Source: an uncultured Acholeplasmatales bacterium | GTDB taxonomy: Bacteria; Bacillota_I; Bacilli_A; Acholeplasmatales; Anaeroplasmataceae | Direction: 5' to 3' | Assembly (NCBI GenBank): GCA_944324705.1 | Contig: CALUXI010000001.1 | Span: forward strand, 62,001 to 126,000 | DNA length: 64,000 bases | Shown: positions 1 through 64,000 of the stretch, piece by piece | How the letters are laid out: the number at the start of each line of letters is the position of its first letter | Numbering within the stretch: the stretch's first letter is position 1 | The notes under the pieces: generated by a model | What the model was told of the DNA's origin: nothing | What the model saw: only the letters and a program-made list of their open reading frames with translations | Databases searched by the model: none | Position numbers and translations under genes: made by a program

Positions 1-32
1 TTTTAATATGATTTAATTCAATATAAGACATC

Positions 33-2402
33 TTATCTCAGCTCAGCTTTAAAATAATAATCTAATCTATTTAAGATAGAATTAATAACTTTATCAACAT
101 CTTTACTATCAAGAGTTTTATCTTTATCAATAAATACCATCTTAAACGCTAATGACTTCTTATTTTCCCCTAAAGATTTATCTTTATATAAATCAAAGAC
201 ATTGACAGATACTAAATATTTCTTAGCTACCATTTTAACTACTTTTAATACTTCATCAGCGCTTACTTTTTCATCGATAACAATAGCTAAATCCCGCTCA
301 ATAGAAGGATATTTTGAAATAGTTTCATATTTGATATTTGAAATATGTTTATATAATTTATCTAAATTAATTTCAAAAACATAAGTATCTTTTAAATCAT
401 TTTTTAATCTAAATTCTGGGTGTAAGCCAGCAATGAAACCTACTTCTTCATTATCAACTAAAATCTTAGCTTGACGACCCGGGTGATAAGTTTCTTTAAT
501 ATTTTCATAAGGTAAATAACTAAATTCTAAATTTAACTTACTAGCTAAATTATCTAGGATACCTTTAACTAAATAGAAATCAACCTTAATATTTTGACCT
601 TGCCATAAATTATTACTGAAGTTACCAGTTAAACCACCAGCTAACATTAATTCTTCTTTTTGCATACTATATCGTTTACCAATTTCAAAGATACTTATAT
701 CTGTCATTTGTCTAGCCATATTATATTTAATGACATCCATAATACCATTTAATAAACTTAAACGCATATAAGCTCTATCACTAGTTAGAGGCATTAAAAG
801 TTTAATAGGTTCAGCTTCTTCTAAGTTATATAAATGTAAGGTTTCTTCACTAACTAAACTATAAGTTACTGTTTCATTTAAACCACTTAAAGCTAAAACT
901 TCTCTAATATTACGAGTTAATTCTTGAGCTTTAGTTAAGTGACCTAAAGAATTAATTAAAGCGGTTGTCGTAGGAATCTTATCATAACCAACCATTCTAG
1001 CTACATCTTCACAAATATCAGCATAGAAGTTTTCTAAATCCATTCTTCGACTTGGAATTTCAATATGATAAGTATCACCTTTAATTTCATAACTATAAAG
1101 TAAGTTAGTAAATATTTTTTCAAGTTCAATATTAGTTAAACTAGTACCTAATAAATTATTAACTTTAGCTAAAGTTACATCAACATATTTCTTTTCATAT
1201 GGTATTCTTACTACATCAACCATATTACCAACAACAACCCCACCAGCTAGTTCACAAATTAAGTGACTTGCCATATCTAAGGCTTTCTTAATTCTTTCTT
1301 GACAAGCTATTCTTTCAAAACGAGTTGAAGCTTCACTCTTTAGACCTAAACGACTTGATGTTCTTCTAATGGCCATTGGGTCAAACATTGCAGCTTCTAA
1401 AACTATTTCACTTGTAGTTGGTAAAACTTCAGAGTTTAAGCCACCCATAATACCACCTAAACCAATTGGCTTTGTCCCATCGGTGATTAATATATCATTA
1501 GGTTCAAGTTTTCTATTTATATCATCAAGAGTTACAAATTCTTTAATATCACCAGCTTCTTTAACAACAATATGATCCCCAACAAAATTATGATCATAGG
1601 CATGCATCGGCTCACCTAAAGCTAACATTACATAGTTAGTAATATCAACAACATTGTTAATTGGTCTAACCCCAGAAGCAATTAAACGCATTTTAAGCCA
1701 CATTGGTGATTCTTTAATTGTTATATTTTTAATATAACGAGCCCCATATTCATAACATAAATCACTTTCAATTTCAACTTTTAAAGGATTTAACATTCTT
1801 GTTTCTTTAACGATATATTGAGGAATCTTTATATCACTACCTAATGCAGCGGCTATATCATAAGCTACACCTTCAATGCTTAATAAATCTGATCTATTAC
1901 TTGTTAATTCTAAATCAATAACTACGTCATCTAAGCCTAAATATTTAATGACATCAGACCCAACTTTTGCGTCTTCTGGTAAAACATAAATACCAGCTTT
2001 ATATTTTTCATCAACTAAACGATCTTCGATTCCTAATTCAGATAAAGAACAAATCATCCCATCAGATAAGACACCTCTTACCTTACTACTTTTAATGGTT
2101 CCGCCTGGTAATTTAGCTCCTGGTAAAGCCACAATTACTTTTTGTTTAGCTGCTACATTAGGAGCTCCACAAACTATAGTACTTACCTTATCACCTAAAT
2201 TTACTTCGCAAACATGAAGATGATCACTATCAGGGTGATCAACACAAGTTAAGACTTCCCCAACAACTAAATTACTAACTTCGCATAATGGTTTCATTGT
2301 TTCAATTTCACAAATATGGGAAGTAATAATATTATATAATTCTTCATTACTAATATTATCTAAGTTAAGATAATCTTTTAACCAATTTAATGAAACTTTC
2401 AT
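33..2402 (-). CDS. pheT: Phenylalanine--tRNA ligase beta subunit
   Basis: Beta subunit of the cytoplasmic alpha2beta2 PheRS that charges tRNA-Phe. The 789-residue length is normal for the bacterial form. An EMAP/OB-type tRNA-binding domain is visible at about residues 40-150 (VVGEVLTCVDHPDSDHLHVC), followed by B3/B4 and B5 regions and a C-terminal anticodon-binding ferredoxin-like domain from about residue 690 (KYPSIERDLAIVI). The ATG overlaps the pheS stop by one base (TAATG), so the two are translationally coupled and share the T-box leader upstream of pheS. Stop is TAA. Identification is secure. Confidence 0.97.
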   Translation of the reverse strand: MKVSLNWLKDYLNLDNISNEELYNIITSHICEIETMKPLCEVSNLVVGEVLTCVDHPDSDHLHVCEVNLGDKVSTIVCGAPNVAAKQKVIVALPGAKLPGGTIKSSKVRGVLSDGMICSLSELGIEDRLVDEKYKAGIYVLPEDAKVGSDVIKYLGLDDVVIDLELTSNRSDLLSIEGVAYDIAAALGSDIKIPQYIVKETRMLNPLKVEIESDLCYEYGARYIKNITIKESPMWLKMRLIASGVRPINNVVDITNYVMLALGEPMHAYDHNFVGDHIVVKEAGDIKEFVTLDDINRKLEPNDILITDGTKPIGLGGIMGGLNSEVLPTTSEIVLEAAMFDPMAIRRTSSRLGLKSEASTRFERIACQERIKKALDMASHLICELAGGVVVGNMVDVVRIPYEKKYVDVTLAKVNNLLGTSLTNIELEKIFTNLLYSYEIKGDTYHIEIPSRRMDLENFYADICEDVARMVGYDKIPTTTALINSLGHLTKAQELTRNIREVLALSGLNETVTYSLVSEETLHLYNLEEAEPIKLLMPLTSDRAYMRLSLLNGIMDVIKYNMARQMTDISIFEIGKRYSMQKEELMLAGGLTGNFSNNLWQGQNIKVDFYLVKGILDNLASKLNLEFSYLPYENIKETYHPGRQAKILVDNEEVGFIAGLHPEFRLKNDLKDTYVFEINLDKLYKHISNIKYETISKYPSIERDLAIVIDEKVSADEVLKVVKMVAKKYLVSVNVFDLYKDKSLGENKKSLAFKMVFIDKDKTLDSKDVDKVINSILNRLDYYFKAELR

Positions 2403-3415
2403 TATTTAGCCTCCTTGAATTGTTTTAAAAATCTTAAATCATTAGAATAGAAATTTCTAATATCTTCAATACCATATTTTAACATGGTAATTCTTTCAAT
2501 GCCGACCCCAAAAGCAAACCCTTGAATTTCATTAGGATCATAACCGCACATTTCAAGAACATGATGATTTACCATCCCTGCCCCTAAGATTTCAATCCAA
2601 CCACTGTTTTTACACATTGAACAACCTTTACCACCACATTTAACACAAGATACATCAACCTCAACTGATGGTTCAGTAAATGGGAAGTAAGACGGTCTTA
2701 AACGAATCTTTCTATCATCACCTAGAATCTTTTTAGCCATATCAAGTAAAGCACCTTTTAAATCAGCCATTGTTATATTTTTACCAAGAACTAAACCTTC
2801 ACATTGCATAAATTGATGAGAATGCGTTGCATCATCGGCATCACGTCGGTAAGTTTTGCCTGGACATATAATTTGAATTGGCTTACCTTCTTTTGCTAAC
2901 ATTGTTCTTACTTGAACTGGAGAGGTTTGACTACGTAATAATAATTCTGGGTTAATATAGAAAGTATCTTGCATATCACGAGCCGGATGACCTTTTGGTA
3001 AGTTTAATTTTTCAAAACAATATTCGTCTGTTTCAATTTCAGGACCCTCAGCTATCTCATAACCTAAACCTACAAATAAGTTTTCTAAATCAATAATAGT
3101 TTGATTTAATGGATGAATGGTTCCTAAATTAAATTTATAACCTGGCATAGTTACATCAATAGTTTCTTTCTTTAATTGTTCAACAACTAAAGCTTGATGA
3201 ATTTCTTTTTCTTTCTCATTAAATAAAGCTTCTGCTTCTTGTTTTAATCTATTAACTTCTTGACCTAAATTCTTCTTTTCCTCAGGAGTAAGGTTTTTCA
3301 TATTAGCCATTTTCGCACTAATTAAACCTTTTTTACCTAAATAATTAGCTTTTAATTGATTTAAGTCATTTAAATTATTTATTTCTTGTAATTTTATTTT
3401 TAACTCTTCAATCAT
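2402..3415 (-). CDS. pheS: Phenylalanine--tRNA ligase alpha subunit
   Basis: Catalytic class II subunit of PheRS. An N-terminal helical coiled-coil arm (about residues 1-90) binds tRNA. Class II motif 2 is seen as [13 protein letters not shown], and motif 3 near the C-terminus as [11 protein letters not shown]. The four-cysteine insert [12 protein letters not shown] is common in bacterial PheS. Length 337 is typical. The start is supported by AAGGAG a few bases upstream. It is the first gene of the pheST operon, and the leader has a T-box. Confidence 0.97.
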
Positions 3416-3442
3416 AATAATCTCCTTTATATTTTACATAAT

Positions 3443-3640
3443 AAAAAGCCCTTAGAACTTAATCTAAGGACGAAAAGCCGTGGTACCACCTTAATTCTAG
3501 TTTTACTAGCACTCAATTTGTTAACGCCAACAACGGGTATGATTAGTACCATTGGAAAAAACGAACTTCACATAGTCAACAATTAAGACATCTCACCATT
3601 AGCCTCTCTCTGTAAATTGTTTAACTAGTTACTCTTTTTT
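3443..3640 (-). promoter_or_regulatory. T-box leader of pheST
   Basis: The minus strand carries the T-box core AAGGTGGTACCACGG (3492-3478). It is followed by a terminator hairpin CCTTAGA/TCTAAGG (3469-3450) and a U-run just before the pheS ribosome site. Upstream, around 3560-3570, a GAAGTTCG segment could present TTC, a Phe codon, as specifier. In such leaders uncharged tRNA-Phe stabilises the antiterminator and lets transcription continue. The 5' boundary is approximate. Confidence 0.9.
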
Positions 3641-3648
3641 TCTTTTAA

Positions 3649-4077
3649 TTAATAACCTCTTCTATATCTAATAGAACCAGAAATTAATCTTGAAATTATC
3701 CAAACAATAATTGGGATTAAGAAGCAAGCAATATAACATAATACTTCAGAATTATTTGCTATAAACTCAACTTCTTGGAATGGAGCTGCAGAAACAACTC
3801 TTTGAACATAGAATACAGGAACATAAGCAGCAAAACTAAACCATCTATCCATATATTCTTGTAAAGTTTGCATCCAACTAACATCATTATGAGCAATAGT
3901 TACTAAATATACAGCACCAATCAAGCAATACCATACCATAGCAACGATAGCACCATGAATGAAATTTAATCTTCTAGCAGCAAAGCCCCCAAATAATAAT
4001 GGTATTATGAAAACTATGAAACTAATTAATACATCATACCAAGCAGATGGAACCCCTACTAATTGAATACTTAACAT
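3649..4077 (-). CDS. Small three-helix membrane protein (paralogue of next gene)
   Basis: Unrecognised 142-residue protein. Hydrophobic segments lie at about residues 8-30, 42-63 and 112-134, with an RR-containing loop (FAARRLNFIHG). It shares this FGGFAARRLNFIHG block and a following Trp-Tyr helix with the 146-residue protein at 4250-4690, so the two are duplicates. It ends immediately upstream of the phe T-box leader and is followed by it on the same strand. No catalytic motif is seen. Confidence 0.7.
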   Translation of the reverse strand: MLSIQLVGVPSAWYDVLISFIVFIIPLLFGGFAARRLNFIHGAIVAMVWYCLIGAVYLVTIAHNDVSWMQTLQEYMDRWFSFAAYVPVFYVQRVVSAAPFQEVEFIANNSEVLCYIACFLIPIIVWIISRLISGSIRYRRGY

Positions 4078-4249
4078 AACAGTACCTCCTACATACCTAG
4101 ATTTTAATAAATAAAATTTATTATTTTGTGAAAAATATATGAAATTATAATATGAAATTATAAAATAAAATTCATATATATTTGTTGATATAATTATACA
4201 ATATAAAATGAAGAAAATCTATATAATTAGGCTATTTTTAACCATTTTA

Positions 4250-4690
4250 CTAAATTTTTTGAGTAAAACTACGAATAATATGGGCTAGTATTGAAGAAAT
4301 GATCATTAAAACAATACTACCAACTAACCAAATAATATCAAAATAATTAGCTAATTGTTCGGATATATCACGAGCCATTGTAGCTAGCCCACTACATATA
4401 TTTCCCCAAACATAAATAATATAAGCACAGTAATTACCCAGGAAATTCCCAATATTAAACATAACTTCAATATTAGCCATTCTTATGCATAAGAAATAAA
4501 TACCAGATATTAACATATACCAACAAACAGTAACAATTAAGCCATGAATAAAATTAAGTCTTTTAGCTGAAAAACAACCAAATAATATAGGAATTAATAA
4601 GGTTATTATATTGCCAAAAAAATATAAAATATCCAAAAATATCACTAGTATAATTAAAATGTACTTAATAATTATACTTACTCCTTTCAT
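4250..4690 (-). CDS. Small membrane protein, paralogue of 3649-4077
   Basis: Unrecognised 146-residue protein with a long N-terminal hydrophobic stretch (about residues 5-36), then FGCFSAKRLNFIHG, a second helix and a C-terminal helix. The motif and helix order match the neighbouring 142-residue protein. Ribosome site AAAGGAG precedes the ATG. The 170-base gap to the next paralogue is very AT-rich and contains two copies of ATATGAAATTAT. The IS110 element lies just upstream and may have displaced its original promoter. Confidence 0.7.
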   Translation of the reverse strand: MKGVSIIIKYILIILVIFLDILYFFGNIITLLIPILFGCFSAKRLNFIHGLIVTVCWYMLISGIYFLCIRMANIEVMFNIGNFLGNYCAYIIYVWGNICSGLATMARDISEQLANYFDIIWLVGSIVLMIISSILAHIIRSFTQKI

Positions 4691-4763
4691 TTAGTTGTTT
4701 TTATAGTTATGAGTACACACAACTTTTATATCATTAATTTAATATGATATACTATTAATAACG

Positions 4764-4969
4764 CTGTAGTCTGTTAACTAATAATCAATACAGGAACATT
4801 TATGTTCTCTGGTTCAAGGAGTTTACAGCTACAGTCTTTTCTTTTATATGGTTATTGGTTGGTTACAGCTTCATTTTTGAATGTCTAGTTATAAAGTGCT
4901 AGTTAACATTGAGAATTGGTTGTAGATAGTACCAGCGTTAAATATTTAATATTATTTTGGAGGTACCAA
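4764..4969 (+). ncRNA. Candidate IS110 bridge RNA in the transposase leader
   Basis: The leader contains an imperfect stem pairing CTGTAG-T-CTGTTAAC (4764-4778) with GTTTACAG-CTACAG (4821-4834). It encloses a perfect GAACAT/ATGTTC hairpin. It is followed by about 130 non-coding bases before the transposase. IS110-group elements are known to encode their bridge RNA in this position, with a 5' stem-loop and two internal loops that pair with target and donor DNA. The fold is seen here by eye, and the function is inferred from family and position. Confidence 0.5.
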
Positions 4970-6145
4970 ATGATCTTCGTTGGAATTGATGTGGCTAGTG
5001 ATAAACATGATGTTATGATCATGAATAATTCACACAAACAATTTCAGAAAAATTCTTTAAGAATTGCTAATAATTCTCTAGGTTTTAAAAAACTCCACGA
5101 AACAATTCAAAATGTTTGTGGAGCTAATCAAGATTATACTGTTCGTATAGGTCTTGAATCTACTGGTTTTTTCCATATCAACTTAGTCAATTTCCTTTTA
5201 GAAAAAAACTATGATATTATGGTAATTAACCCTCTTTTAACCAAAAGTGACAAGAAGCGTTATTCTGTTCGCCCTCAAAAAACGGATAAGATTGACGCTA
5301 TTGCCCTTTGTAAGTATGTTAGTGATACTAATTTAGTATTCATTCCCTATACAAGACAATCTTACCATAATGAACTTTTAAAGTCACTATCTAGAAATAG
5401 ATTTTCTTTAGTTGAAAGAAGGACACGAGAAAAATTAACTGTTTTCCGTATAGTAACCCTTATTTTTCCTGAATATATTAAGCTTTTTTCAAATCTATGC
5501 TCTGTATCATCTTTAAATATTTTAGCCAAATATTTATCTGCCGATAAGATAGCTAAAGCTCATACAGATACCTTAAAATCTTTGATTCATGGTAAATGTC
5601 AAATTACTGCTGAACAAATTAAGGAAGCTGCTAAAAATACCATTGGTTCGTCAAATGAAGCTTATGAACTTGAATTAAAACACGCCATTGAAAATATTAA
5701 TGCACTTAATAATCAAATAGCTGACTATGATAATTTAATCAAGAAAACCATTAAAGAATCAAACATTAAACTTCTTTCTATACCTGGTATTTCATATATT
5801 ACAGCTGCCACTATTCTAGGTGAAATAGGTGACATCTCTCGTTTTAAGAGCCCCGATTCAATTATATCATATGCAGGTCTTGATTTGATTGTATATGAAT
5901 CTGGTAAATATAAATCAAGTGGACTGCATATATCTAAAAAGGGTTCTAGATATTTAAGGCATACCTTATTTCAAGTAGCTAAAATTATTTGGCAATGTGA
6001 TAAACAGTTTAATGAATACTACACCAAAAAGAAAAATGAAGGCAAACCATTTTTAACTATTATGGGGCATATTCAAAAGAAATTAGTAAGGGTAATATAT
6101 TCTGTCCTAAAGAACGATAAGGACTATGTTGTTCCACAAAACTAA
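4970..6145 (+). CDS. IS110-family transposase (DEDD/Tnp_20)
   Basis: RuvC-like DEDD recombinase of about 391 residues. The N-terminal domain begins MIFVGIDVASDKHD (first Asp), followed by GLESTGFF (Glu) and TDKIDAIAL (Asp pair). A coiled middle section precedes the C-terminal transposase_20 domain with IPGISYITAATILGEIGD, SYAGLD and SKKGSRYLR, which holds the expected catalytic serine. The ATG at 4970 has a strong GGAGG ribosome site eight bases upstream, so it is preferred to an earlier in-frame ATG at 4916. The gene appears complete. Confidence 0.93.
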   Translation: MIFVGIDVASDKHDVMIMNNSHKQFQKNSLRIANNSLGFKKLHETIQNVCGANQDYTVRIGLESTGFFHINLVNFLLEKNYDIMVINPLLTKSDKKRYSVRPQKTDKIDAIALCKYVSDTNLVFIPYTRQSYHNELLKSLSRNRFSLVERRTREKLTVFRIVTLIFPEYIKLFSNLCSVSSLNILAKYLSADKIAKAHTDTLKSLIHGKCQITAEQIKEAAKNTIGSSNEAYELELKHAIENINALNNQIADYDNLIKKTIKESNIKLLSIPGISYITAATILGEIGDISRFKSPDSIISYAGLDLIVYESGKYKSSGLHISKKGSRYLRHTLFQVAKIIWQCDKQFNEYYTKKKNEGKPFLTIMGHIQKKLVRVIYSVLKNDKDYVVPQN

Positions 6146-6240
6146 CCATATAAAAATTTCAAAGATCTAAATAATATACATTAAAGGACTACCATAAAAT
6201 TTACATTTTATAGTATCAACTAAATTAGTTAAAACATTTT

Positions 6241-6260
6241 AAGGGTGCAAGGCCCTTTTT
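6241..6260 (+). terminator. Terminator after the transposase
   Basis: AAGGG (6241-6245) pairs with CCCTT (6253-6257) and is followed by T residues. It is weak but well placed, about 95 bases past the transposase stop. Confidence 0.5.
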
Positions 6261-6336
6261 GTGTTGCCTAAAATTATTGAAATCAACATTTTTTAAAAAT
6301 TGTCACTTTTAACTTGATTTAATTATAGTTGACTCC

Positions 6337-7734
6337 TCATTTAATATTTTTTTTAACAGCCTTTTCTCTTCTTCTTTTAGCTAAATAAACAACTAAATAT
6401 GCTAAGCCAATGACAAAGGTAAAGAATATTAAATAATATAAAACATTAATTTGATGACGATAAATAGAAGCCACTATCATAACTAAAGCCGCTATTATTC
6501 CTAAAATAGGTAAAACAAAACGTTTAAAAATATTTAAATCTTTATTCTTAATCATAAAACTAATATACATCGGTATATATAAAGTATAGGCTGTAATAAT
6601 AGGTAATTCACTTGAGTCAAAAGGAAAACCTATACCATTAGATAAAGAATTAGTTTGACTTAAATAATAATAAGCTAACCATAAAACAGCTAAAATAAAT
6701 CCCATAATAGATGAAATAAGCGGTACATTAGTTTTTTTAGTTAATGTAGTCATTTTATCTTGAAAAATCCCATGTCTATTAATAGCTAAAGCATAAGCAG
6801 CCCTAGAATTAGCCATAACAATTCCATTTAATGTACCAATAGCTGATATTACAACTACAAAGATTAAGATTTGACTAAAGGTATTACCAAATAAATTAGC
6901 AAAAGCCACCTTAACTCTTTCACTATCTGAAGATAAACCTAATAATTCTTCCGTGCCTATAGCCCCACTAATGCCTAAATTATATAAAATATAAATAATC
7001 ATAACAATAGTTGTCCCAATTAATAAAGCAATTGGTAAATTCTTTTTTCTATTTTTAATCTCAGCCCCGATATTTGTCGCACATATCCAACCTTCATAAG
7101 AAAAACAAGTTACACAAATAGCGGCCAAAAATCCTTTTCCTGTGTTAGTTGGGGTAGTATAACTAAAGTTTTCTGTTAAAGTACCTCTAACTAGCCCAAT
7201 AATTAAACCACCAATCCCCATTAATAATAAAGGAATTAATTTAATAACTGTTGTTGATACTTGAATTTTAGAAGCAATATAAGGAGCAAGTAAACTCGTT
7301 AAACTTAATAAAAATAAAAAAATAAAAGCAAATAAAAATACATAAAAATTAAATGGGAAGCTCCCACCTGTTAAGCCACAAGCCTCACAAAAATACATCC
7401 CCACCACAAAAGATATAGTTGCTGTCATAGCTGGAAAATAAATATACTTAACAAATACACCAACTAAAAATCCATAATTATTAGATACCGTGACGCGAGC
7501 AAAATCGGGCATACTATTAATATTGCCATATTTTAAAGAGAAATTAGCAAAATTAAAACTTGAAATAAGCATTACAAAACCACCAATAATCCAAGCTAAA
7601 GTCGCTAAAGTAAGATTCCCATTAACTTCCGCCAAAACACCACTAGCTTTAAAAAATATACCAGTACCAACAACTATCCCAACAACCAAACAAATGGCTG
7701 TCAGCAAATTATATTTTGGTTTTAATTCTTCCAT
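6337..7734 (-). CDS. APC-superfamily amino acid permease
   Basis: Integral membrane amino-acid transporter of about 465 residues with roughly 12 helices. The helix-1 signature VVGIVVGTGIFFKASGVL matches the GSGIF-type substrate-binding break of the APC (LAT/y+LAT-like) family. SYEGWICATNIGAEIKN in helix 6 is also typical. The ATG at 7734 follows TAGGAG, and the apparent earlier start is only an upstream TTG. The stop is TGA. Substrate cannot be told; neutral amino-acid exchange is a reasonable guess. Confidence 0.88.
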   Translation of the reverse strand: MEELKPKYNLLTAICLVVGIVVGTGIFFKASGVLAEVNGNLTLATLAWIIGGFVMLISSFNFANFSLKYGNINSMPDFARVTVSNNYGFLVGVFVKYIYFPAMTATISFVVGMYFCEACGLTGGSFPFNFYVFLFAFIFLFLLSLTSLLAPYIASKIQVSTTVIKLIPLLLMGIGGLIIGLVRGTLTENFSYTTPTNTGKGFLAAICVTCFSYEGWICATNIGAEIKNRKKNLPIALLIGTTIVMIIYILYNLGISGAIGTEELLGLSSDSERVKVAFANLFGNTFSQILIFVVVISAIGTLNGIVMANSRAAYALAINRHGIFQDKMTTLTKKTNVPLISSIMGFILAVLWLAYYYLSQTNSLSNGIGFPFDSSELPIITAYTLYIPMYISFMIKNKDLNIFKRFVLPILGIIAALVMIVASIYRHQINVLYYLIFFTFVIGLAYLVVYLAKRRREKAVKKNIK

Positions 7735-7743
7735 ATTCAACTC

Positions 7744-8208
7744 CTAATAAAACATAATCTCCTTCTTTTTAGGATCCTTACAAAAATACTCTGTCCTACC
7801 TTCAACGTGTAAAAAAACGCTTAAAATTTCTTTAAAATCCGGTGCCATATCACCATTTTTTATTTCTTCTATACTTAACCATTTATTGATACCTTCATCA
7901 CTTTGTTTTAAGGTACCACTAAAATCATAAGTTTTATACAAAAAGATTAAACAACGTTGATTCTTTGTTACATCATACCAACTAACTACACCACAAGGTA
8001 TCAAGTTTTTAACTTCTAAGTTAGTTTCTTCTTTTACTTCTCTAATTACTGACTTAACAATAGATTCACCATTTTCTACATGTCCACCTGGCAGTGTTAA
8101 ACCTGGCCAATCCTTTTTTAGCCTGTATTGACTTAATATTTTATTTGTTTTCTTATCAACAATCATACACATATTAGTCAATTCAACTAATTCTAATTCT
8201 CTTTTCAT
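7744..8208 (-). CDS. NUDIX hydrolase
   Basis: 154 residues. The Nudix box is present: GGHVENGESIVKSVIREVKE followed by ETNL, the GX5EX7REXXEEXG pattern that binds divalent metal and hydrolyses nucleoside diphosphates linked to another group. The surrounding fold resembles MutT/8-oxo-dGTP pyrophosphatases. It starts one base after the stop of the upstream 72-residue gene and ends a few bases before the permease start, so the three probably form one transcript. Substrate is not known. Confidence 0.88.
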   Translation of the reverse strand: MKRELELVELTNMCMIVDKKTNKILSQYRLKKDWPGLTLPGGHVENGESIVKSVIREVKEETNLEVKNLIPCGVVSWYDVTKNQRCLIFLYKTYDFSGTLKQSDEGINKWLSIEEIKNGDMAPDFKEILSVFLHVEGRTEYFCKDPKKKEIMFY

Positions 8209-8209
8209 C

Positions 8210-8428
8210 TTAATCTAATTTAAATTTCTTTTTACTTTCTTCTTTAAATGTTTGTTGTAATTCTGATATGGCTTTTCTTAATGTTTTTATCATTTTGTCA
8301 ATATCTTCATCATTATACTCATAAGCATTGGTATTAGATAAGTTGCCTAATAATTCAATTTGTTTTAAAGTATTTGTCATTCTGCTTTCACATAATCTCT
8401 TAAATTTATCTCTTTTTGTTTCTTCCAT
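8210..8428 (-). CDS. Hypothetical 72-residue helical protein
   Basis: Small charged, helix-rich protein (MEETKRDKFKRLCESRMTN at the start, Lys-rich end). No recognised family. AAGAGG lies about ten bases before the ATG, and the stop nearly touches the start of the NUDIX gene, which supports it being real and cotranscribed. Confidence 0.6.
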   Translation of the reverse strand: MEETKRDKFKRLCESRMTNTLKQIELLGNLSNTNAYEYNDEDIDKMIKTLRKAISELQQTFKEESKKKFKLD

Positions 8429-8529
8429 CGTTAATAAACCTCTTTTCTTACGCTAATAATATGCTATAAAACAAGTTATGTCAATATATTGATATAATAT
8501 AAGTTTTTCAAATTTGTTTAATAAAGCTA

Positions 8530-8558
8530 TTGACAGCGCTTTCATTATATGCTAGTAT
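8530..8558 (+). promoter_or_regulatory. Sigma-A promoter with cre-like site for a small RNA
   Basis: TTGACA (8530-8535), a 17-base spacer, and TAGTAT (8553-8558). The sequence TGACAGCGCTTTCA at 8531-8544 matches the CcpA cre consensus TGWAANCGNTNWCA at 13 of 14 positions and overlaps the -35 box, a repressing position. The uronide operon promoter at 30524-30552 has the same arrangement. No coding gene follows on this strand. Confidence 0.75.
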
Positions 8559-8564
8559 ATAGTT

Positions 8565-8758
8565 GCAAAGAGGGATACACTAAGTAAGAAAACTTACTTA
8601 TTGTAAATAAATAAGTCAGTCAACTAGAAACTATTTAAAGGAACATTAAATGAGTCTTTAAAAAGGAATATGATATTAGTAGGTTAAATGGTAAATTGAC
8701 GACGAGAAAAGAAGAGTTTGTTATACTTTTTAGAAAATGACAAGACTCTTCTTTTTTT
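8565..8758 (+). ncRNA. Stand-alone small RNA of unknown class (~190 nt)
   Basis: Lies in the gap between two genes that both read on the other strand. It starts about seven bases after a near-consensus -10 and ends at a strong terminator: AAGAAGAGT (8709-8717) pairs with ACTCTTCTT (8745-8753), then T7. Internal hairpins are TAAGTAAG-AAAA-CTTACTTA (8581-8600, perfect) and TTTAAAG/CTTTAAA (8634-8662). Only tiny open frames (3-5 codons) follow its two AAAGGA-like sites, so it is probably untranslated. I could not match it to 6S, tmRNA, SRP, RNase P or a known riboswitch. Confidence 0.65.
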
Positions 8759-8768
8759 ATATAAAAAA

Positions 8769-8787
8769 CCTCAAGCTAAACTTGAGG
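8769..8787 (-). terminator. Terminator of the DUF2085 gene
   Basis: CCTCAAG (8769-8775) pairs with CTTGAGG (8781-8787). Read on the minus strand it is followed by T6. It overlaps the gene's stop codon. Confidence 0.8.
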
Positions 8788-9162
8788 AAATAAACTAATT
8801 GTATGTTCTACTACTAAAAATAATAAGCTCATAACACCATAACCAGCAAGGAGTCCTGTTATTAATCTTAAAATATTATTAGATTCTCTAAAACCCATAA
8901 ATTGTGTTTCCCCGTCAATTATAAGGGGTAAAGTTAAAATAATACTTAAATGAATATTTTCTGGTAAAAAGACACACAATATGGGACTTAGAATAAGTAA
9001 ACTACTATAAAAGCCAGTACATCGCGCACATAAAGGCATTTGCCTATTTCTAATAATAAAAGAACGTTCTTTAATTTGATGACAACCAAAGATGAGAGAA
9101 AAGATTTCCATCATCTTCTTCCATCTTATAAATTGTTTTTCTGTTAAAGGTTTAGAAGTCAT
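8776..9162 (-). CDS. DUF2085 membrane protein
   Basis: About 128 residues. The hallmark cysteine/histidine cluster FGCHQIKERSF ... MPLCARCTGFY and the loop LIIDGETQFMGFRESNN identify the DUF2085 family, small membrane proteins of unknown function with several hydrophobic helices. The ATG at 9162 overlaps the end of the upstream zinc-ribbon gene by about 11 bases, suggesting coupled translation. An earlier in-frame ATG at 9213 would lie deep inside that gene and is less likely. Confidence 0.8.
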   Translation of the reverse strand: MTSKPLTEKQFIRWKKMMEIFSLIFGCHQIKERSFIIRNRQMPLCARCTGFYSSLLILSPILCVFLPENIHLSIILTLPLIIDGETQFMGFRESNNILRLITGLLAGYGVMSLLFLVVEHTISLFPQV

Positions 9163-9694
9163 GACCACAATTACGGCAATGACGAATATATTTCTTATTT
9201 TTATTAGTTCCAATTAATCCGGCTAAAAAACCAATTGGGAAACACAAGATACCACAAACAACCCCTAAGACAACATTATAACCATTACCTTGTTTAACTT
9301 CAAAATCAATTTGGGTTGAACCACAAAGTGGGCATTTAATAGCTGAGCCAGATTCAACCGGACCAACCTTAATCCGTTTCCCGCAGTTAGTACAAAAAAC
9401 ACTGTCTTTTTCATTTATTTGGCCACAATGTGGGCACTTAACAGCTTCTACAATGTCATTTTGTTTAAGATTAGACCCACAAACAGAACAATAATTCATA
9501 TCAGGGTCATTAGGATTACCACACTTAGGACATATAATTTGTCCATCAATAGTCCTCTTAATTTCATCAGAGTTAGCCGTCATACTACTACCTGCAAAAT
9601 TATTAACAACTAAATCCGCCCCACAATATACACAAAACTTATTTTCCGGATCATTTTCTCTACCACATTTGGGACATATTCTTTTTTCTGCCAT
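9152..9694 (-). CDS. Multi-zinc-ribbon membrane protein
   Basis: About 180 residues with four Cys4 ribbons: CPKCGRENDPENKFCVYCG, CPKCGNPNDPDMNYCSVCG, CPHCGQINEKDSVFCTNCG, and a split ribbon CPLCG ... CRNCG around a hydrophobic stretch (GYNVVLGVVCGILCFPIGF). Such stacked zinc ribbons occur in membrane-linked proteins of Firmicutes, but the role is unknown. The ATG at 9694 follows GGAGG. It is followed by the coupled DUF2085 gene. Confidence 0.8.
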   Translation of the reverse strand: MAEKRICPKCGRENDPENKFCVYCGADLVVNNFAGSSMTANSDEIKRTIDGQIICPKCGNPNDPDMNYCSVCGSNLKQNDIVEAVKCPHCGQINEKDSVFCTNCGKRIKVGPVESGSAIKCPLCGSTQIDFEVKQGNGYNVVLGVVCGILCFPIGFLAGLIGTNKNKKYIRHCRNCGHDF

Positions 9695-9757
9695 AATCTC
9701 ACCCTCCAATTGTTTAATATTTTACTGAATTTTCAAAATATATACAATATATCATTA

Positions 9758-9782
9758 TAAAAAAGAGGAGCTAAAACTCCTC
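9758..9782 (-). terminator. Terminator of the lipoprotein gene
   Basis: GAGGAG (9765-9770) pairs with CTCCTC (9777-9782), and T6 follows on the minus strand. It begins at the TGA stop of the lipoprotein gene, which supports TGA being read as stop in this genome. Confidence 0.85.
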
Positions 9783-10806
9783 AATCTTGTATAGTTCCAA
9801 TATTTCCATCAGTCTCAGGTAAAATATCACTTGGGTTAATTTCTACATAATTTCCTTCTTCACCAGCCGGAACTGAATCAATAGTTATAGTTTCACCATA
9901 ATTAAAATCCATATTTATACTAATTGTGCAATCTTTCATGGTTTGAGGTAAATCAATTGTACTATCTACAGCCGGTAATAAAGTCATCATATCAACATTT
10001 AAATCAATACCTAAAGGTAAAGCTGTATCTAATGCAAATTCAGCATTTACACTAATTACATCACTACCAGTATAAGTAGTATTACCACTTAAATTAGCAA
10101 TATCTTTAATAGCTACATCAAAAGTCATCGTTAAACTATTATCAGTTACTGCACTAATAGCAAGTTTAGAATTAGGTAAATAAAGATCTAACATATCATA
10201 AATATCAGAAATATTTGGAGTTTCAGTAGGTAAACTAACAGCAGTAGGAATAACTGGGGTTGATACACTACCACTATTTATTATTTGACCAATGATTAAT
10301 AATAAATTTGCTGTACTAATTTTATATTTACCTGATAAATTTTCTGTTAAATCAGTTCCATTCATATAATAATCAAAATATAAATAATCAGCACTTACAA
10401 TAGAATAATATAAGTTAGCCCCCATATCATAAGTAATAGAATCCGCACCATCAGTAAGTGTAAAATCGATATTACCACTAGCACTTATACCTTTTTCAGA
10501 AATAACATTAAGACTTGCTTCTAGGGTTGCATTCATAGTTTGATTTTCCCCAGTCCCATTAGCCTTCATATCAGCATTTAAACTAACTGAAGCATTCTTA
10601 ATTTCACTAGATGAAGCTTTACTATTTAAATAACCAATAATATCTTTTATTTCTTCTTCATCTTCCGTTTTAGCAATTTCAACTTCTACCTCTTCACCAT
10701 TTTCATTAGTGTAAGTAAATTTATGGGTTTTATCATTCCCATCATTGCAACTAGCTAGACTTAAAACACAAACTAAACTAGCTAATCCTAATAGTATTTT
10801 TTTCAT
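9781..10806 (-). CDS. Secreted lipoprotein of unknown function
   Basis: About 341 residues. A lipoprotein signal peptide is clear: MKKILLGLASLVCVLSLASC, with the lipobox LASC and diacylated Cys at about residue 20. The mature part is rich in Thr/Ser/Asn and looks like beta-strand repeats, resembling LppX/LolA-type or DUF-type lipoproteins, but I do not recognise a family. The ATG at 10806 sits at normal distance from AAAGGAAG, whereas the ATG six bases earlier is too close. It ends with TGA within a terminator. Confidence 0.75.
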   Translation of the reverse strand: MKKILLGLASLVCVLSLASCNDGNDKTHKFTYTNENGEEVEVEIAKTEDEEEIKDIIGYLNSKASSSEIKNASVSLNADMKANGTGENQTMNATLEASLNVISEKGISASGNIDFTLTDGADSITYDMGANLYYSIVSADYLYFDYYMNGTDLTENLSGKYKISTANLLLIIGQIINSGSVSTPVIPTAVSLPTETPNISDIYDMLDLYLPNSKLAISAVTDNSLTMTFDVAIKDIANLSGNTTYTGSDVISVNAEFALDTALPLGIDLNVDMMTLLPAVDSTIDLPQTMKDCTISINMDFNYGETITIDSVPAGEEGNYVEINPSDILPETDGNIGTIQD

Positions 10807-10843
10807 AAACATCTTCCTTTCTTAAAAATACATAATTATTTTA

Positions 10844-11242
10844 TCACTTTTTAAATGCAAACTCATTATAATAATCAATAATTTTCACTTTTAATTCATC
10901 ATATTGACCTTTATATTTACCAATCTCAACAATTTCAACTATAGTGTCTTTAATATCTTTATACCAATTAGAAGAACAATCCACTAAATCAATATCATAA
11001 TGATTACCAAATCCCTGATAATTAGTATCTAAAACATAAATATACGTATAACCATAATTATCAACCAAATCTTTGAATCTTAACTTATCACCAACTTGAA
11101 CCCTATAACTATTATATAATTCTTCAAAAACCCACCTTGGCATAATTCTAGCCAATTCAAAAAATACATCTACTTGTTTCATTTGACTTAATTTCTCAAA
11201 TTCACATAACCACTTTTTTAATAAAGCATAATCAGTTTCCAT
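10844..11242 (-). CDS. Hypothetical 132-residue protein
   Basis: Soluble, acidic, aromatic-rich protein (WLCEFEKLSQM, YTYIYVLDTNYQGFGNHYDI). No recognised domain or transmembrane segment. It follows the zinc-ribbon gene at 11245-11598 by two bases, so it is very likely cotranscribed with it. It ends in tandem stops TGA TAA. Confidence 0.6.
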   Translation of the reverse strand: METDYALLKKWLCEFEKLSQMKQVDVFFELARIMPRWVFEELYNSYRVQVGDKLRFKDLVDNYGYTYIYVLDTNYQGFGNHYDIDLVDCSSNWYKDIKDTIVEIVEIGKYKGQYDELKVKIIDYYNEFAFKK

Positions 11243-11244
11243 CT

Positions 11245-11598
11245 TTATTTACCCAATAAGAATATTAAATAAGTTTCACTATCAATCAACTCATATATTT
11301 TCTCTAACGTCCGATCTAAGAAAACAAAGATTAATATCAAATAAACAAAGAGCATAATAAAGGATAAAATAAGTCCTACTATAGCCGTTTTTTTACTTTT
11401 AGAACTCTTACCTTGTAAAACCCCAACAATACCTAAAATAAGCCCTACCATTGGCTGTACAAAAGCAAAAATAATAGATAAAAGACCTAATGCTGAACTA
11501 TCTTTACCATTGACATTATTAGATCCTTGTCTAGCTCCACAATATACACAAAACTCCGAGTTATCCTGTAACTCATGACCACAATTCTTACAGTACAT
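11245..11598 (-). CDS. Zinc-ribbon, two-helix membrane protein (DUF4190-like)
   Basis: 117 residues. An N-terminal Cys4 zinc ribbon (YCKNCGHELQDNSEFCVYCG) is followed by two hydrophobic helices with a short Lys/Ser loop (LGLLSIIFAFVQPMVGLILG, then AIVGLILSFIMLFVYLILIF). The layout matches zinc-ribbon plus DUF4190-like small membrane proteins. A strong AAGGAGG lies before the ATG. Function unknown. Confidence 0.75.
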   Translation of the reverse strand: MYCKNCGHELQDNSEFCVYCGARQGSNNVNGKDSSALGLLSIIFAFVQPMVGLILGIVGVLQGKSSKSKKTAIVGLILSFIMLFVYLILIFVFLDRTLEKIYELIDSETYLIFLLGK

Positions 11599-11613
11599 AA
11601 TATCCTCCTTATC

Positions 11614-11967
11614 TTACATAATAATTTTGTGGGGCAGCCTTAAATCCAAATACTTGAATATTTAAAGGCTTGTCATAAACTGTTATTCTACCTAATTTAT
11701 AAGCATAAGCTAAAGCTCTATTTTTAAAATATTCATCAAAACCCTGTCTACTAATATCCCCATCTTTATAGGTTAGTTCCCATAATCTTTTTGGTTTTTC
11801 TTCAATAATCTCAGTTACTTCAACTTTCCCAATTACTTTTTTAGTTGGAAATGTTTCATATATTATAATTTTAATAATATCTTTATTAGATACTTTAATC
11901 CTATATTCATATTATCCATTAAAATCTCTTTAACATATTTATGGTGAATACTAAAGTATAATCGTAC
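11614..11967 (-). pseudogene. Frameshifted ASCH-domain protein
   Basis: Translating the minus strand gives LYFSIHHKYVKEILMDN in one frame and then YEYRIKVSNKDIIKIIIYE in another. It continues through GKVEVTEIIEE, RLWELTYKD, FDEYFKNRALAYAYKLG and ends FGFKAAPQNYYVR. This is the pattern of small ASCH (PUA-like, RNA-binding) proteins with the conserved SIxPxY start and FAPQ end. A one-base insertion or two-base loss near 11915 breaks it, and no good start codon follows the GGGAGG site near 11975. It is presumably dead. Confidence 0.7.
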
Positions 11968-12370
11968 GTTATATATCCTCCCTAACTTCATTATACTTAT
12001 TACTTGCTATATACGTCAAGTTTTCTCGTTAACATCTATAATAATGCAATTTAACAAACAAGCTAAAAACCCTGATTTCTCAAGCTAATTTAATATTTCC
12101 ATTTTAAAAAATGTAAATTCAATTAAACAAGTTTTAATGGTTTACTCAACACTTATTTTAATATCTTATGATTATATTTTAGTTCTAAAACCTATAGCTA
12201 CCTAAAAATACCACGTTAACGTTGATTATGAAAGAATTTTAAAAATATTGTCACTATTGAATTTATACGAAGAAAATACGAAATGTATGTGGGCAAAAAT
12301 TTATCAATTCTTATAATCCTTCTTTAGTTAGAAAACAAAAAACGAGATATATAAAGAAGTTAAAAAAGCT
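11968..12370. other. AT-rich gap without an intact gene
   Basis: I see no complete gene. A short open stretch at about 12225-12320 (plus strand) encodes VDYERILKILSLLNLYEE and may be the mid part of the transposase remnant that follows, but this is weak. Confidence 0.4.
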
Positions 12371-12787
12371 AAAAAGTAATATGTTATAGAGCGGCTATTA
12401 AAGATGAGATTGGTGTTTCTAGTAAATACATTAACTTTGAAGCTATTGATAGATGGCAAAAAGCTAGACTAGTTTTTCTATCTTCTGAAGAAGCAATTAA
12501 AGGTCATTTCTTAATCTGTTATTTTTCTTTAACATTACTTAGACTACTAGAACTTAAAATATGTGACGATAAAATATCAGTAAATCAATTAATTGAATTC
12601 ATAAGACAATACTATATAACTAAAAACTATGATGAAATATTATATAAATGATTCTACTAATAGTATAACATTTGAACAAATAAAAGAAAAGCTTAGCCTC
12701 GCCAAGTTTGGTAATTTATATCTTTCTAAAAAAGATGAAGATCTATTATTTAATACTTCTTTTGGTATTGAAGACTCTAAAAATTAA
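12371..12787 (+). pseudogene. Remnant of an IS1634/IS4-type transposase
   Basis: Plus-strand translation gives RWQKARLVFLSSEEAIKGHF continuing LICYFSLTLLRLLE, which matches the conserved C-terminal block of IS1634-like DDE transposases (RPVY...IKGHFLxCFxAL...RLLE). A frame change near 12635 leads into FEQIKEKLSLAKFGNLYLSK and the stop. The N-terminal catalytic part is missing. A terminator hairpin directly follows. Confidence 0.7.
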
Positions 12788-12797
12788 GAGTCTTTTT
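12772..12797 (+). terminator. Terminator after the transposase remnant
   Basis: AGACTCT pairs with AGAGTCT across an eight-base loop, then T6. It sits over the stop codon of the remnant. Confidence 0.75.
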
Positions 12798-12954
12798 TCT
12801 TACCTCAACAACCCAGTTTAGAAGTAGATTCTAACCTCTGGATTGATAAAATTAAATGCATTTATGTTTATAGTCCTCATAAATTTATAAAATATTTCTA
12901 AATACATAGCAATCACTAAATAATTATATCCATTTTAGATAATTAACATATCAT

Positions 12955-13485
12955 TTAATAATCAATTAAATTTAAATCAAATGACTTTGAAATTTCTAAA
13001 TAAGTATCATAAGTATATTCATCAAAACAACAAAATATTACTTTGATTCCATAATCTTGATGAGAATCCAAAAAATCTTTTACAGTTTTAATTGCAATCG
13101 TTGTAGCCTCTTTTAAAGGATAACCATATATACCAGTAGATATAGCAGGAAAAGCAATTGAATGTATATCATTTTCAATAGCTAATTTAAGTGAATTTTT
13201 ATAACAATTTGCTAAATCTTTAGCATCACTTGTAAGTGCATGATAGATTGGGCCAACAGTATGTATAACATATTTTGCTTTTAATTTATAGCCTTTAGTA
13301 ATCTTCGCTTCTCCGGTTTTACAACCATTTAAAGTCATACATTCCTTTAATAATTCTTCCCCTGCTGCCCTATGAATTGCTCCATCAACTCCACCTCCCC
13401 CAAGTAAACTGTTATTAGCAGCATTAACAATAGCATCTACACACAACTTTGTTATATCACCATAATGTATATTTACTACACTCAT
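12955..13485 (-). CDS. Macrodomain protein (O-acetyl-ADP-ribose deacetylase type)
   Basis: About 176 residues forming one macrodomain. ADP-ribose-binding motifs are clear: [34 protein letters not shown], and the phosphate loop [13 protein letters not shown]. This is the MacroD/YmdB type that hydrolyses O-acetyl-ADP-ribose or removes ADP-ribose from acidic residues. The ATG at 13485 follows GGGG and starts exactly at the domain, so the in-frame ATG nine codons earlier is not needed. It stands alone; no ADP-ribosyltransferase is nearby. Confidence 0.9.
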
Positions 13486-13600
13486 TTTAATTCCCCAAAC
13501 CTTTCTTAACATATTATAAATTACCTAAATAGTTTATCATAAAACTATTTTAATTTCGATACTTTATAAACTTTTTTTGTTAAAATATCATTCTAATATT

Positions 13601-13688
13601 AAAAAAACCACCCAGTCTATAGGGTGTACCCCCTATGTATGGTGTTGTACTGCTATACTAAAAGTAGACACACAGTGGGTATTTTTTA
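13601..13688 (-). repeat. Dispersed ~90-bp repeat, copy A (with terminator hairpin)
   Basis: On the minus strand the block reads ATACCCAC...TGTGTCTACTTTTA, then a related ATAGCA-TACAA segment, then a CACCC/GGGTG hairpin and T7. A second copy is at 63735-63832. It resembles an insertion-sequence end fused to a terminator. It lies directly downstream of the small HTH gene. Confidence 0.6.
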
Positions 13689-13937
13689 GACATCACCATA
13701 CAATTTTCTTTTCAAATCAATAACTTGTTCAAAAATTCTATTTAAAAAAACTTTATTTTTAAAAGCAAATGAGTAAATTTTTTCTATATTATAATCTTCA
13801 ACATCATGTTTTTCGGATATCCATCTATTAATAGTTTCAAATGAAACATCAAGTTTTTTTGCTAATTCAGACTGAGTTAAATTTAATAATGTTTCTAAAG
13901 CTACAATTTCTTTTTTTAGATTTATGAGCCGCACCAT
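13686..13937 (-). CDS. Small XRE-type helix-turn-helix protein
   Basis: 83 residues. A Cro/C1-like HTH is visible at about residues 17-43 (LNLTQSELAKKLDVSFETIN RW as helices 2-3). The C-terminal part, IEKIYSFAFKNKVFLNRI, resembles the region that follows this HTH in DUF3990-linked toxin-antitoxin-type proteins. Here the protein stops before any DUF3990 domain, so it is either a stand-alone regulator or a truncated fusion. Function not assigned. Confidence 0.65.
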   Translation of the reverse strand: MVRLINLKKEIVALETLLNLTQSELAKKLDVSFETINRWISEKHDVEDYNIEKIYSFAFKNKVFLNRIFEQVIDLKRKLYGDV

Positions 13938-14010
13938 CCTATTTAAATTATATCAAATGTCATAAAATAGATTTAGTAACAATCTAAACATTACTAAATT
14001 AATTTAGATT

Positions 14011-14036
14011 AAAAAAATGCCTAACAAATATGTTAG
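14011..14036 (-). terminator. Terminator of tRNA-Glu(CTC)
   Basis: CTAAC (14021-14025) pairs with GTTAG (14032-14036), followed on the minus strand by a T-run to 14011. It lies 17 bases after the tRNA. Confidence 0.7.
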
Positions 14037-14052
14037 ACAGAATTTCTTTTAT

Positions 14053-14128
14053 TGGTAGTCCATACCAGCATCGAACTGGTAATCTTCTCCTTGAGAGGGA
14101 GACGTGTTAACCATTCCACCAATGGACC
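14053..14128 (-). tRNA. tRNA-Glu (anticodon CTC)
   Basis: The minus strand folds as a 76-nt cloverleaf. Acceptor GGTCCAT pairs with ATGGACT (one G-U), anticodon stem TCTCC/GGAGA holds loop CTCTCAA, and the T-arm is ACCAG-TTCGATG-CTGGT. Discriminator A and an encoded CCA follow. Anticodon CTC reads GAG. A second Glu tRNA (TTC) is at 42011-42086 and gltX at 36164-37831. Confidence 0.92.
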
Positions 14129-14187
14129 AAAGCAAATAAGATTATATCATTTTTTTAATAACTTGCAATGATATAATCTCATTTAAT

Positions 14188-14943
14188 CTAATTATTTTTT
14201 CTATAACCTAACTTTTCAGAAATCAAATAACCTACTTCTTTGATTCTATTTCCTAAATAATCATAGTTATCATCTTTTGAATACATATCAGAAATAGAAA
14301 TAGCAGCAATACATTCACCATTATAGTTAAAGACTGGAGCAGCAAAACATAACATATGGTTTTCTACTTCCCTATTATCTATTGCATAACCTCTTTTTCG
14401 TGTCAATTCTAGTTCTTTATACAAATCTTCAACATTAGTTATTGTATTAGATGTTTTAGGAATAAAATTTATTTCAGATATAATTTGTTTAGCTTTATCT
14501 GTTGGCAAATAAGCTAATAAAATCTTACCTAAACCTGTATAATACAATTCTTGCCTTGTCCCAACATCACAAGTAGCTAATTTAGCCCCTGTACCTACAT
14601 GTTTAAACACATAAAGGACTTTATTTTTATCTAAAATCCCAACAAAGGCATTGCGATGCAATTCATCAGCTAGTGGTGGTAAAAACATCTTACATACATC
14701 AACAAAGTTTAAATGTTCAATATATTTCATCCCTAAAGTGTATGTTCCTGAACCTAAAACATATTTCTTATGGTTATATTGAGACTCACTAACTAAATTA
14801 AGCGAAACTAGGGTTTGGATTATATTAAATGCACTACTTTTAGGAATGTCTAATTTATCTGTTATTTCTTTTAAAGTGAGACCATAATCAGCCGTAGATA
14901 TTAAATCTAAAGCTTCAAAGGCTCTCATGATTGTTCTATTCAT
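14188..14943 (-). CDS. IclR-family transcriptional regulator
   Basis: 251 residues. The N-terminal winged HTH is at about residues 5-65 (YGLTLKEITDKLDIPKSSAF), followed by an effector-binding IclR domain (about 80-250; GTRQELYYTGLGKILLAYLP, AAISISD). IclR proteins of the KdgR type repress pectin/uronate genes and are released by 2-keto-3-deoxygluconate or related acids. It is the only regulator of the uronide locus, lies at the end of it and has its own consensus promoter, so it is the best candidate for binding the TTCATATATATGAA sites at 30.5 and 32.9 kb. That link is inferred. Confidence 0.9.
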   Translation of the reverse strand: MNRTIMRAFEALDLISTADYGLTLKEITDKLDIPKSSAFNIIQTLVSLNLVSESQYNHKKYVLGSGTYTLGMKYIEHLNFVDVCKMFLPPLADELHRNAFVGILDKNKVLYVFKHVGTGAKLATCDVGTRQELYYTGLGKILLAYLPTDKAKQIISEINFIPKTSNTITNVEDLYKELELTRKRGYAIDNREVENHMLCFAAPVFNYNGECIAAISISDMYSKDDNYDYLGNRIKEVGYLISEKLGYRKNN

Positions 14944-14995
14944 ATTTTCTCATTCCCCTCACTAGAAAACAAAACTAATATTGTCTCTAATTAGT

Positions 14996-15024
14996 ATTAT
15001 AACCCCCCCCCATAGATTTGTCAA
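14996..15024 (-). promoter_or_regulatory. Perfect sigma-A promoter of the IclR gene with a G9 spacer tract
   Basis: On the minus strand TTGACA (15024-15019) and TATAAT (15001-14996) are separated by exactly 17 bases, nine of which are consecutive G (15011-15003). Gain or loss of one G would shift spacing away from optimum. A degenerate relative is at 40475-40505. Confidence 0.85.
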
Positions 15025-15025
15025 C

Positions 15026-15040
15026 TTTTTATTATAAAAA
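15026..15040. promoter_or_regulatory. Palindrome next to the IclR -35 box
   Basis: TTTTTATTATAAAAA is a perfect 15-base palindrome around its central base, immediately upstream of the -35 box. A related TTTTATAGTAAAA lies about 40 bases further upstream. Possible autoregulatory operator, though AT-rich palindromes are common here. Confidence 0.35.
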
Positions 15041-15138
15041 CCATTATTTTGATGTTTTTTTCATAACATTTTATAGTAAAAAACGCTGTTATTACACGAA
15101 TTTTATCTTTTTTAAAAGGAAACTCAAATTTTAACTTT

Positions 15139-16299
15139 TTATAATAAATTTGTAAAAATAATTTTTAATAAATCATCAATATATTCATATTTTTTTACTA
15201 TATTAGTATCTTTAACCAAATCTAAAGAATAAGCTTCATATAAAGTTGGTAAAAGTGTTGCATTATCAAAATAAGTAACTTGTTCACCTTGCCAATTATC
15301 ATTAATAATTAAATTATCAACAATATATTTAATACCATCTTTTATATTTACTTTAACTTCCTTATAATACCAATCTAAATTATATAAATCATAACCATAA
15401 CTTTTAACGATTGTAGCTATATCATACATCCCTTTAAGGCCCATTAATGAATATGATTTTGATTTAGTTCTTGCTAGTTCTTTAGGCAATGAACCATCAA
15501 GAGCTATTTGTTTTATTAGTCTTTCATTAATAAAGAAATAAACTAACGACTTAATTTCTTTATTATTTTTAAAAATATCATATAAAACTAATAACAAAAA
15601 ATCATACATAGTACCATGATTATTACTTGCATCCCTTTCTTGTAAAGCAATATCAGAGTATCTTAACCAATCTAAAAATTTTCTTAACCAACCTAACATT
15701 TCAGCATAAAAATCTTTTTCTATTAAATTAAGCTCGTATAATGACTTTAATAATATTAATGTATATGTCATGTTAGCTGAAAAATCAATTATACCTATTC
15801 CTCTACCTGAATTAATACCTCTAATCATTTGAGCATGATTCATATTAGGAAACATTTTAGTATCTTTTTTTAAGAAAAACATAGTAAGTCTTCTTTTAAC
15901 ATCATAATAATATTCTCTATTTTCCGTTAAATAATAAAGTAATAATTCATAGTAAGTAATAAAACTAGTTTCTCTTAATCTATCTTTATCATACTTATCC
16001 CCTTCTGGGTTAGCATATCCATCTTTTTGAATATATGGTAAACCATTTGGTGTTTCAGAATTTGGCCAATAATAAGTTGCTAGAGAGATATAATTATGTT
16101 TGTTAATGCCATAACAATCTTTAATATCTTTATCAACAACTGTAAAATATGGTTTATGTTTTAAATAGCTTAACTTTTCAACTAATAAATTAATCTCATT
16201 ATTCTTGATATTCTTCTTTAATTTTATCAATCTATCTAATGTTAAGACAAAATAATGATTGACGGGATCAGTTTTAATAATCTCTTTAAAATAATCCAT
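15139..16299 (-). CDS. Alginate-lyase-family polysaccharide lyase (PL5/PL38-like)
   Basis: About 386 residues, an (alpha/alpha)-toroid of the alginate_lyase Pfam family that includes PL5 alginate lyases and PL38 glucuronan lyases. Signature blocks are NYISLATYYWPN...GLPYIQKDGYANPE, then INSGRGIGIIDFS and the catalytic-type NNHGTMYD. Beta-elimination of polyuronate would give unsaturated uronides. There is no signal peptide, so it should act in the cytoplasm on imported oligomers. The ATG at 16299 begins just past the SDR stop; an earlier ATG at 16323 would overlap that gene. It is the last gene of the long uronide operon. Confidence 0.8.
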   Translation of the reverse strand: MDYFKEIIKTDPVNHYFVLTLDRLIKLKKNIKNNEINLLVEKLSYLKHKPYFTVVDKDIKDCYGINKHNYISLATYYWPNSETPNGLPYIQKDGYANPEGDKYDKDRLRETSFITYYELLLYYLTENREYYYDVKRRLTMFFLKKDTKMFPNMNHAQMIRGINSGRGIGIIDFSANMTYTLILLKSLYELNLIEKDFYAEMLGWLRKFLDWLRYSDIALQERDASNNHGTMYDFLLLVLYDIFKNNKEIKSLVYFFINERLIKQIALDGSLPKELARTKSKSYSLMGLKGMYDIATIVKSYGYDLYNLDWYYKEVKVNIKDGIKYIVDNLIINDNWQGEQVTYFDNATLLPTLYEAYSLDLVKDTNIVKKYEYIDDLLKIIFTNLL

Positions 16300-16300
16300 A

Positions 16301-17050
16301 TTATAAGAAATCCTGTCCACCATTTACTTGAATGATTTCACCATCAATAAATGAGGCTTTTTCACTAACTAAGAATTCAATAACACTTGCTACTTCACTA
16401 GCTTGACCTAATCTCTTCATTAAAATATTGTTCTTAAATGATTCAAATAATGCAGGATTATTAATCTTAGTTTGTTGATGGAACGGAGTGTCAATAGTAC
16501 CAGGAGCCACACCATTTACTCTAATGTTATATTTAACTAATTCTTTTGCTAAAGCTCTAGTTAAAGTAATGATAGCTCCTTTAGCTGTTGCATATACACC
16601 AGCTCCTGCACCACCAGCATTCCAACCTGCGTTAGATGAGAAGTTGATTATTGATTGATTATGTCCTTTCTTTAATAGAGGTATAGCTGCTCTAGTTACA
16701 TAGAATACACTATCTAAATTTAAAGCTAATACTCTTCTATAAAAATCAGTTGGCATATCTTCAAAGCTTGAACGACCACCAAGACCACCAGCATTATTAA
16801 CAAGAACATCTAAATGATCATATTTTTGGCTTATTTTAGCCATATTTTCGTTTACTTCATTCTCATTAGTTACATCAAAATGATAGTAATCATATTTGAT
16901 ATTTTCCTTTTCTAATTCAGCTTTTGCTTGCTTTGCTTGTTCTTCATCAATACCATTAATAATAACAAAATAACCTGCTTTACCAAGTGTTTTAGCTGTA
17001 GCTAAACCAATACCACCTGTAGCACCTGTGATTAAACAAATTTTATCCAT
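16301..17050 (-). CDS. SDR-family reductase, KduD-like
   Basis: 249-residue short-chain dehydrogenase. NAD(P)-binding TGATGGIG is at residues 8-15, NNAGG follows strand 4, and the YATAK active site is near residue 153, with VAPGTIDTPF after it. In polyuronate loci this position is filled by KduD (2-dehydro-3-deoxy-D-gluconate 5-dehydrogenase) or the alginate-pathway DEH reductase, both yielding 2-keto-3-deoxygluconate. Its neighbours (KdgF-like cupin, lyases) support that role. FabG-type enzymes share the motifs, so the exact substrate is inferred. Confidence 0.82.
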   Translation of the reverse strand: MDKICLITGATGGIGLATAKTLGKAGYFVIINGIDEEQAKQAKAELEKENIKYDYYHFDVTNENEVNENMAKISQKYDHLDVLVNNAGGLGGRSSFEDMPTDFYRRVLALNLDSVFYVTRAAIPLLKKGHNQSIINFSSNAGWNAGGAGAGVYATAKGAIITLTRALAKELVKYNIRVNGVAPGTIDTPFHQQTKINNPALFESFKNNILMKRLGQASEVASVIEFLVSEKASFIDGEIIQVNGGQDFL

Positions 17051-17063
17051 TTTCTTTTTCCTC

Positions 17064-17393
17064 CTATTTTAAGAAATCTTTTCTTTCTGGTGTAAAGATG
17101 TCAATTAATGAACCTTCTTCAAGACAAACTGCCCCGTGAATAACATTTGGTTCTTTATAAGTAGAATCACCTGCACCTAATATTTTTTTAACACCATTAA
17201 TATTAAATTCAAATTTACCACTTATTATATAAGTACATTGTTCATGAAAATGTTGATGTAAATTACCTACTGCACCTTTTTTAAAATGTAATTCGCAAAC
17301 CATCAAATTTTCATTGTGAGCTAAAACCTTTCTAGTAACTCCCGGGTCAACCTCCTTTGCTTCAATATCTTTGTTAAAGAAATAATTTTGCAT
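17064..17393 (-). CDS. kdgF: Cupin protein, KdgF-like
   Basis: 109 residues, a single cupin barrel. Metal ligands are visible as HQHFHEQ (two His plus Gln) and a later His in EPNVIHGAV, with the connecting ISGKFEFNINGVKK. This is the KdgF arrangement. KdgF converts unsaturated uronates released by lyases and glycuronidases into linear ketonised acid (DKI/DEH). It sits between a lyase and the KduD-like reductase with only 13 bases or fewer between genes. Confidence 0.82.
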   Translation of the reverse strand: MQNYFFNKDIEAKEVDPGVTRKVLAHNENLMVCELHFKKGAVGNLHQHFHEQCTYIISGKFEFNINGVKKILGAGDSTYKEPNVIHGAVCLEEGSLIDIFTPERKDFLK

Positions 17394-19280
17394 TTACATG
17401 ACCTCCAATTTTATTTGATATTCTGCCTTTTGATTATAACTTCTTATAAGTATTGAAGTTCTTGTCTTATTGACAGGATTATCCATAGTTTTTAAGATGT
17501 ATAATTCTTTACCCTTTAAGGAAATATTTAAATTATATTTATAACTACCTTGACTTAGAACAATATCTAATTCATCTTTGTTAGTTATAACTTTTTTAAC
17601 ATCTAAAATATGTTCATAACCATTTTGCTTATAATTTAAACTTGCATCCTCTAAATTTAAATCACTAATTGTTATATCATTTTCTAAATGTAGTAAATAA
17701 TCAGCTGTGAACTTGTTATTACCTTCAATATTAAATTTGTCAATTATTCCATTAGGTAAAAGTTCAATCTCACGTTTATAATTAATACCATTATAAACAT
17801 CTAATGCTTCAGCTGCTAAATGATTACTATCATAAACTAGACACTTACCAGGACTAGTCTTAGTTTGATTTTCCCCATTACATACTACTGTATTATGGCT
17901 AACTGTCTTCTTAAACCATTCTTTATAAAGTTTAGATTGATAACCAGGATTTGACATATCACGCGAAATCAATTTGTCTTTATACATAATTTCAATATTC
18001 ATAATATCAGGGTGAGCATGACTAGGTCCATTTAGACCATATTTCATAAAGACATTAAAATTATCATTTCTTAACATTCCAAATTGACTATTTGGGTAAT
18101 TTTTAGTTAATTGTTTTACTTCTTTATAATTAGCAAAGTCAATATCCGTATTTAATAATAATCTTTCAAAAGATATCTCATTATTATAATAATATGGTTT
18201 AGATAATGGTAACGTTGTTCTTGGGGCTTTATTAGCTAAAATATTTTTAGTAATTTGACCTACTACATCATCTTCACCAAATATTTTTAAAGCCACTTGA
18301 TAAATATATTCATAAGTCTTTAAATTTATACTTGGCCAACCATCATTAGGATTTGGGAAGTAACCATTACTAAAAGCATAATGATATGCTTCTACAAACA
18401 TATTATGTAATATTCTTATTTCTGAACCAAATTCATAATTGTATATAGAACTAAATAAAGCTAAATTACTTACACCTTCTAAGGTAAAGAAATTATAGTG
18501 AATTGAGCCTTCATACCAAAAGTTATCTTTAGTTACGCCTTCTCTTAATTGTCTTCTAATATTGTAAGGACCATTAAAAGCAAAATCTATCATTTCTTTA
18601 TCGTCAAAAAATAATCCGATTACACCAATTGCTGAATTGTTCCAACATCTAATATTATGAATTTGATTTACTTGTGGTTTTAACAAAAGATACATTTCTT
18701 TAAACATCTTTTGGTAAATCATGTCTAAAAAATCTTTATCTAAATCAGATTTAACTATTTCTAAAGCACTAATCATTCTAATAGCTATTATTGATTCATT
18801 AAGACCTTGTGGTAAAATTCTACCACAACCCCATTTCATTTCATCATAACTATCGAATACTTCTCTTTCTTTATTATGAATCCTAAATTTAGTATAGTTT
18901 GTTGCGTAATAGCCAATTATTTCTTTAACAATATCTAAATATTTTTGTTCATTTAAAGCTTTATAAATAGCTGCCGCCTTCCAAGCTGTTAAAATGGCCG
19001 TATTACGGTAAAAATAAACCCAAACACCATCATATATTTCACTTTTAAAATTTTTATGACATACTTCACAAACATGATCATGTGGTTTATTTAAATCAAA
19101 AATAAGTCTTCCGCCATCATTATTACAAAAATAATAATGTCCCCATTCTGAATTAATACTTGGATCATCTTTAAAATTTTGCATAAAAGAATCTACTTCT
19201 TTTTGCATATTTAAAATCATATCTTGATATTTTTTATTACTTTTAATTGCTTCTTGATAATTATCATTTAAATAATTCAT
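17394..19280 (-). CDS. Heparinase II/III-family lyase
   Basis: 628 residues. The N-terminal two-thirds is an (alpha/alpha)-toroid (NIRCWNNSAIGVIGLFF, EGSIHYNFFTLEG). The C-terminal beta-sandwich carries the heparinase II/III signature HAHPDIMNIEIMYKDKLISR and KTVSHNTVVCNGENQ. Similar architecture occurs in PL12, PL15, PL17 and related families that act on heparan, alginate or other uronates. No signal peptide is present, so it is probably an intracellular exolyase for imported oligomers. Its ATG lies inside the end of the upstream lyase gene (17-base overlap). Confidence 0.87.
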   Translation of the reverse strand: MNYLNDNYQEAIKSNKKYQDMILNMQKEVDSFMQNFKDDPSINSEWGHYYFCNNDGGRLIFDLNKPHDHVCEVCHKNFKSEIYDGVWVYFYRNTAILTAWKAAAIYKALNEQKYLDIVKEIIGYYATNYTKFRIHNKEREVFDSYDEMKWGCGRILPQGLNESIIAIRMISALEIVKSDLDKDFLDMIYQKMFKEMYLLLKPQVNQIHNIRCWNNSAIGVIGLFFDDKEMIDFAFNGPYNIRRQLREGVTKDNFWYEGSIHYNFFTLEGVSNLALFSSIYNYEFGSEIRILHNMFVEAYHYAFSNGYFPNPNDGWPSINLKTYEYIYQVALKIFGEDDVVGQITKNILANKAPRTTLPLSKPYYYNNEISFERLLLNTDIDFANYKEVKQLTKNYPNSQFGMLRNDNFNVFMKYGLNGPSHAHPDIMNIEIMYKDKLISRDMSNPGYQSKLYKEWFKKTVSHNTVVCNGENQTKTSPGKCLVYDSNHLAAEALDVYNGINYKREIELLPNGIIDKFNIEGNNKFTADYLLHLENDITISDLNLEDASLNYKQNGYEHILDVKKVITNKDELDIVLSQGSYKYNLNISLKGKELYILKTMDNPVNKTRTSILIRSYNQKAEYQIKLEVM

Positions 19281-21255
19281 TGTTAACCTCTACTATATAA
19301 TTAGATTTAATATCTTTTTTCAATATAGAACTATTGTTATAATTGAAATAAGAACCATTAATAATTATTAACTTATCTTTAGCTACTACTAAAGCTTCAG
19401 CATCCGTAATATCTTTATTCAAATCTAAATATAATTTATCATCATTGATAATAATATAATCATTATCCTTTTCAATATTTAAATTATTAGTACTAATTAT
19501 TTCTAAAATATAACCATTATCCGTATTTATTTTATAACTTGTACCATATAAATTAGTCTTAACATAATTATCTGGTTCTTGAGTAGTCATAATACTTTTA
19601 ACTAAACATTCATTAGTTTCATAAGTAATATCATAATTAGAAAATACATAATGATACATTTTATATTCACTACCTTTATATAAATAACCATTTTTATATT
19701 TTCTTGCTATATAATCACTATTTAAATGACTTTCATAAATATGTTTAGTATCTGATTTAAAGACATTTAACAAAATAATATATTCCATTTTAGGCTTAAC
19801 TAATACGCTTCTTCTAACTTCTTTTAAATTTAAATCAAGCGGATACATATTAGTTGCTTCAGCATTAAATACTAAATAATTATCTTGATAAATTAAATTA
19901 GAAATACTACCCTTATAATCTAACGGATTATAATTATTATTTTTAATCAATCTCTCTTTAAAGCTTGCTAAATAACAATCATTAACGTCCATTTTATCTA
20001 ATAATTTACCATCAACCAATAATGAATTATGGCATAATGGCGATATATTTCTATTATAACCATCATCAATAGCAAAATAATCGTTACCCTTAGTAAAGAT
20101 ATAAGATAAATTATCAGGGTGATGATGTGATAAAGCCATAATCTTTAATGGATTTTTAAATTTTGTAAAAGCATTTACCCATTGGGTCGTACCACCAGGA
20201 TATGATGATTTCATGGCAAATACCTGACTATTAGCTAACCAACCATCTCTAATTACTACATAACCCAAATCAGAAAAATAACGCATCAATGGTAACTCAG
20301 CAATATTTTTACTTTTAATATTATTAGGATAAGCTAAATAACATAACCACATTTCAGGCATAATGCCCGGTTTTACATGACTCAATAATTGCTCTTTGTA
20401 ATATACATTTTTTAAAATATAATCAGCATACCATTTAGCATAACCATCATTATAAATATTAGCCGTTAAATAATATGTGAATAATGCATGTGAACTAAAT
20501 CTATCATGACAATCACCAAAATTTAATTGTCCTTCTAATGTACTATTAGTACTATATAACCTAAAATAAAATGTGTTTTCTAAATATTTAACTTCTTTAA
20601 AATAATCTTTATAACCCAGTTCTCTAATTAACCAAGCAGCAATAAATAACCACATTCCACCATAACGATGATAAGTTATACCTTCATAATTTGAACCATC
20701 ACTAGCTAAATTAGCAAATACAATAGCGAAATTGTTTAATGCTTCCTGAATATAATTTTCATTCTTTAAAACATATCCCGCTAATAACAAAGCTGTATGA
20801 TTAATCCAATTATGGTTTTGCCAATAATTTGTTGGCCAACCATTCCCTAAATTATTAATTTTGTATTCATAAATAATTTGAGCATGTTCCTTAATATTTT
20901 TATAATATACTTGTTTTTTAGAACTATTTAAGTCTTTATTTAAATAATCATAGCCATAACTTAAACCAAATAGTATGAATGAAGCAGATAGATCAACATT
21001 AACTAAATGGGCATTTCCCCATTTTTCGTACCTACAAACACCATCCATAAATCTAATAGCTTCATCTAAATATCTTTTTTCTTTAGTAATTTTATATGTT
21101 AAAGCTAAATTACAAATTGCCATTCCTAAATAAGTAGTTGAACAATTAGGGTGTTTTTCTGGTATGTCCATATTGAAATAAGTATTAGCTACTTCAATTA
21201 GTTTTTCTTTAATATTTTTACTTACTTTCTTCTTCTTGTCTAATAATATCGCCAT
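19264..21255 (-). CDS. Second heparinase II/III-like lyase
   Basis: 663 residues. The helical N-terminal toroid includes NYWQNHNWINHTALLLAGYV and EGITYHRYGGMWLF. The C-terminal sandwich carries LSHHHPDNLSYIFTKGND and CHNSLLVDG, equivalent to the HxHPD and HN motifs of heparinase II/III proteins. It has diverged from the 628-residue protein and probably cuts a different linkage. It lacks a signal peptide. The start overlaps the preceding membrane-protein gene by 38 bases and has AAGAGG upstream. It ends in TGA TAA. Confidence 0.83.
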   Translation of the reverse strand: MAILLDKKKKVSKNIKEKLIEVANTYFNMDIPEKHPNCSTTYLGMAICNLALTYKITKEKRYLDEAIRFMDGVCRYEKWGNAHLVNVDLSASFILFGLSYGYDYLNKDLNSSKKQVYYKNIKEHAQIIYEYKINNLGNGWPTNYWQNHNWINHTALLLAGYVLKNENYIQEALNNFAIVFANLASDGSNYEGITYHRYGGMWLFIAAWLIRELGYKDYFKEVKYLENTFYFRLYSTNSTLEGQLNFGDCHDRFSSHALFTYYLTANIYNDGYAKWYADYILKNVYYKEQLLSHVKPGIMPEMWLCYLAYPNNIKSKNIAELPLMRYFSDLGYVVIRDGWLANSQVFAMKSSYPGGTTQWVNAFTKFKNPLKIMALSHHHPDNLSYIFTKGNDYFAIDDGYNRNISPLCHNSLLVDGKLLDKMDVNDCYLASFKERLIKNNNYNPLDYKGSISNLIYQDNYLVFNAEATNMYPLDLNLKEVRRSVLVKPKMEYIILLNVFKSDTKHIYESHLNSDYIARKYKNGYLYKGSEYKMYHYVFSNYDITYETNECLVKSIMTTQEPDNYVKTNLYGTSYKINTDNGYILEIISTNNLNIEKDNDYIIINDDKLYLDLNKDITDAEALVVAKDKLIIINGSYFNYNNSSILKKDIKSNYIVEVNNELFK

Positions 21256-21772
21256 TATACTTACCTCTTTTAAATATTTTGCTGAACAAAATAACTAGGC
21301 CATCCCATATTAAACCTAAAACTTGATAGATTATAGTAAATATAATACCAAAAGTAATAGGTTCAATACCAAAGGAAATAGATTCAAGTGGTTTGTTTAG
21401 CATATAATTAATTAACAAATTGATACCTTGATAACACCATGATACAAGATATACCGTTAACATACTTTTAAATATTTCACTTAAAAAATAAAATACACCC
21501 TCTATGATAGTTCTATCACTCATTTTCTTATTAGCAATTTGTCCTCTTCTTTTTATTTCAAAGACACTACAAATCACTGAATTAAATAGGAATAGATTAG
21601 CTATGCCCATACCAAGACCTAAGAAAAAGACTAGCTCAAAAGTATTTTCCTGGTTACCTAATTGTAAACCCCAAGCTATGAAGAAACATATAGCTGCACT
21701 AAACCACCAACGGAAAAATAAAATTTTATATTTATCATCTATTTTTCTAATTTTTTCTATAAGTTTCTTCAT
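21218..21772 (-). CDS. Four-helix membrane protein of the uronide operon
   Basis: 184 residues with about four hydrophobic helices (for example FRWWFSAAICFFIAWGLQL and LVFFLGLGMGIANLFLF) and charged ends. I do not recognise the family. It is embedded in the ABC-transporter/lyase operon: nine bases follow the 361-residue coiled-coil gene and its end overlaps the next lyase. Its regular placement suggests a role with the transporter or its assembly, but that is inferred. Confidence 0.65.
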   Translation of the reverse strand: MKKLIEKIRKIDDKYKILFFRWWFSAAICFFIAWGLQLGNQENTFELVFFLGLGMGIANLFLFNSVICSVFEIKRRGQIANKKMSDRTIIEGVFYFLSEIFKSMLTVYLVSWCYQGINLLINYMLNKPLESISFGIEPITFGIIFTIIYQVLGLIWDGLVILFSKIFKRGKYNGDIIRQEEESK

Positions 21773-21781
21773 AATTAACCT

Positions 21782-22867
21782 CTATTCATTTAAAATATGA
21801 TATCTCTTTTCCTTAATTCTTCCTTTAGTAATAAAGAATATGCCAATTAAATAAGCCACACAAATAACAGCCGTTAAGATTATTCCCTGATAAATTAAAT
21901 TAGTTTTAACTTTTGGAGAAATGCCTTGTAAACATAAGAAGACCATTACTAAGCCACAAATAATTGATAATCCTAAAATAACTAAAGCAAAGAAATATTT
22001 ATTTGAATAAGCTTCTTTTAATCTAATAACATTAAAGATGGAAATTAAACCGAATAAAATAAACCCAAACATAAAGATTCCAAGCCAATCATTAGGAACC
22101 TGTTTAATAGCCCTAATATAAGTTAAAGATAAAGCTAAACTCAAAATAGAAGCTAAAACAATAATGTCTCTACCTAATAAGAGTGGTTCATTCTTTAATC
22201 TGTTAATTAATAATTTCTTGTAGAAAGCATATTCACTATAACCTCTATTTAAAAGCTTATATTCTATAGTATTTTCTTTATGTAACTTGGCTTGTTTTAT
22301 ACCTATTTTATAAGCTTTTTTAAAGTTTTCCTTAGCTATTTGATACTTATATTTAGCTAAACTTTTATTCCTTTTATCATCTAGTGTTAGACGAGGTTTA
22401 TTATCATATTTCTTATATTGTTTCTTTAACTTTCTTAATTCATTATTTTCTTTTGTTAAACTTCCAATACTTAAATCATTTATTGTTGATAAAGATAATT
22501 CTAATTCTAAATGTAAATTATTTTCTAAATCATCAGTATAAGACTCTTTAATTAATTTTTTATATTCTTTATAATTCAACTTATACTCTTTTAAGATATC
22601 TTTACTATACCCTTTATATTTTTTAATAATAGCTATCTTATCTTTTTTATAAGTTTCTTTAATTTCTATTTTTTTATCTTTATCATCAATGTTTTTAATA
22701 TTTGATTTATATTGTTCTTTTAAAGTCTTAAGTTCTTTTTTTAAATTATTCTTATTATCTAGTTTTTCTACTTTAGTTAGATGAGCTTTATTAATTTTAT
22801 CTAAATTAGCTTCTTCATATTGATTTTTTAGAGTAATTAATTTTAATTTTAATTCTTTAATATCCAT
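21782..22867 (-). CDS. Coiled-coil protein with C-terminal membrane domain (361 aa)
   Basis: Residues 1 to about 230 are extremely Lys/Glu/Leu-rich and predicted to form long coiled coils (KKELKTLKEQYKSNIKNIDD). Residues about 235-345 contain four hydrophobic helices (IIVLASILSLALSLTYIRAI and others). No known domain. It lies three bases downstream of the ABC ATPase. Its architecture matches the 452-residue protein on the other side of that ATPase gene, although the sequences differ, so the two may be partners or distant duplicates. Confidence 0.65.
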   Translation of the reverse strand: MDIKELKLKLITLKNQYEEANLDKINKAHLTKVEKLDNKNNLKKELKTLKEQYKSNIKNIDDKDKKIEIKETYKKDKIAIIKKYKGYSKDILKEYKLNYKEYKKLIKESYTDDLENNLHLELELSLSTINDLSIGSLTKENNELRKLKKQYKKYDNKPRLTLDDKRNKSLAKYKYQIAKENFKKAYKIGIKQAKLHKENTIEYKLLNRGYSEYAFYKKLLINRLKNEPLLLGRDIIVLASILSLALSLTYIRAIKQVPNDWLGIFMFGFILFGLISIFNVIRLKEAYSNKYFFALVILGLSIICGLVMVFLCLQGISPKVKTNLIYQGIILTAVICVAYLIGIFFITKGRIKEKRYHILNE

Positions 22868-22870
22868 ACT

Positions 22871-23983
22871 TTACTCCTTATCAATTCTATTAGTTGTTTC
22901 AGGGTCAAAAAAGTGAATCATATCTTCCATAATAGCTACTTTTAATAAACCTTCTTCAACCTTTTGTCTAACATCAATTTTTACCACAAATGGTTTATCA
23001 TCACAAACTAATTCTACATTATATTCTTTACCTAAGAACTCTTTATGAACAACAGGTAAACTTACTACACTACTTGGGTTTTCCACAATCACCTTGTTTT
23101 CTCTTGAAACATATTCTGGCCTAATCCCGACAATTATTTCTTTATCTTCTAAATTATCAAGACCATAAAAAGCTTTTAAATCAGCCATTTTATTAGGTCT
23201 AATTAAAATATGCAAATCTTTAGAAACAAAGTAGCCATCTTTAATTTTACCAGTAATAAAGTTCATTGGCGGAGTTCCGATAAAACCACCAACAAAAATA
23301 TTATTAGGGTGGTGATAAACTTCATAAGGGGTACCTACTTGTTGAATTCTACCATCTTTCATAACAACTATTCTATCAGCCATAGTCATAGCTTCTATTT
23401 GGTCATGAGTTACATAAATTGTAGTTACTTTAAGGCGTTTTTGTAGTTTTACAATTTCACTTCTTGTCTTCACTCTTAATTTCGCATCTAAGTTAGATAA
23501 AGGTTCGTCCATTAAGAAGACCTTAGGAGCTCGAACAACCGCTCTACCTAAACTTACTCTTTGTCTTTGGCCACCTGATAATTGAGCCGGTAATCTTTTT
23601 AAGTATTGCGTTAAGTCTAGGCTTTCGGCCACATTTTCAACTTTAGAATAGATTGTAGTTTTATCTTTATGTTTTAATTTAAGAGATATACCTAAGTTAT
23701 CATAAACCGTCATATTGCCATATAAAGCATAGTCTTGGAAGCACATTGCAATATCTCTGTCCCCTGGCGCATATTTATTAACTTTAATACCATCGATATA
23801 TAATTCACCTGTTGAAATTCCTTCAAGACCAGCAACCATTCTTAAAGTTGTAGATTTACCACAACCTGAAGAACCAACTAAAACAATGAATTCACCGTCA
23901 GCTATATCTAAATTAAAATCAAAGACTGCTTGTGTGCCATTAGGATATATTTTATTAATATTTTTTAACTGAACTGTTGCCAT
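22871..23983 (-). CDS. Sugar ABC transporter ATPase (MsmX/UgpC type)
   Basis: 370 residues. Walker A GSSGCGKSTT is near residue 37, Q-loop CFQDYALYGNM follows, signature LSGGQRQRVSLGRAVV, Walker B VFLMDEPLSNLDAKLR and H-loop THDQIEAMTMADR. The C-terminal MalK-like OB extension (about 235-360) fits carbohydrate importers. It powers the permease pair encoded at 28003-29845. Many Firmicutes share one such ATPase among several importers; here it is inside the operon, which suggests a dedicated copy. Confidence 0.93.
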   Translation of the reverse strand: MATVQLKNINKIYPNGTQAVFDFNLDIADGEFIVLVGSSGCGKSTTLRMVAGLEGISTGELYIDGIKVNKYAPGDRDIAMCFQDYALYGNMTVYDNLGISLKLKHKDKTTIYSKVENVAESLDLTQYLKRLPAQLSGGQRQRVSLGRAVVRAPKVFLMDEPLSNLDAKLRVKTRSEIVKLQKRLKVTTIYVTHDQIEAMTMADRIVVMKDGRIQQVGTPYEVYHHPNNIFVGGFIGTPPMNFITGKIKDGYFVSKDLHILIRPNKMADLKAFYGLDNLEDKEIIVGIRPEYVSRENKVIVENPSSVVSLPVVHKEFLGKEYNVELVCDDKPFVVKIDVRQKVEEGLLKVAIMEDMIHFFDPETTNRIDKE

Positions 23984-23992
23984 AAAAACCTC

Positions 23993-25351
23993 CTAATTTA
24001 AATGTGCATTTCTTTCTTTAATCTTAAATAAGGAATAAACATTAGATAAAGCAATTAAAACAATCATCGAAATACTAAAACCATATAAAATATTTCTTAA
24101 ACCTTGATAACTAATGGCATCTGTAATCAGTTTACCAGCCTCATCATAAACTGGGTCTCTATCAGCCGCAAAAATTGGGATTACCACAAATATCCTTAAA
24201 ACCAAATATGCCGCAAACACTAAATTTATTACGGACCAAGTTTTATTGTAAACTTTAACTTTCATAGCCGATAAGAAGAGGAATAAAACAAAGATTAGGT
24301 TAACAATTAAAGTTGGGAATTCCATATAAGATACATACATCTTATTTAAGAAAATAATAACATAAATTATTTCAAGTAAAACAACTAATAACATAAAGTA
24401 ATAAGATAAACCATTAGCTTTGTATTTAAGTACTTTACCTCTTTTATCTTTATATTCCTTTAATAATACTTTATTATTATTTAATAATTCTTCTTTATTA
24501 CCTTGTTTCTTTTTAACATCTAAATTATTTTGTTTAATAACTTTTTTCTCTTCTGCTAAATTATTATAACGAAGCGTTTTAATTCTTTGTCTATTTAATA
24601 ATTTGTTTTCATATCTAACTTTGTGTTTAAATGTTTTAAGATCATTTTTTAATGTTTGAATCTTATTATTTAATTCATTAACTTTTTCTTCATTACTAAC
24701 TACTTTATCATTACCAATTACTTCTAATTGTTTATTTTCTATATTAGCTATAGCCTCACTATTATCAATCTTTTTATTCTTAAGGTTAACTAAATCTTGA
24801 TTTAGTTTATTTAATTCTTCAGTTAATTTGCTTTTATTAGCTAAATAAATATCTTTAGTTTCACCTTTAGTCTTATATAAAGCTTTATTTTTAAGTAATT
24901 CTTTTTTAATAGATTCAATATTATTTTGGATCCTTACTTCTTCAGGATTCTTCTTTAATTCTTCCTTTTGTTCAATTAAATTAATATATTCATTGTAAGA
25001 ATTAAGATTCGTAAATTTCTTAGCCAATTTAATTTCTTTTTTAATTTCTTTAATCTTTATTTTTAAATCTTTTCTTTTGATAGTTCTTTGATATTGGCTT
25101 AATTCATCATTAAATTTTAAGGCTTTATAAGTAGTTTTAACCTTAATTAAACTAATTTTTAAATTACTTATATATTTGATATAATCATCTGTTTTACCTT
25201 CATATAAAACTTTTAAGAGGTGTTTATTACTATCTAATTCTTGTTTATAGTCAATTATTTGACCTTTATTAGCAAATAAAGCATGAGTAGCTTCATCATA
25301 ACTATAATTAGCTATCTGTTTTTTTAGTTGTTTTTTAGCATTATTTGGCAT
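23993..25351 (-). CDS. Coiled-coil protein with C-terminal membrane domain (452 aa)
   Basis: The first 310 residues are a long series of charged heptads (LKTFKHKVRYENKLLNRQRI and similar) predicted as coiled coil. Residues about 315-440 hold four hydrophobic helices with a short extracytoplasmic loop (AADRDPVYDEAGKLITDAIS). I recognise no family. It overlaps the preceding 185-residue membrane gene by 11 bases and is followed nine bases later by the ABC ATPase, so it is firmly part of the operon. Confidence 0.65.
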   Translation of the reverse strand: MPNNAKKQLKKQIANYSYDEATHALFANKGQIIDYKQELDSNKHLLKVLYEGKTDDYIKYISNLKISLIKVKTTYKALKFNDELSQYQRTIKRKDLKIKIKEIKKEIKLAKKFTNLNSYNEYINLIEQKEELKKNPEEVRIQNNIESIKKELLKNKALYKTKGETKDIYLANKSKLTEELNKLNQDLVNLKNKKIDNSEAIANIENKQLEVIGNDKVVSNEEKVNELNNKIQTLKNDLKTFKHKVRYENKLLNRQRIKTLRYNNLAEEKKVIKQNNLDVKKKQGNKEELLNNNKVLLKEYKDKRGKVLKYKANGLSYYFMLLVVLLEIIYVIIFLNKMYVSYMEFPTLIVNLIFVLFLFLSAMKVKVYNKTWSVINLVFAAYLVLRIFVVIPIFAADRDPVYDEAGKLITDAISYQGLRNILYGFSISMIVLIALSNVYSLFKIKERNAHLN

Positions 25352-25886
25352 AATTAGCCTCCCTATTCTTCTTATTTTTAAAATAGATTATTGAAAGTAA
25401 TACTACATAAGCAATCATTAATATTAAAGTTATGACATATAAAACATTACCAATATCAAAAGCTAAGGTTGAAGGATTATAAGTAGCATAAATCTCTTCA
25501 CTTACATAGCTAAAATCTAAGTTATTGTATTCTGTTTTAAGACCTGGTAACTGCATTAAACCTAAGATAGAAACAACAATAACCGGGATAGCACAGATTA
25601 AAGCTAAGATGTAACTTAAGACTTTATTAACTAGTCTTTTATTCATTTTTGAAATAAAGATAACGACAATCATAATTACACTAATTAAACTACCATAAAA
25701 TATTTGATTATTGAATGGGATTAACTTTTCATGATGAAATGTTGCAACTAAGACATTATTTCTACTTTCTAAATACTGAAAAGCTTCATAATTAGTCATA
25801 AAACCTAGTGCGTAAATAAAGACGGCTATCGCACTTAAAATGAATACGATAAACATAATTTTTTGTAAGTATAATTCTTTTTTCAT
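25341..25886 (-). CDS. Four-helix membrane protein (about 181 aa)
   Basis: Four hydrophobic helices (starting IMFIVFILSAIAVFIYALGF) with one loop containing HHEKLIPFNNQ. No family recognised. The ATG at 25886 follows GGAGG; a start four codons earlier would overlap that ribosome site. It lies between the sugar-binding protein gene and the 452-residue coiled-coil gene. Confidence 0.65.
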   Translation of the reverse strand: MKKELYLQKIMFIVFILSAIAVFIYALGFMTNYEAFQYLESRNNVLVATFHHEKLIPFNNQIFYGSLISVIMIVVIFISKMNKRLVNKVLSYILALICAIPVIVVSILGLMQLPGLKTEYNNLDFSYVSEEIYATYNPSTLAFDIGNVLYVITLILMIAYVVLLSIIYFKNKKNREANYAK

Positions 25887-25975
25887 ATTGACCTCCATTT
25901 TTATCTCTTGCCAAAAAATTTTAATGCTTACTAAAATTCTTTGGAAAGAGAAGAGGACTAGCCTCTAACTCTTGA

Positions 25976-27961
25976 TTATAAGCCTGCCATTTCTTTGTAG
26001 GCATCTTGATAAATTTTTTGATAACTTTCAACTCCACCATCTTTGAAATATTGATAGTATTGTTCATAAGTTTGTGGAACTGTTACTTGTGCAGGATCAA
26101 GACCACGGATTATATTGAAAATTGGTTCAAAGAATCCCGTATCTGTTGCGATTTTCAATTGAGTAACTTGTGCATTTTGATTCTTATTTAATGAGAATGC
26201 AGGTGGAACTAAACGATAATAGTTAGGATTTGAACCTTCTGCAAATTTACCATCACCACCATAAGTAGGCATACCTACCCCAGCGTTTGTATAAAGTTCT
26301 ACAGCATCTAGTCCACGTTGAGATGTATATTGATATTCAAAACCAATTTCTTTTTGATAACCAATTGGCATTTGTGAACCAATAACTTGTCTTAAGAAAT
26401 TAGAATAATCCCCCGCATTATAGATATCAGCTTGTTCTTTTACTCAATCTGTATAAGCAGGATAATCAACACCATCTGGACCTTTGAATGTTTCACCTTC
26501 TTTAATCATATCAGGTAAACCATAATTTTGTAATTGATAGCCTTCTTCAGTGAAGAAATAATCAAATAATTTTAACGCTTGTTCTAAATGTGTTTCATCA
26601 ATTTGTGCAGAAATAGCCCAACCATCTGGTTTAATAACTCTACTATTATCTACATAATGTTGCCATACACCATTTACATTAGCAACTGGAGGTAAAATAG
26701 CAACTACATCATCATTTAAAGAATCAGCTGTTGTTGAAGCTGTAAAATCATAACACATAAAACCAAATTGTTTTTGATTAGCTACATCATCAGAACCATA
26801 AAGACGAGCTCTTAAGTCTGCTTTTGAATTAGGATCTGTAAGTGAATCACCAAAAATTAACCCTTCTTCATTCCAATCGGCAATATTAGTAACTACATTG
26901 TATACTTCTTCTGTTGAATATGTGTAATATATTTGACCTTCTTTATTATATGCCCAACGTGATTCATAAGAATCTGAGCCATTAACTTTTACACCATCAA
27001 AATAAGTAGCAAATCTTAATACTTCTTCACGATAAGCTGGTTGACGAGTAAACCAAGCATAAGTTTCAGCATCACTCTTACCAGTTAAATAAGTAGGGTT
27101 AGCCATAACACAACGCCATAAAGCTACCATTTCATCAATATCATATGCTGCTTTTTCACCTAAATATAATTCAGATGGATTTTCATAATCATAATTACGT
27201 TCAATATATTCTCTTAAGGCATTAGCATATGTAGCACCATTCTTAGTTTGTAAATTATTCATTATTTCAATGATATTTTCATCAGTTTTCTTAGTAGGTA
27301 AACCTTCTATTTCTTTAGCACGTGGATGATCTTTAGTATAGAATGGTTGATAAGCTGTATCACCTACTGAATCAGGGTCAAAACTTGGATTTTCAGCATC
27401 TAATAATTTAGTAATCCATGACCCTCTAACGTGGTAAAGTCTAGCATAGTTACCAATTTCAGCTACATAAGGCAAATGATAAATATGTCCATTATAAGCT
27501 GTAATTGCATCTTTGATGTTTTGATTTTCATCTAAATATTTTTTCAAATTTGGCATTTTATCTAAGTGCTCATCTAAAGCAATAAACATACCATCAGCAC
27601 CTTGTGCCATAAGTTGATCAGCAATTGAGTTACCACCAAAGATATCAGCATCTTTAAATTGGGTTGCTGCATTAGTTGTAATCATTTCTTGTGCTTTTTC
27701 TTGTTGTGGAGCCACATCTTCAATCTCAATGCCTAGTTGTTTTTCAACATATTGCCACATAGGCTTTAAATCACCACTTGAAACTACTGTACCATCTGGC
27801 ATAGTGATAGGTGAACTCATATTATAAGTTAAAGTCTTTTTAGTATCACCATATGACAAGTGTAATCTTAACGCATCGGATCCACTGTCGCCACCGCAAC
27901 TTGCTAGAGCTAACACACTTAACGTGCTTAATCCTAAAGCTCCAAATAATTTTCTTTTCAT
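25976..27961 (-). pseudogene. Sugar ABC transporter binding lipoprotein with in-frame TGA
   Basis: Lipoprotein signal peptide KRKLFGALGLSTLSVLALASC, then a large LplA/YtcQ-like extracellular solute-binding protein. The reading frame is open from 27961 to 25976 (662 codons) except for one TGA at 26444-26446, after GVDYPAYTD and before VKEQADIYNAGDYS. The parts on both sides are in the same frame and fit one protein of normal length. A TGG-to-TGA change would explain it. Without readthrough the last 156 residues are lost. All other operon genes are intact. Confidence 0.85.
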
Positions 27962-28002
27962 TTTTTCCTCCTGTTATTTTTTGTTATTGTATGTTAAAAG
28001 GA

Positions 28003-28866
28003 TTAACCTTTTACACCACCTAAATTTACACCTTTTGCAAAATACTTTTGAATATAAGGATATATTACTAATACTGGTATAATTGAACATAGTATTATTG
28101 CATATACAAAACTATCCATTGCATAAGGTAAATCAACTTGTCCCGTATCAGCTAAAGCATTAAACTCTTCTATTTTTTGTCTTAAATAAACCTGTAACGG
28201 AATTTCTTCACCACTAGTTACAAGTAAGCTTGCCCAGTAATAACCATTCCACCTACTAATAGCATAGAATAAAGTTACAGTCGCTACTGTAGCTGATGAC
28301 ATCGGACAGTAAATTTTGCCAAATACTTGGAATTCACTAGCACCATCAACAATAGCTGCTTCTTCTATTTCTGTAGGAACTGTAGAAAATTGATTTCTCA
28401 ATAATATAATATTATAAGCTTGAATACCAAAGGCTATAATCATACCCCATCTATTATCAACATTTAATTCTTTATAGTTCAAATAGAGAGGAATCATACC
28501 TGCAGTAAACCACATTGTAAATACTAATAAGAAATTCCATTTTCTCTTACCAATTAGTTTATCCTTGGATAAAGCATACGCACCTGTTAAAGAAATTGCC
28601 ATACTCCAGAGTGTCCCAAATACAGTGTAGAATAAAGTATTTGTATAAGAAACCCAAAAGTCTTTATCAATAATAACATTTTGATAAGCTGCAAGAGTTA
28701 TATCTTCTGGCCATAAGACAATTCTCCCAGCTTCATAAACACCTCTACCAGATATAGAAACACTAAATGCATAAACAATCGGGTATAAAGCTAATAAAGC
28801 AAATATTCCTACTAAGGTATAAGCTATTATTTTAAAAATTATTTCACTTTTTGATAACCGTTCCAT
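28003..28866 (-). CDS. Sugar ABC transporter permease (YtcP/LplC type)
   Basis: 287 residues with six helices and the binding-protein-dependent transport loop EEAAIVDGASEFQVFGKIYC (EAA motif) that contacts the ATPase. N-terminal helix IAYTLVGIFALLALYPIVYA. It is typical of the second permease of large-oligosaccharide importers. It follows the first permease by seven bases and precedes the binding lipoprotein. Confidence 0.93.
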   Translation of the reverse strand: MERLSKSEIIFKIIAYTLVGIFALLALYPIVYAFSVSISGRGVYEAGRIVLWPEDITLAAYQNVIIDKDFWVSYTNTLFYTVFGTLWSMAISLTGAYALSKDKLIGKRKWNFLLVFTMWFTAGMIPLYLNYKELNVDNRWGMIIAFGIQAYNIILLRNQFSTVPTEIEEAAIVDGASEFQVFGKIYCPMSSATVATVTLFYAISRWNGYYWASLLVTSGEEIPLQVYLRQKIEEFNALADTGQVDLPYAMDSFVYAIILCSIIPVLVIYPYIQKYFAKGVNLGGVKG

Positions 28867-28873
28867 AATCTAC

Positions 28874-29845
28874 CTACCATAATGAAGTTTTTGATACTTG
28901 TCTACTTATAGTATTTGCACCTATAACTAAAGCAAAACCAATCAAACTATTAAAGATACCCGAAGCCGCACCTAAACTATAATTACCACTAATTAAACCT
29001 ATACGCTGTTCGAATGTTGATAAAACATCGGCTGTTACATAAGTATTCTGATTATATAACAAGATAACTCTTTCATATCCGACAGATAACATCTTACCTA
29101 TACGCATAATAATCATAATAATTAAAGTAGGGGCCATACCCGGTAAAGTTACATACTTAATCTCTTGCCATTTATTACCACCATCTACTCTTATTGCTTC
29201 ATATAAAGCTGGGGAAATACCCATTATGGCAGCAAAATAAACAATTGAATCATAACCACTTTCTTTCCAAATACCAGTTATGATATATATTGGTCTAAAG
29301 TAATTCGGGGTTTCAATAATTCGCATTCCCCCATCTTCTGCCAAGCCTAAGGATATCATTAACCTCGCTATTACCCCCGTAGTTGATGATCCATTATAGA
29401 CAAGTAATATTACAATACCTGTTATTGTTACTTCTGACAAAAAGTGTGGTAAGTAAGTAATGGTTTGTGTAACTTTTCTAAACCAATTACTATTTATTTC
29501 ACTAAAGAATAAAGCTAAAATAATTGGAATAGGGAAACCAAAAAGCAAACCATAGGCACTGATTATAAAAGTATTACGGAATGCTTGCCAAAAGTTTGTT
29601 GCTTGTCCACCTGAAATTAAGGTAATAAAGTTAGAAAAACCAACAAAATCAGAATTAAACATACCTTTAGATGCTTCATAATCCTTAAACGCAATGATAA
29701 GACCCAACATAGGTTTATATGCCCAAATTAAATACCACAATACAATCGGTAACAACAAAAGATAAAGTTGCCAGTTCTTTTTAAAGCTAAACCAATAGTC
29801 TCGTGGTGTCTTACTCACTTCTACTTTCAAGTCTTTCGTGCTCAT
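28874..29845 (-). CDS. Sugar ABC transporter permease (LplB type)
   Basis: About 323 residues, six helices, with the EAA loop seen as ALYEAIRVDGGNKWQEIKYV. N-terminal region WQLYLLLLPIVLWYLIWAYKP is typical of LplB/YteP permeases of uronide and complex-sugar importers. The ATG at 29845 has GGAGG six bases upstream and overlaps the end of the 202-residue membrane gene by about 35 bases. Confidence 0.92.
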   Translation of the reverse strand: MSTKDLKVEVSKTPRDYWFSFKKNWQLYLLLLPIVLWYLIWAYKPMLGLIIAFKDYEASKGMFNSDFVGFSNFITLISGGQATNFWQAFRNTFIISAYGLLFGFPIPIILALFFSEINSNWFRKVTQTITYLPHFLSEVTITGIVILLVYNGSSTTGVIARLMISLGLAEDGGMRIIETPNYFRPIYIITGIWKESGYDSIVYFAAIMGISPALYEAIRVDGGNKWQEIKYVTLPGMAPTLIIMIIMRIGKMLSVGYERVILLYNQNTYVTADVLSTFEQRIGLISGNYSLGAASGIFNSLIGFALVIGANTISRQVSKTSLW

Positions 29846-30419
29846 ATTCATCCTCCTTCTGTACATCTATAATATATTCATCCATATCACATATAAGGTC
29901 AGTTTTGTATTTAAATATGTATAAGAAAATTAAAGATATGACTAGTGATAACATAATTGATACCAAATAATTAGCAAAACCATAAAAACTATGTTCAATT
30001 ATAAGTATTGCCAACCCTTTACCAACTACTAAACATAAATAAGCGATCAAAATATAAATCAAAAAGCCAAAACTGCTTTCGATTCTCTTATTTCTATTTT
30101 TATTACCTAAATAAATTAAACTTAGTAACATGAATAAAGGGGCTATTATGTAATAAATAATTCCTTCATAAAGTTTTAATGGCTCATCAGTCATAACACC
30201 ATTATGATTAAGTATTAAAGCTACTACTCCGCTTACTAATAAAGGGACTATACCAACATAAGACCATCTAACTATAGAAATTATAGAAATCATTATGGCA
30301 AATGATATATAAAACCCAGAATTGAAAAAATTAAACATATAAGTACTTAAAAATTCACTTAATCCTGCTAATATAGAAAATATCAATATATCTATTAGCA
30401 TAAATTTTCGCCTTGACAC
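29811..30419 (-). CDS. Six-helix membrane protein heading the uronide operon
   Basis: 202 residues with about six hydrophobic helices (IDILIFSILAGLSEFLSTYM onward) and an acidic, charged C-terminal tail. Size and topology recall S-components of ECF transporters, but no binding motif is seen, so it is left unassigned. GTG at 30419 follows AAGGAAG; an ATG at 30401 is an alternative start. It is the first gene after the CcpA-site promoter. Confidence 0.65.
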   Translation of the reverse strand: MSRRKFMLIDILIFSILAGLSEFLSTYMFNFFNSGFYISFAIMISIISIVRWSYVGIVPLLVSGVVALILNHNGVMTDEPLKLYEGIIYYIIAPLFMLLSLIYLGNKNRNKRIESSFGFLIYILIAYLCLVVGKGLAILIIEHSFYGFANYLVSIMLSLVISLIFLYIFKYKTDLICDMDEYIIDVQKEDEYEHERLESRSE

Positions 30420-30448
30420 TTTCTCACTTCCTTACATCGTTTATAATT

Positions 30449-30493
30449 ATGAACCAAATTCATAACCATTTGTAATATATTCATATATATGAA
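30449..30493. promoter_or_regulatory. Operator palindromes downstream of the operon promoter
   Basis: TTCATATATATGAA (30480-30493) is a perfect 14-base palindrome, and ATGAACCAAATTCAT (30449-30463) is a second, looser dyad. Both lie in the untranslated leader of the minus-strand operon. The first recurs at 30588-30605 and, with a decayed half, at 32894-32907, always next to uronide-gene promoters. Confidence 0.7.
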
Positions 30494-30523
30494 CTTAATT
30501 CACATAAAAACGATTACATGCAT

Positions 30524-30552
30524 ATAATACAACTTAATGAAAACGCTGTCAA
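30524..30552 (-). promoter_or_regulatory. Promoter of the uronide operon with perfect cre site
   Basis: On the minus strand TTGACA (30552-30547), 17 bases, TATTAT (30529-30524). The plus-strand sequence TGAAAACGCTGTCA (30538-30551) matches the CcpA cre consensus at all constrained positions and overlaps the -35 box. This predicts glucose repression of the long lyase/ABC operon. Confidence 0.85.
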
Positions 30553-30587
30553 TAACTTAATGTTAAAAAGTTTATTTTTATAATCTT

Positions 30588-30637
30588 AATTCATATATAT
30601 GAATTTTTATTGACAAAAATAATTTTAGAATTAGAAT
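30588..30637 (+). promoter_or_regulatory. Promoter and operator of the SGNH esterase gene
   Basis: An 18-base perfect palindrome AATTCATATATATGAATT (30588-30605) sits just upstream of TTGACA (30610-30615), a 16-base spacer and TAGAAT (30632-30637). GGAGAT precedes the ATG at 30659. Confidence 0.8.
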
Positions 30638-30658
30638 ATAAGAAAAGGAGATATTAAA

Positions 30659-31591
30659 ATGCAATATACAATAACTAATACTTACAAAAACAAAACATAT
30701 TACACAAGAATTTTAGAAAATGTAATACCTCACTTAAGTGAGAAAGGTCAAATTAAAGCTTATGACATGGCTGGAGTTAAAATATTATATAATAGTCCTT
30801 CTACTGCTTTTAATTTAGAAATAGAAATTGAAGGTGAAGGATATTGTAGTTTATATGTTAACAATCTAAGTGTAATAAGAATAGGGTTAACAAATGGTAA
30901 AAATGTTATTAACTACCCTTTACATGAAAGGTTTATTAATTTAATTAGGCAAAAAGATAATAATTTTTGTTTTAAAGTATTATTAGAGAGTAATTATAAA
31001 TTAAAAGATATTAAAATATTAGATGAGTTTGCTGACGCAACTAACATATCACAAAGAAATGTAGTTTTATATGGTAGTTCTTTTACTCAAGGTGTTGGTG
31101 CTTTTGCCTACCCTTATTGTTATGCCAATATATTAGGTGAACTTTTGAATTTGAATATTTTAAATAAAGCTTTATCTGGTAGCTGTTTATGTGAAAAAGA
31201 AATGGTTGATTACTTAGCTACACTTAATCCTGATTTTTATATTTTTGAATTAGGGTGTAATATGCGTGGCGTAATGGATGAAAAAGAGTTTGCTAAAAGA
31301 ATTGAATATTTATTTAAAACTATAAAAACTACTAATAAAAAAGTTTTTATTATTTCTTCTTTAGATTTCTTTGTTAAAGAATTCGCAATTTTCGATAACC
31401 CTCCATATCACGAAAGAAATCTTTTATTCGTAAACATTTTAAAAGAATTAACAGAAAAATATAATTATACATTAATCCCTATGACTAAATTAATGACTAA
31501 ATTTGAAAATGTTTCCTATGATATGCTACATCCTAGTATTACCGGACACTTAAATATAGCTTATAATTTAGCTTCTATCCTTAAAGAATAA
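30659..31591 (+). CDS. SGNH/GDSL hydrolase, two-domain esterase
   Basis: 310 residues. An N-terminal beta-rich domain (about 1-125) precedes an SGNH domain with catalytic Ser in LYGSSFTQGVGAF, a block around LSGSC, ELGCN, and Asp/His in DMLHPSITGHLN. The layout fits the GxDLY plus Lipase_GDSL_3 family of carbohydrate esterases. No signal peptide, so it probably deacylates imported oligosaccharides. It is divergent from the main operon and shares the TTCATATATATGAA operator. Confidence 0.85.
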   Translation: MQYTITNTYKNKTYYTRILENVIPHLSEKGQIKAYDMAGVKILYNSPSTAFNLEIEIEGEGYCSLYVNNLSVIRIGLTNGKNVINYPLHERFINLIRQKDNNFCFKVLLESNYKLKDIKILDEFADATNISQRNVVLYGSSFTQGVGAFAYPYCYANILGELLNLNILNKALSGSCLCEKEMVDYLATLNPDFYIFELGCNMRGVMDEKEFAKRIEYLFKTIKTTNKKVFIISSLDFFVKEFAIFDNPPYHERNLLFVNILKELTEKYNYTLIPMTKLMTKFENVSYDMLHPSITGHLNIAYNLASILKE

Positions 31592-31626
31592 AAAGGCTTT
31601 AGGTTTTTTACTCCTAGAGCCTTTTT
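31592..31626. terminator. Bidirectional terminator between the esterase and GH88 genes
   Basis: AAAGGCTTTAGG pairs with CCTAGAGCCTTT with one mismatch, and T-runs flank it on both strands. It serves the convergent esterase and GH88 genes. Confidence 0.85.
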
Positions 31627-31648
31627 CTATTTCAATTTTAAAATTATT

Positions 31649-32839
31649 TTACCAAAACTTTATAACGTTTCTTTTTACAAGTTTTACTAAAAGTTCACAA
31701 ATAAAATAATCTCCCCATAGACAAAACTCATTCATTCCTTTAGTATCAACAAAAGGTGAATGATATATTTGATGACGTAATAAACCATCTTCAGTACTTA
31801 TATCTTTAGATAAATAATCATTTTTAATTAAAGAATTTAATACTGCTTTAAAAACTTTTCTATATATTTTGGTTTCTTCTTCTGTCAATAAATTAGTATC
31901 TAACATTTCTAAAATACCTAATAACGCTATAACTGTAGCACTTGAATCTTTCATAACATCATCATAATTGTCGTAAGAAAAATCCCACGGTGAAACTAGA
32001 TCTGAAGGTAACATATCTAAAAACTTATTTAACAAACTTTTAGCTAAATAAAACAAATCTTTCCTATCTTGATTATACTTATAGCTCAACATTAAACCAT
32101 AGATTCCCCAAGCTTGCCCACGAGCCCAACAACTTTCATCACTTTTACCTTGATGAGTTTTGCCATATAAAGGTTTGCCAGTTTCAACATCAAAATAGTA
32201 CGTATGATACGTTGTATAATCTGGTCTAATTAAAACTTGAATTGCTTTATCAAGATGACTTAATGCAACTTCTTTATAACTTTTGTCACCAGTTAACGAA
32301 CTTACTTCATATAAAAGTGGTAAATTCATGAATGTATCAATAATGATTCTACCAGCATTTTCACCCGGTTCACCAATATTTCCCCAGGCTTGAATTACAC
32401 CACATTTATTTAAAAATCTATTCTTTAAAGTATCGGCGGCCATAATTAAAGTTTTCTTATAATCTTCATTTTTAAACATTTTGTATAAAGCACCTGCTGA
32501 AATTGAATATAAAAAACCTGCATCATGATTTTTTATGCCTAGATTACCTAATTTAGCCATCTTTTTCAACTCTTCATATTGTTTTAAGGCATAAAATAAT
32601 AAATTATCGTCCTTTTGCCACATATAAAGTTGTAAAATTTGTCCTGTACAAAATCCCTTAGTCCATTCAAAGCCTTTTGCCTCTCTATATTTATCACACA
32701 ATGAACTACTTGACCAAAAACCACCCTTAAATTTATCTAACATCTTTAAGGTTTTTTGTCTAAATGCTTCTAAATAAATTATTAATTCTTCTTTAGTAAT
32801 TCTAGCATTCTTATATTTGTTTATATTTATTAATTCCAT
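31649..32839 (-). CDS. GH88 unsaturated glucuronyl hydrolase
   Basis: 396 residues, (alpha/alpha)6 barrel. The two conserved aspartates of the family are in KNHDAGFLYS and RIIIDTFMNLP, and the aromatic block WARGQAWGIYGLMLSY is also typical. The enzyme hydrates the unsaturated uronate left by a polysaccharide lyase and so releases it from the neighbouring sugar. No signal peptide. Divergent from GH105, with which it shares the intergenic operator. Confidence 0.92.
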   Translation of the reverse strand: MELININKYKNARITKEELIIYLEAFRQKTLKMLDKFKGGFWSSSSLCDKYREAKGFEWTKGFCTGQILQLYMWQKDDNLLFYALKQYEELKKMAKLGNLGIKNHDAGFLYSISAGALYKMFKNEDYKKTLIMAADTLKNRFLNKCGVIQAWGNIGEPGENAGRIIIDTFMNLPLLYEVSSLTGDKSYKEVALSHLDKAIQVLIRPDYTTYHTYYFDVETGKPLYGKTHQGKSDESCWARGQAWGIYGLMLSYKYNQDRKDLFYLAKSLLNKFLDMLPSDLVSPWDFSYDNYDDVMKDSSATVIALLGILEMLDTNLLTEEETKIYRKVFKAVLNSLIKNDYLSKDISTEDGLLRHQIYHSPFVDTKGMNEFCLWGDYFICELLVKLVKRNVIKFW

Positions 32840-32856
32840 AATTAACCTCCATTTAT

Positions 32857-32961
32857 AAAATAAGCCTTAAATTTCATTTTGTCAACAAAAAAGTTCATAT
32901 ATATAAATTTAATTTAAAATTATAAATTTTTATTGACTATTTTAAGTAATAGCGCTATTAT
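32857..32961. promoter_or_regulatory. Divergent promoters of GH88 and GH105
   Basis: Minus strand: TTGACA (32885-32880), 17 bases, TATTTT (32862-32857) for GH88. Plus strand: TTGACT (32933-32938), 17 bases, TATTAT (32956-32961) for GH105. Between them lies TTCATATATATAAA (32894-32907), a half-decayed form of the locus operator. The plus promoter also shares AATTTTTATTGAC with the esterase promoter. TAATAGCGCTATTA (32947-32960), a perfect palindrome, overlaps the plus -10. Confidence 0.75.
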
Positions 32962-32982
32962 TAAAATAGCTTGGAGGTATAT

Positions 32983-34158
32983 ATGGAAAACAATTTAAAA
33001 GAAAACATCAATAAATATATCAATTATTTATTAGAAAATTCAACAATTGAAAAGCCTTTATGGAATAAGGAAGTCTTAATTGGCCTAAAAAAACCTGGTT
33101 GGACTTACATTGATGGCTGCATGATGGTAGGTCTTGCTGGACTTTATGATTACACAAAAGATGAAAAAATATTCAAATATATTGAAAACTTCATTTCGCC
33201 ATTAGTTCCTGAAGATGGTAAAGTTAAGCTATATTTTTATGATAATTATAATAATTATACTGAATTTGGTATTGATTCAGATCCATGTAATATGGCTAAA
33301 GTTTTATATCTATTATATGATAAAACAAAAAATGAAAAATATTTAAAAGCTATTAATTATTTTATGGATGAACAAGTTAGAAAGCTACCTCGTGTAGAAG
33401 GTAACTTCTGGCATAAAATTAAATATTATAATCAAATTTGGTTAGATGGGTTATACATGATTCAACCATTCTTTGCCGAATATACTAAACGTTATGAAGA
33501 TAAACGTAGTTATTATGATATAGTTTATCAATTAAAACATGCTTTTGAAGTAACTTGGGATGAAAAGAAAAAACTTAATGTTCACGGTTATGATGGCATG
33601 TATAAAAACGAAAAAGAAAGATCAGCTTGGGCTGACCCAAATAATGGTAGATCACCTATGGTTTGGTTAAGAGCTAATGGCTGGTATGTAATGGCTTTGA
33701 TTGATTGTTATGAGATAATTGATGATGAATTCTTAAGACAAGAAATTAAAGATTTAATTAAAACAACTATTGATGGTTTACTTCTTTATTTAGATGAAAA
33801 AACTAAGATGTTCTATCAAGTTCCAGATATGTCAAAACGTGAAAAAAACTATGTCGAAACATCTGGTACAGCTATGATAGCATATACTATATTAAAGTCT
33901 GTTCGCTTAAATGCTTTAGATATATCTTACAAAAAAGTAGGTTTAGAAATATTTGAAGGTATTTGTAATACTTACTTTAAGGAAGAAAATGGTCACTTTA
34001 CATTAGGAGGAATATGTATTGGAGCAGGTCTATCAGCTTCAAAAACCGATAAATCTGTTGGAACTTACGATATGTATGTAACTCGCAAAATTGTAAGTGA
34101 TGATGGTAAAGCCATAGGTCCTTTTATCCTTGCCTACGTTGAAGCGAATAGATTATAA
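32983..34158 (+). CDS. GH105 unsaturated rhamnogalacturonyl/glucuronyl hydrolase (YteR-like)
   Basis: 391 residues. GH105 signatures include GIDSDPCNMAKVLYLLYD and IWLDGLYMIQPFFAEY, carrying the Asp residues equivalent to YteR, then SPMVWLRANGWYVMALID and the tail GTYDMYVTRKIV. It cleaves unsaturated galacturonyl-rhamnose or glucuronyl ends by hydration. Cytoplasmic by lack of signal. The ATG at 32983 follows TTGGAGG. Confidence 0.92.
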   Translation: MENNLKENINKYINYLLENSTIEKPLWNKEVLIGLKKPGWTYIDGCMMVGLAGLYDYTKDEKIFKYIENFISPLVPEDGKVKLYFYDNYNNYTEFGIDSDPCNMAKVLYLLYDKTKNEKYLKAINYFMDEQVRKLPRVEGNFWHKIKYYNQIWLDGLYMIQPFFAEYTKRYEDKRSYYDIVYQLKHAFEVTWDEKKKLNVHGYDGMYKNEKERSAWADPNNGRSPMVWLRANGWYVMALIDCYEIIDDEFLRQEIKDLIKTTIDGLLLYLDEKTKMFYQVPDMSKREKNYVETSGTAMIAYTILKSVRLNALDISYKKVGLEIFEGICNTYFKEENGHFTLGGICIGAGLSASKTDKSVGTYDMYVTRKIVSDDGKAIGPFILAYVEANRL

Positions 34159-34198
34159 TTTTTCCAGATCCTTAGCTGCAAATCCCCCTATGCAGCAA

Positions 34199-34226
34199 CA
34201 AAAAAGCTCGTAATTGAGCTTTTTTA
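34199..34226. terminator. Bidirectional terminator after GH105
   Basis: AAAAAAGCTC and GAGCTTTTTT form a perfect stem with a six-base loop. It separates GH105 from the decayed ATPase gene. Confidence 0.85.
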
Positions 34227-34244
34227 TTTCTAAACTATTTTCGT

Positions 34245-35333
34245 TTAACAAAATTCTTTAATTCCTACTATTAAATAGCCTTTATCTCTTCTTCTAGGTT
34301 TCATGGTGTTATATACTATAATTATTTTTTTAAATGAATCATTTACTTTATCAAAGGATCTAGTAACTTGGGTAAACTTATCTTCATTTATTATTTCATA
34401 AGAGACTATATGTAATATGAATTACTTCTATTTGTCTAAAATTAATTCTAGAATTCCTTAAACCAATATCTTCAAAATAAATTTTAAAAGGTGTATTTAT
34501 ATATTTTTACCTTTAATAGCATATCTTTTAACACAATTTATTAAAAAATCTTCTTCTAGATAATTAAATCGTGTTTACTGATATGAACTATTTTTTAAAC
34601 TTTTAAAAGTATTAGCTAACTTAAGAGGATTAACTAAATTAGAAATACCTGAAACCATAATATTTAAAAGCTCACTGATATTATTGTCATTATTCAAATT
34701 GTATCTATATACAATATCTTTTAAATATACATTTTCCATTTGTGATTCTAAATAATTTATCCGTTTTCATCATAAAAAGAGCTGGTAAACCTCCATAAAG
34801 TAAATATTCATCAAAAACTTCGTCTTTACTATTTTTATAAGCATTAAAAAATCCACTAAATGTTAACGGGTATATTCTAATTTCATCACCGCGACCTCTA
34901 ATTTTGTAATTATATCACTTGATAAGAATTTTGAATTACTACCAGTTACATAAATATCTAAATTATTCTTTCTTAAATAACCATTTAATATCGTTTCAAA
35001 ACGAGCTAAATTTTGTACTTCATCTAATAACAAATAATACATATTACTATCTTTAATTTTAGATGAAATGTAATTCATAAATGTTTCAGGATTAACTTTT
35101 CTTTTATTTTTAATCATATCTATTAAAGATTCATTAATTAAATTTAAGTCATCTGTAGAATCAAAAGCAAATTTAATAATTCTTCTTTAACACCTTTAGA
35201 TATTAAATGATCATAAAATATATTATTTAACACATCTTCTAATCCCTGTAATTATTTTTACAAAACCATTATGTTTTCTAATTATTAATTTATTTAAATA
35301 TTTGATTCTTTTATTTCCATATAAATGCCTCCA
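34245..35333 (-). pseudogene. Decayed AAA ATPase with DUF4143 domain
   Basis: Fragments in several frames on the minus strand line up as one gene. They are a start MEIKESNI after GGAGG, LIIRKHNGFVKIITGIRRC (a broken Walker A), then NMYYLLLDEVQNLARFETIL (Walker B/DEVQ) and NNLDIYVTGSNSKFLSSDII. The C-terminus ends GYLIVGIKEFC. At least four frameshifts or stops are needed to join them. Such ATPases are common accessory genes of unclear role in gut bacteria. Confidence 0.75.
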
Positions 35334-35444
35334 CTGAAAATTTTATTGCATTAGCAATTTTTTAATAAAAAATATATTACTATTCTCAAAGGCTTAAGCG
35401 CCCGTAATTTCAAAACCTTTTCTTAAATGTATGCCTACATAAAA

Positions 35445-35580
35445 GAAAAAGCTGGGAGTTAAAAGATTCTCTCAGCTAACTTATTTCTATAGTGAAGGAA
35501 TGATCTTAATAACAGTCTAGCTGTAAAGATTTTTGCTGGGTCATATAAATGCCCTAATGATTAATATAAACATTCCTTCA
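35445..35580 (-). ncRNA. Candidate structured RNA, three-way junction plus terminator
   Basis: On the minus strand TATAAT (35591-35586) is followed by a long closing stem, TGAAGGAATG (35580-35571) with CATTCCTTCA (35502-35493). Inside are a GGG/CCC arm and an ATCTT...AAGAT arm containing ACAG/CTGT. A terminator follows: AGCTGAGAG (35477-35469) with CTCCCAGCT (35458-35450) and TTTTTCTTTT. No open frame is present. The -35 is weak (TTTTTT). It could be a small RNA or the leader of the decayed ATPase gene. Class not recognised. Confidence 0.55.
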
Positions 35581-35610
35581 TTACTATTATACTATAATAT
35601 TTGAAATAAA

Positions 35611-35640
35611 AAAACTAAGAGGTTACACTCCTAGTTTTAG
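35611..35640 (-). terminator. Terminator of the nitroreductase gene
   Basis: Minus-strand ACTAGGAG pairs with CTCTTAGT around a short loop and is followed by T7. Confidence 0.8.
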
Positions 35641-35661
35641 TATACGAAAGGCCTAAGCCTT

Positions 35662-36162
35662 TTAAATTGTAAATTCGTTAATATTAGGTCTTTGATTATG
35701 AAGTGAACTAGGTCCTTCGGCTGGGTAACCACAATATATTAAACCAACTATTTTTAATTTATTATCTAAATTAAATTCTTGTTTAAGTATGTCTTCTTTA
35801 AAAACACCAATAAAACACGTAGCTAAGCCAATATTTGTTGCGGCTAAAAGAAGTTGCATTATGCTAAGACTTGTATCTACTTCACCATAATTTTTATTAT
35901 CATAACCTCTAATATAACTTTCAGTTTCGTCATAAGAAAATATAAAGATAACTTGTTCATTAAAATTAAATTTAGTTGCTTTATGAACTTTTTCTATATC
36001 ACTCTTAGCCTTAACAACTTTAATTCTAATGGGGAATTTATTACATGCAGTAGGTGTAAGTCTTACTGCTTCTAATAAATAATTAATTTTAGTTTCTTCC
36101 ACTTCTTTGTTTAAAAAATTGCGACAAGAATATCTCTTTTTTAAAACTTCTAATAAATCCAT
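35662..36162 (-). CDS. Nitroreductase-family protein
   Basis: 166 residues, short FMN-dependent nitroreductase type. RYSCRNFLNKEV at the N-terminus and LLAATNIGLATCFIG and IVGLIYCGYPAE further on match the family. The short form usually has putative NAD(P)H oxidoreductase activity with an unknown acceptor. It starts one base past the gltX stop and is probably transcribed with it. Confidence 0.88.
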   Translation of the reverse strand: MDLLEVLKKRYSCRNFLNKEVEETKINYLLEAVRLTPTACNKFPIRIKVVKAKSDIEKVHKATKFNFNEQVIFIFSYDETESYIRGYDNKNYGEVDTSLSIMQLLLAATNIGLATCFIGVFKEDILKQEFNLDNKLKIVGLIYCGYPAEGPSSLHNQRPNINEFTI

Positions 36163-36163
36163 T

Positions 36164-37831
36164 TTATGCCTCTAAAGACTTAATGGCCAAATCAATTCTC
36201 CTTATTACTTCATCTTTACCTAAGATATTCATAATTTGATATAAATTAGGAGAGTTCTTATGAGTTGTTAAAGCAACTCTTAAATATTCAGCTATATCAC
36301 CAACATGGCCTTTATAGGCATCCTTATTCTTTTTATAATCTTTTGTATTAGCCGCATAATTGAAGTTAGGACAAATTTGTTTTAGTCCTTCAAACCAAGT
36401 TTGTTCATCACTAGCTACAATGTAGTTATTTTTATAATAAGTTAAGATATTTATAATATCTTGTTTATCCTTATCTGGGTTCCATTCATAACCTAGTTCC
36501 ATTAATTTTTCAAACTCATCATTATAGAAGAATTTAATTAACGGGTAAACATCACTATATTTAGCATAGTCTTTTCTTGGTTTAGCTTTTTCCCTATCTA
36601 TATTTAAAATAGCTGTAATATAATCTTCATTTTCTATAATCTTATTATAGAAATTTAAATCATAAGTTTTAGCCCAATTTTTTAGTTCTTCTTTGACTTC
36701 TTTAGCTTTTTTAATTGCTAATCTTTCTTTAGCAATATTTGCTATCTTCTCAATATCAAATAAAGCACCATCTAAACTCATTTTATTAAAACTTAAATTA
36801 AAGTCAGTAAATGGTTTATCTAAGTTTTCTTCTCGCCACATCTCATAATTTGAATTAGCTAAAGTTAATAAGTATTCTAATACTGCATATTTAGGATAAC
36901 CTTGAGCTATAAAATAAGATACGGCCGCTTCCGGGTCTTTTCTCTTTGATAATTTTCTTCTATTACCATTTTCTTCTTTCATAATAACTGGTAAATGAGC
37001 ATATTTAGGTAATGGGAAACCAACCGCATTAAATAATTCAATGTGAATTGGTAAACTAGATAACCATTCTTCACCTCTTGTGATGTGAGTTGTATGCATA
37101 AAATGATCATCAACTAGGTGGGCAAAGTGATACGTTGGTAAACCATCACTTTTTAAAATAACAATATCTTGATCATTTTCTGTTAATTCTAAGTCACCTT
37201 TAATTTCGTCATGAACTTTAATTTTATTTAAATGATTACCATTAGATTTAAATCTAATAATATAAGGTTTACCTGCTTTAATTAAGTTAATGGCTTCATC
37301 CGGACTTAAATTACGGCATTTAGCATATTTGCCATAATAACCAGGTATTTCTTTATTAGCTTCTTGTTCTTTTCTTAATTCAGCTAAATCATCTGGTGTA
37401 CAAAAACAAGGATAAGCTCTACCAATAGAAATTAAATATTTAATAACTACTTTATAAATTAAAGCTCTATCACTTTGTTTATAAGGGCCATAATTACCTA
37501 TTTCTTTTTCATCATTAAGATAACCTTCATCAGGAATAATATCAAAGTAGGCTAATTGCTTAACTAAATCAGCCCCACTACCTTCAATTTCTCTTTTCGT
37601 ATCAGTATCTTCTAAACGAATATAAAAGACACCACCGCTTTGTTTAGCTAAACGATAACTAATTAAAGAAGTAAAAAGACTACCTGTGTGTAAGAAACCG
37701 GTTGGGCTTGGAGCAAATCGCGTAACCATCGCGCCTTCAGGTAAATTACGACTTGGATATTTTTTTTCTAAATCTTCAATTGTTAACGTAATATCCGGGA
37801 AAATAAAATCCGCTAAATCTTTATAATTCAT
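36164..37831 (-). CDS. gltX: Glutamate--tRNA ligase
   Basis: About 555 residues, class I synthetase. The HIGH-type motif is FAPSPTGFLHTGSLF, and the KMSKS-type motif is RRKLSKRKD; the region IRLEDTDTKRE is also diagnostic. A long C-terminal helical anticodon-binding region follows. Two Glu tRNAs (CTC and TTC) are in the same window. The ATG at 37831 has AGGAAG at proper distance. Whether it charges tRNA-Gln as well cannot be told. Confidence 0.95.
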   Translation of the reverse strand: MNYKDLADFIFPDITLTIEDLEKKYPSRNLPEGAMVTRFAPSPTGFLHTGSLFTSLISYRLAKQSGGVFYIRLEDTDTKREIEGSGADLVKQLAYFDIIPDEGYLNDEKEIGNYGPYKQSDRALIYKVVIKYLISIGRAYPCFCTPDDLAELRKEQEANKEIPGYYGKYAKCRNLSPDEAINLIKAGKPYIIRFKSNGNHLNKIKVHDEIKGDLELTENDQDIVILKSDGLPTYHFAHLVDDHFMHTTHITRGEEWLSSLPIHIELFNAVGFPLPKYAHLPVIMKEENGNRRKLSKRKDPEAAVSYFIAQGYPKYAVLEYLLTLANSNYEMWREENLDKPFTDFNLSFNKMSLDGALFDIEKIANIAKERLAIKKAKEVKEELKNWAKTYDLNFYNKIIENEDYITAILNIDREKAKPRKDYAKYSDVYPLIKFFYNDEFEKLMELGYEWNPDKDKQDIINILTYYKNNYIVASDEQTWFEGLKQICPNFNYAANTKDYKKNKDAYKGHVGDIAEYLRVALTTHKNSPNLYQIMNILGKDEVIRRIDLAIKSLEA

Positions 37832-37843
37832 TAAATTCACTTC

Positions 37844-38662
37844 CTAATCTGCTAAGATTTCAAAACCATCTTCCGTAATTACTACGGTATGTTCAACTTG
37901 GGCAGACCAACTACCATCAGCTGTATAAATAGTCCAATTGTTAGAAGCATCTAAAAAGACTCTTCTCGTCCCTAAATTAATCATTGGTTCAATGGTAAAG
38001 ACCATACCTGGGAATAAGACTAAACCAGTATCCCTTTTACCATAGTGAGCAACATAAGGGTCTTCATGGAAATCAATCCCAACCCCATGACCACCTATTT
38101 CATGAACGACACTACAACCATTCCTTTTAACATGGTGTTCAATAGCATAACCAATGTCACCTAAACGGCAGTAAGGTTTTAAAACTTTTAAAGCTTGTTC
38201 TAAACTTTCTTTAGTAACTTTAACTAGTTTAGCAGCCTCTTCACTAATAACACCCATTGTAAACATTCTTGAGGCATCAGCATAATAACCTTTATAAATT
38301 GTTGTACAATCAACATTAATAATATCCCCTTCTTTAAGGATAATTCTGGCATCTGGAATCCCGTGACAAACTTGGTCATTAATAGATGTACAACAACTCT
38401 TTGGGTAACCTTCAAAACCTAAGGTAGCTGGTATGCCTCCTAATTCTTTAGTTTTATTATAAACTATTTCATCTATTTCTAAAGTAGACATTCCTATATG
38501 AATATTATCCGCTACGGCATCTAATATTTTATTGTTTAATACCCCGGCTTCTTTAATACCTTGGATTTGTTCTTCCGTTTTAATCATTTGTAATGTCGGT
38601 ACCGGTCTACCTAACTTCTTAAAATATTCAACTTTTTCTTTATAATTAGCTATATAATCCAC
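37844..38662 (-). CDS. map: Methionine aminopeptidase
   Basis: About 273 residues, type I pita-bread fold. The five metal ligands are visible: Asp in NVDCTTIYKG, Asp in YYADASRMF, His in HEIGGHGVGIDFHEDP, Glu in FTIEPMINLG and Glu in AQVEHTVV. A short N-terminal extension (GRPVPTLQMIKTEEQI) is seen in several Firmicutes MetAPs. GTG at 38662 follows AAAGGTG. The upstream in-frame ATG at 38701 lies within the terminator hairpin of ackA and is rejected. Confidence 0.92.
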   Translation of the reverse strand: MDYIANYKEKVEYFKKLGRPVPTLQMIKTEEQIQGIKEAGVLNNKILDAVADNIHIGMSTLEIDEIVYNKTKELGGIPATLGFEGYPKSCCTSINDQVCHGIPDARIILKEGDIINVDCTTIYKGYYADASRMFTMGVISEEAAKLVKVTKESLEQALKVLKPYCRLGDIGYAIEHHVKRNGCSVVHEIGGHGVGIDFHEDPYVAHYGKRDTGLVLFPGMVFTIEPMINLGTRRVFLDASNNWTIYTADGSWSAQVEHTVVITEDGFEILAD

Positions 38663-38684
38663 TCTATCACCTTTTAATAAAAGG

Positions 38685-38704
38685 AGTGTGATAAAAATCA
38701 CACT
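38685..38704 (-). terminator. Hairpin between ackA and map
   Basis: AGTGTGAT-AAAA-ATCACACT is a perfect stem between the two genes on the minus strand, followed by CCTTTTATT. Probably a partial terminator after ackA. Confidence 0.6.
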
Positions 38705-38714
38705 ACCTAAAATA

Positions 38715-39905
38715 TTAACCTAAATGAGCAACGCGCACAACATCACGAGCAATCATAACTTCTTCATTAGTAGGAATTACAAAAGCTCTAATCTTTGAAT
38801 CTTTAGTGGTAATTTCTTTTTCTTCACCACGGATATTATTAGCTTCTTCATCAAGTTTAACACCTAAGATACCAAGACGATCTAAGATGTTCTTTCTTAA
38901 GTGAATTAAGTTTTCACCCATACCAGCTGTGAAACAAATTGCATCACAACCACCCATATAAACATAATAAGAAGCAATATAATCAACAATGCGTTTAGCT
39001 TGAACATCAAATGTTAATTTACAACGATGATCACCTTGTTCCATACCTGCTGTAACATCACGAGCATCATTAGAACGGCCTGACATACCTAAATAGCCTG
39101 ATTTTTTATTTAATTCATTAACAACTTCAGCAGCTGTCTTATTTTCATGTTGGCAAATAAATGAAACTACAGTAGGATCAATATTACCAGAACGTGTTCC
39201 CATAGGAATACCTTCAAGTGGTGTTAAACCCATTGATGTATCTTTACATTTACCACCTTCAACGGCACAAATTGAAGCCCCGTTACCTAAGTGGCAAACA
39301 ATAATCTTAGTATCTTTTACATCTTTGCCCATAATTTCAGCACAACGATGAGATACATATTGATGGCTTGTCCCATGAGCCCCATATTTACGAATACCAT
39401 ATTTAGTATACCATTCATAAGGTGTAGCATACATATATGCTTCTTCTGGCATAGTTTGATGGAATACTGTATCAAATACTACAACTTCCGGAACTTCTGG
39501 TAAAGCCTTTTGGAAAGCTTTAATACCAATAATATGAGCAGGGTTGTGAAGTGGAGCTAAATCAGCTAAATCACTAATTTTTTTAACAACTTCTTCATCA
39601 ACTAATGTTGAATCTTTAAAATATTCTCCACCTTGGACAATTCTATGACCAACCCCAGAAATTTCTTTTAAATCTTTTAAAATTCCTTTTTCAATTAAAG
39701 ATTTTAATAATAATTCTACACCTACAGCATGATCTTTTAAAACTGGATGTGTTTCTTCTTTTTTACCATTATATTTAATTGTAAAAATACCTTCTGGTAA
39801 ACCAATTCTTTCCATAACGCCAGATGCAATTACATTTTCACTTGGCATATCTAGTAGCTGAAATTTAATTGATGAGCTACCTGCATTAACAGCCATAATT
39901 TTCAT
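38715..39905 (-). CDS. ackA: Acetate kinase
   Basis: 396 residues, normal length. Motifs are NAGSSSIKFQLLD at the N-terminus (phosphate-binding), VVFDTVFHQTMPEEAY, CHLGNGASICA and FTAGMGEN. It makes ATP and acetate from acetyl phosphate, expected for a fermenting cell that oxidises sugar and uronate carbon. No phosphotransacetylase is nearby. A YtxK-like gene lies upstream on the same strand, as in Bacillus, but separated here by about 1 kb of debris. Confidence 0.97.
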   Translation of the reverse strand: MKIMAVNAGSSSIKFQLLDMPSENVIASGVMERIGLPEGIFTIKYNGKKEETHPVLKDHAVGVELLLKSLIEKGILKDLKEISGVGHRIVQGGEYFKDSTLVDEEVVKKISDLADLAPLHNPAHIIGIKAFQKALPEVPEVVVFDTVFHQTMPEEAYMYATPYEWYTKYGIRKYGAHGTSHQYVSHRCAEIMGKDVKDTKIIVCHLGNGASICAVEGGKCKDTSMGLTPLEGIPMGTRSGNIDPTVVSFICQHENKTAAEVVNELNKKSGYLGMSGRSNDARDVTAGMEQGDHRCKLTFDVQAKRIVDYIASYYVYMGGCDAICFTAGMGENLIHLRKNILDRLGILGVKLDEEANNIRGEEKEITTKDSKIRAFVIPTNEEVMIARDVVRVAHLG

Positions 39906-40025
39906 TTAGCAAATTCCTACTTTCTTTTATATTTTAAAGGTCTCTACCTTTTCTAACTATCTAATATCATAGCACATTTTTTTAATTTTTAATAGTTTAT
40001 TTTACGAAAAAAGTTATTAATATAT

Positions 40026-40373
40026 AAAATTGAGGATTGTTTTAGAATATTAAAAAACAACTTTGAAACAAGACCTATTTATCATAGATTAGATAATAGA
40101 ATTACAGCTCATTTTATGATATCTTATACTGCTTTATTAATTTATAGATTATTAGAAAATTTATTAGAATAAAAAGGATATCATTTTACAATTAATGAAA
40201 TACTTTCAACATTAAAAAATATAAATGTATCTAATAGAGATGATTTATTTTATGAATCATGTTATACAGCTTCACAAGTATGTACAGCTTTAAATCAAAC
40301 ACTTAGTTTAGGGTTAAATAAGAAATATTACAAAAACTCAGAATTAAGTAAAAAAGTTAAAAAAATTTTTTAG
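40026..40373 (+). pseudogene. Transposase C-terminal remnant (IS1634/IS4-like)
   Basis: One frame reads KIEDCFRILKNNFETRPIYH then LDNRITAHFMISYTALLIYR and LLENLLE, an in-frame TAA, and on through GYHFTINEILSTLKNINVSN to the end TAG. This is the C-terminal DDE(E) part of an IS1634/IS4-like transposase, with the ERxRxxIExxF-type glutamate block. The N-terminus is absent. It differs from the remnant at 12371-12787. Confidence 0.75.
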
Positions 40374-40409
40374 ATAATATTCACGCCCAACATTTTAAGA
40401 AAAGATAAA

Positions 40410-40451
40410 CTCCTAATTTTGGTTTTGCTACCATTAAATTAGGAGATTTTT
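40410..40451 (+). terminator. Terminator after the transposase remnant
   Basis: CTCCTAATTT (40410-40419) pairs with AAATTAGGAG (40436-40445), followed by ATTTTT. Ten perfect base pairs. Confidence 0.75.
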
Positions 40452-40474
40452 AATATATAAGTGTTGAAAACGGG

Positions 40475-40505
40475 ATTATACCCCACTCCCCATAGATTTT
40501 GTCAG
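40475..40505 (-). repeat. Degenerate relative of the IclR promoter element
   Basis: Minus strand CTGACA, AAATCTATGGGG...GGGG, TATAAT with a 19-base spacer. It aligns with the IclR promoter at 14996-15024 (GACA-AATCTATGGGG) and similarity continues upstream (AATAAT-GG...). No gene is positioned to use it, so it is likely a repeat remnant. 40506-40870 holds no intact gene. A minus-strand fragment encoding ELPNDIHVHDDSYADSCPYL near 40700-40770 is an unidentified protein end. Confidence 0.5.
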
Positions 40506-40871
40506 CTTTTTTTCGTAATGTGAAACCCCTATTATTTTTGTAGACAACTATTCGATTAAACATTTACATATTTTTTATAATTTATTTACATTTATTCAAC
40601 GTTTTATTATATGAATTAATTAAAAGAAATACTTTTTTGTTGTCGTTACTACAAAAAAAGCCTGTAGTTAAACAAGCTTTCTTAATAAAATTAAACTATT
40701 CTAAATAAGGACAGCTATCAGCATATGAATCATCATGAACATGAATATCATTAGGTAATTCATTGTTAAATTTAGATTCCAATTATATGTAATTTGACAA
40801 TCTAAACTACCAGAAATTGCTGAAATATTTTGAAATATTTATAGTACTCAAATGACCTTCTTATTAAAAAT

Positions 40872-40897
40872 AAAAAAGTCCAAATTTTACTTTGGAC
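40872..40897 (-). terminator. Terminator of the YtxK-like gene
   Basis: GTCCAAA (40878-40884) pairs with TTTGGAC (40891-40897), with T6 on the minus strand. Confidence 0.8.
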
Positions 40898-40930
40898 ATA
40901 CAAGTGTAAATAATACATGGTAGTGTGTAG

Positions 40931-41875
40931 TTATAATATAATATTTTCTTTAAACCAAGATTCCATTTTTAATAACTCTTGATTAAATTCTTTTACATCA
41001 GATAAACTCTTAATTTTAGTAATTAAACATTTCTTTTTATCCCAAATCTTTTTATTTATAATAATTATACTTTTTGGCAATGTTTTAAACATATTATCTG
41101 GCAACTCTATTAATGCTATAATAGATGACGTTTTTAATAACTCTTTCTTAAAACTTTTATCATGATCATAATTAAAAAAATCATTATTAACTAATCCTAT
41201 AATATAACCATTTTCTTTTAACATTAAATTATAATGTAACAACCATTTATATGGTATGTAAGATTCTTCCTTATTCTTTATAATATTAGGCATATCAAAA
41301 ACTACAAAATCCATATTGCATAAATTTAAATTTAAAGTATCTTCTAAATGCAAATCAACTTTTAGATTTAACATATCAGCAAATACTTTAGCTATTCTAA
41401 TCATATATTCATTATGATCACAACCATATAAATTAAGATTAGCCGTCAAATGATTAGCTATAGTGTATAACATATTTCCTGAACCTATTAAAGGATCACA
41501 TATATTTAGTTCTTTACTTTTATTTAATCTACTAATAAAATAAGCCATTAATAAACCAATACTATCTGGGGTAGTTAATCCATTTAAAAAATTCATTTCT
41601 TTAATGGCTTTTAAAATTTGAGCTTGAATGGCCTTTCTTATTTCTTCAACATTAAATTCAACATCTTCTAACCTTGAATAAATATGACTTAATTCTTTTG
41701 TATCTTCATCAGACAAATCATTATTTAGTACTTCACCTGCTAAAATATTATTTGCAGTCATTAAAAATAATTCAAAATAATTTTTATGCAATTTATCATA
41801 TAAAAAACTACATGATTCATCAAAAACATCATAAAACACTTCTAAATTATCTGTTATAGGTTTATTTTCTTGCAT
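40931..41875 (-). CDS. YtxK-like class I methyltransferase-fold protein
   Basis: 314 residues. It has the N6_Mtase-type Rossmann fold: the AdoMet loop DPLIGSGNMLYTIA and a following acidic strand, then VVFDMPNIIKN where DNA adenine methylases have NPPY/F. The catalytic motif is therefore not canonical, as in YtxK relatives adjacent to ackA in Bacillus. Those are thought not to be ordinary restriction methylases, and the function is unknown. GGAGG precedes the ATG. Confidence 0.75.
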   Translation of the reverse strand: MQENKPITDNLEVFYDVFDESCSFLYDKLHKNYFELFLMTANNILAGEVLNNDLSDEDTKELSHIYSRLEDVEFNVEEIRKAIQAQILKAIKEMNFLNGLTTPDSIGLLMAYFISRLNKSKELNICDPLIGSGNMLYTIANHLTANLNLYGCDHNEYMIRIAKVFADMLNLKVDLHLEDTLNLNLCNMDFVVFDMPNIIKNKEESYIPYKWLLHYNLMLKENGYIIGLVNNDFFNYDHDKSFKKELLKTSSIIALIELPDNMFKTLPKSIIIINKKIWDKKKCLITKIKSLSDVKEFNQELLKMESWFKENIIL

Positions 41876-41943
41876 AAGTAACCTCCTAATGTCCTATATT
41901 ATATAATAAACAAAAAAAATTAGCAATTTTTAAAAAATAATTG

Positions 41944-41972
41944 TTGACAAGGCATATATAAATATGTATAAT
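41944..41972 (+). promoter_or_regulatory. Consensus promoter of tRNA-Glu(TTC)
   Basis: TTGACA (41944-41949), exactly 17 bases, TATAAT (41967-41972), perfect in both hexamers and about 40 bases before the tRNA. Confidence 0.9.
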
Positions 41973-42010
41973 TACACATGCGCAAATAAGTAGCGCTTAA
42001 TCTTATACAT

Positions 42011-42086
42011 GGCCCGTTGGTGAAACGGTTAACACACATGCCTTTCACGCATGCATTTATGGGTTCGAACCCCGTACGGGTCACCA
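42011..42086 (+). tRNA. tRNA-Glu (anticodon TTC)
   Basis: Acceptor GGCCCGT/ACGGGTC, D-arm with GGTTAA, anticodon stem CATGC/GCATG with loop CTTTCAC (anticodon TTC), T-arm GGGTTCGAACCCC, discriminator A and encoded CCA. It has its own perfect promoter and terminator, so it is a single-gene unit. Confidence 0.96.
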
Positions 42087-42167
42087 TTGAAAATATTACA
42101 ATTCTTAAAGTTACAAATTCCTTGTAATAATAAGAAAATGTATTAATCTTTATAGAAAAAATTAGTT

Positions 42168-42200
42168 GCGACTACATAATTATGTGGTCGCTCTTTTTTT
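42168..42200 (+). terminator. Terminator of the tRNA-Glu unit
   Basis: GCGACTACATAATTATGTGG TCGC forms a near-perfect 12-bp stem, followed by TCTTTTTTT. Confidence 0.85.
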
Positions 42201-42388
42201 GTTAATCTAATAAATATCATATAATTAAGACTATACTTATATAAAAAAAGAGAGTTAAGTCAAATTTTGCCATTAACTCACCTCTTTCTAATATCACTTT
42301 ATCTTATTTATGACATTATTTTTATCTAATAAACTTTCATTTTTCTATAATCATTAAGCTTTATATAAAATTTATTTTAATTATATCA

Positions 42389-42727
42389 TTAATTATTACG
42401 CCATTCTTCTTCTCTAGCTATTAAATATTTATTATATGCTTCTTTAATATCTTCTAGTGTCATTAACCCATATTTATATACATCACCGGCACTAAATAGT
42501 GTATTTTTATAACAAAACACGACACGTAATCCATCTGGGTATTTTAAAATTACATCATCTGTGACTTGATCAAAAGTTTGCCCTTGAAGATAATCACCTA
42601 AAGGGTAAATCACACAAGCTAAACAACCACTATAAAAGCCACAATAATAAAATATCCTCTCTTCTTCTATATAATATTCAGGGGCCAAATTACCATATAT
42701 ATCCGATATGAACAAATTAATTGCCAT
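42389..42727 (-). CDS. Hypothetical 112-residue protein
   Basis: Soluble protein rich in Tyr and Cys (YCGFYSGCLACVIYPLGDYL; ALVVFCYK-like strands). It ends EEEWRNN. No family recognised. It follows the decayed lipoprotein gene on the same strand and was probably its operon partner. Its promoter may have been lost with the deletion near 43080. Confidence 0.55.
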   Translation of the reverse strand: MAINLFISDIYGNLAPEYYIEEERIFYYCGFYSGCLACVIYPLGDYLQGQTFDQVTDDVILKYPDGLRVVFCYKNTLFSAGDVYKYGLMTLEDIKEAYNKYLIAREEEWRNN

Positions 42728-42798
42728 TATTAAATCGTCTTCTTAACAATCAACTTTAAATCCCCCCCAAAGTTTAGGATATAAGGTAACCCCTTTAT

Positions 42799-43076
42799 CT
42801 AATTTTTCACCTTGATAAACAGTTTATAATCACTATCATAATAAACATTTTCTACCATAAAATATGGTACATCATCGTTATTTATAGTTTCTTGATAAGA
42901 ACTAGAAACAGTTAAATCTCCGAAACAATAATTAATAGATTCACTAGGGTCTCGTTCTTCATTTTTTAAATATTCAGGATAATAATTATTATAACTACCA
43001 AGTAATTTTTCTTCTTTTTTACAAGCACTCATTAAACTTATCATTAAACAACAAAATACAAAAATAATTACTTTTT
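42799..43076 (-). pseudogene. Truncated lipoprotein gene with lost start
   Basis: Minus-strand frame reads KKVIIFVFCCLMISLMSACK, a lipoprotein signal peptide (lipobox LMSAC), but the codon where ATG is expected is ATA at the edge of the coding region and no ribosome site precedes it. It runs on to YDSDYKLFIKVKN and TAG. A likely former C-terminus (GVTLYPKLWGGFK) lies downstream, split over two frames at a C7 tract. Its 5' end abuts that of a truncated divergent gene. Confidence 0.6.
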
Positions 43077-43080
43077 TTAT

Positions 43081-43511
43081 GATGGTAGTCCTATTAATTT
43101 AGATGATAAATATAAAGATATCCGTATTAAATTAGCTAATAAACTATATGATAAGCATCATGCTAAATTGAATTTAGCAATTAAAATATTATTAATAGTG
43201 GTAAAAAATGTCTATTATTAGATTTACATTCATATAGTGCTGAACAAGCAAAAGCTTTGGGGTTTAATGATCCTTTTCCTGATATTTGTATAGGTATTAA
43301 TGATGATTATTGTGATAAGAATATATTAAATTATATAATTAATAAAATTAATGATTTTAATCTAACCTATAAAATAAATTATCCTTATAGTGGTTCTATA
43401 CTACCTAATGATATAAATAATTATAATTATAAAGACAAGTTAACTTCTATTATGCTTGAAGTTAATAAAAAATTTATCTATAAATGGTATCTTTCTAAAG
43501 AAAAAAAGTAG
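43081..43511 (+). pseudogene. Truncated N-formylglutamate amidohydrolase
   Basis: Starts mid-protein at DGSPINLDDKYKDIRIKLAN, shifts frame near 43190-43200, then continues KCLLLDLHSYSAEQAKALGF, DPFPDICIGINDDY, NYPYSGSILPND and TSIMLEVNKKF. These are the conserved blocks of the FGase family (LxDLHS, PDICIG, PYSGS, SIMxE). The N-terminal quarter is missing. The divergent lipoprotein gene loses its start at the same place, indicating one deletion. Confidence 0.8.
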
Positions 43512-43566
43512 ACAAATAAACTTGCCTACTTTACACTTAAGACTTAAGCTTTTTAAACTTTAGTCA

Positions 43567-43701
43567 TTATATATTATTCCAAGTTCCATTTAAACTACCA
43601 ACTAATAATAAATATGCTTGTTTAGATAGAACTGATTTATCAGCATATTCAAAACCAATTAGATATTTTAAAAGGCTTCTTTTTTTACTTACTTTTTGCA
43701 T
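43567..43701 (-). CDS. Small 44-residue protein upstream of nothing annotated
   Basis: ATG at 43701 has GGAGG nine bases upstream and a plausible promoter TTGATT-N16-TATAAA just before it. The product begins MQKVSKKRSLLKYLIGFEYA and ends GSLNGTWNNI: a basic N-terminus then a moderately hydrophobic part. No family recognised. It is downstream of the rhamnose operon on the same strand. The ribosome site and promoter argue it is expressed. Confidence 0.5.
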   Translation of the reverse strand: MQKVSKKRSLLKYLIGFEYADKSVLSKQAYLLLVGSLNGTWNNI

Positions 43702-43827
43702 ATTTATCGCCTCCGACTATATTTATACTATTTTCTATAATTAAATCAATTATGATAGCGTTTCATTAATTTAGAAAATGCTTTCTGAAGGCGTTTTCTA
43801 GCAAAAATCTTATAATTAAGCCATTAT

Positions 43828-44976
43828 TTATAATAATGATTTATATAAATTTATAATATCTTCTTTACTAGGATCTTTTGGATTACCAGGACGACAAGCA
43901 TCATTCATAGCTGATTCTGCTAAGAAATCGATATCTTCTTCTTTAACTATACCTTTTAAATTTTCTGGTATTCCAACATCTTTAGATAGTTTAGCAACCG
44001 TATCACAAGCTTTATTTCTCGCTTCTTCAAGAGATACAGTATACGCATCTTTAACACCCATTGCATAAGCAATATCACGATATTTTTCACCAGTTGCCGG
44101 GGCATTATAACGCATTACAGTTGGAAGTAAAATTGCATTAGCTACGCCATGAGGTGTATCATAAACTGCACCTAAAGCATGAGCCATTGAATGAACTATA
44201 CCAAGACCTACATTCGAAAAACCCATACCGGCTATATATTGAGCAAGAGCCATAGTTTCTCTGCCTTCTGTTTCATTATTAACGGCACTTCTAAGTGATT
44301 TAGCTATTAACTCAATAGCTTTTAAATGAAACATATCTGTCATTGCCCATGCTCCTTTAGTAATATATCCTTCAATAGCATGAGTTAAAGCATCCATACC
44401 TGTAGCCGCTGTTAAACCTTTTGGCATTGAAGACATCATATCACTATCTACTACTGCTACTACCGGAATATCATGAACATCAACACAAACAAACTTACGT
44501 TTCTTTTCTTCATCTGTAATTACGTAATTAATTGTAACTTCGGCAGCTGTACCAGCAGTTGTAGGTACGGCAATAATAGGAACTGATGGTTTCTTAGTAG
44601 GAGCTACGCCTTCAAGTGATCTAACATCAGCAAATTCTGGATTAGCTATAATAATACCAATTGCCTTAGCAGTATCAATAGATGAACCACCACCAATAGC
44701 AATTATATAATCAGCTTTTGCTTCTTTAAATGCTGCAACCCCATCTTTAACATTTTGAATAGTTGGGTTAGCTTTAATTTTTGAATATAAACTATACGCT
44801 AAATTATTTTCATCTAATAAATTAGTAACTTTTGTAGTAACATTAAATTTAATTAAATCAGGATCACTACAAACAAAGGCTTTTTTTAAACCTCTATTTT
44901 TAACTTCATTAATTATTTCTTTAATAGCCCCTTTACCATGATAGCTTGTTTCATTTAAAATAATTCTATTTGCCAT
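43828..44976 (-). CDS. fucO: Iron-dependent lactaldehyde reductase / 1,2-propanediol oxidoreductase
   Basis: 382 residues, iron-containing alcohol dehydrogenase. NAD loop GGGSSIDTAKAIG is near residue 95. Metal-binding blocks are MDALTHAIEGYI and GIVHSMAHALGAVYDTPHG. In rhamnose and fucose pathways FucO reduces L-lactaldehyde to 1,2-propanediol. It is the last gene of the rha operon, one base after rhaD, which supports that substrate. Confidence 0.92.
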   Translation of the reverse strand: MANRIILNETSYHGKGAIKEIINEVKNRGLKKAFVCSDPDLIKFNVTTKVTNLLDENNLAYSLYSKIKANPTIQNVKDGVAAFKEAKADYIIAIGGGSSIDTAKAIGIIIANPEFADVRSLEGVAPTKKPSVPIIAVPTTAGTAAEVTINYVITDEEKKRKFVCVDVHDIPVVAVVDSDMMSSMPKGLTAATGMDALTHAIEGYITKGAWAMTDMFHLKAIELIAKSLRSAVNNETEGRETMALAQYIAGMGFSNVGLGIVHSMAHALGAVYDTPHGVANAILLPTVMRYNAPATGEKYRDIAYAMGVKDAYTVSLEEARNKACDTVAKLSKDVGIPENLKGIVKEEDIDFLAESAMNDACRPGNPKDPSKEDIINLYKSLL

Positions 44977-44977
44977 A

Positions 44978-45808
44978 TTAATCTAAAAATTCCTTTCTAT
45001 AATTAACTTTAAAATAATTTGCAATCTCTTTTAAATTATCATTTGTAATAGTATTAATAATCTTTCTACTTCCAATTAAATTATAAATAGTAGCTGCTTT
45101 TTCTACTGTTTCAATAAGGCCAAAGGTTTCATCCATATCTTTACCACTAGCATAAACACCATGAAGACCCCAAATAACTAAACGATAGTCTTGCATTTTT
45201 TTAGCTGTAGCTTCACCTATTTCTTTAGTCCCACAAAGCATCCAAGGTAAAACCCCTACTCCTTCAGGGAATACAACTATACATTCAGTTGACATTTGCC
45301 ATAATGTATGACTAAATATTTTATCTTCTAGCGGACAAACATAATTCATAGCTAAAGTATTAGTCGGATGTGAATGAATGACAATTCTATTATTAGGATC
45401 AACTTTAAGTCTTGCCATATGACACATCATATGAGCTGGGAATTCTGATGTTGTTCTTCCCCCATCTTTATAACCCCAAAGTAATTCGATATGTTTTCCA
45501 TCTTCAGCAATTCTTACTATTCCTAAATTAGTTTCTGGATCTTTTTTAACATTTTTAAAGTATTTACCAGTACCAGTCACAATAAAATATTTACCTATTA
45601 GAGGACTAATATCAAAGTTCGTATCATATAACCCCATTAAAGGAATTGTCCTAACTATATTATTCAAATCCAAATACTCTTTTAACTCTTCTTCTTTTAA
45701 TAAATATGAAACATTACCACCATTTCTCTCATCCCAACCCAAACGATACATATTACTTGTAACTTCAATCATATCTTGTAAAAATGGCGCTTCTAATATG
45801 TTTTTCAT
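44978..45808 (-). CDS. rhaD: Rhamnulose-1-phosphate aldolase
   Basis: 276 residues, class II zinc aldolase close to the usual 274. Zinc-binding histidines appear in VIHSHPTNTLAMN and later VIWGLHGVYASG. The N-terminal block WDERNGGNVSYLL is characteristic of RhaD. It splits L-rhamnulose 1-phosphate to DHAP and L-lactaldehyde. Its ATG overlaps the rhaA TGA (ATGA), so translation is coupled. Confidence 0.95.
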   Translation of the reverse strand: MKNILEAPFLQDMIEVTSNMYRLGWDERNGGNVSYLLKEEELKEYLDLNNIVRTIPLMGLYDTNFDISPLIGKYFIVTGTGKYFKNVKKDPETNLGIVRIAEDGKHIELLWGYKDGGRTTSEFPAHMMCHMARLKVDPNNRIVIHSHPTNTLAMNYVCPLEDKIFSHTLWQMSTECIVVFPEGVGVLPWMLCGTKEIGEATAKKMQDYRLVIWGLHGVYASGKDMDETFGLIETVEKAATIYNLIGSRKIINTITNDNLKEIANYFKVNYRKEFLD

Positions 45809-47043
45809 CTTTTACTTAAAACCTCTTTTTCATACTTTTTAATTTCATCAAACCATTTATTATCTAAATTATTTTGTTTTAAATACTCTTCCCATACTAT
45901 TTCATAAGGCATAGTTTTTAATTCTTCATTTAAAACTAATAATTGAGTAAAATTACCTTCATCTTGTAGATGTTTTAATTTTTCATTTGGTAATAATAAG
46001 GCATATAGTAAAGCTTTCCTAACATTTCTAGCTCCTACAATCCAAGCTGCTAAACGATTAATAGAGGCATCAAAATAATCAAGGCCAATATATACTTTAT
46101 TTATCGCATTATTTCTAACTATTTCTTTACAAATTTCTTTTAATTCATCATCTAAAATAACTACATGATCACTATCCCATCTAACTCCACGAGTAACATG
46201 TAAAGCTACTTTGTCATAAAAGGCTAGTAGTGCCGGAATCTTATCAGATACATATTCTAAAGGATGGTAGTGTCCATTATCAAGTAAGCAACAAATATTA
46301 TTTTTAGCTGCATAATTTTGATAGAATTCATTACTACCCACGGTATATGATTCAACACCAATACCAAAAACCTTACTTTCTACTGCTACTATAACTTTAT
46401 TTTTATCATAATCTGTTTTTAATATTTCATCTAATGACTCTTTTAATCTAAGTCTAGGTCCTAATCTATCAGCTGGCACGTCTTTAAAACCATCAGGAAT
46501 CCAAATATTAACTAAACTATGACTATTCATTTCATCAGCAAAATATTCAGCTATTTTTAAACATGCTTGACAATGTTTAATCCAAAATTTTCTTATTTTT
46601 TTATCAGGAGATGATAAACTCAGACCATCCTTTAAATTAGGGTGAGAGAAAATAGTTGGGTTAAAATCAATACCATCTAAACCTATTTCTTTAGCAAATT
46701 CTACCCATGGGGCAAAATGCTTAGGTAAATATTCATCTCTATCAACCTTATCATTACCTAAAATAGCATATGAAGCATGTAGATTTAATCTTTTCTTACC
46801 TGGTATTAAACTAAATGCTTTTTTTATATCTTCTTTTAATTCCTCAAAATTACGAGCCCTGCCTGGATAATTACCAGTGGTTTGAATACCACCTGTCAAA
46901 TTACCACTTTGATCAAAACCAATAACATCATCACCTTGCCAACAATGAATAGAAATAGGAATGTTATCTAAAGTTTTAATAATTTCATCAGTATTAATTC
47001 CTAATTCATTAAATTTGGCTTTAGCATAATCATAAATTTCCAT
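45805..47043 (-). CDS. rhaA: L-rhamnose isomerase
   Basis: 412 residues, TIM-barrel isomerase. Family blocks include SIHCWQGDDVIGFD, GLDGIDFNPTIFSHP and NICCLLDNGHYHPLE with metal-binding Glu, Asp and His. It converts L-rhamnose to L-rhamnulose. Follows rhaB with no gap. Confidence 0.96.
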   Translation of the reverse strand: MEIYDYAKAKFNELGINTDEIIKTLDNIPISIHCWQGDDVIGFDQSGNLTGGIQTTGNYPGRARNFEELKEDIKKAFSLIPGKKRLNLHASYAILGNDKVDRDEYLPKHFAPWVEFAKEIGLDGIDFNPTIFSHPNLKDGLSLSSPDKKIRKFWIKHCQACLKIAEYFADEMNSHSLVNIWIPDGFKDVPADRLGPRLRLKESLDEILKTDYDKNKVIVAVESKVFGIGVESYTVGSNEFYQNYAAKNNICCLLDNGHYHPLEYVSDKIPALLAFYDKVALHVTRGVRWDSDHVVILDDELKEICKEIVRNNAINKVYIGLDYFDASINRLAAWIVGARNVRKALLYALLLPNEKLKHLQDEGNFTQLLVLNEELKTMPYEIVWEEYLKQNNLDNKWFDEIKKYEKEVLSKR

Positions 47044-48408
47044 TTAATTATATTCCTCCAGTTCAAATGAATTTTTAATTATGTTTTTAGCTTCTTTAAG
47101 ATCTTTTACAACTTTAACTCCTAACATTTGAATTATTAAATTACCAATGGCAGTAGCTTCAACCGGTCCTGTAATTACCGTTTTTTTAGTTTCTTTGGCT
47201 GTTAAGGCATTTAAGAGTTTATCTTGAGAACCACCACCAATAATATTTAATGTTTTATAAGTTAAGCCTATATTATTTTCTAATTCTAAAATAGCTTTTT
47301 TATAACTAGCTACTAAACTATTATAAACAACCTTAATTAAATCTTTAATCTCTAAATTATGGCCTACGGCTTCTTTAACTTCTAAAATCATTGATTTAGG
47401 AGCTAAAAATCTTGGATCATCAATATCTATAATATCTTTAATTTGGCTAGATTTAGCCATATTTATGATTTCAGCAAAAGAAATATCATCTAGTTCATGT
47501 CTAATTTGTTGTAAGACCCATAAACCCATAATATTTTTTTGATATCTAAATTCATAATTAATACTGCCTTCATTAGAATAGTTAGCTTTCATTGAATTTA
47601 TATCAGTTTTAGCTTCTTTAATAATTGTTCCTAAAAGAGACCAAGTTCCACTAGAAATATAAAGAGAATTATCTAAACTTGGAAGAGCTAAAACCGCACT
47701 AGCTGTATCATGAGTAGCCGGTAAAATAATTGTTGTTTCATAACCTAAAAGTTCATTTATTTCTTTTTTGGTCTTACCTACCACAGTGCCTGGTAAACTC
47801 AAATCTTTAAATAAGTCTATGTTATAACCTAATTTTGTAATAATTTCTTTATCCCAAGTATGACTAGTTTTATTTATTAATCCGGTTGAGGTAGCATTTG
47901 TATATTCTTGTTTTTTAATGCCAGTTAAAAGAAAATTAAAGTAGTCAGGTAGCATTAAGAAGGTCTTAGCTTTAGCTAATTTACCACTTATTTTATCATG
48001 ATATAATTGATAAATTGTGTTAAAGTTTTGAAATTGAATACCTGTTTTTTGATAAGTTTCTTCAAAACCAATAATCTCATTAACTTCTTTAATTAAATCA
48101 TTAGTTCTACTATCACGATAAGCATAAACATTATCAATTAATTTATCCTCTTCATCTAATAAAGCATAGTCAACAGCCCAGGTATCAATTCCAACATAAG
48201 TAGGAATCTTACCTATTTTTTTACATTCTTGCAAGCCTTTAATAATTTCACTAAATAAATATTTAACATCCCAAATTAAATGTTTATTCTCTTCTTTTAA
48301 ACTATTTTTAAACCGGTAAACTTCTTCAAGTTTTATCTTATTATTCTCTAAATAACCTAAGATATGTCGCCCAGAGGAAGCACCTAAATCAATTGCTAAA
48401 AAATACAT
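47044..48408 (-). CDS. rhaB: Rhamnulokinase
   Basis: About 454 residues, FGGY kinase fold. The N-terminal phosphate loop AIDLGASSGRHILG, WAVDYALLDEEDKLI, and the C-terminal NIIGGGSQDKLLNALTA identify it. It phosphorylates L-rhamnulose at C1. The ATG at 48408 follows GTGAGG; the in-frame GTG four codons earlier is part of that ribosome site. Confidence 0.95.
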   Translation of the reverse strand: MYFLAIDLGASSGRHILGYLENNKIKLEEVYRFKNSLKEENKHLIWDVKYLFSEIIKGLQECKKIGKIPTYVGIDTWAVDYALLDEEDKLIDNVYAYRDSRTNDLIKEVNEIIGFEETYQKTGIQFQNFNTIYQLYHDKISGKLAKAKTFLMLPDYFNFLLTGIKKQEYTNATSTGLINKTSHTWDKEIITKLGYNIDLFKDLSLPGTVVGKTKKEINELLGYETTIILPATHDTASAVLALPSLDNSLYISSGTWSLLGTIIKEAKTDINSMKANYSNEGSINYEFRYQKNIMGLWVLQQIRHELDDISFAEIINMAKSSQIKDIIDIDDPRFLAPKSMILEVKEAVGHNLEIKDLIKVVYNSLVASYKKAILELENNIGLTYKTLNIIGGGSQDKLLNALTAKETKKTVITGPVEATAIGNLIIQMLGVKVVKDLKEAKNIIKNSFELEEYN

Positions 48409-48461
48409 ATTAAACCTCACTCTTTAGTATTCTAAAACTTATTTTTAAAAATAACAAGACT

Positions 48462-51017
48462 TTAATTTTTAGATACTACAAAATGATAAGTACCAGCTAA
48501 AACTTCTGTTTCCATACCACTAAGTTTAAGGATAGCCTTAGTATTAGATGGTATTGTTATATCATAAATTACTTTATCATTTTCTACTTTCCAACTACTT
48601 GCGACCTCGCCATAAATACTTTGATAATTCATACTACAATTTGTAATATTTCCTCCTATCTTAGGTTCAATTAAAAAGTTTCTTTCGCCTAAAATATTTA
48701 TACCTCCCATTTTCTTAAACAACCATTCACATACTGCCCCTTTACTATAATGATTTAAAGAAGCTACACCACCTTTAGCATTAGGGCCTTCCCAACTTTC
48801 CCAAATTGTGTTAGCCCCTGTTTTTGGCATATAAAGCCAACCTGGCATTTCTTCATTTAGTAATAATTTATAAGCATATTTCAAGTCTATTTCTTCTAAA
48901 ACATCTAAAATGAAAGGGGTAGATAAAAAACCAGTTCCTAGACGCCATTTATAATTATCTAAAGCTTTCAATAATCTTTTTTTAGCAAATTCTTTTTGTT
49001 CTGGCGTTAATAAATTAAGATAAAGTGGTCTAACTAATTTGGCTTGTCTGTCTGTGTCATAACTATACTTTTTAGTCTCTATTAAATGTTGGTAACCAGT
49101 TTTAACAATATCCGCATATTTCTTATATATTTTAGCATCTTCTTCTTTATTCAAAATATTAGCAATTTCTTCCATTGTTAATAACATATAATTTAAATAA
49201 GCTGTAGTTTCCTCTGGGTGAGGACAAATAAAATCTGATATCATAAAAGGCTTAACATCATATGGTTCAGCCCACTCACCATAAGATTGACCATAATTAG
49301 AAATCATTTTAGCATATTTATGTTTTAATCCTGTACTAACACCTGTCAAGTAATGCTTACCAATTGTTTTAATTTTATAGTTTGCATATTTCTTCATTGC
49401 ATCATAATTATCTACTAATATTTTTAAATCACCATATTGTTTATAAATTCTATATGGTATTAAAACCCCAGCATCAGACCACCCAGGTGAACCATCCATT
49501 GTATTCATATAAAAATCGATTCCACCCTTAGGAGTAATTTGTCTAAAACAACCATTTTTTCTTTGACCATCTACCATATCATTTAAATATTTTCTTGCCA
49601 TAGGTTGATAATTAAATAAATAACTTGCCGTATTACAAAATATTTGAGCATCCCCAGTCCAACCATGTCTTTCTCTAGTCGGACAATCAGTCGGAACATC
49701 AGCATGATTGTTTTTAGCTGACCAATAAGTGTTTTTAACAAATTGATTAATAAGTTTATTTGAACACTCAAATTTTAATGTTTCTTCTAAATTTGAATAT
49801 AAGGCTATTGCCTTAAAATCATCAGGATTAATATTTATGTTTGTTTCTACTAAAACATATTGAAAACCAAAAATGGCAAAACGTGTTTTATATTCATTTA
49901 AACCTTCTCTACAAGTATATATTACTTGTTGAAGTGGTGTAACTTTAGTTCTTTTTTTATTAGAACATTGAATATTTTTTTGCGTAAATTCACCATTTTT
50001 ATCTAATAATTCACCCATTTTTAAGACAATCTTATCTCCCTTACTTGCTTTTATTTTAAAAGCAATGATACCTGCAATATTTTGTTTAAAATCTAATACT
50101 AATTTCCCACTTGGAGTTTTAATTACATTCGGACTAAACTCTTCGTGTTCGGTTATATAAACATTATTAGAAGCTTGAGGAACTATATTACAACTAGTAA
50201 CCTTAGCTTTTTTACTATAAGATGGAACTAAATTAGCATCTACAATTTCTCCATCTTTATTATCAGCAAAACGAATAGGACCATCATTTGACCAAGACCA
50301 AGTGTTATCTGTAATTATTGTTTCTATTTTATCTTGATTATAAACTTCTAATTGCGCTAATAGCTTAGTTTCTATACCATATTGGTTTTTTAATCCCCAA
50401 GCACCACAACTTCCTCTATACCAACCATCTGCTAAACTTACTTCTATTACATTTTTTCCAATCTTTAATAAATTAGTTACATCATAAGTTTGTAGCTGAA
50501 TTCTTTTTGTATAATCAGTATGACCAGGAGCTAAATAAAAGTCTCCTACTCTTTTACCATTAATGTAAGTATCATAAATCCCACAAGCTGTAATATATAA
50601 TCTTGCTTTAGTTATATTTTCTAAATTAAATTCTTTTTTAAAACAATCAACAGGATAACGCTTTTTCTTATTAACTTTATAATTACCAGTAATCCACATA
50701 GCCTTAATATCATTTTTATTTAATAAAGACATTTCAAAAAAGTCACTAGTTCCATCACCCTTTACATCTAGTTCATCCCAAAGCCAAACTTCATATTCTA
50801 TGTGATCCCGTGATTTTAGTTCATTAGGGTAAATAGAGTACATCGCACTACTTATGACTTTACCACTATCCCAAACTACTTTATTGTTATTTTTAGCAAT
50901 TATTTGATACGCAGTTTGTTTTTTACCCTTTGTACAATTCCACATTATACGTGGATTTTTAATTCCTAATCCTAAAGGACTTTTTAAATATTCAACTCTT
51001 AAATTTATAGCTTTCAT
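48462..51017 (-). CDS. GH78 alpha-L-rhamnosidase
   Basis: About 851 residues. N-terminal beta domains (bac_rhamnosid [21 protein letters not shown]) precede the (alpha/alpha)6 catalytic domain with the acid [18 protein letters not shown] and [16 protein letters not shown]-terminal beta domain contains [16 protein letters not shown]. No signal peptide, so it releases L-rhamnose from imported rhamnosides. The ATG at 51017 overlaps the transporter's TGA stop and has GAGAGG upstream. Confidence 0.94.
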
Positions 51018-52966
51018 TCTTGCCTCTCGCATCTCAATATTTTTTGATTGGCTGTATATATTTTTTCACCATATTCTTGTTCTTTTTTCCAAAATAATTC
51101 TAACTTTAATTCTTTTTGTTTTAATTTAGCATAATACTGTTCTTTTTGAGAGTCAGTCATCTTATTCAATTTTTGATTTAGTTTTTCAACCTTCAAAGCT
51201 TCCTTACGAGCTTCTTTAGCCTTTATAGCCTTATCTTTATTTTCTTCGGCTTCGGCTTTCATTTTTACTTTATCTAAATGTTTTTGTAATCTTGCTTCAT
51301 AATCTAAATTATGTTTTAAACAAAATTCCTTTAATTCTTTTTGATAATTCTCTTCAGCAAGTTTATCTAATTCAATTTGTTCTAATTTAGCTCTTAAATC
51401 TGGCTCAATCCACTCTTCACCTTTAGCTAGTACTTCAGCCTTTTGTCTTTCTCTAATCACTAATAACTTTTTATTAACTGTCTTTTCAACATTGACAGGA
51501 ATTAACATAAATACATAAATTAAACCTGTAATAGTTTCAAGGCCTACAAAAAAGAATGTAAATATAAAGTTAACACTTGCAGATTGATTAACTGCTATAG
51601 TATAAATTCCATCTAAGGCAGGTTTTAAGTTGTTTGGATCTAATTGTAAAGTCAAACCTAAAGCCTTAATTTGTTCTATTACCCCATTTAAATTACTAGC
51701 ATTAGCAGTATATGGAGCAATATATCCACTTGCTTGTATACAACCATTAAAAATACCTGAAACAATACCAGCTGCAGCGGTTATAATTACAGAATATGCT
51801 GACATAGCTAAACCATCGCATCTAAAACCATTTTTCCATTCTATGTTATCTAAGGCATCGGCAAACAAAGCCATAAATACATAAGCACAAGGAAGACCAC
51901 CTATATTTTTTATAAATTGACCTACTAAAACAATTACTAAATTATTAGGAATAAGCCAACAAATACCTGAACCTAATGCATATAAAATAAATCCTAATAC
52001 TGTCACATTTTTCTTACCTAATTTTTTAGCTAATGGCCAAACTGCAAATATACCTATTCCCATTGGAATCCCACCAATTACCGAAACTAAAGTCTGAGTT
52101 ATACCATCTTGATATGTTCCCAAAACATAATTGCAATAATATGGTAAAGCCATATTCTTAAGTTGAGAAGCAATTGTGTATAATAAAAAATAACCTAATA
52201 ATAAAAGCATATATTTATCAGTGAAAATAGCTTTTAATTGCATCCTAAATGGTATTTTTTCTTCAATTTTATTACTACTTTCAGCTGTTACACGTTCCTT
52301 AGTAAAATAATATTCAATTAATACTAATGGTAAAGATATAGCTGATAAAGCTGACATTACTATAATCCACATATTTTTACTTGCCCCTAAAGATGGCATA
52401 ATCATAGGGAAAATAAGAGCAACAATAATACCAGACATCATAATAGTAGATATATTATTAAATACTGCTAAAATGCCTCTTTGATTTGTGTTTCTAGTAG
52501 ATAAAGGAACCATCAAATTATGACTCATATTATAAATTGTAAATGCAATTGAATAGTATAGATTATATGACACCATAACCCAAACTATTTGTAAAATTAT
52601 ATTCCCACTTGGTACTACAAATAATAAAATTCCTGTAACTGCTAATAGTGGGGCCGAGATAAGTAACCAGGGTCTAGCCTTACCTTGTTTAGTTCTTGTT
52701 CTATCAATTATAGCTCCCATTATTACATTAGTTATAGCATCAATTATTTTAGAAATGATTGGAAATATAACTAAAAACAAGCCACCCCATACACCACCTA
52801 GTTTTAAAACATCGGTATAGTATTGATTTAAAAAAGTAGCCATAACCGCATTAAATAATAATGCACCACAAGGACCAAGCAAATAGCCCAACCATTTTTC
52901 TTTATTTGTAACATTTTGTGAACGCAATTTACTATTAAAAATTCTACTATTTAAAACATTTTCCAT
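51014..52966 (-). CDS. GPH-family sugar:cation symporter with long charged tail
   Basis: About 650 residues. The first 480 form 12 helices of the glycoside-pentoside-hexuronide family (MFS_2; [39 protein letters not shown] with the DxxG-type loop). The last 160 residues are almost entirely charged and likely helical/coiled coil ([20 protein letters not shown]). It probably imports rhamnosylated glycosides for GH78 and GH3. The ATG at 52966 follows GAGGAAA. The tail is much longer than in E. coli MelB. Confidence 0.88.
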
Positions 52967-52967
52967 T

Positions 52968-55403
52968 TTATTTTTCCTCACTTTCTTTAGGTAATTTAGG
53001 TGCTTTTATTACTGAACAAAAATACCTAATTCCCTTTAATAAATGCCTGTTAGTTATTTCTCTAAAACCACATGCAAAATTATATGGAAAACTCTTACCT
53101 GCACACATTGACATAGAATTTAATGAATTACTTTCTAAAGTTCTTCTCAAAAAAATAGCTCCTTTAATTTTATTATCTCTTTCCGAACCCATTGGTAATT
53201 TCTTTGCTTTTTTAAGTTGTCTATTTGCTACACTCATTACGGCCTTATATAAAACATTACCTAAAAAAGACCTCTTTAAATCCGTAAACCTACTCTCTAA
53301 AGTTACGGGAATGCCTTTTTTAATCTCATCTATCTTTAAACTATAATAAGAAAGATAATCCTCATCACTTATTACTGATAAATTACCTCGTTGATAATTA
53401 TTATTAAACTCATCAAACTCTTGTTTTTCTTCTTTACCAATTACTATTTCTTTACTTAGTATAATATTATTTACATCTTCACCAATTTCAAAAATATATT
53501 TACCGTCAGCTAACACAAATTTTTCTTCTACAACATCATAATACATCAAATAATCTTGCGGTATTAAAATCTCGACTTCTTTCTCTTCCTTAACTTCTAA
53601 ATAGACTTTAGCAAAACCTTTAAGTTCTCTTAATGGTCTATATACAAAACCAGTCGGTGCTTCAACATATACTTGAACTACTGCACTACCACAAGTATCA
53701 CCTATATTTTTAACTTTGACTTTTACTATATAATTAGAATCTTTTTTATAAATATTTAAATCTGAATAACTAAATTTAGTATATGATAAACCAAAACCAA
53801 AAGGATATTTAACTTCCTTCTTAGCAGTTGAATAATATCTATATCCGACTAATAATCCTTCTTTATATATTTCATTTATCCCTTTACTAAAAGTACTAGC
53901 AGACGGAACATCACTATACTTAATTGGCCAAGTTTCAGCAAGTTTACCTGAAGGAGAGACTTCTCCTAATAATAATTTAACTAAGGCCTCCCCACCTGCT
54001 TCACCAGGTAAATACATATCTAATATAGCTTCTACTTTTTCTGAAAAATCAAGTTCAATAGGAGAACCACCAAATAATATTACTATTATCTTTTTATCTA
54101 ATTTTATTAATTCATTAACTAATTCTATTTGATTTAATGGTAAAGCCATATCATCCCTATCCTTAGCTTCGCTTTCTAACAAATCAGTTAAACCTAAAAA
54201 TAAAATTATTTTGTCATATTTTTTTGCCTTCTTTATAGCTTCATTCAATAATTCTTGATTACTCTCATTAGTTGCTTCAATATATCCTCTAGCAAAATCA
54301 TAATTAATTTTATAATTATCAAAAGCCAGCTTTGGCGTAACTAACTTATACGGATTAATCATTGAACTACCAGAACCTTGATAACGCATCTCCGTAAATA
54401 AATCACCTATTACTAAATATGAATCATTCCTACTTAATGGTAAAATATCATTTTTATTTTTTAATAAAACAGCACTATCTAAAGCTAGTTTTAAAGCAAC
54501 CCCATAGTTAGCAACAAAATCAGCTTTTTCTACCTTATTACTTTCAGAACTATTAATTAAATTTAAGATATTTAAAACAGCCGCATCTAATACTTCTTCA
54601 TTTAAAGAACCAGCTTTTATCGCATCATAAATCCATTTACGACATATTTTAGTATCACCCGGCATCTCTAAATCACAAGTAGCTTTTAGCATCTTAACTC
54701 GGTCATGAGTAGCACCCCAATCTGTCATAACTAAACCCGAAAAGCCCCATTCTTCTCTTAATGTTTTCTTTAAAAGTTCTTCATTTTCACTAGCATAAAT
54801 ACCATTAATTTTATTGTATGCTGACATAATACATTTAGGTTTACCTAGCCTAGTAACTAATTCAAAACTTTTTAAATAAAGTTCTTTGATAGTCCTAATA
54901 TCACAAATAGAATTGCCCATAAAACGATAATTTTCGCTATTATTTAAAGCAAAATGCTTTACACAGCTGCCAACATTTAAACTTTCAATCCCCTTAACCT
55001 CATAAGCTCCCATTAAACCTGATAAAATAGGGTCTTCCGAAAAATATTCAAAATTTCTACCCCCTAAAGGATTACGTTTAATATTTACGGCCGGACCTAA
55101 AACAACATCAATCCCGTAATGCTTTGCTTCTCTAGCAATTGCTTCTCCCATTAAGTAACTATTAGCAATGTTCCAACTATTAGCAATCGTAGCTGCTGTT
55201 GGGAAGGCGGTTGCAACTTCACTGCCTGTAACTCCATTATCTCCACCTTCATTTTGTACCCTCAAACCATGAGGCCCATCAGACATTCTAACACTTTTAA
55301 TTCCAAGTCTTTTAATAGGATTAGTGTACATGAAATCAGTTCCAGCAACTAAAGCTATCTTTTCTTCTAGTGTTAATTTCTTTAATGTTTCTAATATATT
55401 CAT
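52968..55403 (-). CDS. GH3 family beta-glycosidase
   Basis: 811 residues. The GH3 N-terminal barrel carries KHFALNNSE and the nucleophile Asp in [12 protein letters not shown]. The C-terminal sandwich domain (about 300-480) has SGSSMINPY and GGSPIELDF; a fibronectin-type domain ([17 protein letters not shown]) follows. A further 150-residue C-terminal extension is less common. It probably removes glucose or xylose from glycosides after rhamnose is cut off. Cytoplasmic. First gene of the rha operon. Confidence 0.93.
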
Positions 55404-55416
55404 TTTTACCTCCTAA

Positions 55417-55463
55417 TCAAAGCGTTATCACTATTTTAATTATAACAAATGTAAGCGCTATAT
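55417..55463 (-). promoter_or_regulatory. rha operon promoter region with two cre-like sites
   Basis: Minus-strand TATAAT (55444-55439) lacks a good -35, suggesting activator dependence. TGTAAGCGCTATAT (55450-55463) lies between -35 and -10, and TGATAACGCTTTGA (55430-55417, minus) lies in the leader; each matches 12 of 14 cre positions. They could be CcpA sites or part of the AraC-family operator. Confidence 0.5.
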
Positions 55464-55520
55464 TCTTGCATAATTGTATGTTTTTAATTAAAATTGTATC
55501 GTATATTAAGAGGTTTTAGT

Positions 55521-56675
55521 ATGAATATTGATTTTTCTTATTTAGGCAAATTAATTGCTGACTTAACTGGTTTAGCAGTAAAAATATATAAAAATAACAA
55601 AGAAATACTATATTTTTCTTTAAATAATTATCCTATTGATGTAACAAACTTTATTTTAAATGAAGTTAATAATGAACATATTGGTTATATTTTAAAAGCC
55701 AATTATTTTTATTATGGTTTTATTAATTATAATAATTATAAGATAATTATTGGTCCTACTTATGAAGGTGTTATTAGTGAACAAGCGATTAAAGAATTAG
55801 CTTTTTTAGCTAATGTGAAAAAGGATGATGAAAATGCTTTTTATAAAAGCATAAAAAGTACTAATCAAATCCCCCTTTTTACCTTTATTGAAATACTATG
55901 TGCTTTAAATTATTATTTTAATGGTGAAAAATCAACTTTAGAAAACATTATTATTCATGAAAATAAAAACTTATTAGATGAAAATATTGATAACGATTAT
56001 CAAAAAGAAAACATTCCTCATAATACTATAGCCTTAGAAGAAAAACTATTAAATATGATTCGTCTTGGTGATACCACTTCATTAAAAGAATGGTTTAATA
56101 AAGCTCCGGGAATTATGGGTGGTAAATTAGCATTAAATCAATTAAGACAATTAAAAAACACTTTTATTGTAACTGCTACTCTAGCAAGTAGGGCCGCTAT
56201 AGCTGGTGGAATGGATGAGGATACTGCTTTAAGTTTATCTGACAAATATATTCAGCGCTGTGAATTATTAAATAATATTGAAAATATAACTAATTTACAA
56301 TATAAAATGTTATTAGATTATACTACTTCTGTTGAAAAAATCAGATTTACTACTAATCCTTCTAAATTATTGATTGCTGTAACTAATTATGTAAAACGCC
56401 ATTTATCCGAAAAAATAGACATTAACGCTTTAGCTAAAAATCTATTTATCTCGCGAACTTATTTAGCTGCACGTTTTAAAAAGGAAACCGGCTTAACTTT
56501 AACTGAATATTTTATTAAACAAAAAATAGAGGAGGCAAAATACCTCCTCACCAATAGCAACAAAAACTTAAACTCTATAGCTTTATATTTAGGTTTTTCA
56601 TCACCTAGTCATTTTGCTAATGTGTTTAAAAAATATACTAAATTAACTCCTAATGAGTATCGTAAAAAGTCTTAA
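55521..56675 (+). CDS. AraC-family transcriptional regulator
   Basis: About 384 residues. The C-terminal double HTH (about 285-384) is clear: KIDINALAKNLFISRTYLAA RFKKETGLTLTEYF, then LNSIALYLGFSSPSHFANVF. The long N-terminal part is unlike RhaS/RhaR cupins and resembles the response-domain-free YesN-type AraC proteins. Divergent from the rha operon, so it is the likely rhamnose activator. The ATG at 55521 follows AGAGG; earlier in-frame ATG at 55494 lacks a ribosome site. Confidence 0.88.
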   Translation: MNIDFSYLGKLIADLTGLAVKIYKNNKEILYFSLNNYPIDVTNFILNEVNNEHIGYILKANYFYYGFINYNNYKIIIGPTYEGVISEQAIKELAFLANVKKDDENAFYKSIKSTNQIPLFTFIEILCALNYYFNGEKSTLENIIIHENKNLLDENIDNDYQKENIPHNTIALEEKLLNMIRLGDTTSLKEWFNKAPGIMGGKLALNQLRQLKNTFIVTATLASRAAIAGGMDEDTALSLSDKYIQRCELLNNIENITNLQYKMLLDYTTSVEKIRFTTNPSKLLIAVTNYVKRHLSEKIDINALAKNLFISRTYLAARFKKETGLTLTEYFIKQKIEEAKYLLTNSNKNLNSIALYLGFSSPSHFANVFKKYTKLTPNEYRKKS

Positions 56676-56677
56676 TT

Positions 56678-57937
56678 TTATTCACTAGCTTTAAAGTTAT
56701 ATATCGGTTTAATAATCTTTATAATGTCAACTGTATCTTTGATATTATTTATAATACTATCTATACTTTTATATGCAAATGGTGCTTCATCAATAGTATC
56801 TAAATTAACTGTAGTTGAATAAATATTAGACATAGTATTTTTGTAATCTTCTAAATTTAGTTTTCTTCTAGCCTCAGCTCGTGACATAATCCTACCTGCC
56901 CCATGTGGCGCACTATAATTATATTCTTTATTACTCTTACCATAACCAATAATTACTCCATCGCGCATATTAATAGGGATTAATAATAATTCATTTTTAT
57001 AAGCTCTAATCGCTTTATGGACAATTTTATCTTTTAAATCTATATAATTATGAATTGATGTAAAATATTGCATATTCATCTCATTAATTATAAAACTAGT
57101 ATTTGTAACTTTTACTTCTGTTTCAAAATAAGATTCTAATATCTTTTTTGCTAACATTATTCTATTGTTATTAGCAAATTCTTGACATATTCCTAAATCA
57201 TGTAAATAATCTAACAAGTCTTCATTTTCTAGATATGAAAAATCTCTATTAATAGTTTCTAAATAAGCAAGATGTTCCTTAGCCATTTTATTTAAAGTAT
57301 CTTGAATTTCTTTTTGTCTATTTGTTTCTTTATATTCTTTAATTACTTTTAATCTATTGGCTTGATAATTATCATTAATTACTTTATAAGCTGCTAAATC
57401 TTGATATATGTTAGCCACTTGATAACCTAAATTACGAGAACCAGTATGAATTAATAAATAAACATTATCATCTTCATCCTTATCAAGTTCTATAAAATGA
57501 TTACCTCCACCTAAACTACCTAAAGAATTAACTAAATAATTAATTTCTTTTAATTTTTTAAAACATTTTAATTTTTCAATCTTTTTTAAAGTTAAATTAA
57601 AATCATTTTCTTCTAGTTTTCCACAATTTTTACCACTAGGAACTTCATGACATATCGCATCAAACTTAGATAAATCTACTCCAATTTTACCAAGATTAAT
57701 ACAAATAACCCCACAACCTATATCTACCCCTACAACATTAGGTATTATTTTATCCGTTAAAGTCATAGTAGTCCCGATTACACAACTAGCACCGGCATGA
57801 CAGTCAGGCATAATCCTAATTTGTGAATTTTTAGAAACTTCACTATCTAAAATTTCTTTAATTTGTTCAATAGTTCCGTCATCTATAATATCAGCATATA
57901 CTAAAGCTTCATTATATTTGCCGTTTATTTTAAGCAT
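56678..57937 (-). CDS. rtcB: RtcB-type RNA ligase
   Basis: 419 residues. Metal-binding GVDIGCGVICINL, GGGNHFIEL, LLIHTGSRNLGYQ, and the guanylated-His block YSAPHGAGRIMSRAEA are present. RtcB joins 2',3'-cyclic or 3'-phosphate RNA ends to 5'-OH ends using GTP and manganese. It lies one base after the nucleotidyltransferase gene, so the two form a likely RNA-repair pair. Convergent with the AraC gene, leaving two bases between stops. Confidence 0.95.
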   Translation of the reverse strand: MLKINGKYNEALVYADIIDDGTIEQIKEILDSEVSKNSQIRIMPDCHAGASCVIGTTMTLTDKIIPNVVGVDIGCGVICINLGKIGVDLSKFDAICHEVPSGKNCGKLEENDFNLTLKKIEKLKCFKKLKEINYLVNSLGSLGGGNHFIELDKDEDDNVYLLIHTGSRNLGYQVANIYQDLAAYKVINDNYQANRLKVIKEYKETNRQKEIQDTLNKMAKEHLAYLETINRDFSYLENEDLLDYLHDLGICQEFANNNRIMLAKKILESYFETEVKVTNTSFIINEMNMQYFTSIHNYIDLKDKIVHKAIRAYKNELLLIPINMRDGVIIGYGKSNKEYNYSAPHGAGRIMSRAEARRKLNLEDYKNTMSNIYSTTVNLDTIDEAPFAYKSIDSIINNIKDTVDIIKIIKPIYNFKASE

Positions 57938-57938
57938 T

Positions 57939-58967
57939 TTATTTACCTACTATATAATCTTTATTAAATAGTTTTAAATAAATAGTTTTTAGGAGATTTT
58001 CAACTTTATTCTTATCAACATTGTTTGCTAGAGTAGTATTATTATAAGCTTTATCTAATTCTAGAGATAATTCTTTTATCATTTGATAAAACTCATCTTT
58101 AATACCTCCATTTTCATCTCTAAAATAACCATCTTTTATTTTTAATAACAAATCTAAATCATCTTTACGATAAGTGTGCAAACTATTAGTTTTTAAGGCT
58201 TCTATACATGTTAAAAATAATCTTACTAAATGCATCATATGTTTATTTAAATGATAATCATCTTTTTTATGATTCTTATTACCTATACTTCTTGAGAAGT
58301 CATTTATAACATTATTTAATTGATCATTCATTTCCTTAAGAGAACCTACTCTAACATGTTTTAAATTAAGATCAATAAACAAATCATACCCTGTATTGGT
58401 CTTGTCAACATAAGTTTTCATAGCATCTTCAGTTATTTGATATCTATCAATAAATGATTTATAAGTATTAGTTAAACTTCTATTAATATATGTTTTTTGT
58501 TCATATTCAGTTAAAGTTTTACCATCTCTAACTAAGGCATTTTCTATTCTATTTAATTGGGCATTGGCATAACCAGCAAAAGTATATTTTAATTTTTTAG
58601 ATAAAAATATATCTCTGTTTTCTAATAAGATTTTACCTATTGGTGAAACATATAAATAATGCTCTTTTTCACAAAACAACATTTCAATAATATTAGGGTT
58701 ACCTTTACTAGCTAAATCAACAAATTTATTTAAACTATAAATAACTGTATCTGTATCTTTATCTATAAATTGTTCAAATTCAGTTATACCTATTAAATCT
58801 GTAAAACTATTAAATGCTACTCCCCTAATATCAATATCTGAATTACTATTATTAGTACCATAAGCATAACTACCGCCTAAACATAAAAATAAAATTTTAT
58901 CTTTTAAATTAATATTATTTCTTAAAAAATCATATTCTTTTCTTTCTATTAATTCTTTAAAATTCAT
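57939..58967 (-). CDS. Nucleotidyltransferase-fold protein (COG3541/YcgL-like)
   Basis: 342 residues. The minimal nucleotidyltransferase motif is CLGGSYAYGTNNSNSDIDIR, with the two metal-binding Asp residues, followed by a helical region (LNKHMMHLVRLFLTCIEALK). This large NTase group often sits beside rtcB. The acceptor is unknown; RNA end processing or nucleotide addition is an inference from that neighbour. GGAGG precedes the ATG. Confidence 0.82.
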   Translation of the reverse strand: MNFKELIERKEYDFLRNNINLKDKILFLCLGGSYAYGTNNSNSDIDIRGVAFNSFTDLIGITEFEQFIDKDTDTVIYSLNKFVDLASKGNPNIIEMLFCEKEHYLYVSPIGKILLENRDIFLSKKLKYTFAGYANAQLNRIENALVRDGKTLTEYEQKTYINRSLTNTYKSFIDRYQITEDAMKTYVDKTNTGYDLFIDLNLKHVRVGSLKEMNDQLNNVINDFSRSIGNKNHKKDDYHLNKHMMHLVRLFLTCIEALKTNSLHTYRKDDLDLLLKIKDGYFRDENGGIKDEFYQMIKELSLELDKAYNNTTLANNVDKNKVENLLKTIYLKLFNKDYIVGK

Positions 58968-58985
58968 ATTTACCCTCCTAACAAA

Positions 58986-59011
58986 AAAAAGCCTAATTAG
59001 GCCTTTTTTTC
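58986..59011 (-). terminator. Terminator after the DUF368 gene
   Basis: A perfect GCCTAATTAGGC dyad flanked by A- and T-runs at the DUF368 stop codon works on both strands. Confidence 0.8.
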
Positions 59012-59896
59012 TTTTTTCTTAGTATAATGATATACAAAATAAACTAACAAAATTCCAACTATAAATAAAACTGCTCCTACAATCAACTCAATATTAAAAC
59101 TTTGTGGCATATTATTATAAATATGATACATTTCTGGGTTATAAAACATAACAAAAATACTACCAAAACAAAGACCAATAATTAGATAATAAAAGCCTGT
59201 CTTATACTTATTTAATAAATTATTGATTAATTTTGAAATTGTTAAAAGACCAATAACAACCCCTATTACCATCATAACAAAAATTAATACTATTTTATAA
59301 TTGCTAAACAAAACATCAAAGCTTAAAGAATTCATTAAAACTGTATATAAGCCTAAAGAAAGTAAAATACTTGTCGCACTTAAACCTGGTATTAATTGCG
59401 TTAATGATAAAACAAAACCAATCAAAATTGCTACAAAATAAAAATATGTTGGTGGGTTTAAAACTAAATTAGACATATCTACATCTAAATAGATAGCAAG
59501 GACACTAACTATAATAGGGATCAATAAACCAATTATGGCATTTACAAAATAAATATTTTTAAATTTAGTTCCTTTAATTTCATCAAAAACACTAGGCATT
59601 CCACCTACCATTAACCCGGCAAAAAAGCATACTACCGCAATTGTTGAAATAGTTATTAAATATTTAATTGTAAATAAACCGCCAACAAAACCAATTACCC
59701 CACCTATTGCTAGTGGCAATAAAAATAATATACTTTTCTTATTAAAAATATGAGCAAGACTAGCCATTAATTTATCATATAATTTAAATATAATAGCTAT
59801 TTGTGCCCCACTAAAACCCGGAATAATTACAGCTAAACCGATAAAAATCCCCAATAAACACGACCTAAAGTAATCATTTCGTTGACTAATTTCCAT
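58997..59896 (-). CDS. DUF368 (PopT-type) polyprenyl-phosphate transporter
   Basis: 299 residues, about nine helices. The DUF368 signature is LLGIFIGLAVIIPGFSGAQI, with a second, inverted copy TQLIPGLSATSILLSLGLY. Recent work links DUF368 proteins (PopT) with recycling of undecaprenyl phosphate across the membrane, so a role in wall-lipid carrier recycling is likely. Its ATG overlaps the stop of the upstream CBM20 gene by one base. Confidence 0.87.
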   Translation of the reverse strand: MEISQRNDYFRSCLLGIFIGLAVIIPGFSGAQIAIIFKLYDKLMASLAHIFNKKSILFLLPLAIGGVIGFVGGLFTIKYLITISTIAVVCFFAGLMVGGMPSVFDEIKGTKFKNIYFVNAIIGLLIPIIVSVLAIYLDVDMSNLVLNPPTYFYFVAILIGFVLSLTQLIPGLSATSILLSLGLYTVLMNSLSFDVLFSNYKIVLIFVMMVIGVVIGLLTISKLINNLLNKYKTGFYYLIIGLCFGSIFVMFYNPEMYHIYNNMPQSFNIELIVGAVLFIVGILLVYFVYHYTKKKEKKA

Positions 59897-60720
59897 TATT
59901 TTAAGTCTCCTTCATAATGTAAGTGATGGATTATATCTTCAATAATCATATTACCTTTAATATCATAATAATGATTTTTTATTTCTTCTGCCCAAATTCC
60001 TTTTTCTACATATTTAAAATCTTGGGAAGCTACAATTTTAAAAGCAAATGAACAAGGTTTTATTCTTAATGTAATTTGATAATAATTATCATATACTTTC
60101 TTTAATTTAATGGCCTTATTTAAATCCCAATTACCTAATTCACTAATATTACCAGTTAAGTAGAAATTTAAATTTTTAGTTTCTGGTAAAACAACTGTAT
60201 AAATTTTGACTTTTATTAAGTTCTTAGCTATTTTGTGTCTAATTTCCTTAACTAAATCCAATTCAATTAATTCTTGCAAATCATCATAACGATAATTTTC
60301 TTTAAATTTATTGTTATTTATCTTATATGGTTTATATATAACCTCTTCACTAAATAAATCTTTAATTAATTCTTTAGCATATTTCAAAGTTCTACTACCT
60401 CTAATTTTTAACATTAAAGGTGTATCTTCATAACTAGGTTTATGACCTTCATCTTTTAATCTATATTTAGGTTCTGCATAATTATTTATATCTAAAGCTA
60501 GATATAAACTTAAAGTATTACCTCTTATTGTAAGAATAGCTACCTTATTTCTTTTATAAGAAAAAGAATCATATTGCCAAGATATTCTACTCCTTACCCC
60601 TTTATAACTTAATAATTCTTCTTTTATTTCTTTATAATAATTTTTAATTTTATTAGAGGCTAAACTACACCTAGCAATAAAAGATTTATTATATGTAATA
60701 TATTCATTTTCTAAACTCAT
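59896..60720 (-). CDS. Cytoplasmic protein with C-terminal CBM20-like domain
   Basis: 274 residues. The first 170 form an unfamiliar domain with KGVRSRISWQYDSFSYKRNK and LRIRGSRTLKYAKELI-like blocks. From about 180 a CBM20 starch-binding fold is recognisable (NLNFYLTGNISELGNWDLNK, then WEY-type KYVEKGIWAEE). No signal peptide. CBM20 binds alpha-glucans, so a glycogen-related or regulatory role is possible, though no glycogen gene is nearby. It is coupled to DUF368 and 12 bases downstream of the propeller-like gene. Confidence 0.7.
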   Translation of the reverse strand: MSLENEYITYNKSFIARCSLASNKIKNYYKEIKEELLSYKGVRSRISWQYDSFSYKRNKVAILTIRGNTLSLYLALDINNYAEPKYRLKDEGHKPSYEDTPLMLKIRGSRTLKYAKELIKDLFSEEVIYKPYKINNNKFKENYRYDDLQELIELDLVKEIRHKIAKNLIKVKIYTVVLPETKNLNFYLTGNISELGNWDLNKAIKLKKVYDNYYQITLRIKPCSFAFKIVASQDFKYVEKGIWAEEIKNHYYDIKGNMIIEDIIHHLHYEGDLK

Positions 60721-60732
60721 ATAAATTCCCCC

Positions 60733-61713
60733 TTATTCAATATCTAAGCCAACAATTTTATTAGCAAAGAAAAACTTACCTATAAAATATTTATTAGAAG
60801 CACTAGCAAATAAAGTAACAAATCTATCATTAATAAAATCAAGACCTGTAGCTAATATAGGTGCCTTAATATCATCAAGCAAATATCTATCATCTAAATA
60901 ATAGGTATTATCATCATCATAAGTTTTTGGTAAATCATAAACATAAATATGTGATGAACTAAAACCACTTGATGTCACTAATACTAATTTATCATTTCCT
61001 ATAGCCATACCTTTTACTTCATCTCTAACAATATAATTAGCTTTAATATTTAATTTATGTTTTAATAAATCAGGCAAATAATATGCTCTTACTTTAGCAC
61101 TATAAATGTTAGCATTATTATTGACATGCACGCCTTTAGTACTTTCTCTTATATCTTCACCAACATATAAATAATTATCAACTGAGTTTGAATGTAAAAA
61201 ACTTGCTCTTATTTCTAATTCAATAGTATCAACAGCTTTAACTTGATTATTAGGTAATGAATTAAAAGATAATTCTTGTTTTTCATCGTCATCATCAACT
61301 TCTTCTAACATATCATCTAATGACAAAATATATAAGCTTGATAAACTAGATACTATTACATTATCATAGTAAACAGTTATTCCTTCTAATTCTGAATATA
61401 CTAATTCATCATTTTCATCTAGAATATTAAAATACGTTGTATTTTTACCATCTATTATATAAACTCGGCTTGGAATATTTTTATTCATATATCCACAAGT
61501 TAAATAAACTAATTTCCCATCTAGTTCAAAACTAGTTACGGAATTAGGAACATAACCATCACCAAGACCCGGATTAACTGCTAAATCTTCTTTAATTTCA
61601 TAATATTTAGGATATATTTCTCTCTTAAATATATTTAATCCTAAAATGATTAAGAAACAAACCAAAATAATTGATATTAAAGAGATAAAAATAATTTTTA
61701 AAATTTTTTTCAT
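60733..61713 (-). CDS. Membrane-anchored propeller-like protein, copy 2
   Basis: 326 residues. An N-terminal signal anchor (KIIFISLISIILVCFLIILG) is followed by an extracellular region of beta-strand repeats (GLGDGYVPNSVTSFELDGKL, VIVSSLSSLYILSLDDML, YYLDDRYLLDDIKAPILATG, KYFIGKFFFANKIV). It aligns over its whole length with the 329-residue protein at 62584-63573, so they are paralogues. The family is unknown; a propeller-like surface domain is a guess. It is one of a gene set with the esterase. Confidence 0.7.
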   Translation of the reverse strand: MKKILKIIFISLISIILVCFLIILGLNIFKREIYPKYYEIKEDLAVNPGLGDGYVPNSVTSFELDGKLVYLTCGYMNKNIPSRVYIIDGKNTTYFNILDENDELVYSELEGITVYYDNVIVSSLSSLYILSLDDMLEEVDDDDEKQELSFNSLPNNQVKAVDTIELEIRASFLHSNSVDNYLYVGEDIRESTKGVHVNNNANIYSAKVRAYYLPDLLKHKLNIKANYIVRDEVKGMAIGNDKLVLVTSSGFSSSHIYVYDLPKTYDDDNTYYLDDRYLLDDIKAPILATGLDFINDRFVTLFASASNKYFIGKFFFANKIVGLDIE

Positions 61714-61730
61714 TTATTAAAACATCCTTA

Positions 61731-62471
61731 TTAATTTAAGAAATCCTTAATATAAAAATCAACATATATTTTCCAACTTGGCCAATCATGTGGATAATTA
61801 TTAGTCCAATAATAAACATTAACTGGAATATCTTTGTTTTTAAATGCTTTTTCTAATTCTTCTGTTTCCTTCAAGCTTTCGTCTTCATTAGCCCCACTAG
61901 AAACAACCATTAAAATCTTTTTTGCTCTTAATTTATTAATATAAGATTCATCTTTTAACAAATTAATAGAGTCAAGAGGACAATTATAAAAAGCTAACTC
62001 ATCATAATAATCATTAATAAAATATGTAATTTTATAAATACCTGACATAGCAAAGACACCACTAAATAAATCTGGTTGTCTAATTAACATATTCATAGCT
62101 TGGAATGCCCCAAATGACATTCCTAAACAAATAGGCTTATAACTAAAATCATATTCTTTAGCTAAAGTAGGATATAATTCCTTGATAATATATTCATAAT
62201 ATTCTTCTTGTCTTTTTAATCTTTTTCTTTTATCCCATGATGAAAAATTAGAAAGAGATTCACCATCAATATTATCAACTGCAACAACAAATAATTTACC
62301 AGTTTCAATATAATATGATAATGTAGAAATTAATCCTTCATCAATGGCTTCATAAAATCTTTTATATTGGGTAGGAAAGTAAATAAATGGTATTCCTTTA
62401 CTGCCATAGACCATGTATTCCATATCCCTATTTAAGCTATAGCTATACCATTTTTCATACTTTGTATCCAT
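61731..62471 (-). CDS. Esterase-D-type alpha/beta hydrolase
   Basis: 246 residues of the putative esterase (PF00756) group. The nucleophile elbow is CLGMSFGAFQAMN, an oxyanion-type block is FVVAVDNIDGESLSN, and the final His is in NNYPHDWPSWK. No signal peptide. The substrate cannot be named; related proteins cleave acyl groups from carbohydrates or glutathione thioesters. It is flanked on both sides by the paralogous propeller-like genes. Confidence 0.82.
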   Translation of the reverse strand: MDTKYEKWYSYSLNRDMEYMVYGSKGIPFIYFPTQYKRFYEAIDEGLISTLSYYIETGKLFVVAVDNIDGESLSNFSSWDKRKRLKRQEEYYEYIIKELYPTLAKEYDFSYKPICLGMSFGAFQAMNMLIRQPDLFSGVFAMSGIYKITYFINDYYDELAFYNCPLDSINLLKDESYINKLRAKKILMVVSSGANEDESLKETEELEKAFKNKDIPVNVYYWTNNYPHDWPSWKIYVDFYIKDFLN

Positions 62472-62565
62472 ATTAACACCACCACTTATATAATTATAAT
62501 TAATATTTAATATTAATACAATAAAAATTGTCTCATTTTAAACATTTTATACTACAAAATACGAA

Positions 62566-62590
62566 AAAAAGACTAGTTTTCGGCTAGTCT
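62566..62590 (-). terminator. Terminator of the propeller-like gene, copy 1
   Basis: AGACTAG pairs with CTAGTCT around CCGAAAA, with T6 on the minus strand; it overlaps the gene's stop. Confidence 0.85.
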
Positions 62591-63573
62591 TTAATATCTA
62601 AAGCTACAATTTTATTAGCAAAAAATAATTTACCAAAGAAATATTTATTAGAAGCTGATTCAAATAAAGTTATAAACTTATCTGTTTCATAATCATAAGT
62701 TAAACCTTCAGCCATAGCGGGAGCTTTTATTTCTCTTGTTAAATATCTATCATCTAAATAATAAATATTATCTTCATCATAAGTTGTAGGAATGTCATAA
62801 ACATAAAAATAAGATGAAGCTAAACCATAAGAAGTTGATAACATTATCTTATCATCACTTACTGCAAACCCTTGAACTTTATCTCTAATAGAATAAGTAT
62901 ATAAAATTTTTGAATCATTACTAAATGAACTTGCCTCATAAACATCTACATAAGCATAATAAGTATCAACCCCATCATTTACTAATTCTTCATGATTAGT
63001 TTGATATTCTTTCCCGTTATTAAATTCACCAACATATAACAAATCATTCTTCTCATTAACATAAATAAAGGAAGCAGCTGTCCTAGTTTCTACAACATCT
63101 AATACTTCAACTGAATTATTAACCTCTGTATTAACAAAACTAGAATTAGTTTTATTGTTACCTTTTAAAATATCTACTAAACTTAAAACATAAACTTCAT
63201 TATCAGCGGATACAAAAACCTTATCATCATAACTTGCTATACCACCAAAATGAGTATCATAAGGATTACCAGATAAATCTAAAACATTTAAATAATACGA
63301 TGTTTTCTCACCAATTACATATATTCTACTATCCTTACCATTAGACATATAACCACTTGTTAAATAATAAGTTTCATCTTCATAACTTAATTTAGTAACG
63401 CCTTGCGGAACATAACCATCCCCTAAACCTTCATTAGTAGCCACGTTAGTTCTAATTTCATAATAATCAGGATAAATTGCGTGTTTAAATATATTTAATC
63501 CACCTACTACTAATAATAACAATACTATTATGCTAATAATAATTATTAAAATTATTTTAATTACTTTCTTCAT
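62584..63573 (-). CDS. Membrane-anchored propeller-like protein, copy 1
   Basis: About 329 residues. N-terminal signal anchor (IKIILIIIISIIVLLLLVVG), then the same pattern as its paralogue: YYEIRTNVATNEGLGDGYVP, KIMLSTSYGLASSYFYVYDI, YYLDDRYLTREIKAPAMAEG and KYFFGKLFFANKIVALDI. Exported. ATG at 63573 follows GGTGA. Unlike the downstream cluster it has its own terminator. Confidence 0.7.
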   Translation of the reverse strand: MKKVIKIILIIIISIIVLLLLVVGGLNIFKHAIYPDYYEIRTNVATNEGLGDGYVPQGVTKLSYEDETYYLTSGYMSNGKDSRIYVIGEKTSYYLNVLDLSGNPYDTHFGGIASYDDKVFVSADNEVYVLSLVDILKGNNKTNSSFVNTEVNNSVEVLDVVETRTAASFIYVNEKNDLLYVGEFNNGKEYQTNHEELVNDGVDTYYAYVDVYEASSFSNDSKILYTYSIRDKVQGFAVSDDKIMLSTSYGLASSYFYVYDIPTTYDEDNIYYLDDRYLTREIKAPAMAEGLTYDYETDKFITLFESASNKYFFGKLFFANKIVALDIKD

Positions 63574-63734
63574 TAATTTCACCGCACGCATTATATCACT
63601 TATCTAATATAAAAGTAAATAAATATTCACATCACTTACATAAGAATTATGATTATATTACGAGATTTTCATATTAGTTATATTTTAATATTAAATCGGA
63701 AATGTATTACTACTTAGTAAATATAAAATTTACA

Positions 63735-63832
63735 TAAAAAAACAGCCCCACTAGATTTACCTAGTAGGGTGTCAATAAATGCTCAGTTTGTAGTGCTATC
63801 ATAAAAGTAGACACATAGGGGGGTATTTTTAA
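63735..63832 (-). repeat. Dispersed ~90-bp repeat, copy B (with terminator hairpin)
   Basis: Minus strand ATACCCCCCTATGTGTCTAC followed by TTTTA-GATAGCACTACAA and a CCCTACTAG/CTAGTGGGG hairpin with T7. It matches copy A at 13601-13688 over most of its length. 63833-64000 carries no complete gene; a minus-strand fragment ending NLHIISKLLCGMPTIITLTA is unidentified. Confidence 0.6.
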
Positions 63833-64000
63833 GCAGTTAGAGTTATAATAGTAGGCATACCACATAATAATTTAGATATTATATGTAAATTTCTCAAAAT
63901 AAAGCTATTATTTGACAGATTGAATTTTGCTATTAATTCAAACCAAATTCTAGGTATTCATTTTCCAGTGAAAAACTAGGATAAAATTTTAAAAACAATA

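Follow-up and report, generated by a model that had tools for sequence, protein, structure and literature searches.

Repression by CcpA from cre sites that lie over -35 elements is a well-established mode of control. Among the CcpA-controlled RNAs that are similar in size to the one described here and regulate metabolism by pairing are SR1 and the sponge RosA of Bacillus subtilis and RsaI of Staphylococcus aureus (PMC8464778, PMC8216469, PMC9266662), the last of which CcpA represses in the presence of glucose and releases upon starvation (PMC9266662). For the Acholeplasmatales, the open-access literature searched describes no CcpA-controlled small RNA. The locus considered here occupies positions 8530-8758 of a 64,000-nucleotide stretch of DNA (the window) from an uncultured member of this order, whose genome is referred to below as the host genome.

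At this place the initial annotation had proposed a stand-alone non-coding unit of about 190 nt with a near-consensus promoter, a strong terminator and no open frame for a peptide, all of which was borne out, the promoter and terminator coordinates being exact, and it is virtually certain that 8530-8758 is a real, free-standing sRNA gene. The promoter (8530-8558, on the plus strand like all parts of the gene), seen both in a reading of the sequence and in a promoter scan, consists of the -35 hexamer TTGACA (8530-8535), a 17-nt spacer and the TG-extended -10 element (TGC)TAGTAT (8553-8558). The hexamer is kept in eight of nine loci, being replaced by TTAACA in the gdhA-side copy of the host genome. 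The promoter is followed by an RNA of about 194 nt (8565-8758; copy B of the host genome), whose start is set 7 nt past the -10 element and which ends with the U-tract of a strong, long-stem intrinsic terminator (8706-8758) that carries ACUUUUU in its loop region. This terminator is visible in folds and alignments and was omitted by a simple terminator scan because its loop exceeds the limit of that scan. The transcript is supported by its homologues, by the covariance model R1 described below and by its fold of -42.6 kcal/mol (z = -4.3 against shuffles), and ORFs on the RNA strand reach 14 codons at most. Downstream lies a convergent gene for a DUF2085 membrane protein (8776-9213, minus strand; Pfam PF09858). 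Since the downstream gene is convergent for every copy but G005a, the first of two copies in genome G005, behind which the tandem copy lies instead, the sRNA constitutes a transcription unit of its own.

Within the RNA, a 5' purine-rich stretch that is conserved in the alignments, GCAAAGAGGGA (8565-8575), is followed by stem P1 (8576-8605; UACA.UAAGUAAG / CUUACUUA.UGUA), by an unpaired linker, AAUAAAUAA (8606-8614), which the alignments place within an invariant UGUAAAUAAAUA block, and by stem P2 (8615-8703; GUC.GUCAA at 8615-8623 with UUGAC.GAC at 8696-8703), which encloses a variable P3 region. The comparison of related genomes for covariation that had been suggested at the outset was run, and P1, P2 and a small P3 hairpin are supported by compensatory changes, those in P2 being C-G to A-U, U-A to C-G and C-G to U-A. 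For a structure proposed from the fold of one member, and within a small set of 7 to 9 sequences, 90.2% of the cells pair in a sequence-only alignment (A1), with 10 pairs showing double changes as compared with 3.7 in shuffles and none of 500 shuffles reaching as high, and sliding of the partners lowers the pairing from 90% to 41-59%. A model-fitted alignment (A4), which leans towards the structure, gives 12 pairs with double changes. With 77% of cells pairing, the longer P3 stem is a weak one, and in the window-type copies it is different. In some species the apex of P1 carries inserts of about 100 nt that fold on themselves into stems, as at L041:2514-2784 and L042:2081-2355, and the insert in G001 is longer still. 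The 5' purine-rich stretch is unpaired in individual minimum-energy folds; RNAalifold prefers its AAAGAGGG segment paired with the 3' arm of the terminator, a pairing of purine with pyrimidine runs that could easily arise by chance.

Homologous loci are present in all eight sampled genomes of the genus, itself composed of uncultured Acholeplasmatales, and comprise nine distinct sequences, those of G002 and G007 being identical and counted once. A DNA search recovered homologues in other genomes of the genus and showed that the host genome has a further copy, at G000:C4:57682-57877. The model R1, which covers the P1-P2-P3 core and was built from seven homologues that it matches by construction, finds matches at E <= 0.01 in only one of 28 genera (160 genomes of the order). 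With filters off it gives 8563-8705 a score of 108.9 bits, the window copy being itself in the model; that default filters miss this copy is a filter artefact. In the two most diverged species, which the DNA search did not recover, R1 gives a weak match in G006 (20 bits), located precisely where it is expected, and no match in G001. In both, TTGACAGCGCTTACAT stands in the corresponding position upstream of gdhA together with a similar 5' motif, and P1 is rebuilt with other bases as UUACAUAG/CUAUGUAA; these loci are regarded as family members on account of their position, promoter and stem P1. The family is thus conserved throughout the genus, lack of conservation having been named at the outset as grounds against the gene. 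A weak R1 match in G066 (E 0.051) was set aside, there being no family promoter or 5' motif in the region; viral contigs gave no match to the promoter-plus-5'-motif pattern, and pattern matches in contigs of Lactobacillus, Actinomycetaceae, Lachnospiraceae and Proteobacteria came with no significant R1 match and were rejected.

In every sampled genome of the genus, one sRNA locus, regarded as the founding one of the family, is divergent from gdhA, the gene for glutamate dehydrogenase (in the host an NADP-type protein, NF006929). By eye, a thioredoxin-like gene usually lies behind gdhA, and a pyruvate-kinase-like gene is located farther out in G002, G003 and G004. The host genome has one copy beside gdhA and the window copy beside the DUF2085 gene, the latter being a diverged paralogue of the former. 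G002 and G007 have a single copy between gdhA and a DUF2085 gene, the one in G002 likewise matching Pfam PF09858, and in G005 two tandem copies, both equipped with a cre promoter and a terminator, are found at L040:2444-2904 (minus strand; G005:C22). The window copy and the second tandem copy, G005b, have in common a central block, AATGAGTCTTTAAAAAGGAATATG, which is absent from the gdhA-side copies, and we infer that gdhA and DUF2085 ancestrally flanked a tandem pair, which was later split in the host. A long ORF resembling, by eye, IS110-family transposases (4916-6145, plus strand) precedes the window copy by a few kb and could relate to this splitting. Elsewhere around the homologous loci, Rfam models match a fluoride riboswitch (47.3 bits; L010:2954-3025, minus strand, in G003), beyond the transporter-like convergent gene that follows the sRNA, and a group II intron (45.5 bits; L012:2348-2419, minus strand, in G007), downstream of the sRNA and close to where a short contig ends.

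The cre-like operator, TGACAGCGCTTTCA (8531-8544), extends over the -35 element and the first half of the spacer. As had been proposed, 13 of its 14 positions agree with the cre consensus, here TGWAARCGYTWNCW, and it proves to be near-invariant in all nine loci; its sole deviation is the change that makes the -35 hexamer perfect. When the deviating position is left open, the pattern occurs exactly in the window only at 8531-8544 and at 30538-30551, in the promoter of a uronide operon. With at most one mismatch, the window holds 10 matches to the cre pattern against 2.35 expected (palindromes being counted on both strands). At the same stringency, the pattern TTGACAGCGYTTWCA finds three sites in the 1.64-Mb host genome against one for a reversed control, these being the two sRNA copies and the uronide operon, and across the genus the number of sites in a genome ranges from one to four, adding up to 17 as compared with 4 when the pattern is reversed. 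A looser cre consensus shows no genome-wide enrichment, and for this reason the few strict sites are the ones that are credible by sequence alone. Across the nine loci the promoter block TTGACAGCGYTTWCAT is near-invariant while the remaining spacer drifts, as would be expected for an operator laid over a promoter. As to the regulator, the host encodes an HPr kinase and a LacI-family protein that scores 263.7 bits against TIGR01481, which does not reach the NCBI equivalog cut-off of 442 bits; the best solved relatives of this protein are all CcpA, at 219 bits as compared with 97 for the next LacI-family protein, making it a convincing candidate for CcpA. Use of the sRNA's cre by CcpA, with repression as the outcome, is predicted from what is generally known of such sites, and control of the sRNA through cre and CcpA is considered very likely.

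The second exact match in the window substantiates the earlier proposal that the same arrangement is present at the uronide operon, where the cre-over--35 promoter (30538-30552, minus strand), found in pattern scans, is kept in G001, G004, G005 and G007. The first gene of this uronide/oligosaccharide ABC-transporter operon (29811-30419) encodes a membrane protein and is followed by genes for ABC permeases and binding proteins, with genes for GH88-family hydrolases adjoining (26444-30419, 31649-34158); the transported substrate is probably pectin oligosaccharides. The sRNA and this operon are the two recurrent strict cre-over--35 loci of the genus. Palindromes resembling TTCATATATATGAA follow the 30538-30552 promoter, and the recurrence of this arrangement in four other members suggests joint control by CcpA and by a pathway-specific regulator.

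The explanation considered best, and held to be probable, is that of a CcpA-repressed, trans-acting, structured regulatory or sponge RNA of about 194 nt. In this proposed scheme, the RNA would be transcribed from a strong housekeeping promoter, which CcpA together with HPr-Ser-P bound to cre would occlude at its -35 element when a preferred sugar is present, such that the sRNA would be made when sugar is scarce. It would then pair in trans through its conserved unpaired parts, namely the 5' GCAAAGAGGGA stretch, the AAAUAAAUA linker and the ACUUUUU terminator loop, with mRNAs involved in carbon or nitrogen metabolism or, as a sponge, with another small RNA. We infer the response to sugar, its repressive direction and the pairing mode, and action in trans by pairing, taken separately, is likewise rated as likely. 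Duplex scans against the start regions of gdhA, trxA and pyk gave no signal above shuffles, and in a scan against 55 ORFs of the window the best z, -2.8 among 220 tests, is at chance level.

A narrower alternative is that of a CcpA-controlled sponge in the strict sense, whose G/A-rich motif at the 5' end would sequester a small RNA rich in C and U, in the manner of RosA with RoxS and FsrA, with mRNAs not being direct targets. Consistent with that, RosA is itself CcpA-repressed, up to 225 nt long and equipped with G-rich regions (PMC8216469, PMC8464778), and the 5' GAGGG motif of the present RNA is conserved and unpaired in most folds; against it, the motif is single and short, and no RsaE/RoxS homologue that could serve as C-rich partner was found above cut-off in the genus. 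Taken alone, this version is rather unlikely. Quite doubtful is a bolder reading, in which catabolite control, including the carbon-nitrogen node at gdhA, would be delegated largely to a duplicated RNA acting as hub or sponge. It is prompted by the scarcity of the strict promoter, of which each genome has only one to four instances, the recurrent loci being the sRNA and the pectin-oligosaccharide transporter operon.

The gdhA-side cre could also serve mainly the divergent gdhA promoter, the sRNA being secondary, as the site is located between two divergent transcription units and upstream of gdhA. However, the window copy and G005b, neither of which adjoins gdhA, still keep the TTGACAGCGYTTWCAT block with cre over their own -35 elements, which argues that the site serves the RNA itself, and at 22 gdhA loci of other genera of the family neither such a promoter nor a cre was found upstream of gdhA. 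This reading is judged improbable.

That the RNA can be matched to no known class, as had been stated earlier, is confirmed by Rfam 15, of which all families were searched against the window and six homologue loci, with no match at the RNA at the gathering score and chance matches only at relaxed thresholds. Neither the 6S RNA (RF00013) nor the RsaE/RoxS (RF01820) covariance model matches at the sRNA locus; there is also no Rfam match to RsaI/RsaOG at the locus or its homologues, RsaOG being presumably one of the Rfam 15 families. By the measure of Rfam 15 the sRNA is thus a new family, of a known functional kind. A further rival is a diverged 6S or other housekeeping RNA, a strong match to which had been named beforehand as a finding that would speak against the annotation. 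The length is similar, the pairing of the 5' end with the terminator 3' arm preferred by RNAalifold would fit, and one could be hidden, as no 6S RNA is recognised above the Rfam cut-off in 41 sampled genomes of the order, where it has either disappeared or diverged beyond the reach of the model. However, besides the missing Rfam match, the RNA folds into separate hairpins and not into one long rod with a central bubble, is duplicated, has a cre promoter and is detected in one genus only, which makes this identity very improbable. Equally remote is a small-protein mRNA with a dual function like SR1/SR1P, in favour of which the 5' motif is Shine-Dalgarno-like (AAGGAGG in G003) and is followed in G005b by TTG and 12 further codons, whereas the other copies have no start codon after the motif and no ORF is conserved.

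With this locus, the Acholeplasmatales gain an RNA family absent from Rfam 15 for which promoter, operator and conserved structure are defined, and which offers a concrete handle on the switching between sugar and pectin-derived uronides in uncultured bacteria. Of the described RNAs, RosA resembles it in having CcpA/cre control at the promoter, a length of about 200 nt, a G-rich motif and a limited phylogenetic range, but RosA contains three G-rich regions and its cre spans -1 to +12 (PMC8216469), whereas the present RNA has a single motif at its 5' end and its cre covers the -35 element; the search of the genus for RoxS, the partner of RosA, gave no homologue above cut-off. RsaI/RsaOG is likewise a stand-alone RNA, with no Rfam-level similarity to the present one, and the CcpA response that is known for RsaI is here predicted. 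SR1, at about 205 nt and repressed under glycolytic conditions, is comparable in these respects, yet it encodes SR1P, is controlled mainly by CcpN and has its cre about 260 bp upstream (PMC8464778), whereas the sRNA described here has no SR1P-like ORF and carries its cre over the promoter core. On this comparison, RosA and RsaI may be considered as good role models as SR1, the one named in the initial annotation, and most plausibly the sRNA works like SR1, RsaI or RosA with no detectable relationship to any of them. If true, it would represent a further lineage, after Bacillus with SR1 and RosA and Staphylococcus with RsaI, in which a CcpA-type site controls an RNA of about 200 nt that shows no discernible relationship to the others, which suggests that the same circuit has been invented repeatedly.

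Follow-up and report, generated by a model that had tools for sequence, protein, structure and literature searches.

A putative phase-variable promoter with a poly-G spacer upstream of an IclR-family regulator gene in an uncultured Acholeplasmatales bacterium

Introduction

Among the bacteria in which a repeat lies in a promoter, the vlp genes of Mycoplasma hyorhinis belong to a related wall-less lineage, and the tracts of vlp and of Bordetella fim are poly-A or poly-C, with surface proteins as targets. In both systems, which are cited in PMC3899988, the repeat renders transcription phase-variable. Homopolymers placed in the promoter spacer itself are established in porA, fetA and opc (PMC2791445, PMC3899988), and in Neisseria meningitidis porA the passage from 11G to 10G and then to 9G lowers the amount of the surface protein 2-fold and 13-fold, respectively (PMC3639595). 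The statement, made in the preliminary description of the DNA studied here, that slippage in spacer tracts switches promoters in other bacteria has a precedent in porA (PMC3639595). In the gut commensal Bifidobacterium breve, G-tract slippage affects pili and mixtures of tract lengths are detected by deep sequencing, while promoter-spacer tracts are mentioned solely as unpublished (PMC9187656). The mga gene of Group A Streptococcus encodes a transcription regulator and has a poly-C slippage tract (cited in PMC11868660). The literature searched had nothing on promoters with a poly-G spacer in Anaeroplasmataceae, gut Clostridia or Saccharibacteria, which is weak evidence of novelty as most subscription journals lie outside it.

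Results

On the minus strand, positions 15024–14996 of the window (the whole 64-kb stretch of DNA analysed) read TTGACA-AATCTAT-GGGGGGGGG-T-TATAAT, a sigma-70-type promoter in which both hexamers are perfect. The -35 element TTGACA (15019–15024) and the -10 element TATAAT (14996–15001) are separated by a spacer of exactly 17 bp (AATCTAT-G9-T, 15002–15018), and, as in promoters of the porA type, a homopolymer lies between them, here a tract of nine Gs (15003–15011), a length that is the value from one assembly. The arrangement given in the preliminary description, two hexamers 17 bases apart with nine Gs in between, is therefore confirmed, on the minus strand. The window has a single copy of the full -35/G9/-10 pattern, which 100 shuffles never produced (0 expected), and the promoter is the only 12/12 sigma-70 match within 14100–15300. 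The end of TATAAT lies 52 bp from the ATG of the regulator gene, with a likely ribosome-binding site, GAGGGG, at 14955–14960 on the same strand. Directly past the -10 element is a perfect dyad, ACTAAT-N10-ATTAGT (14974–14995), a possible candidate operator for autoregulation; looser matches are no commoner than chance, so we did not accept it as an operator, though it is the sole perfect copy in the window. An invertible promoter was also rejected, since the inverted repeats found around 14996–15024 are imperfect AT-rich pairs, none of them convincing, and no suitable ones stand on both sides.

The gene behind this promoter is intact (14188–14943, minus strand) and encodes a protein of 251 amino acids in which the Pfam domains HTH_IclR (42.5 bits) and IclR_C (127.6 bits) both score over their cut-offs, which bears out its assignment to the IclR family. 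The nearest models are BhcR and KdgR and the protein scores well under both cut-offs, with 138.6 bits for KdgR against the NCBIfam equivalog cut-off of 275. Directly upstream on the same strand is an alginate lyase-like gene (15139–16323, Pfam Alginate_lyase), and this order is kept in genus relatives, where lyase C-terminal sequence precedes the IclR orthologues. No terminator-like site was found between the lyase gene and the IclR gene, so that read-through could set a floor to expression and may buffer a switch. Further upstream, at 16301–21255 and again on the minus strand, are genes with SDR, cupin, heparinase II/III-like (Hepar_II_III_C) and DUF4962 domains, the presumed targets of the regulator. 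Judged by their Pfam domains these neighbours suit a uronate-polysaccharide locus, for which ‘uronide locus’ is a fair name. We infer that the IclR protein controls the adjacent alginate/uronide genes: the earlier designation of a regulator of this locus draws support from the conserved gene position and from a KdgR-like similarity that stays under the equivalog cut-off.

The source genome (1.64 Mb in 55 contigs) was searched by pattern for all such tracts. It contains seven exact TTGACA-N17-TATAAT sites, two of which have a G9 in the spacer, and five runs of at least nine Gs, four of which are at most one base away from a TATAAT. These four G9/TATAAT promoters are the IclR promoter and those at C14:6088, C2:49467 and C4:74625; the products of the genes behind the last three carry an N-terminal export-type segment, and at the C14 locus the exported-protein gene is followed by a gene for a SipW-related signal peptidase I. 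The stretch 14995–15030 (minus strand) of the IclR promoter holds 35 bp (AAAAAGTTGACAAATCTATG9TTATAAT) identical to the promoter at G000:C14:6081-6115, the two loci being unrelated beyond that stretch, and GTTGACAAATCTATG is found in the genome at these two promoters only. Part of the identity is forced by the design common to both loci; the shared AATCTAT and extra T make copying between them the simplest reading, and the 35-bp identity with an exported-protein promoter suggests that the IclR promoter was copied between loci. A chimeric assembly at the 35-bp repeat was rejected because both flanks agree with the context of the IclR orthologues. The fifth run, a G10, is located in the KWAGG motif region of a Dam-like adenine methyltransferase gene (G000:C1:1230-2060, L245); as two further frameshifts disrupt this gene, which is either a pseudogene or the site of assembly errors, we did not retain its G10 as independent evidence of slippage.

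The design recurs in the family and in the class. The sequence GGGGGGGGTATAAT (G8-TATAAT) occurs at 40 sites in 14 of the 55 family genomes, with 0 in reversed controls, and the poly-C version CCCCCCCCTATAAT is absent from the same 55 genomes; at class level, sites of the G8-TATAAT type are present in 29 of 395 genomes, with one reversed control overall. Poly-G spacer promoters in Anaeroplasmataceae serve mainly exported proteins. A MutS domain is encoded in every one of the 55 family genomes, which led us to reject lost mismatch repair as the driver of these tracts and leads us to expect a moderate rate of slippage. A further genome of the class has, within 19 kb, seven promoters of the G8-or-longer/TATAAT type that all point the same way (G421:C6:8343-27036; L257 contains the first site); the phase-variable genes concerned probably form a tandem family.

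A pattern scan for TTGACA-N5-12-G8-N0-2-TATAAT in one genome per GTDB species returned at least 118 stretches. The matches listed are mostly from MAGs of gut Clostridia and Bacilli and include Saccharibacteria, Helicobacter and three isolate genomes with the poly-G design, those of Streptobacillus notomytis, Blautia luti and Pumilibacter muris. Chance may account for a few of the matches (Chloroflexi, Geobacter). Among the matches listed, tract length lies between G8 and G14 and the -35/-10 spacing between 14 and 21; in 103 of the 124 sites no base separates the tract from TATAAT. Genes behind the listed promoters are enriched for exported proteins: by a crude predictor, an N-terminal hydrophobic segment is present in 56 of 85 such genes versus 122 of 499 other ORFs located on those stretches (odds ratio 6.0, p = 3e-13). 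A PucR-type regulator gene is found behind TTGACAGAAAATTTC-G9-TATAAT in Blautia luti MSK.16.34 (L105), and an AraC-type regulator likewise lies behind a poly-G spacer promoter in L126. The IclR promoter, with its spacing of 17, belongs to a rare class of this cross-phylum set, as 17 is depleted among the listed sites (L027–L144), with 6 of 124 compared with an expectation of 20.5 under permutation of the G numbers (20,000 permutations, all giving more than 6), and also within the non-G lengths 7, 8 and 9 taken separately (p = 0.006, 0.013 and 0.019), all these statistics ignoring the relatedness of the sites. The depletion is absent from the Bacilli subset (9 of 38 at 17). If it is real, either the consensus genomes are mostly in non-optimal states or the optimum of a poly-G spacer is other than 17; poly-G DNA may have an optimum of its own.

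Tract length varies between homologous promoters. The clearest pair is a C2-type exported-protein promoter in two genus relatives, with G8 in G007 versus G6 in G002: the alignment (3,463 columns, 32 mismatches, four gaps, about 99% identity over 3.4 kb) has the G8/G6 difference as one of its gaps, and no substitution is present in the approximately 130 bp upstream of the tract or in the approximately 100 bp displayed downstream. The same alignment reveals that, relative to G002, G007 has a 36-bp tandem duplication across the start codon of this exported-protein gene (L276 versus L277). Among 21 pairs of homologous promoters whose identity across the junction is 80% or more, one of which (L203) is probably spurious, 10 differ in G number, and in five of these 10 the rest of the spacer is equal in length; some orthologous pairs have the same G number (G10/G10, G8/G8). 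Whole tracts are also gained or lost: in G005 the promoters of the two exported-protein orthologues have plain AT-rich spacers. The IclR orthologues of four genus relatives (G001, G004, G005 and G007; 76–81% identical) likewise have ordinary promoters with AT-rich spacers, so that the IclR tract is particular to the source species among those sampled. No second genome of the source species was found, the named records that match family loci being the same assemblies (L069/L018, L086/L235), and viral contigs were rejected as a source of strain variants, their nine matches being scattered and several of them probably due to chance.

Discussion

We consider it probable, by analogy with porA and from the design of the sequence, that the IclR promoter is a phase-variable sigma-70-type promoter whose transcription is switched by slippage in its G tract. 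Replication slippage in the G9 tract would add or remove single Gs, turning the -35/-10 distance of 17 into 16, 18 or another value, and this change would alter transcription of the IclR-family regulator in steps, as tract length does in porA. A clonal population would then consist of cells with differing levels of IclR and, if IclR controls the alginate/uronide genes, of cells that differ in their readiness for uronate polysaccharides. The switch originally proposed is supported by a non-random design, by G-count variation with fixed flanks and, at the other loci, by exported-protein targets, which are classical for phase variation; for the IclR tract itself we infer slippage and its effect on expression from these relatives. 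Against a switch at this gene are the lack of conservation of the tract there, as IclR orthologues do without it, and the nature of the target, a regulator where a surface protein is usual.

Part of the evidence could also be accounted for if the poly-G spacer were a fixed structural or regulatory element, in which promoter strength or dependence on a factor follows from the unusual shape of G-tract DNA, with slippage as a side effect. Slippage alone requires neither the placement of the tract on the non-template strand in all cases (poly-C never being found) nor its contact with TATAAT in 103 of the 124 listed sites, and several orthologous pairs do hold their G number. A fixed element is nevertheless difficult to reconcile with G numbers of 8 to 14 and spacings of 14 to 21 among the listed sites, which change within near-identical loci, and with targets that are typical of phase variation, and we regard it as unlikely. 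We judge it slightly less likely still that the IclR gene has recently received a copied promoter with a G9 present by accident, which slips as any G9 would while the output of IclR is buffered by read-through or autoregulation, so that no switch is under selection. The 35-bp identity with the C14 promoter, the tract-free IclR genes of relatives, the lack of a terminator-like site upstream and the possible operator dyad all agree with this scenario, whereas the perfect consensus elements, suitably spaced from a good ribosome-binding site, argue against it, and such promoters normally respond to changes in spacing (porA, PMC3639595). A sequencing or assembly artefact, affecting either the tract as such or its length, is very improbable: Illumina sequencing reportedly performs poorly at G tracts (PMC9187656) and the 55-contig assembly has a gene with a frameshift close to the end of a contig, but the tract is inside a 179-kb contig with both flanks in the IclR-orthologue context and the design recurs across independent assemblies, isolate genomes included, which leaves the exact count alone in doubt.

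The phase-variable promoter that we favour is a mechanism of a kind already described; the novelty lies in the IclR promoter as one of its members, in a regulator as target and in the breadth of recurrence. The recurrence before surface-protein genes in uncultured gut bacteria suggests that such switching is common outside the well-known pathogens. More tentatively, poly-G spacer promoters might constitute a phasome that is widespread among gut bacteria, largely uncultured ones (Anaeroplasmataceae, other Bacilli, Clostridia and Saccharibacteria), and might be able to move from locus to locus as a short module of about 35 bp, which would here have captured a metabolic regulator and made the use of uronate a bet-hedged trait. 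The anchored -35/poly-G/-10 pattern and its clean reversed control allow a direct census in uncultured commensals, for which metagenomic reads already available can serve as a check, and the isolates with the poly-G design make bench tests possible. If the IclR case is true, slippage diversifies carbohydrate use in addition to the cell surface.

Among described systems, porA is the closest to the IclR promoter, since poly-G lies between -35 and -10 in both and, in porA, the length of the tract sets the spacing and, stepwise, expression (PMC3639595, PMC2791445, PMC3899988). The two differ in phylum and in target, an outer-membrane protein for porA compared with an IclR-family metabolic regulator here, a surface structure being typical of porA-type systems and not strictly required; they also differ in that both hexamers of the IclR promoter are perfect consensus sequences. 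The vlp and fim systems similarly have a repeat in the promoter, but with poly-A or poly-C and surface targets instead of poly-G and a regulator. The pilus switches of B. breve share with the present locus a G tract in a gut commensal, but the B. breve tracts studied are in coding sequence. Finally, mga resembles the IclR case in that the target is a regulator and not a surface protein, but its tract sits in the gene and not in a promoter spacer.
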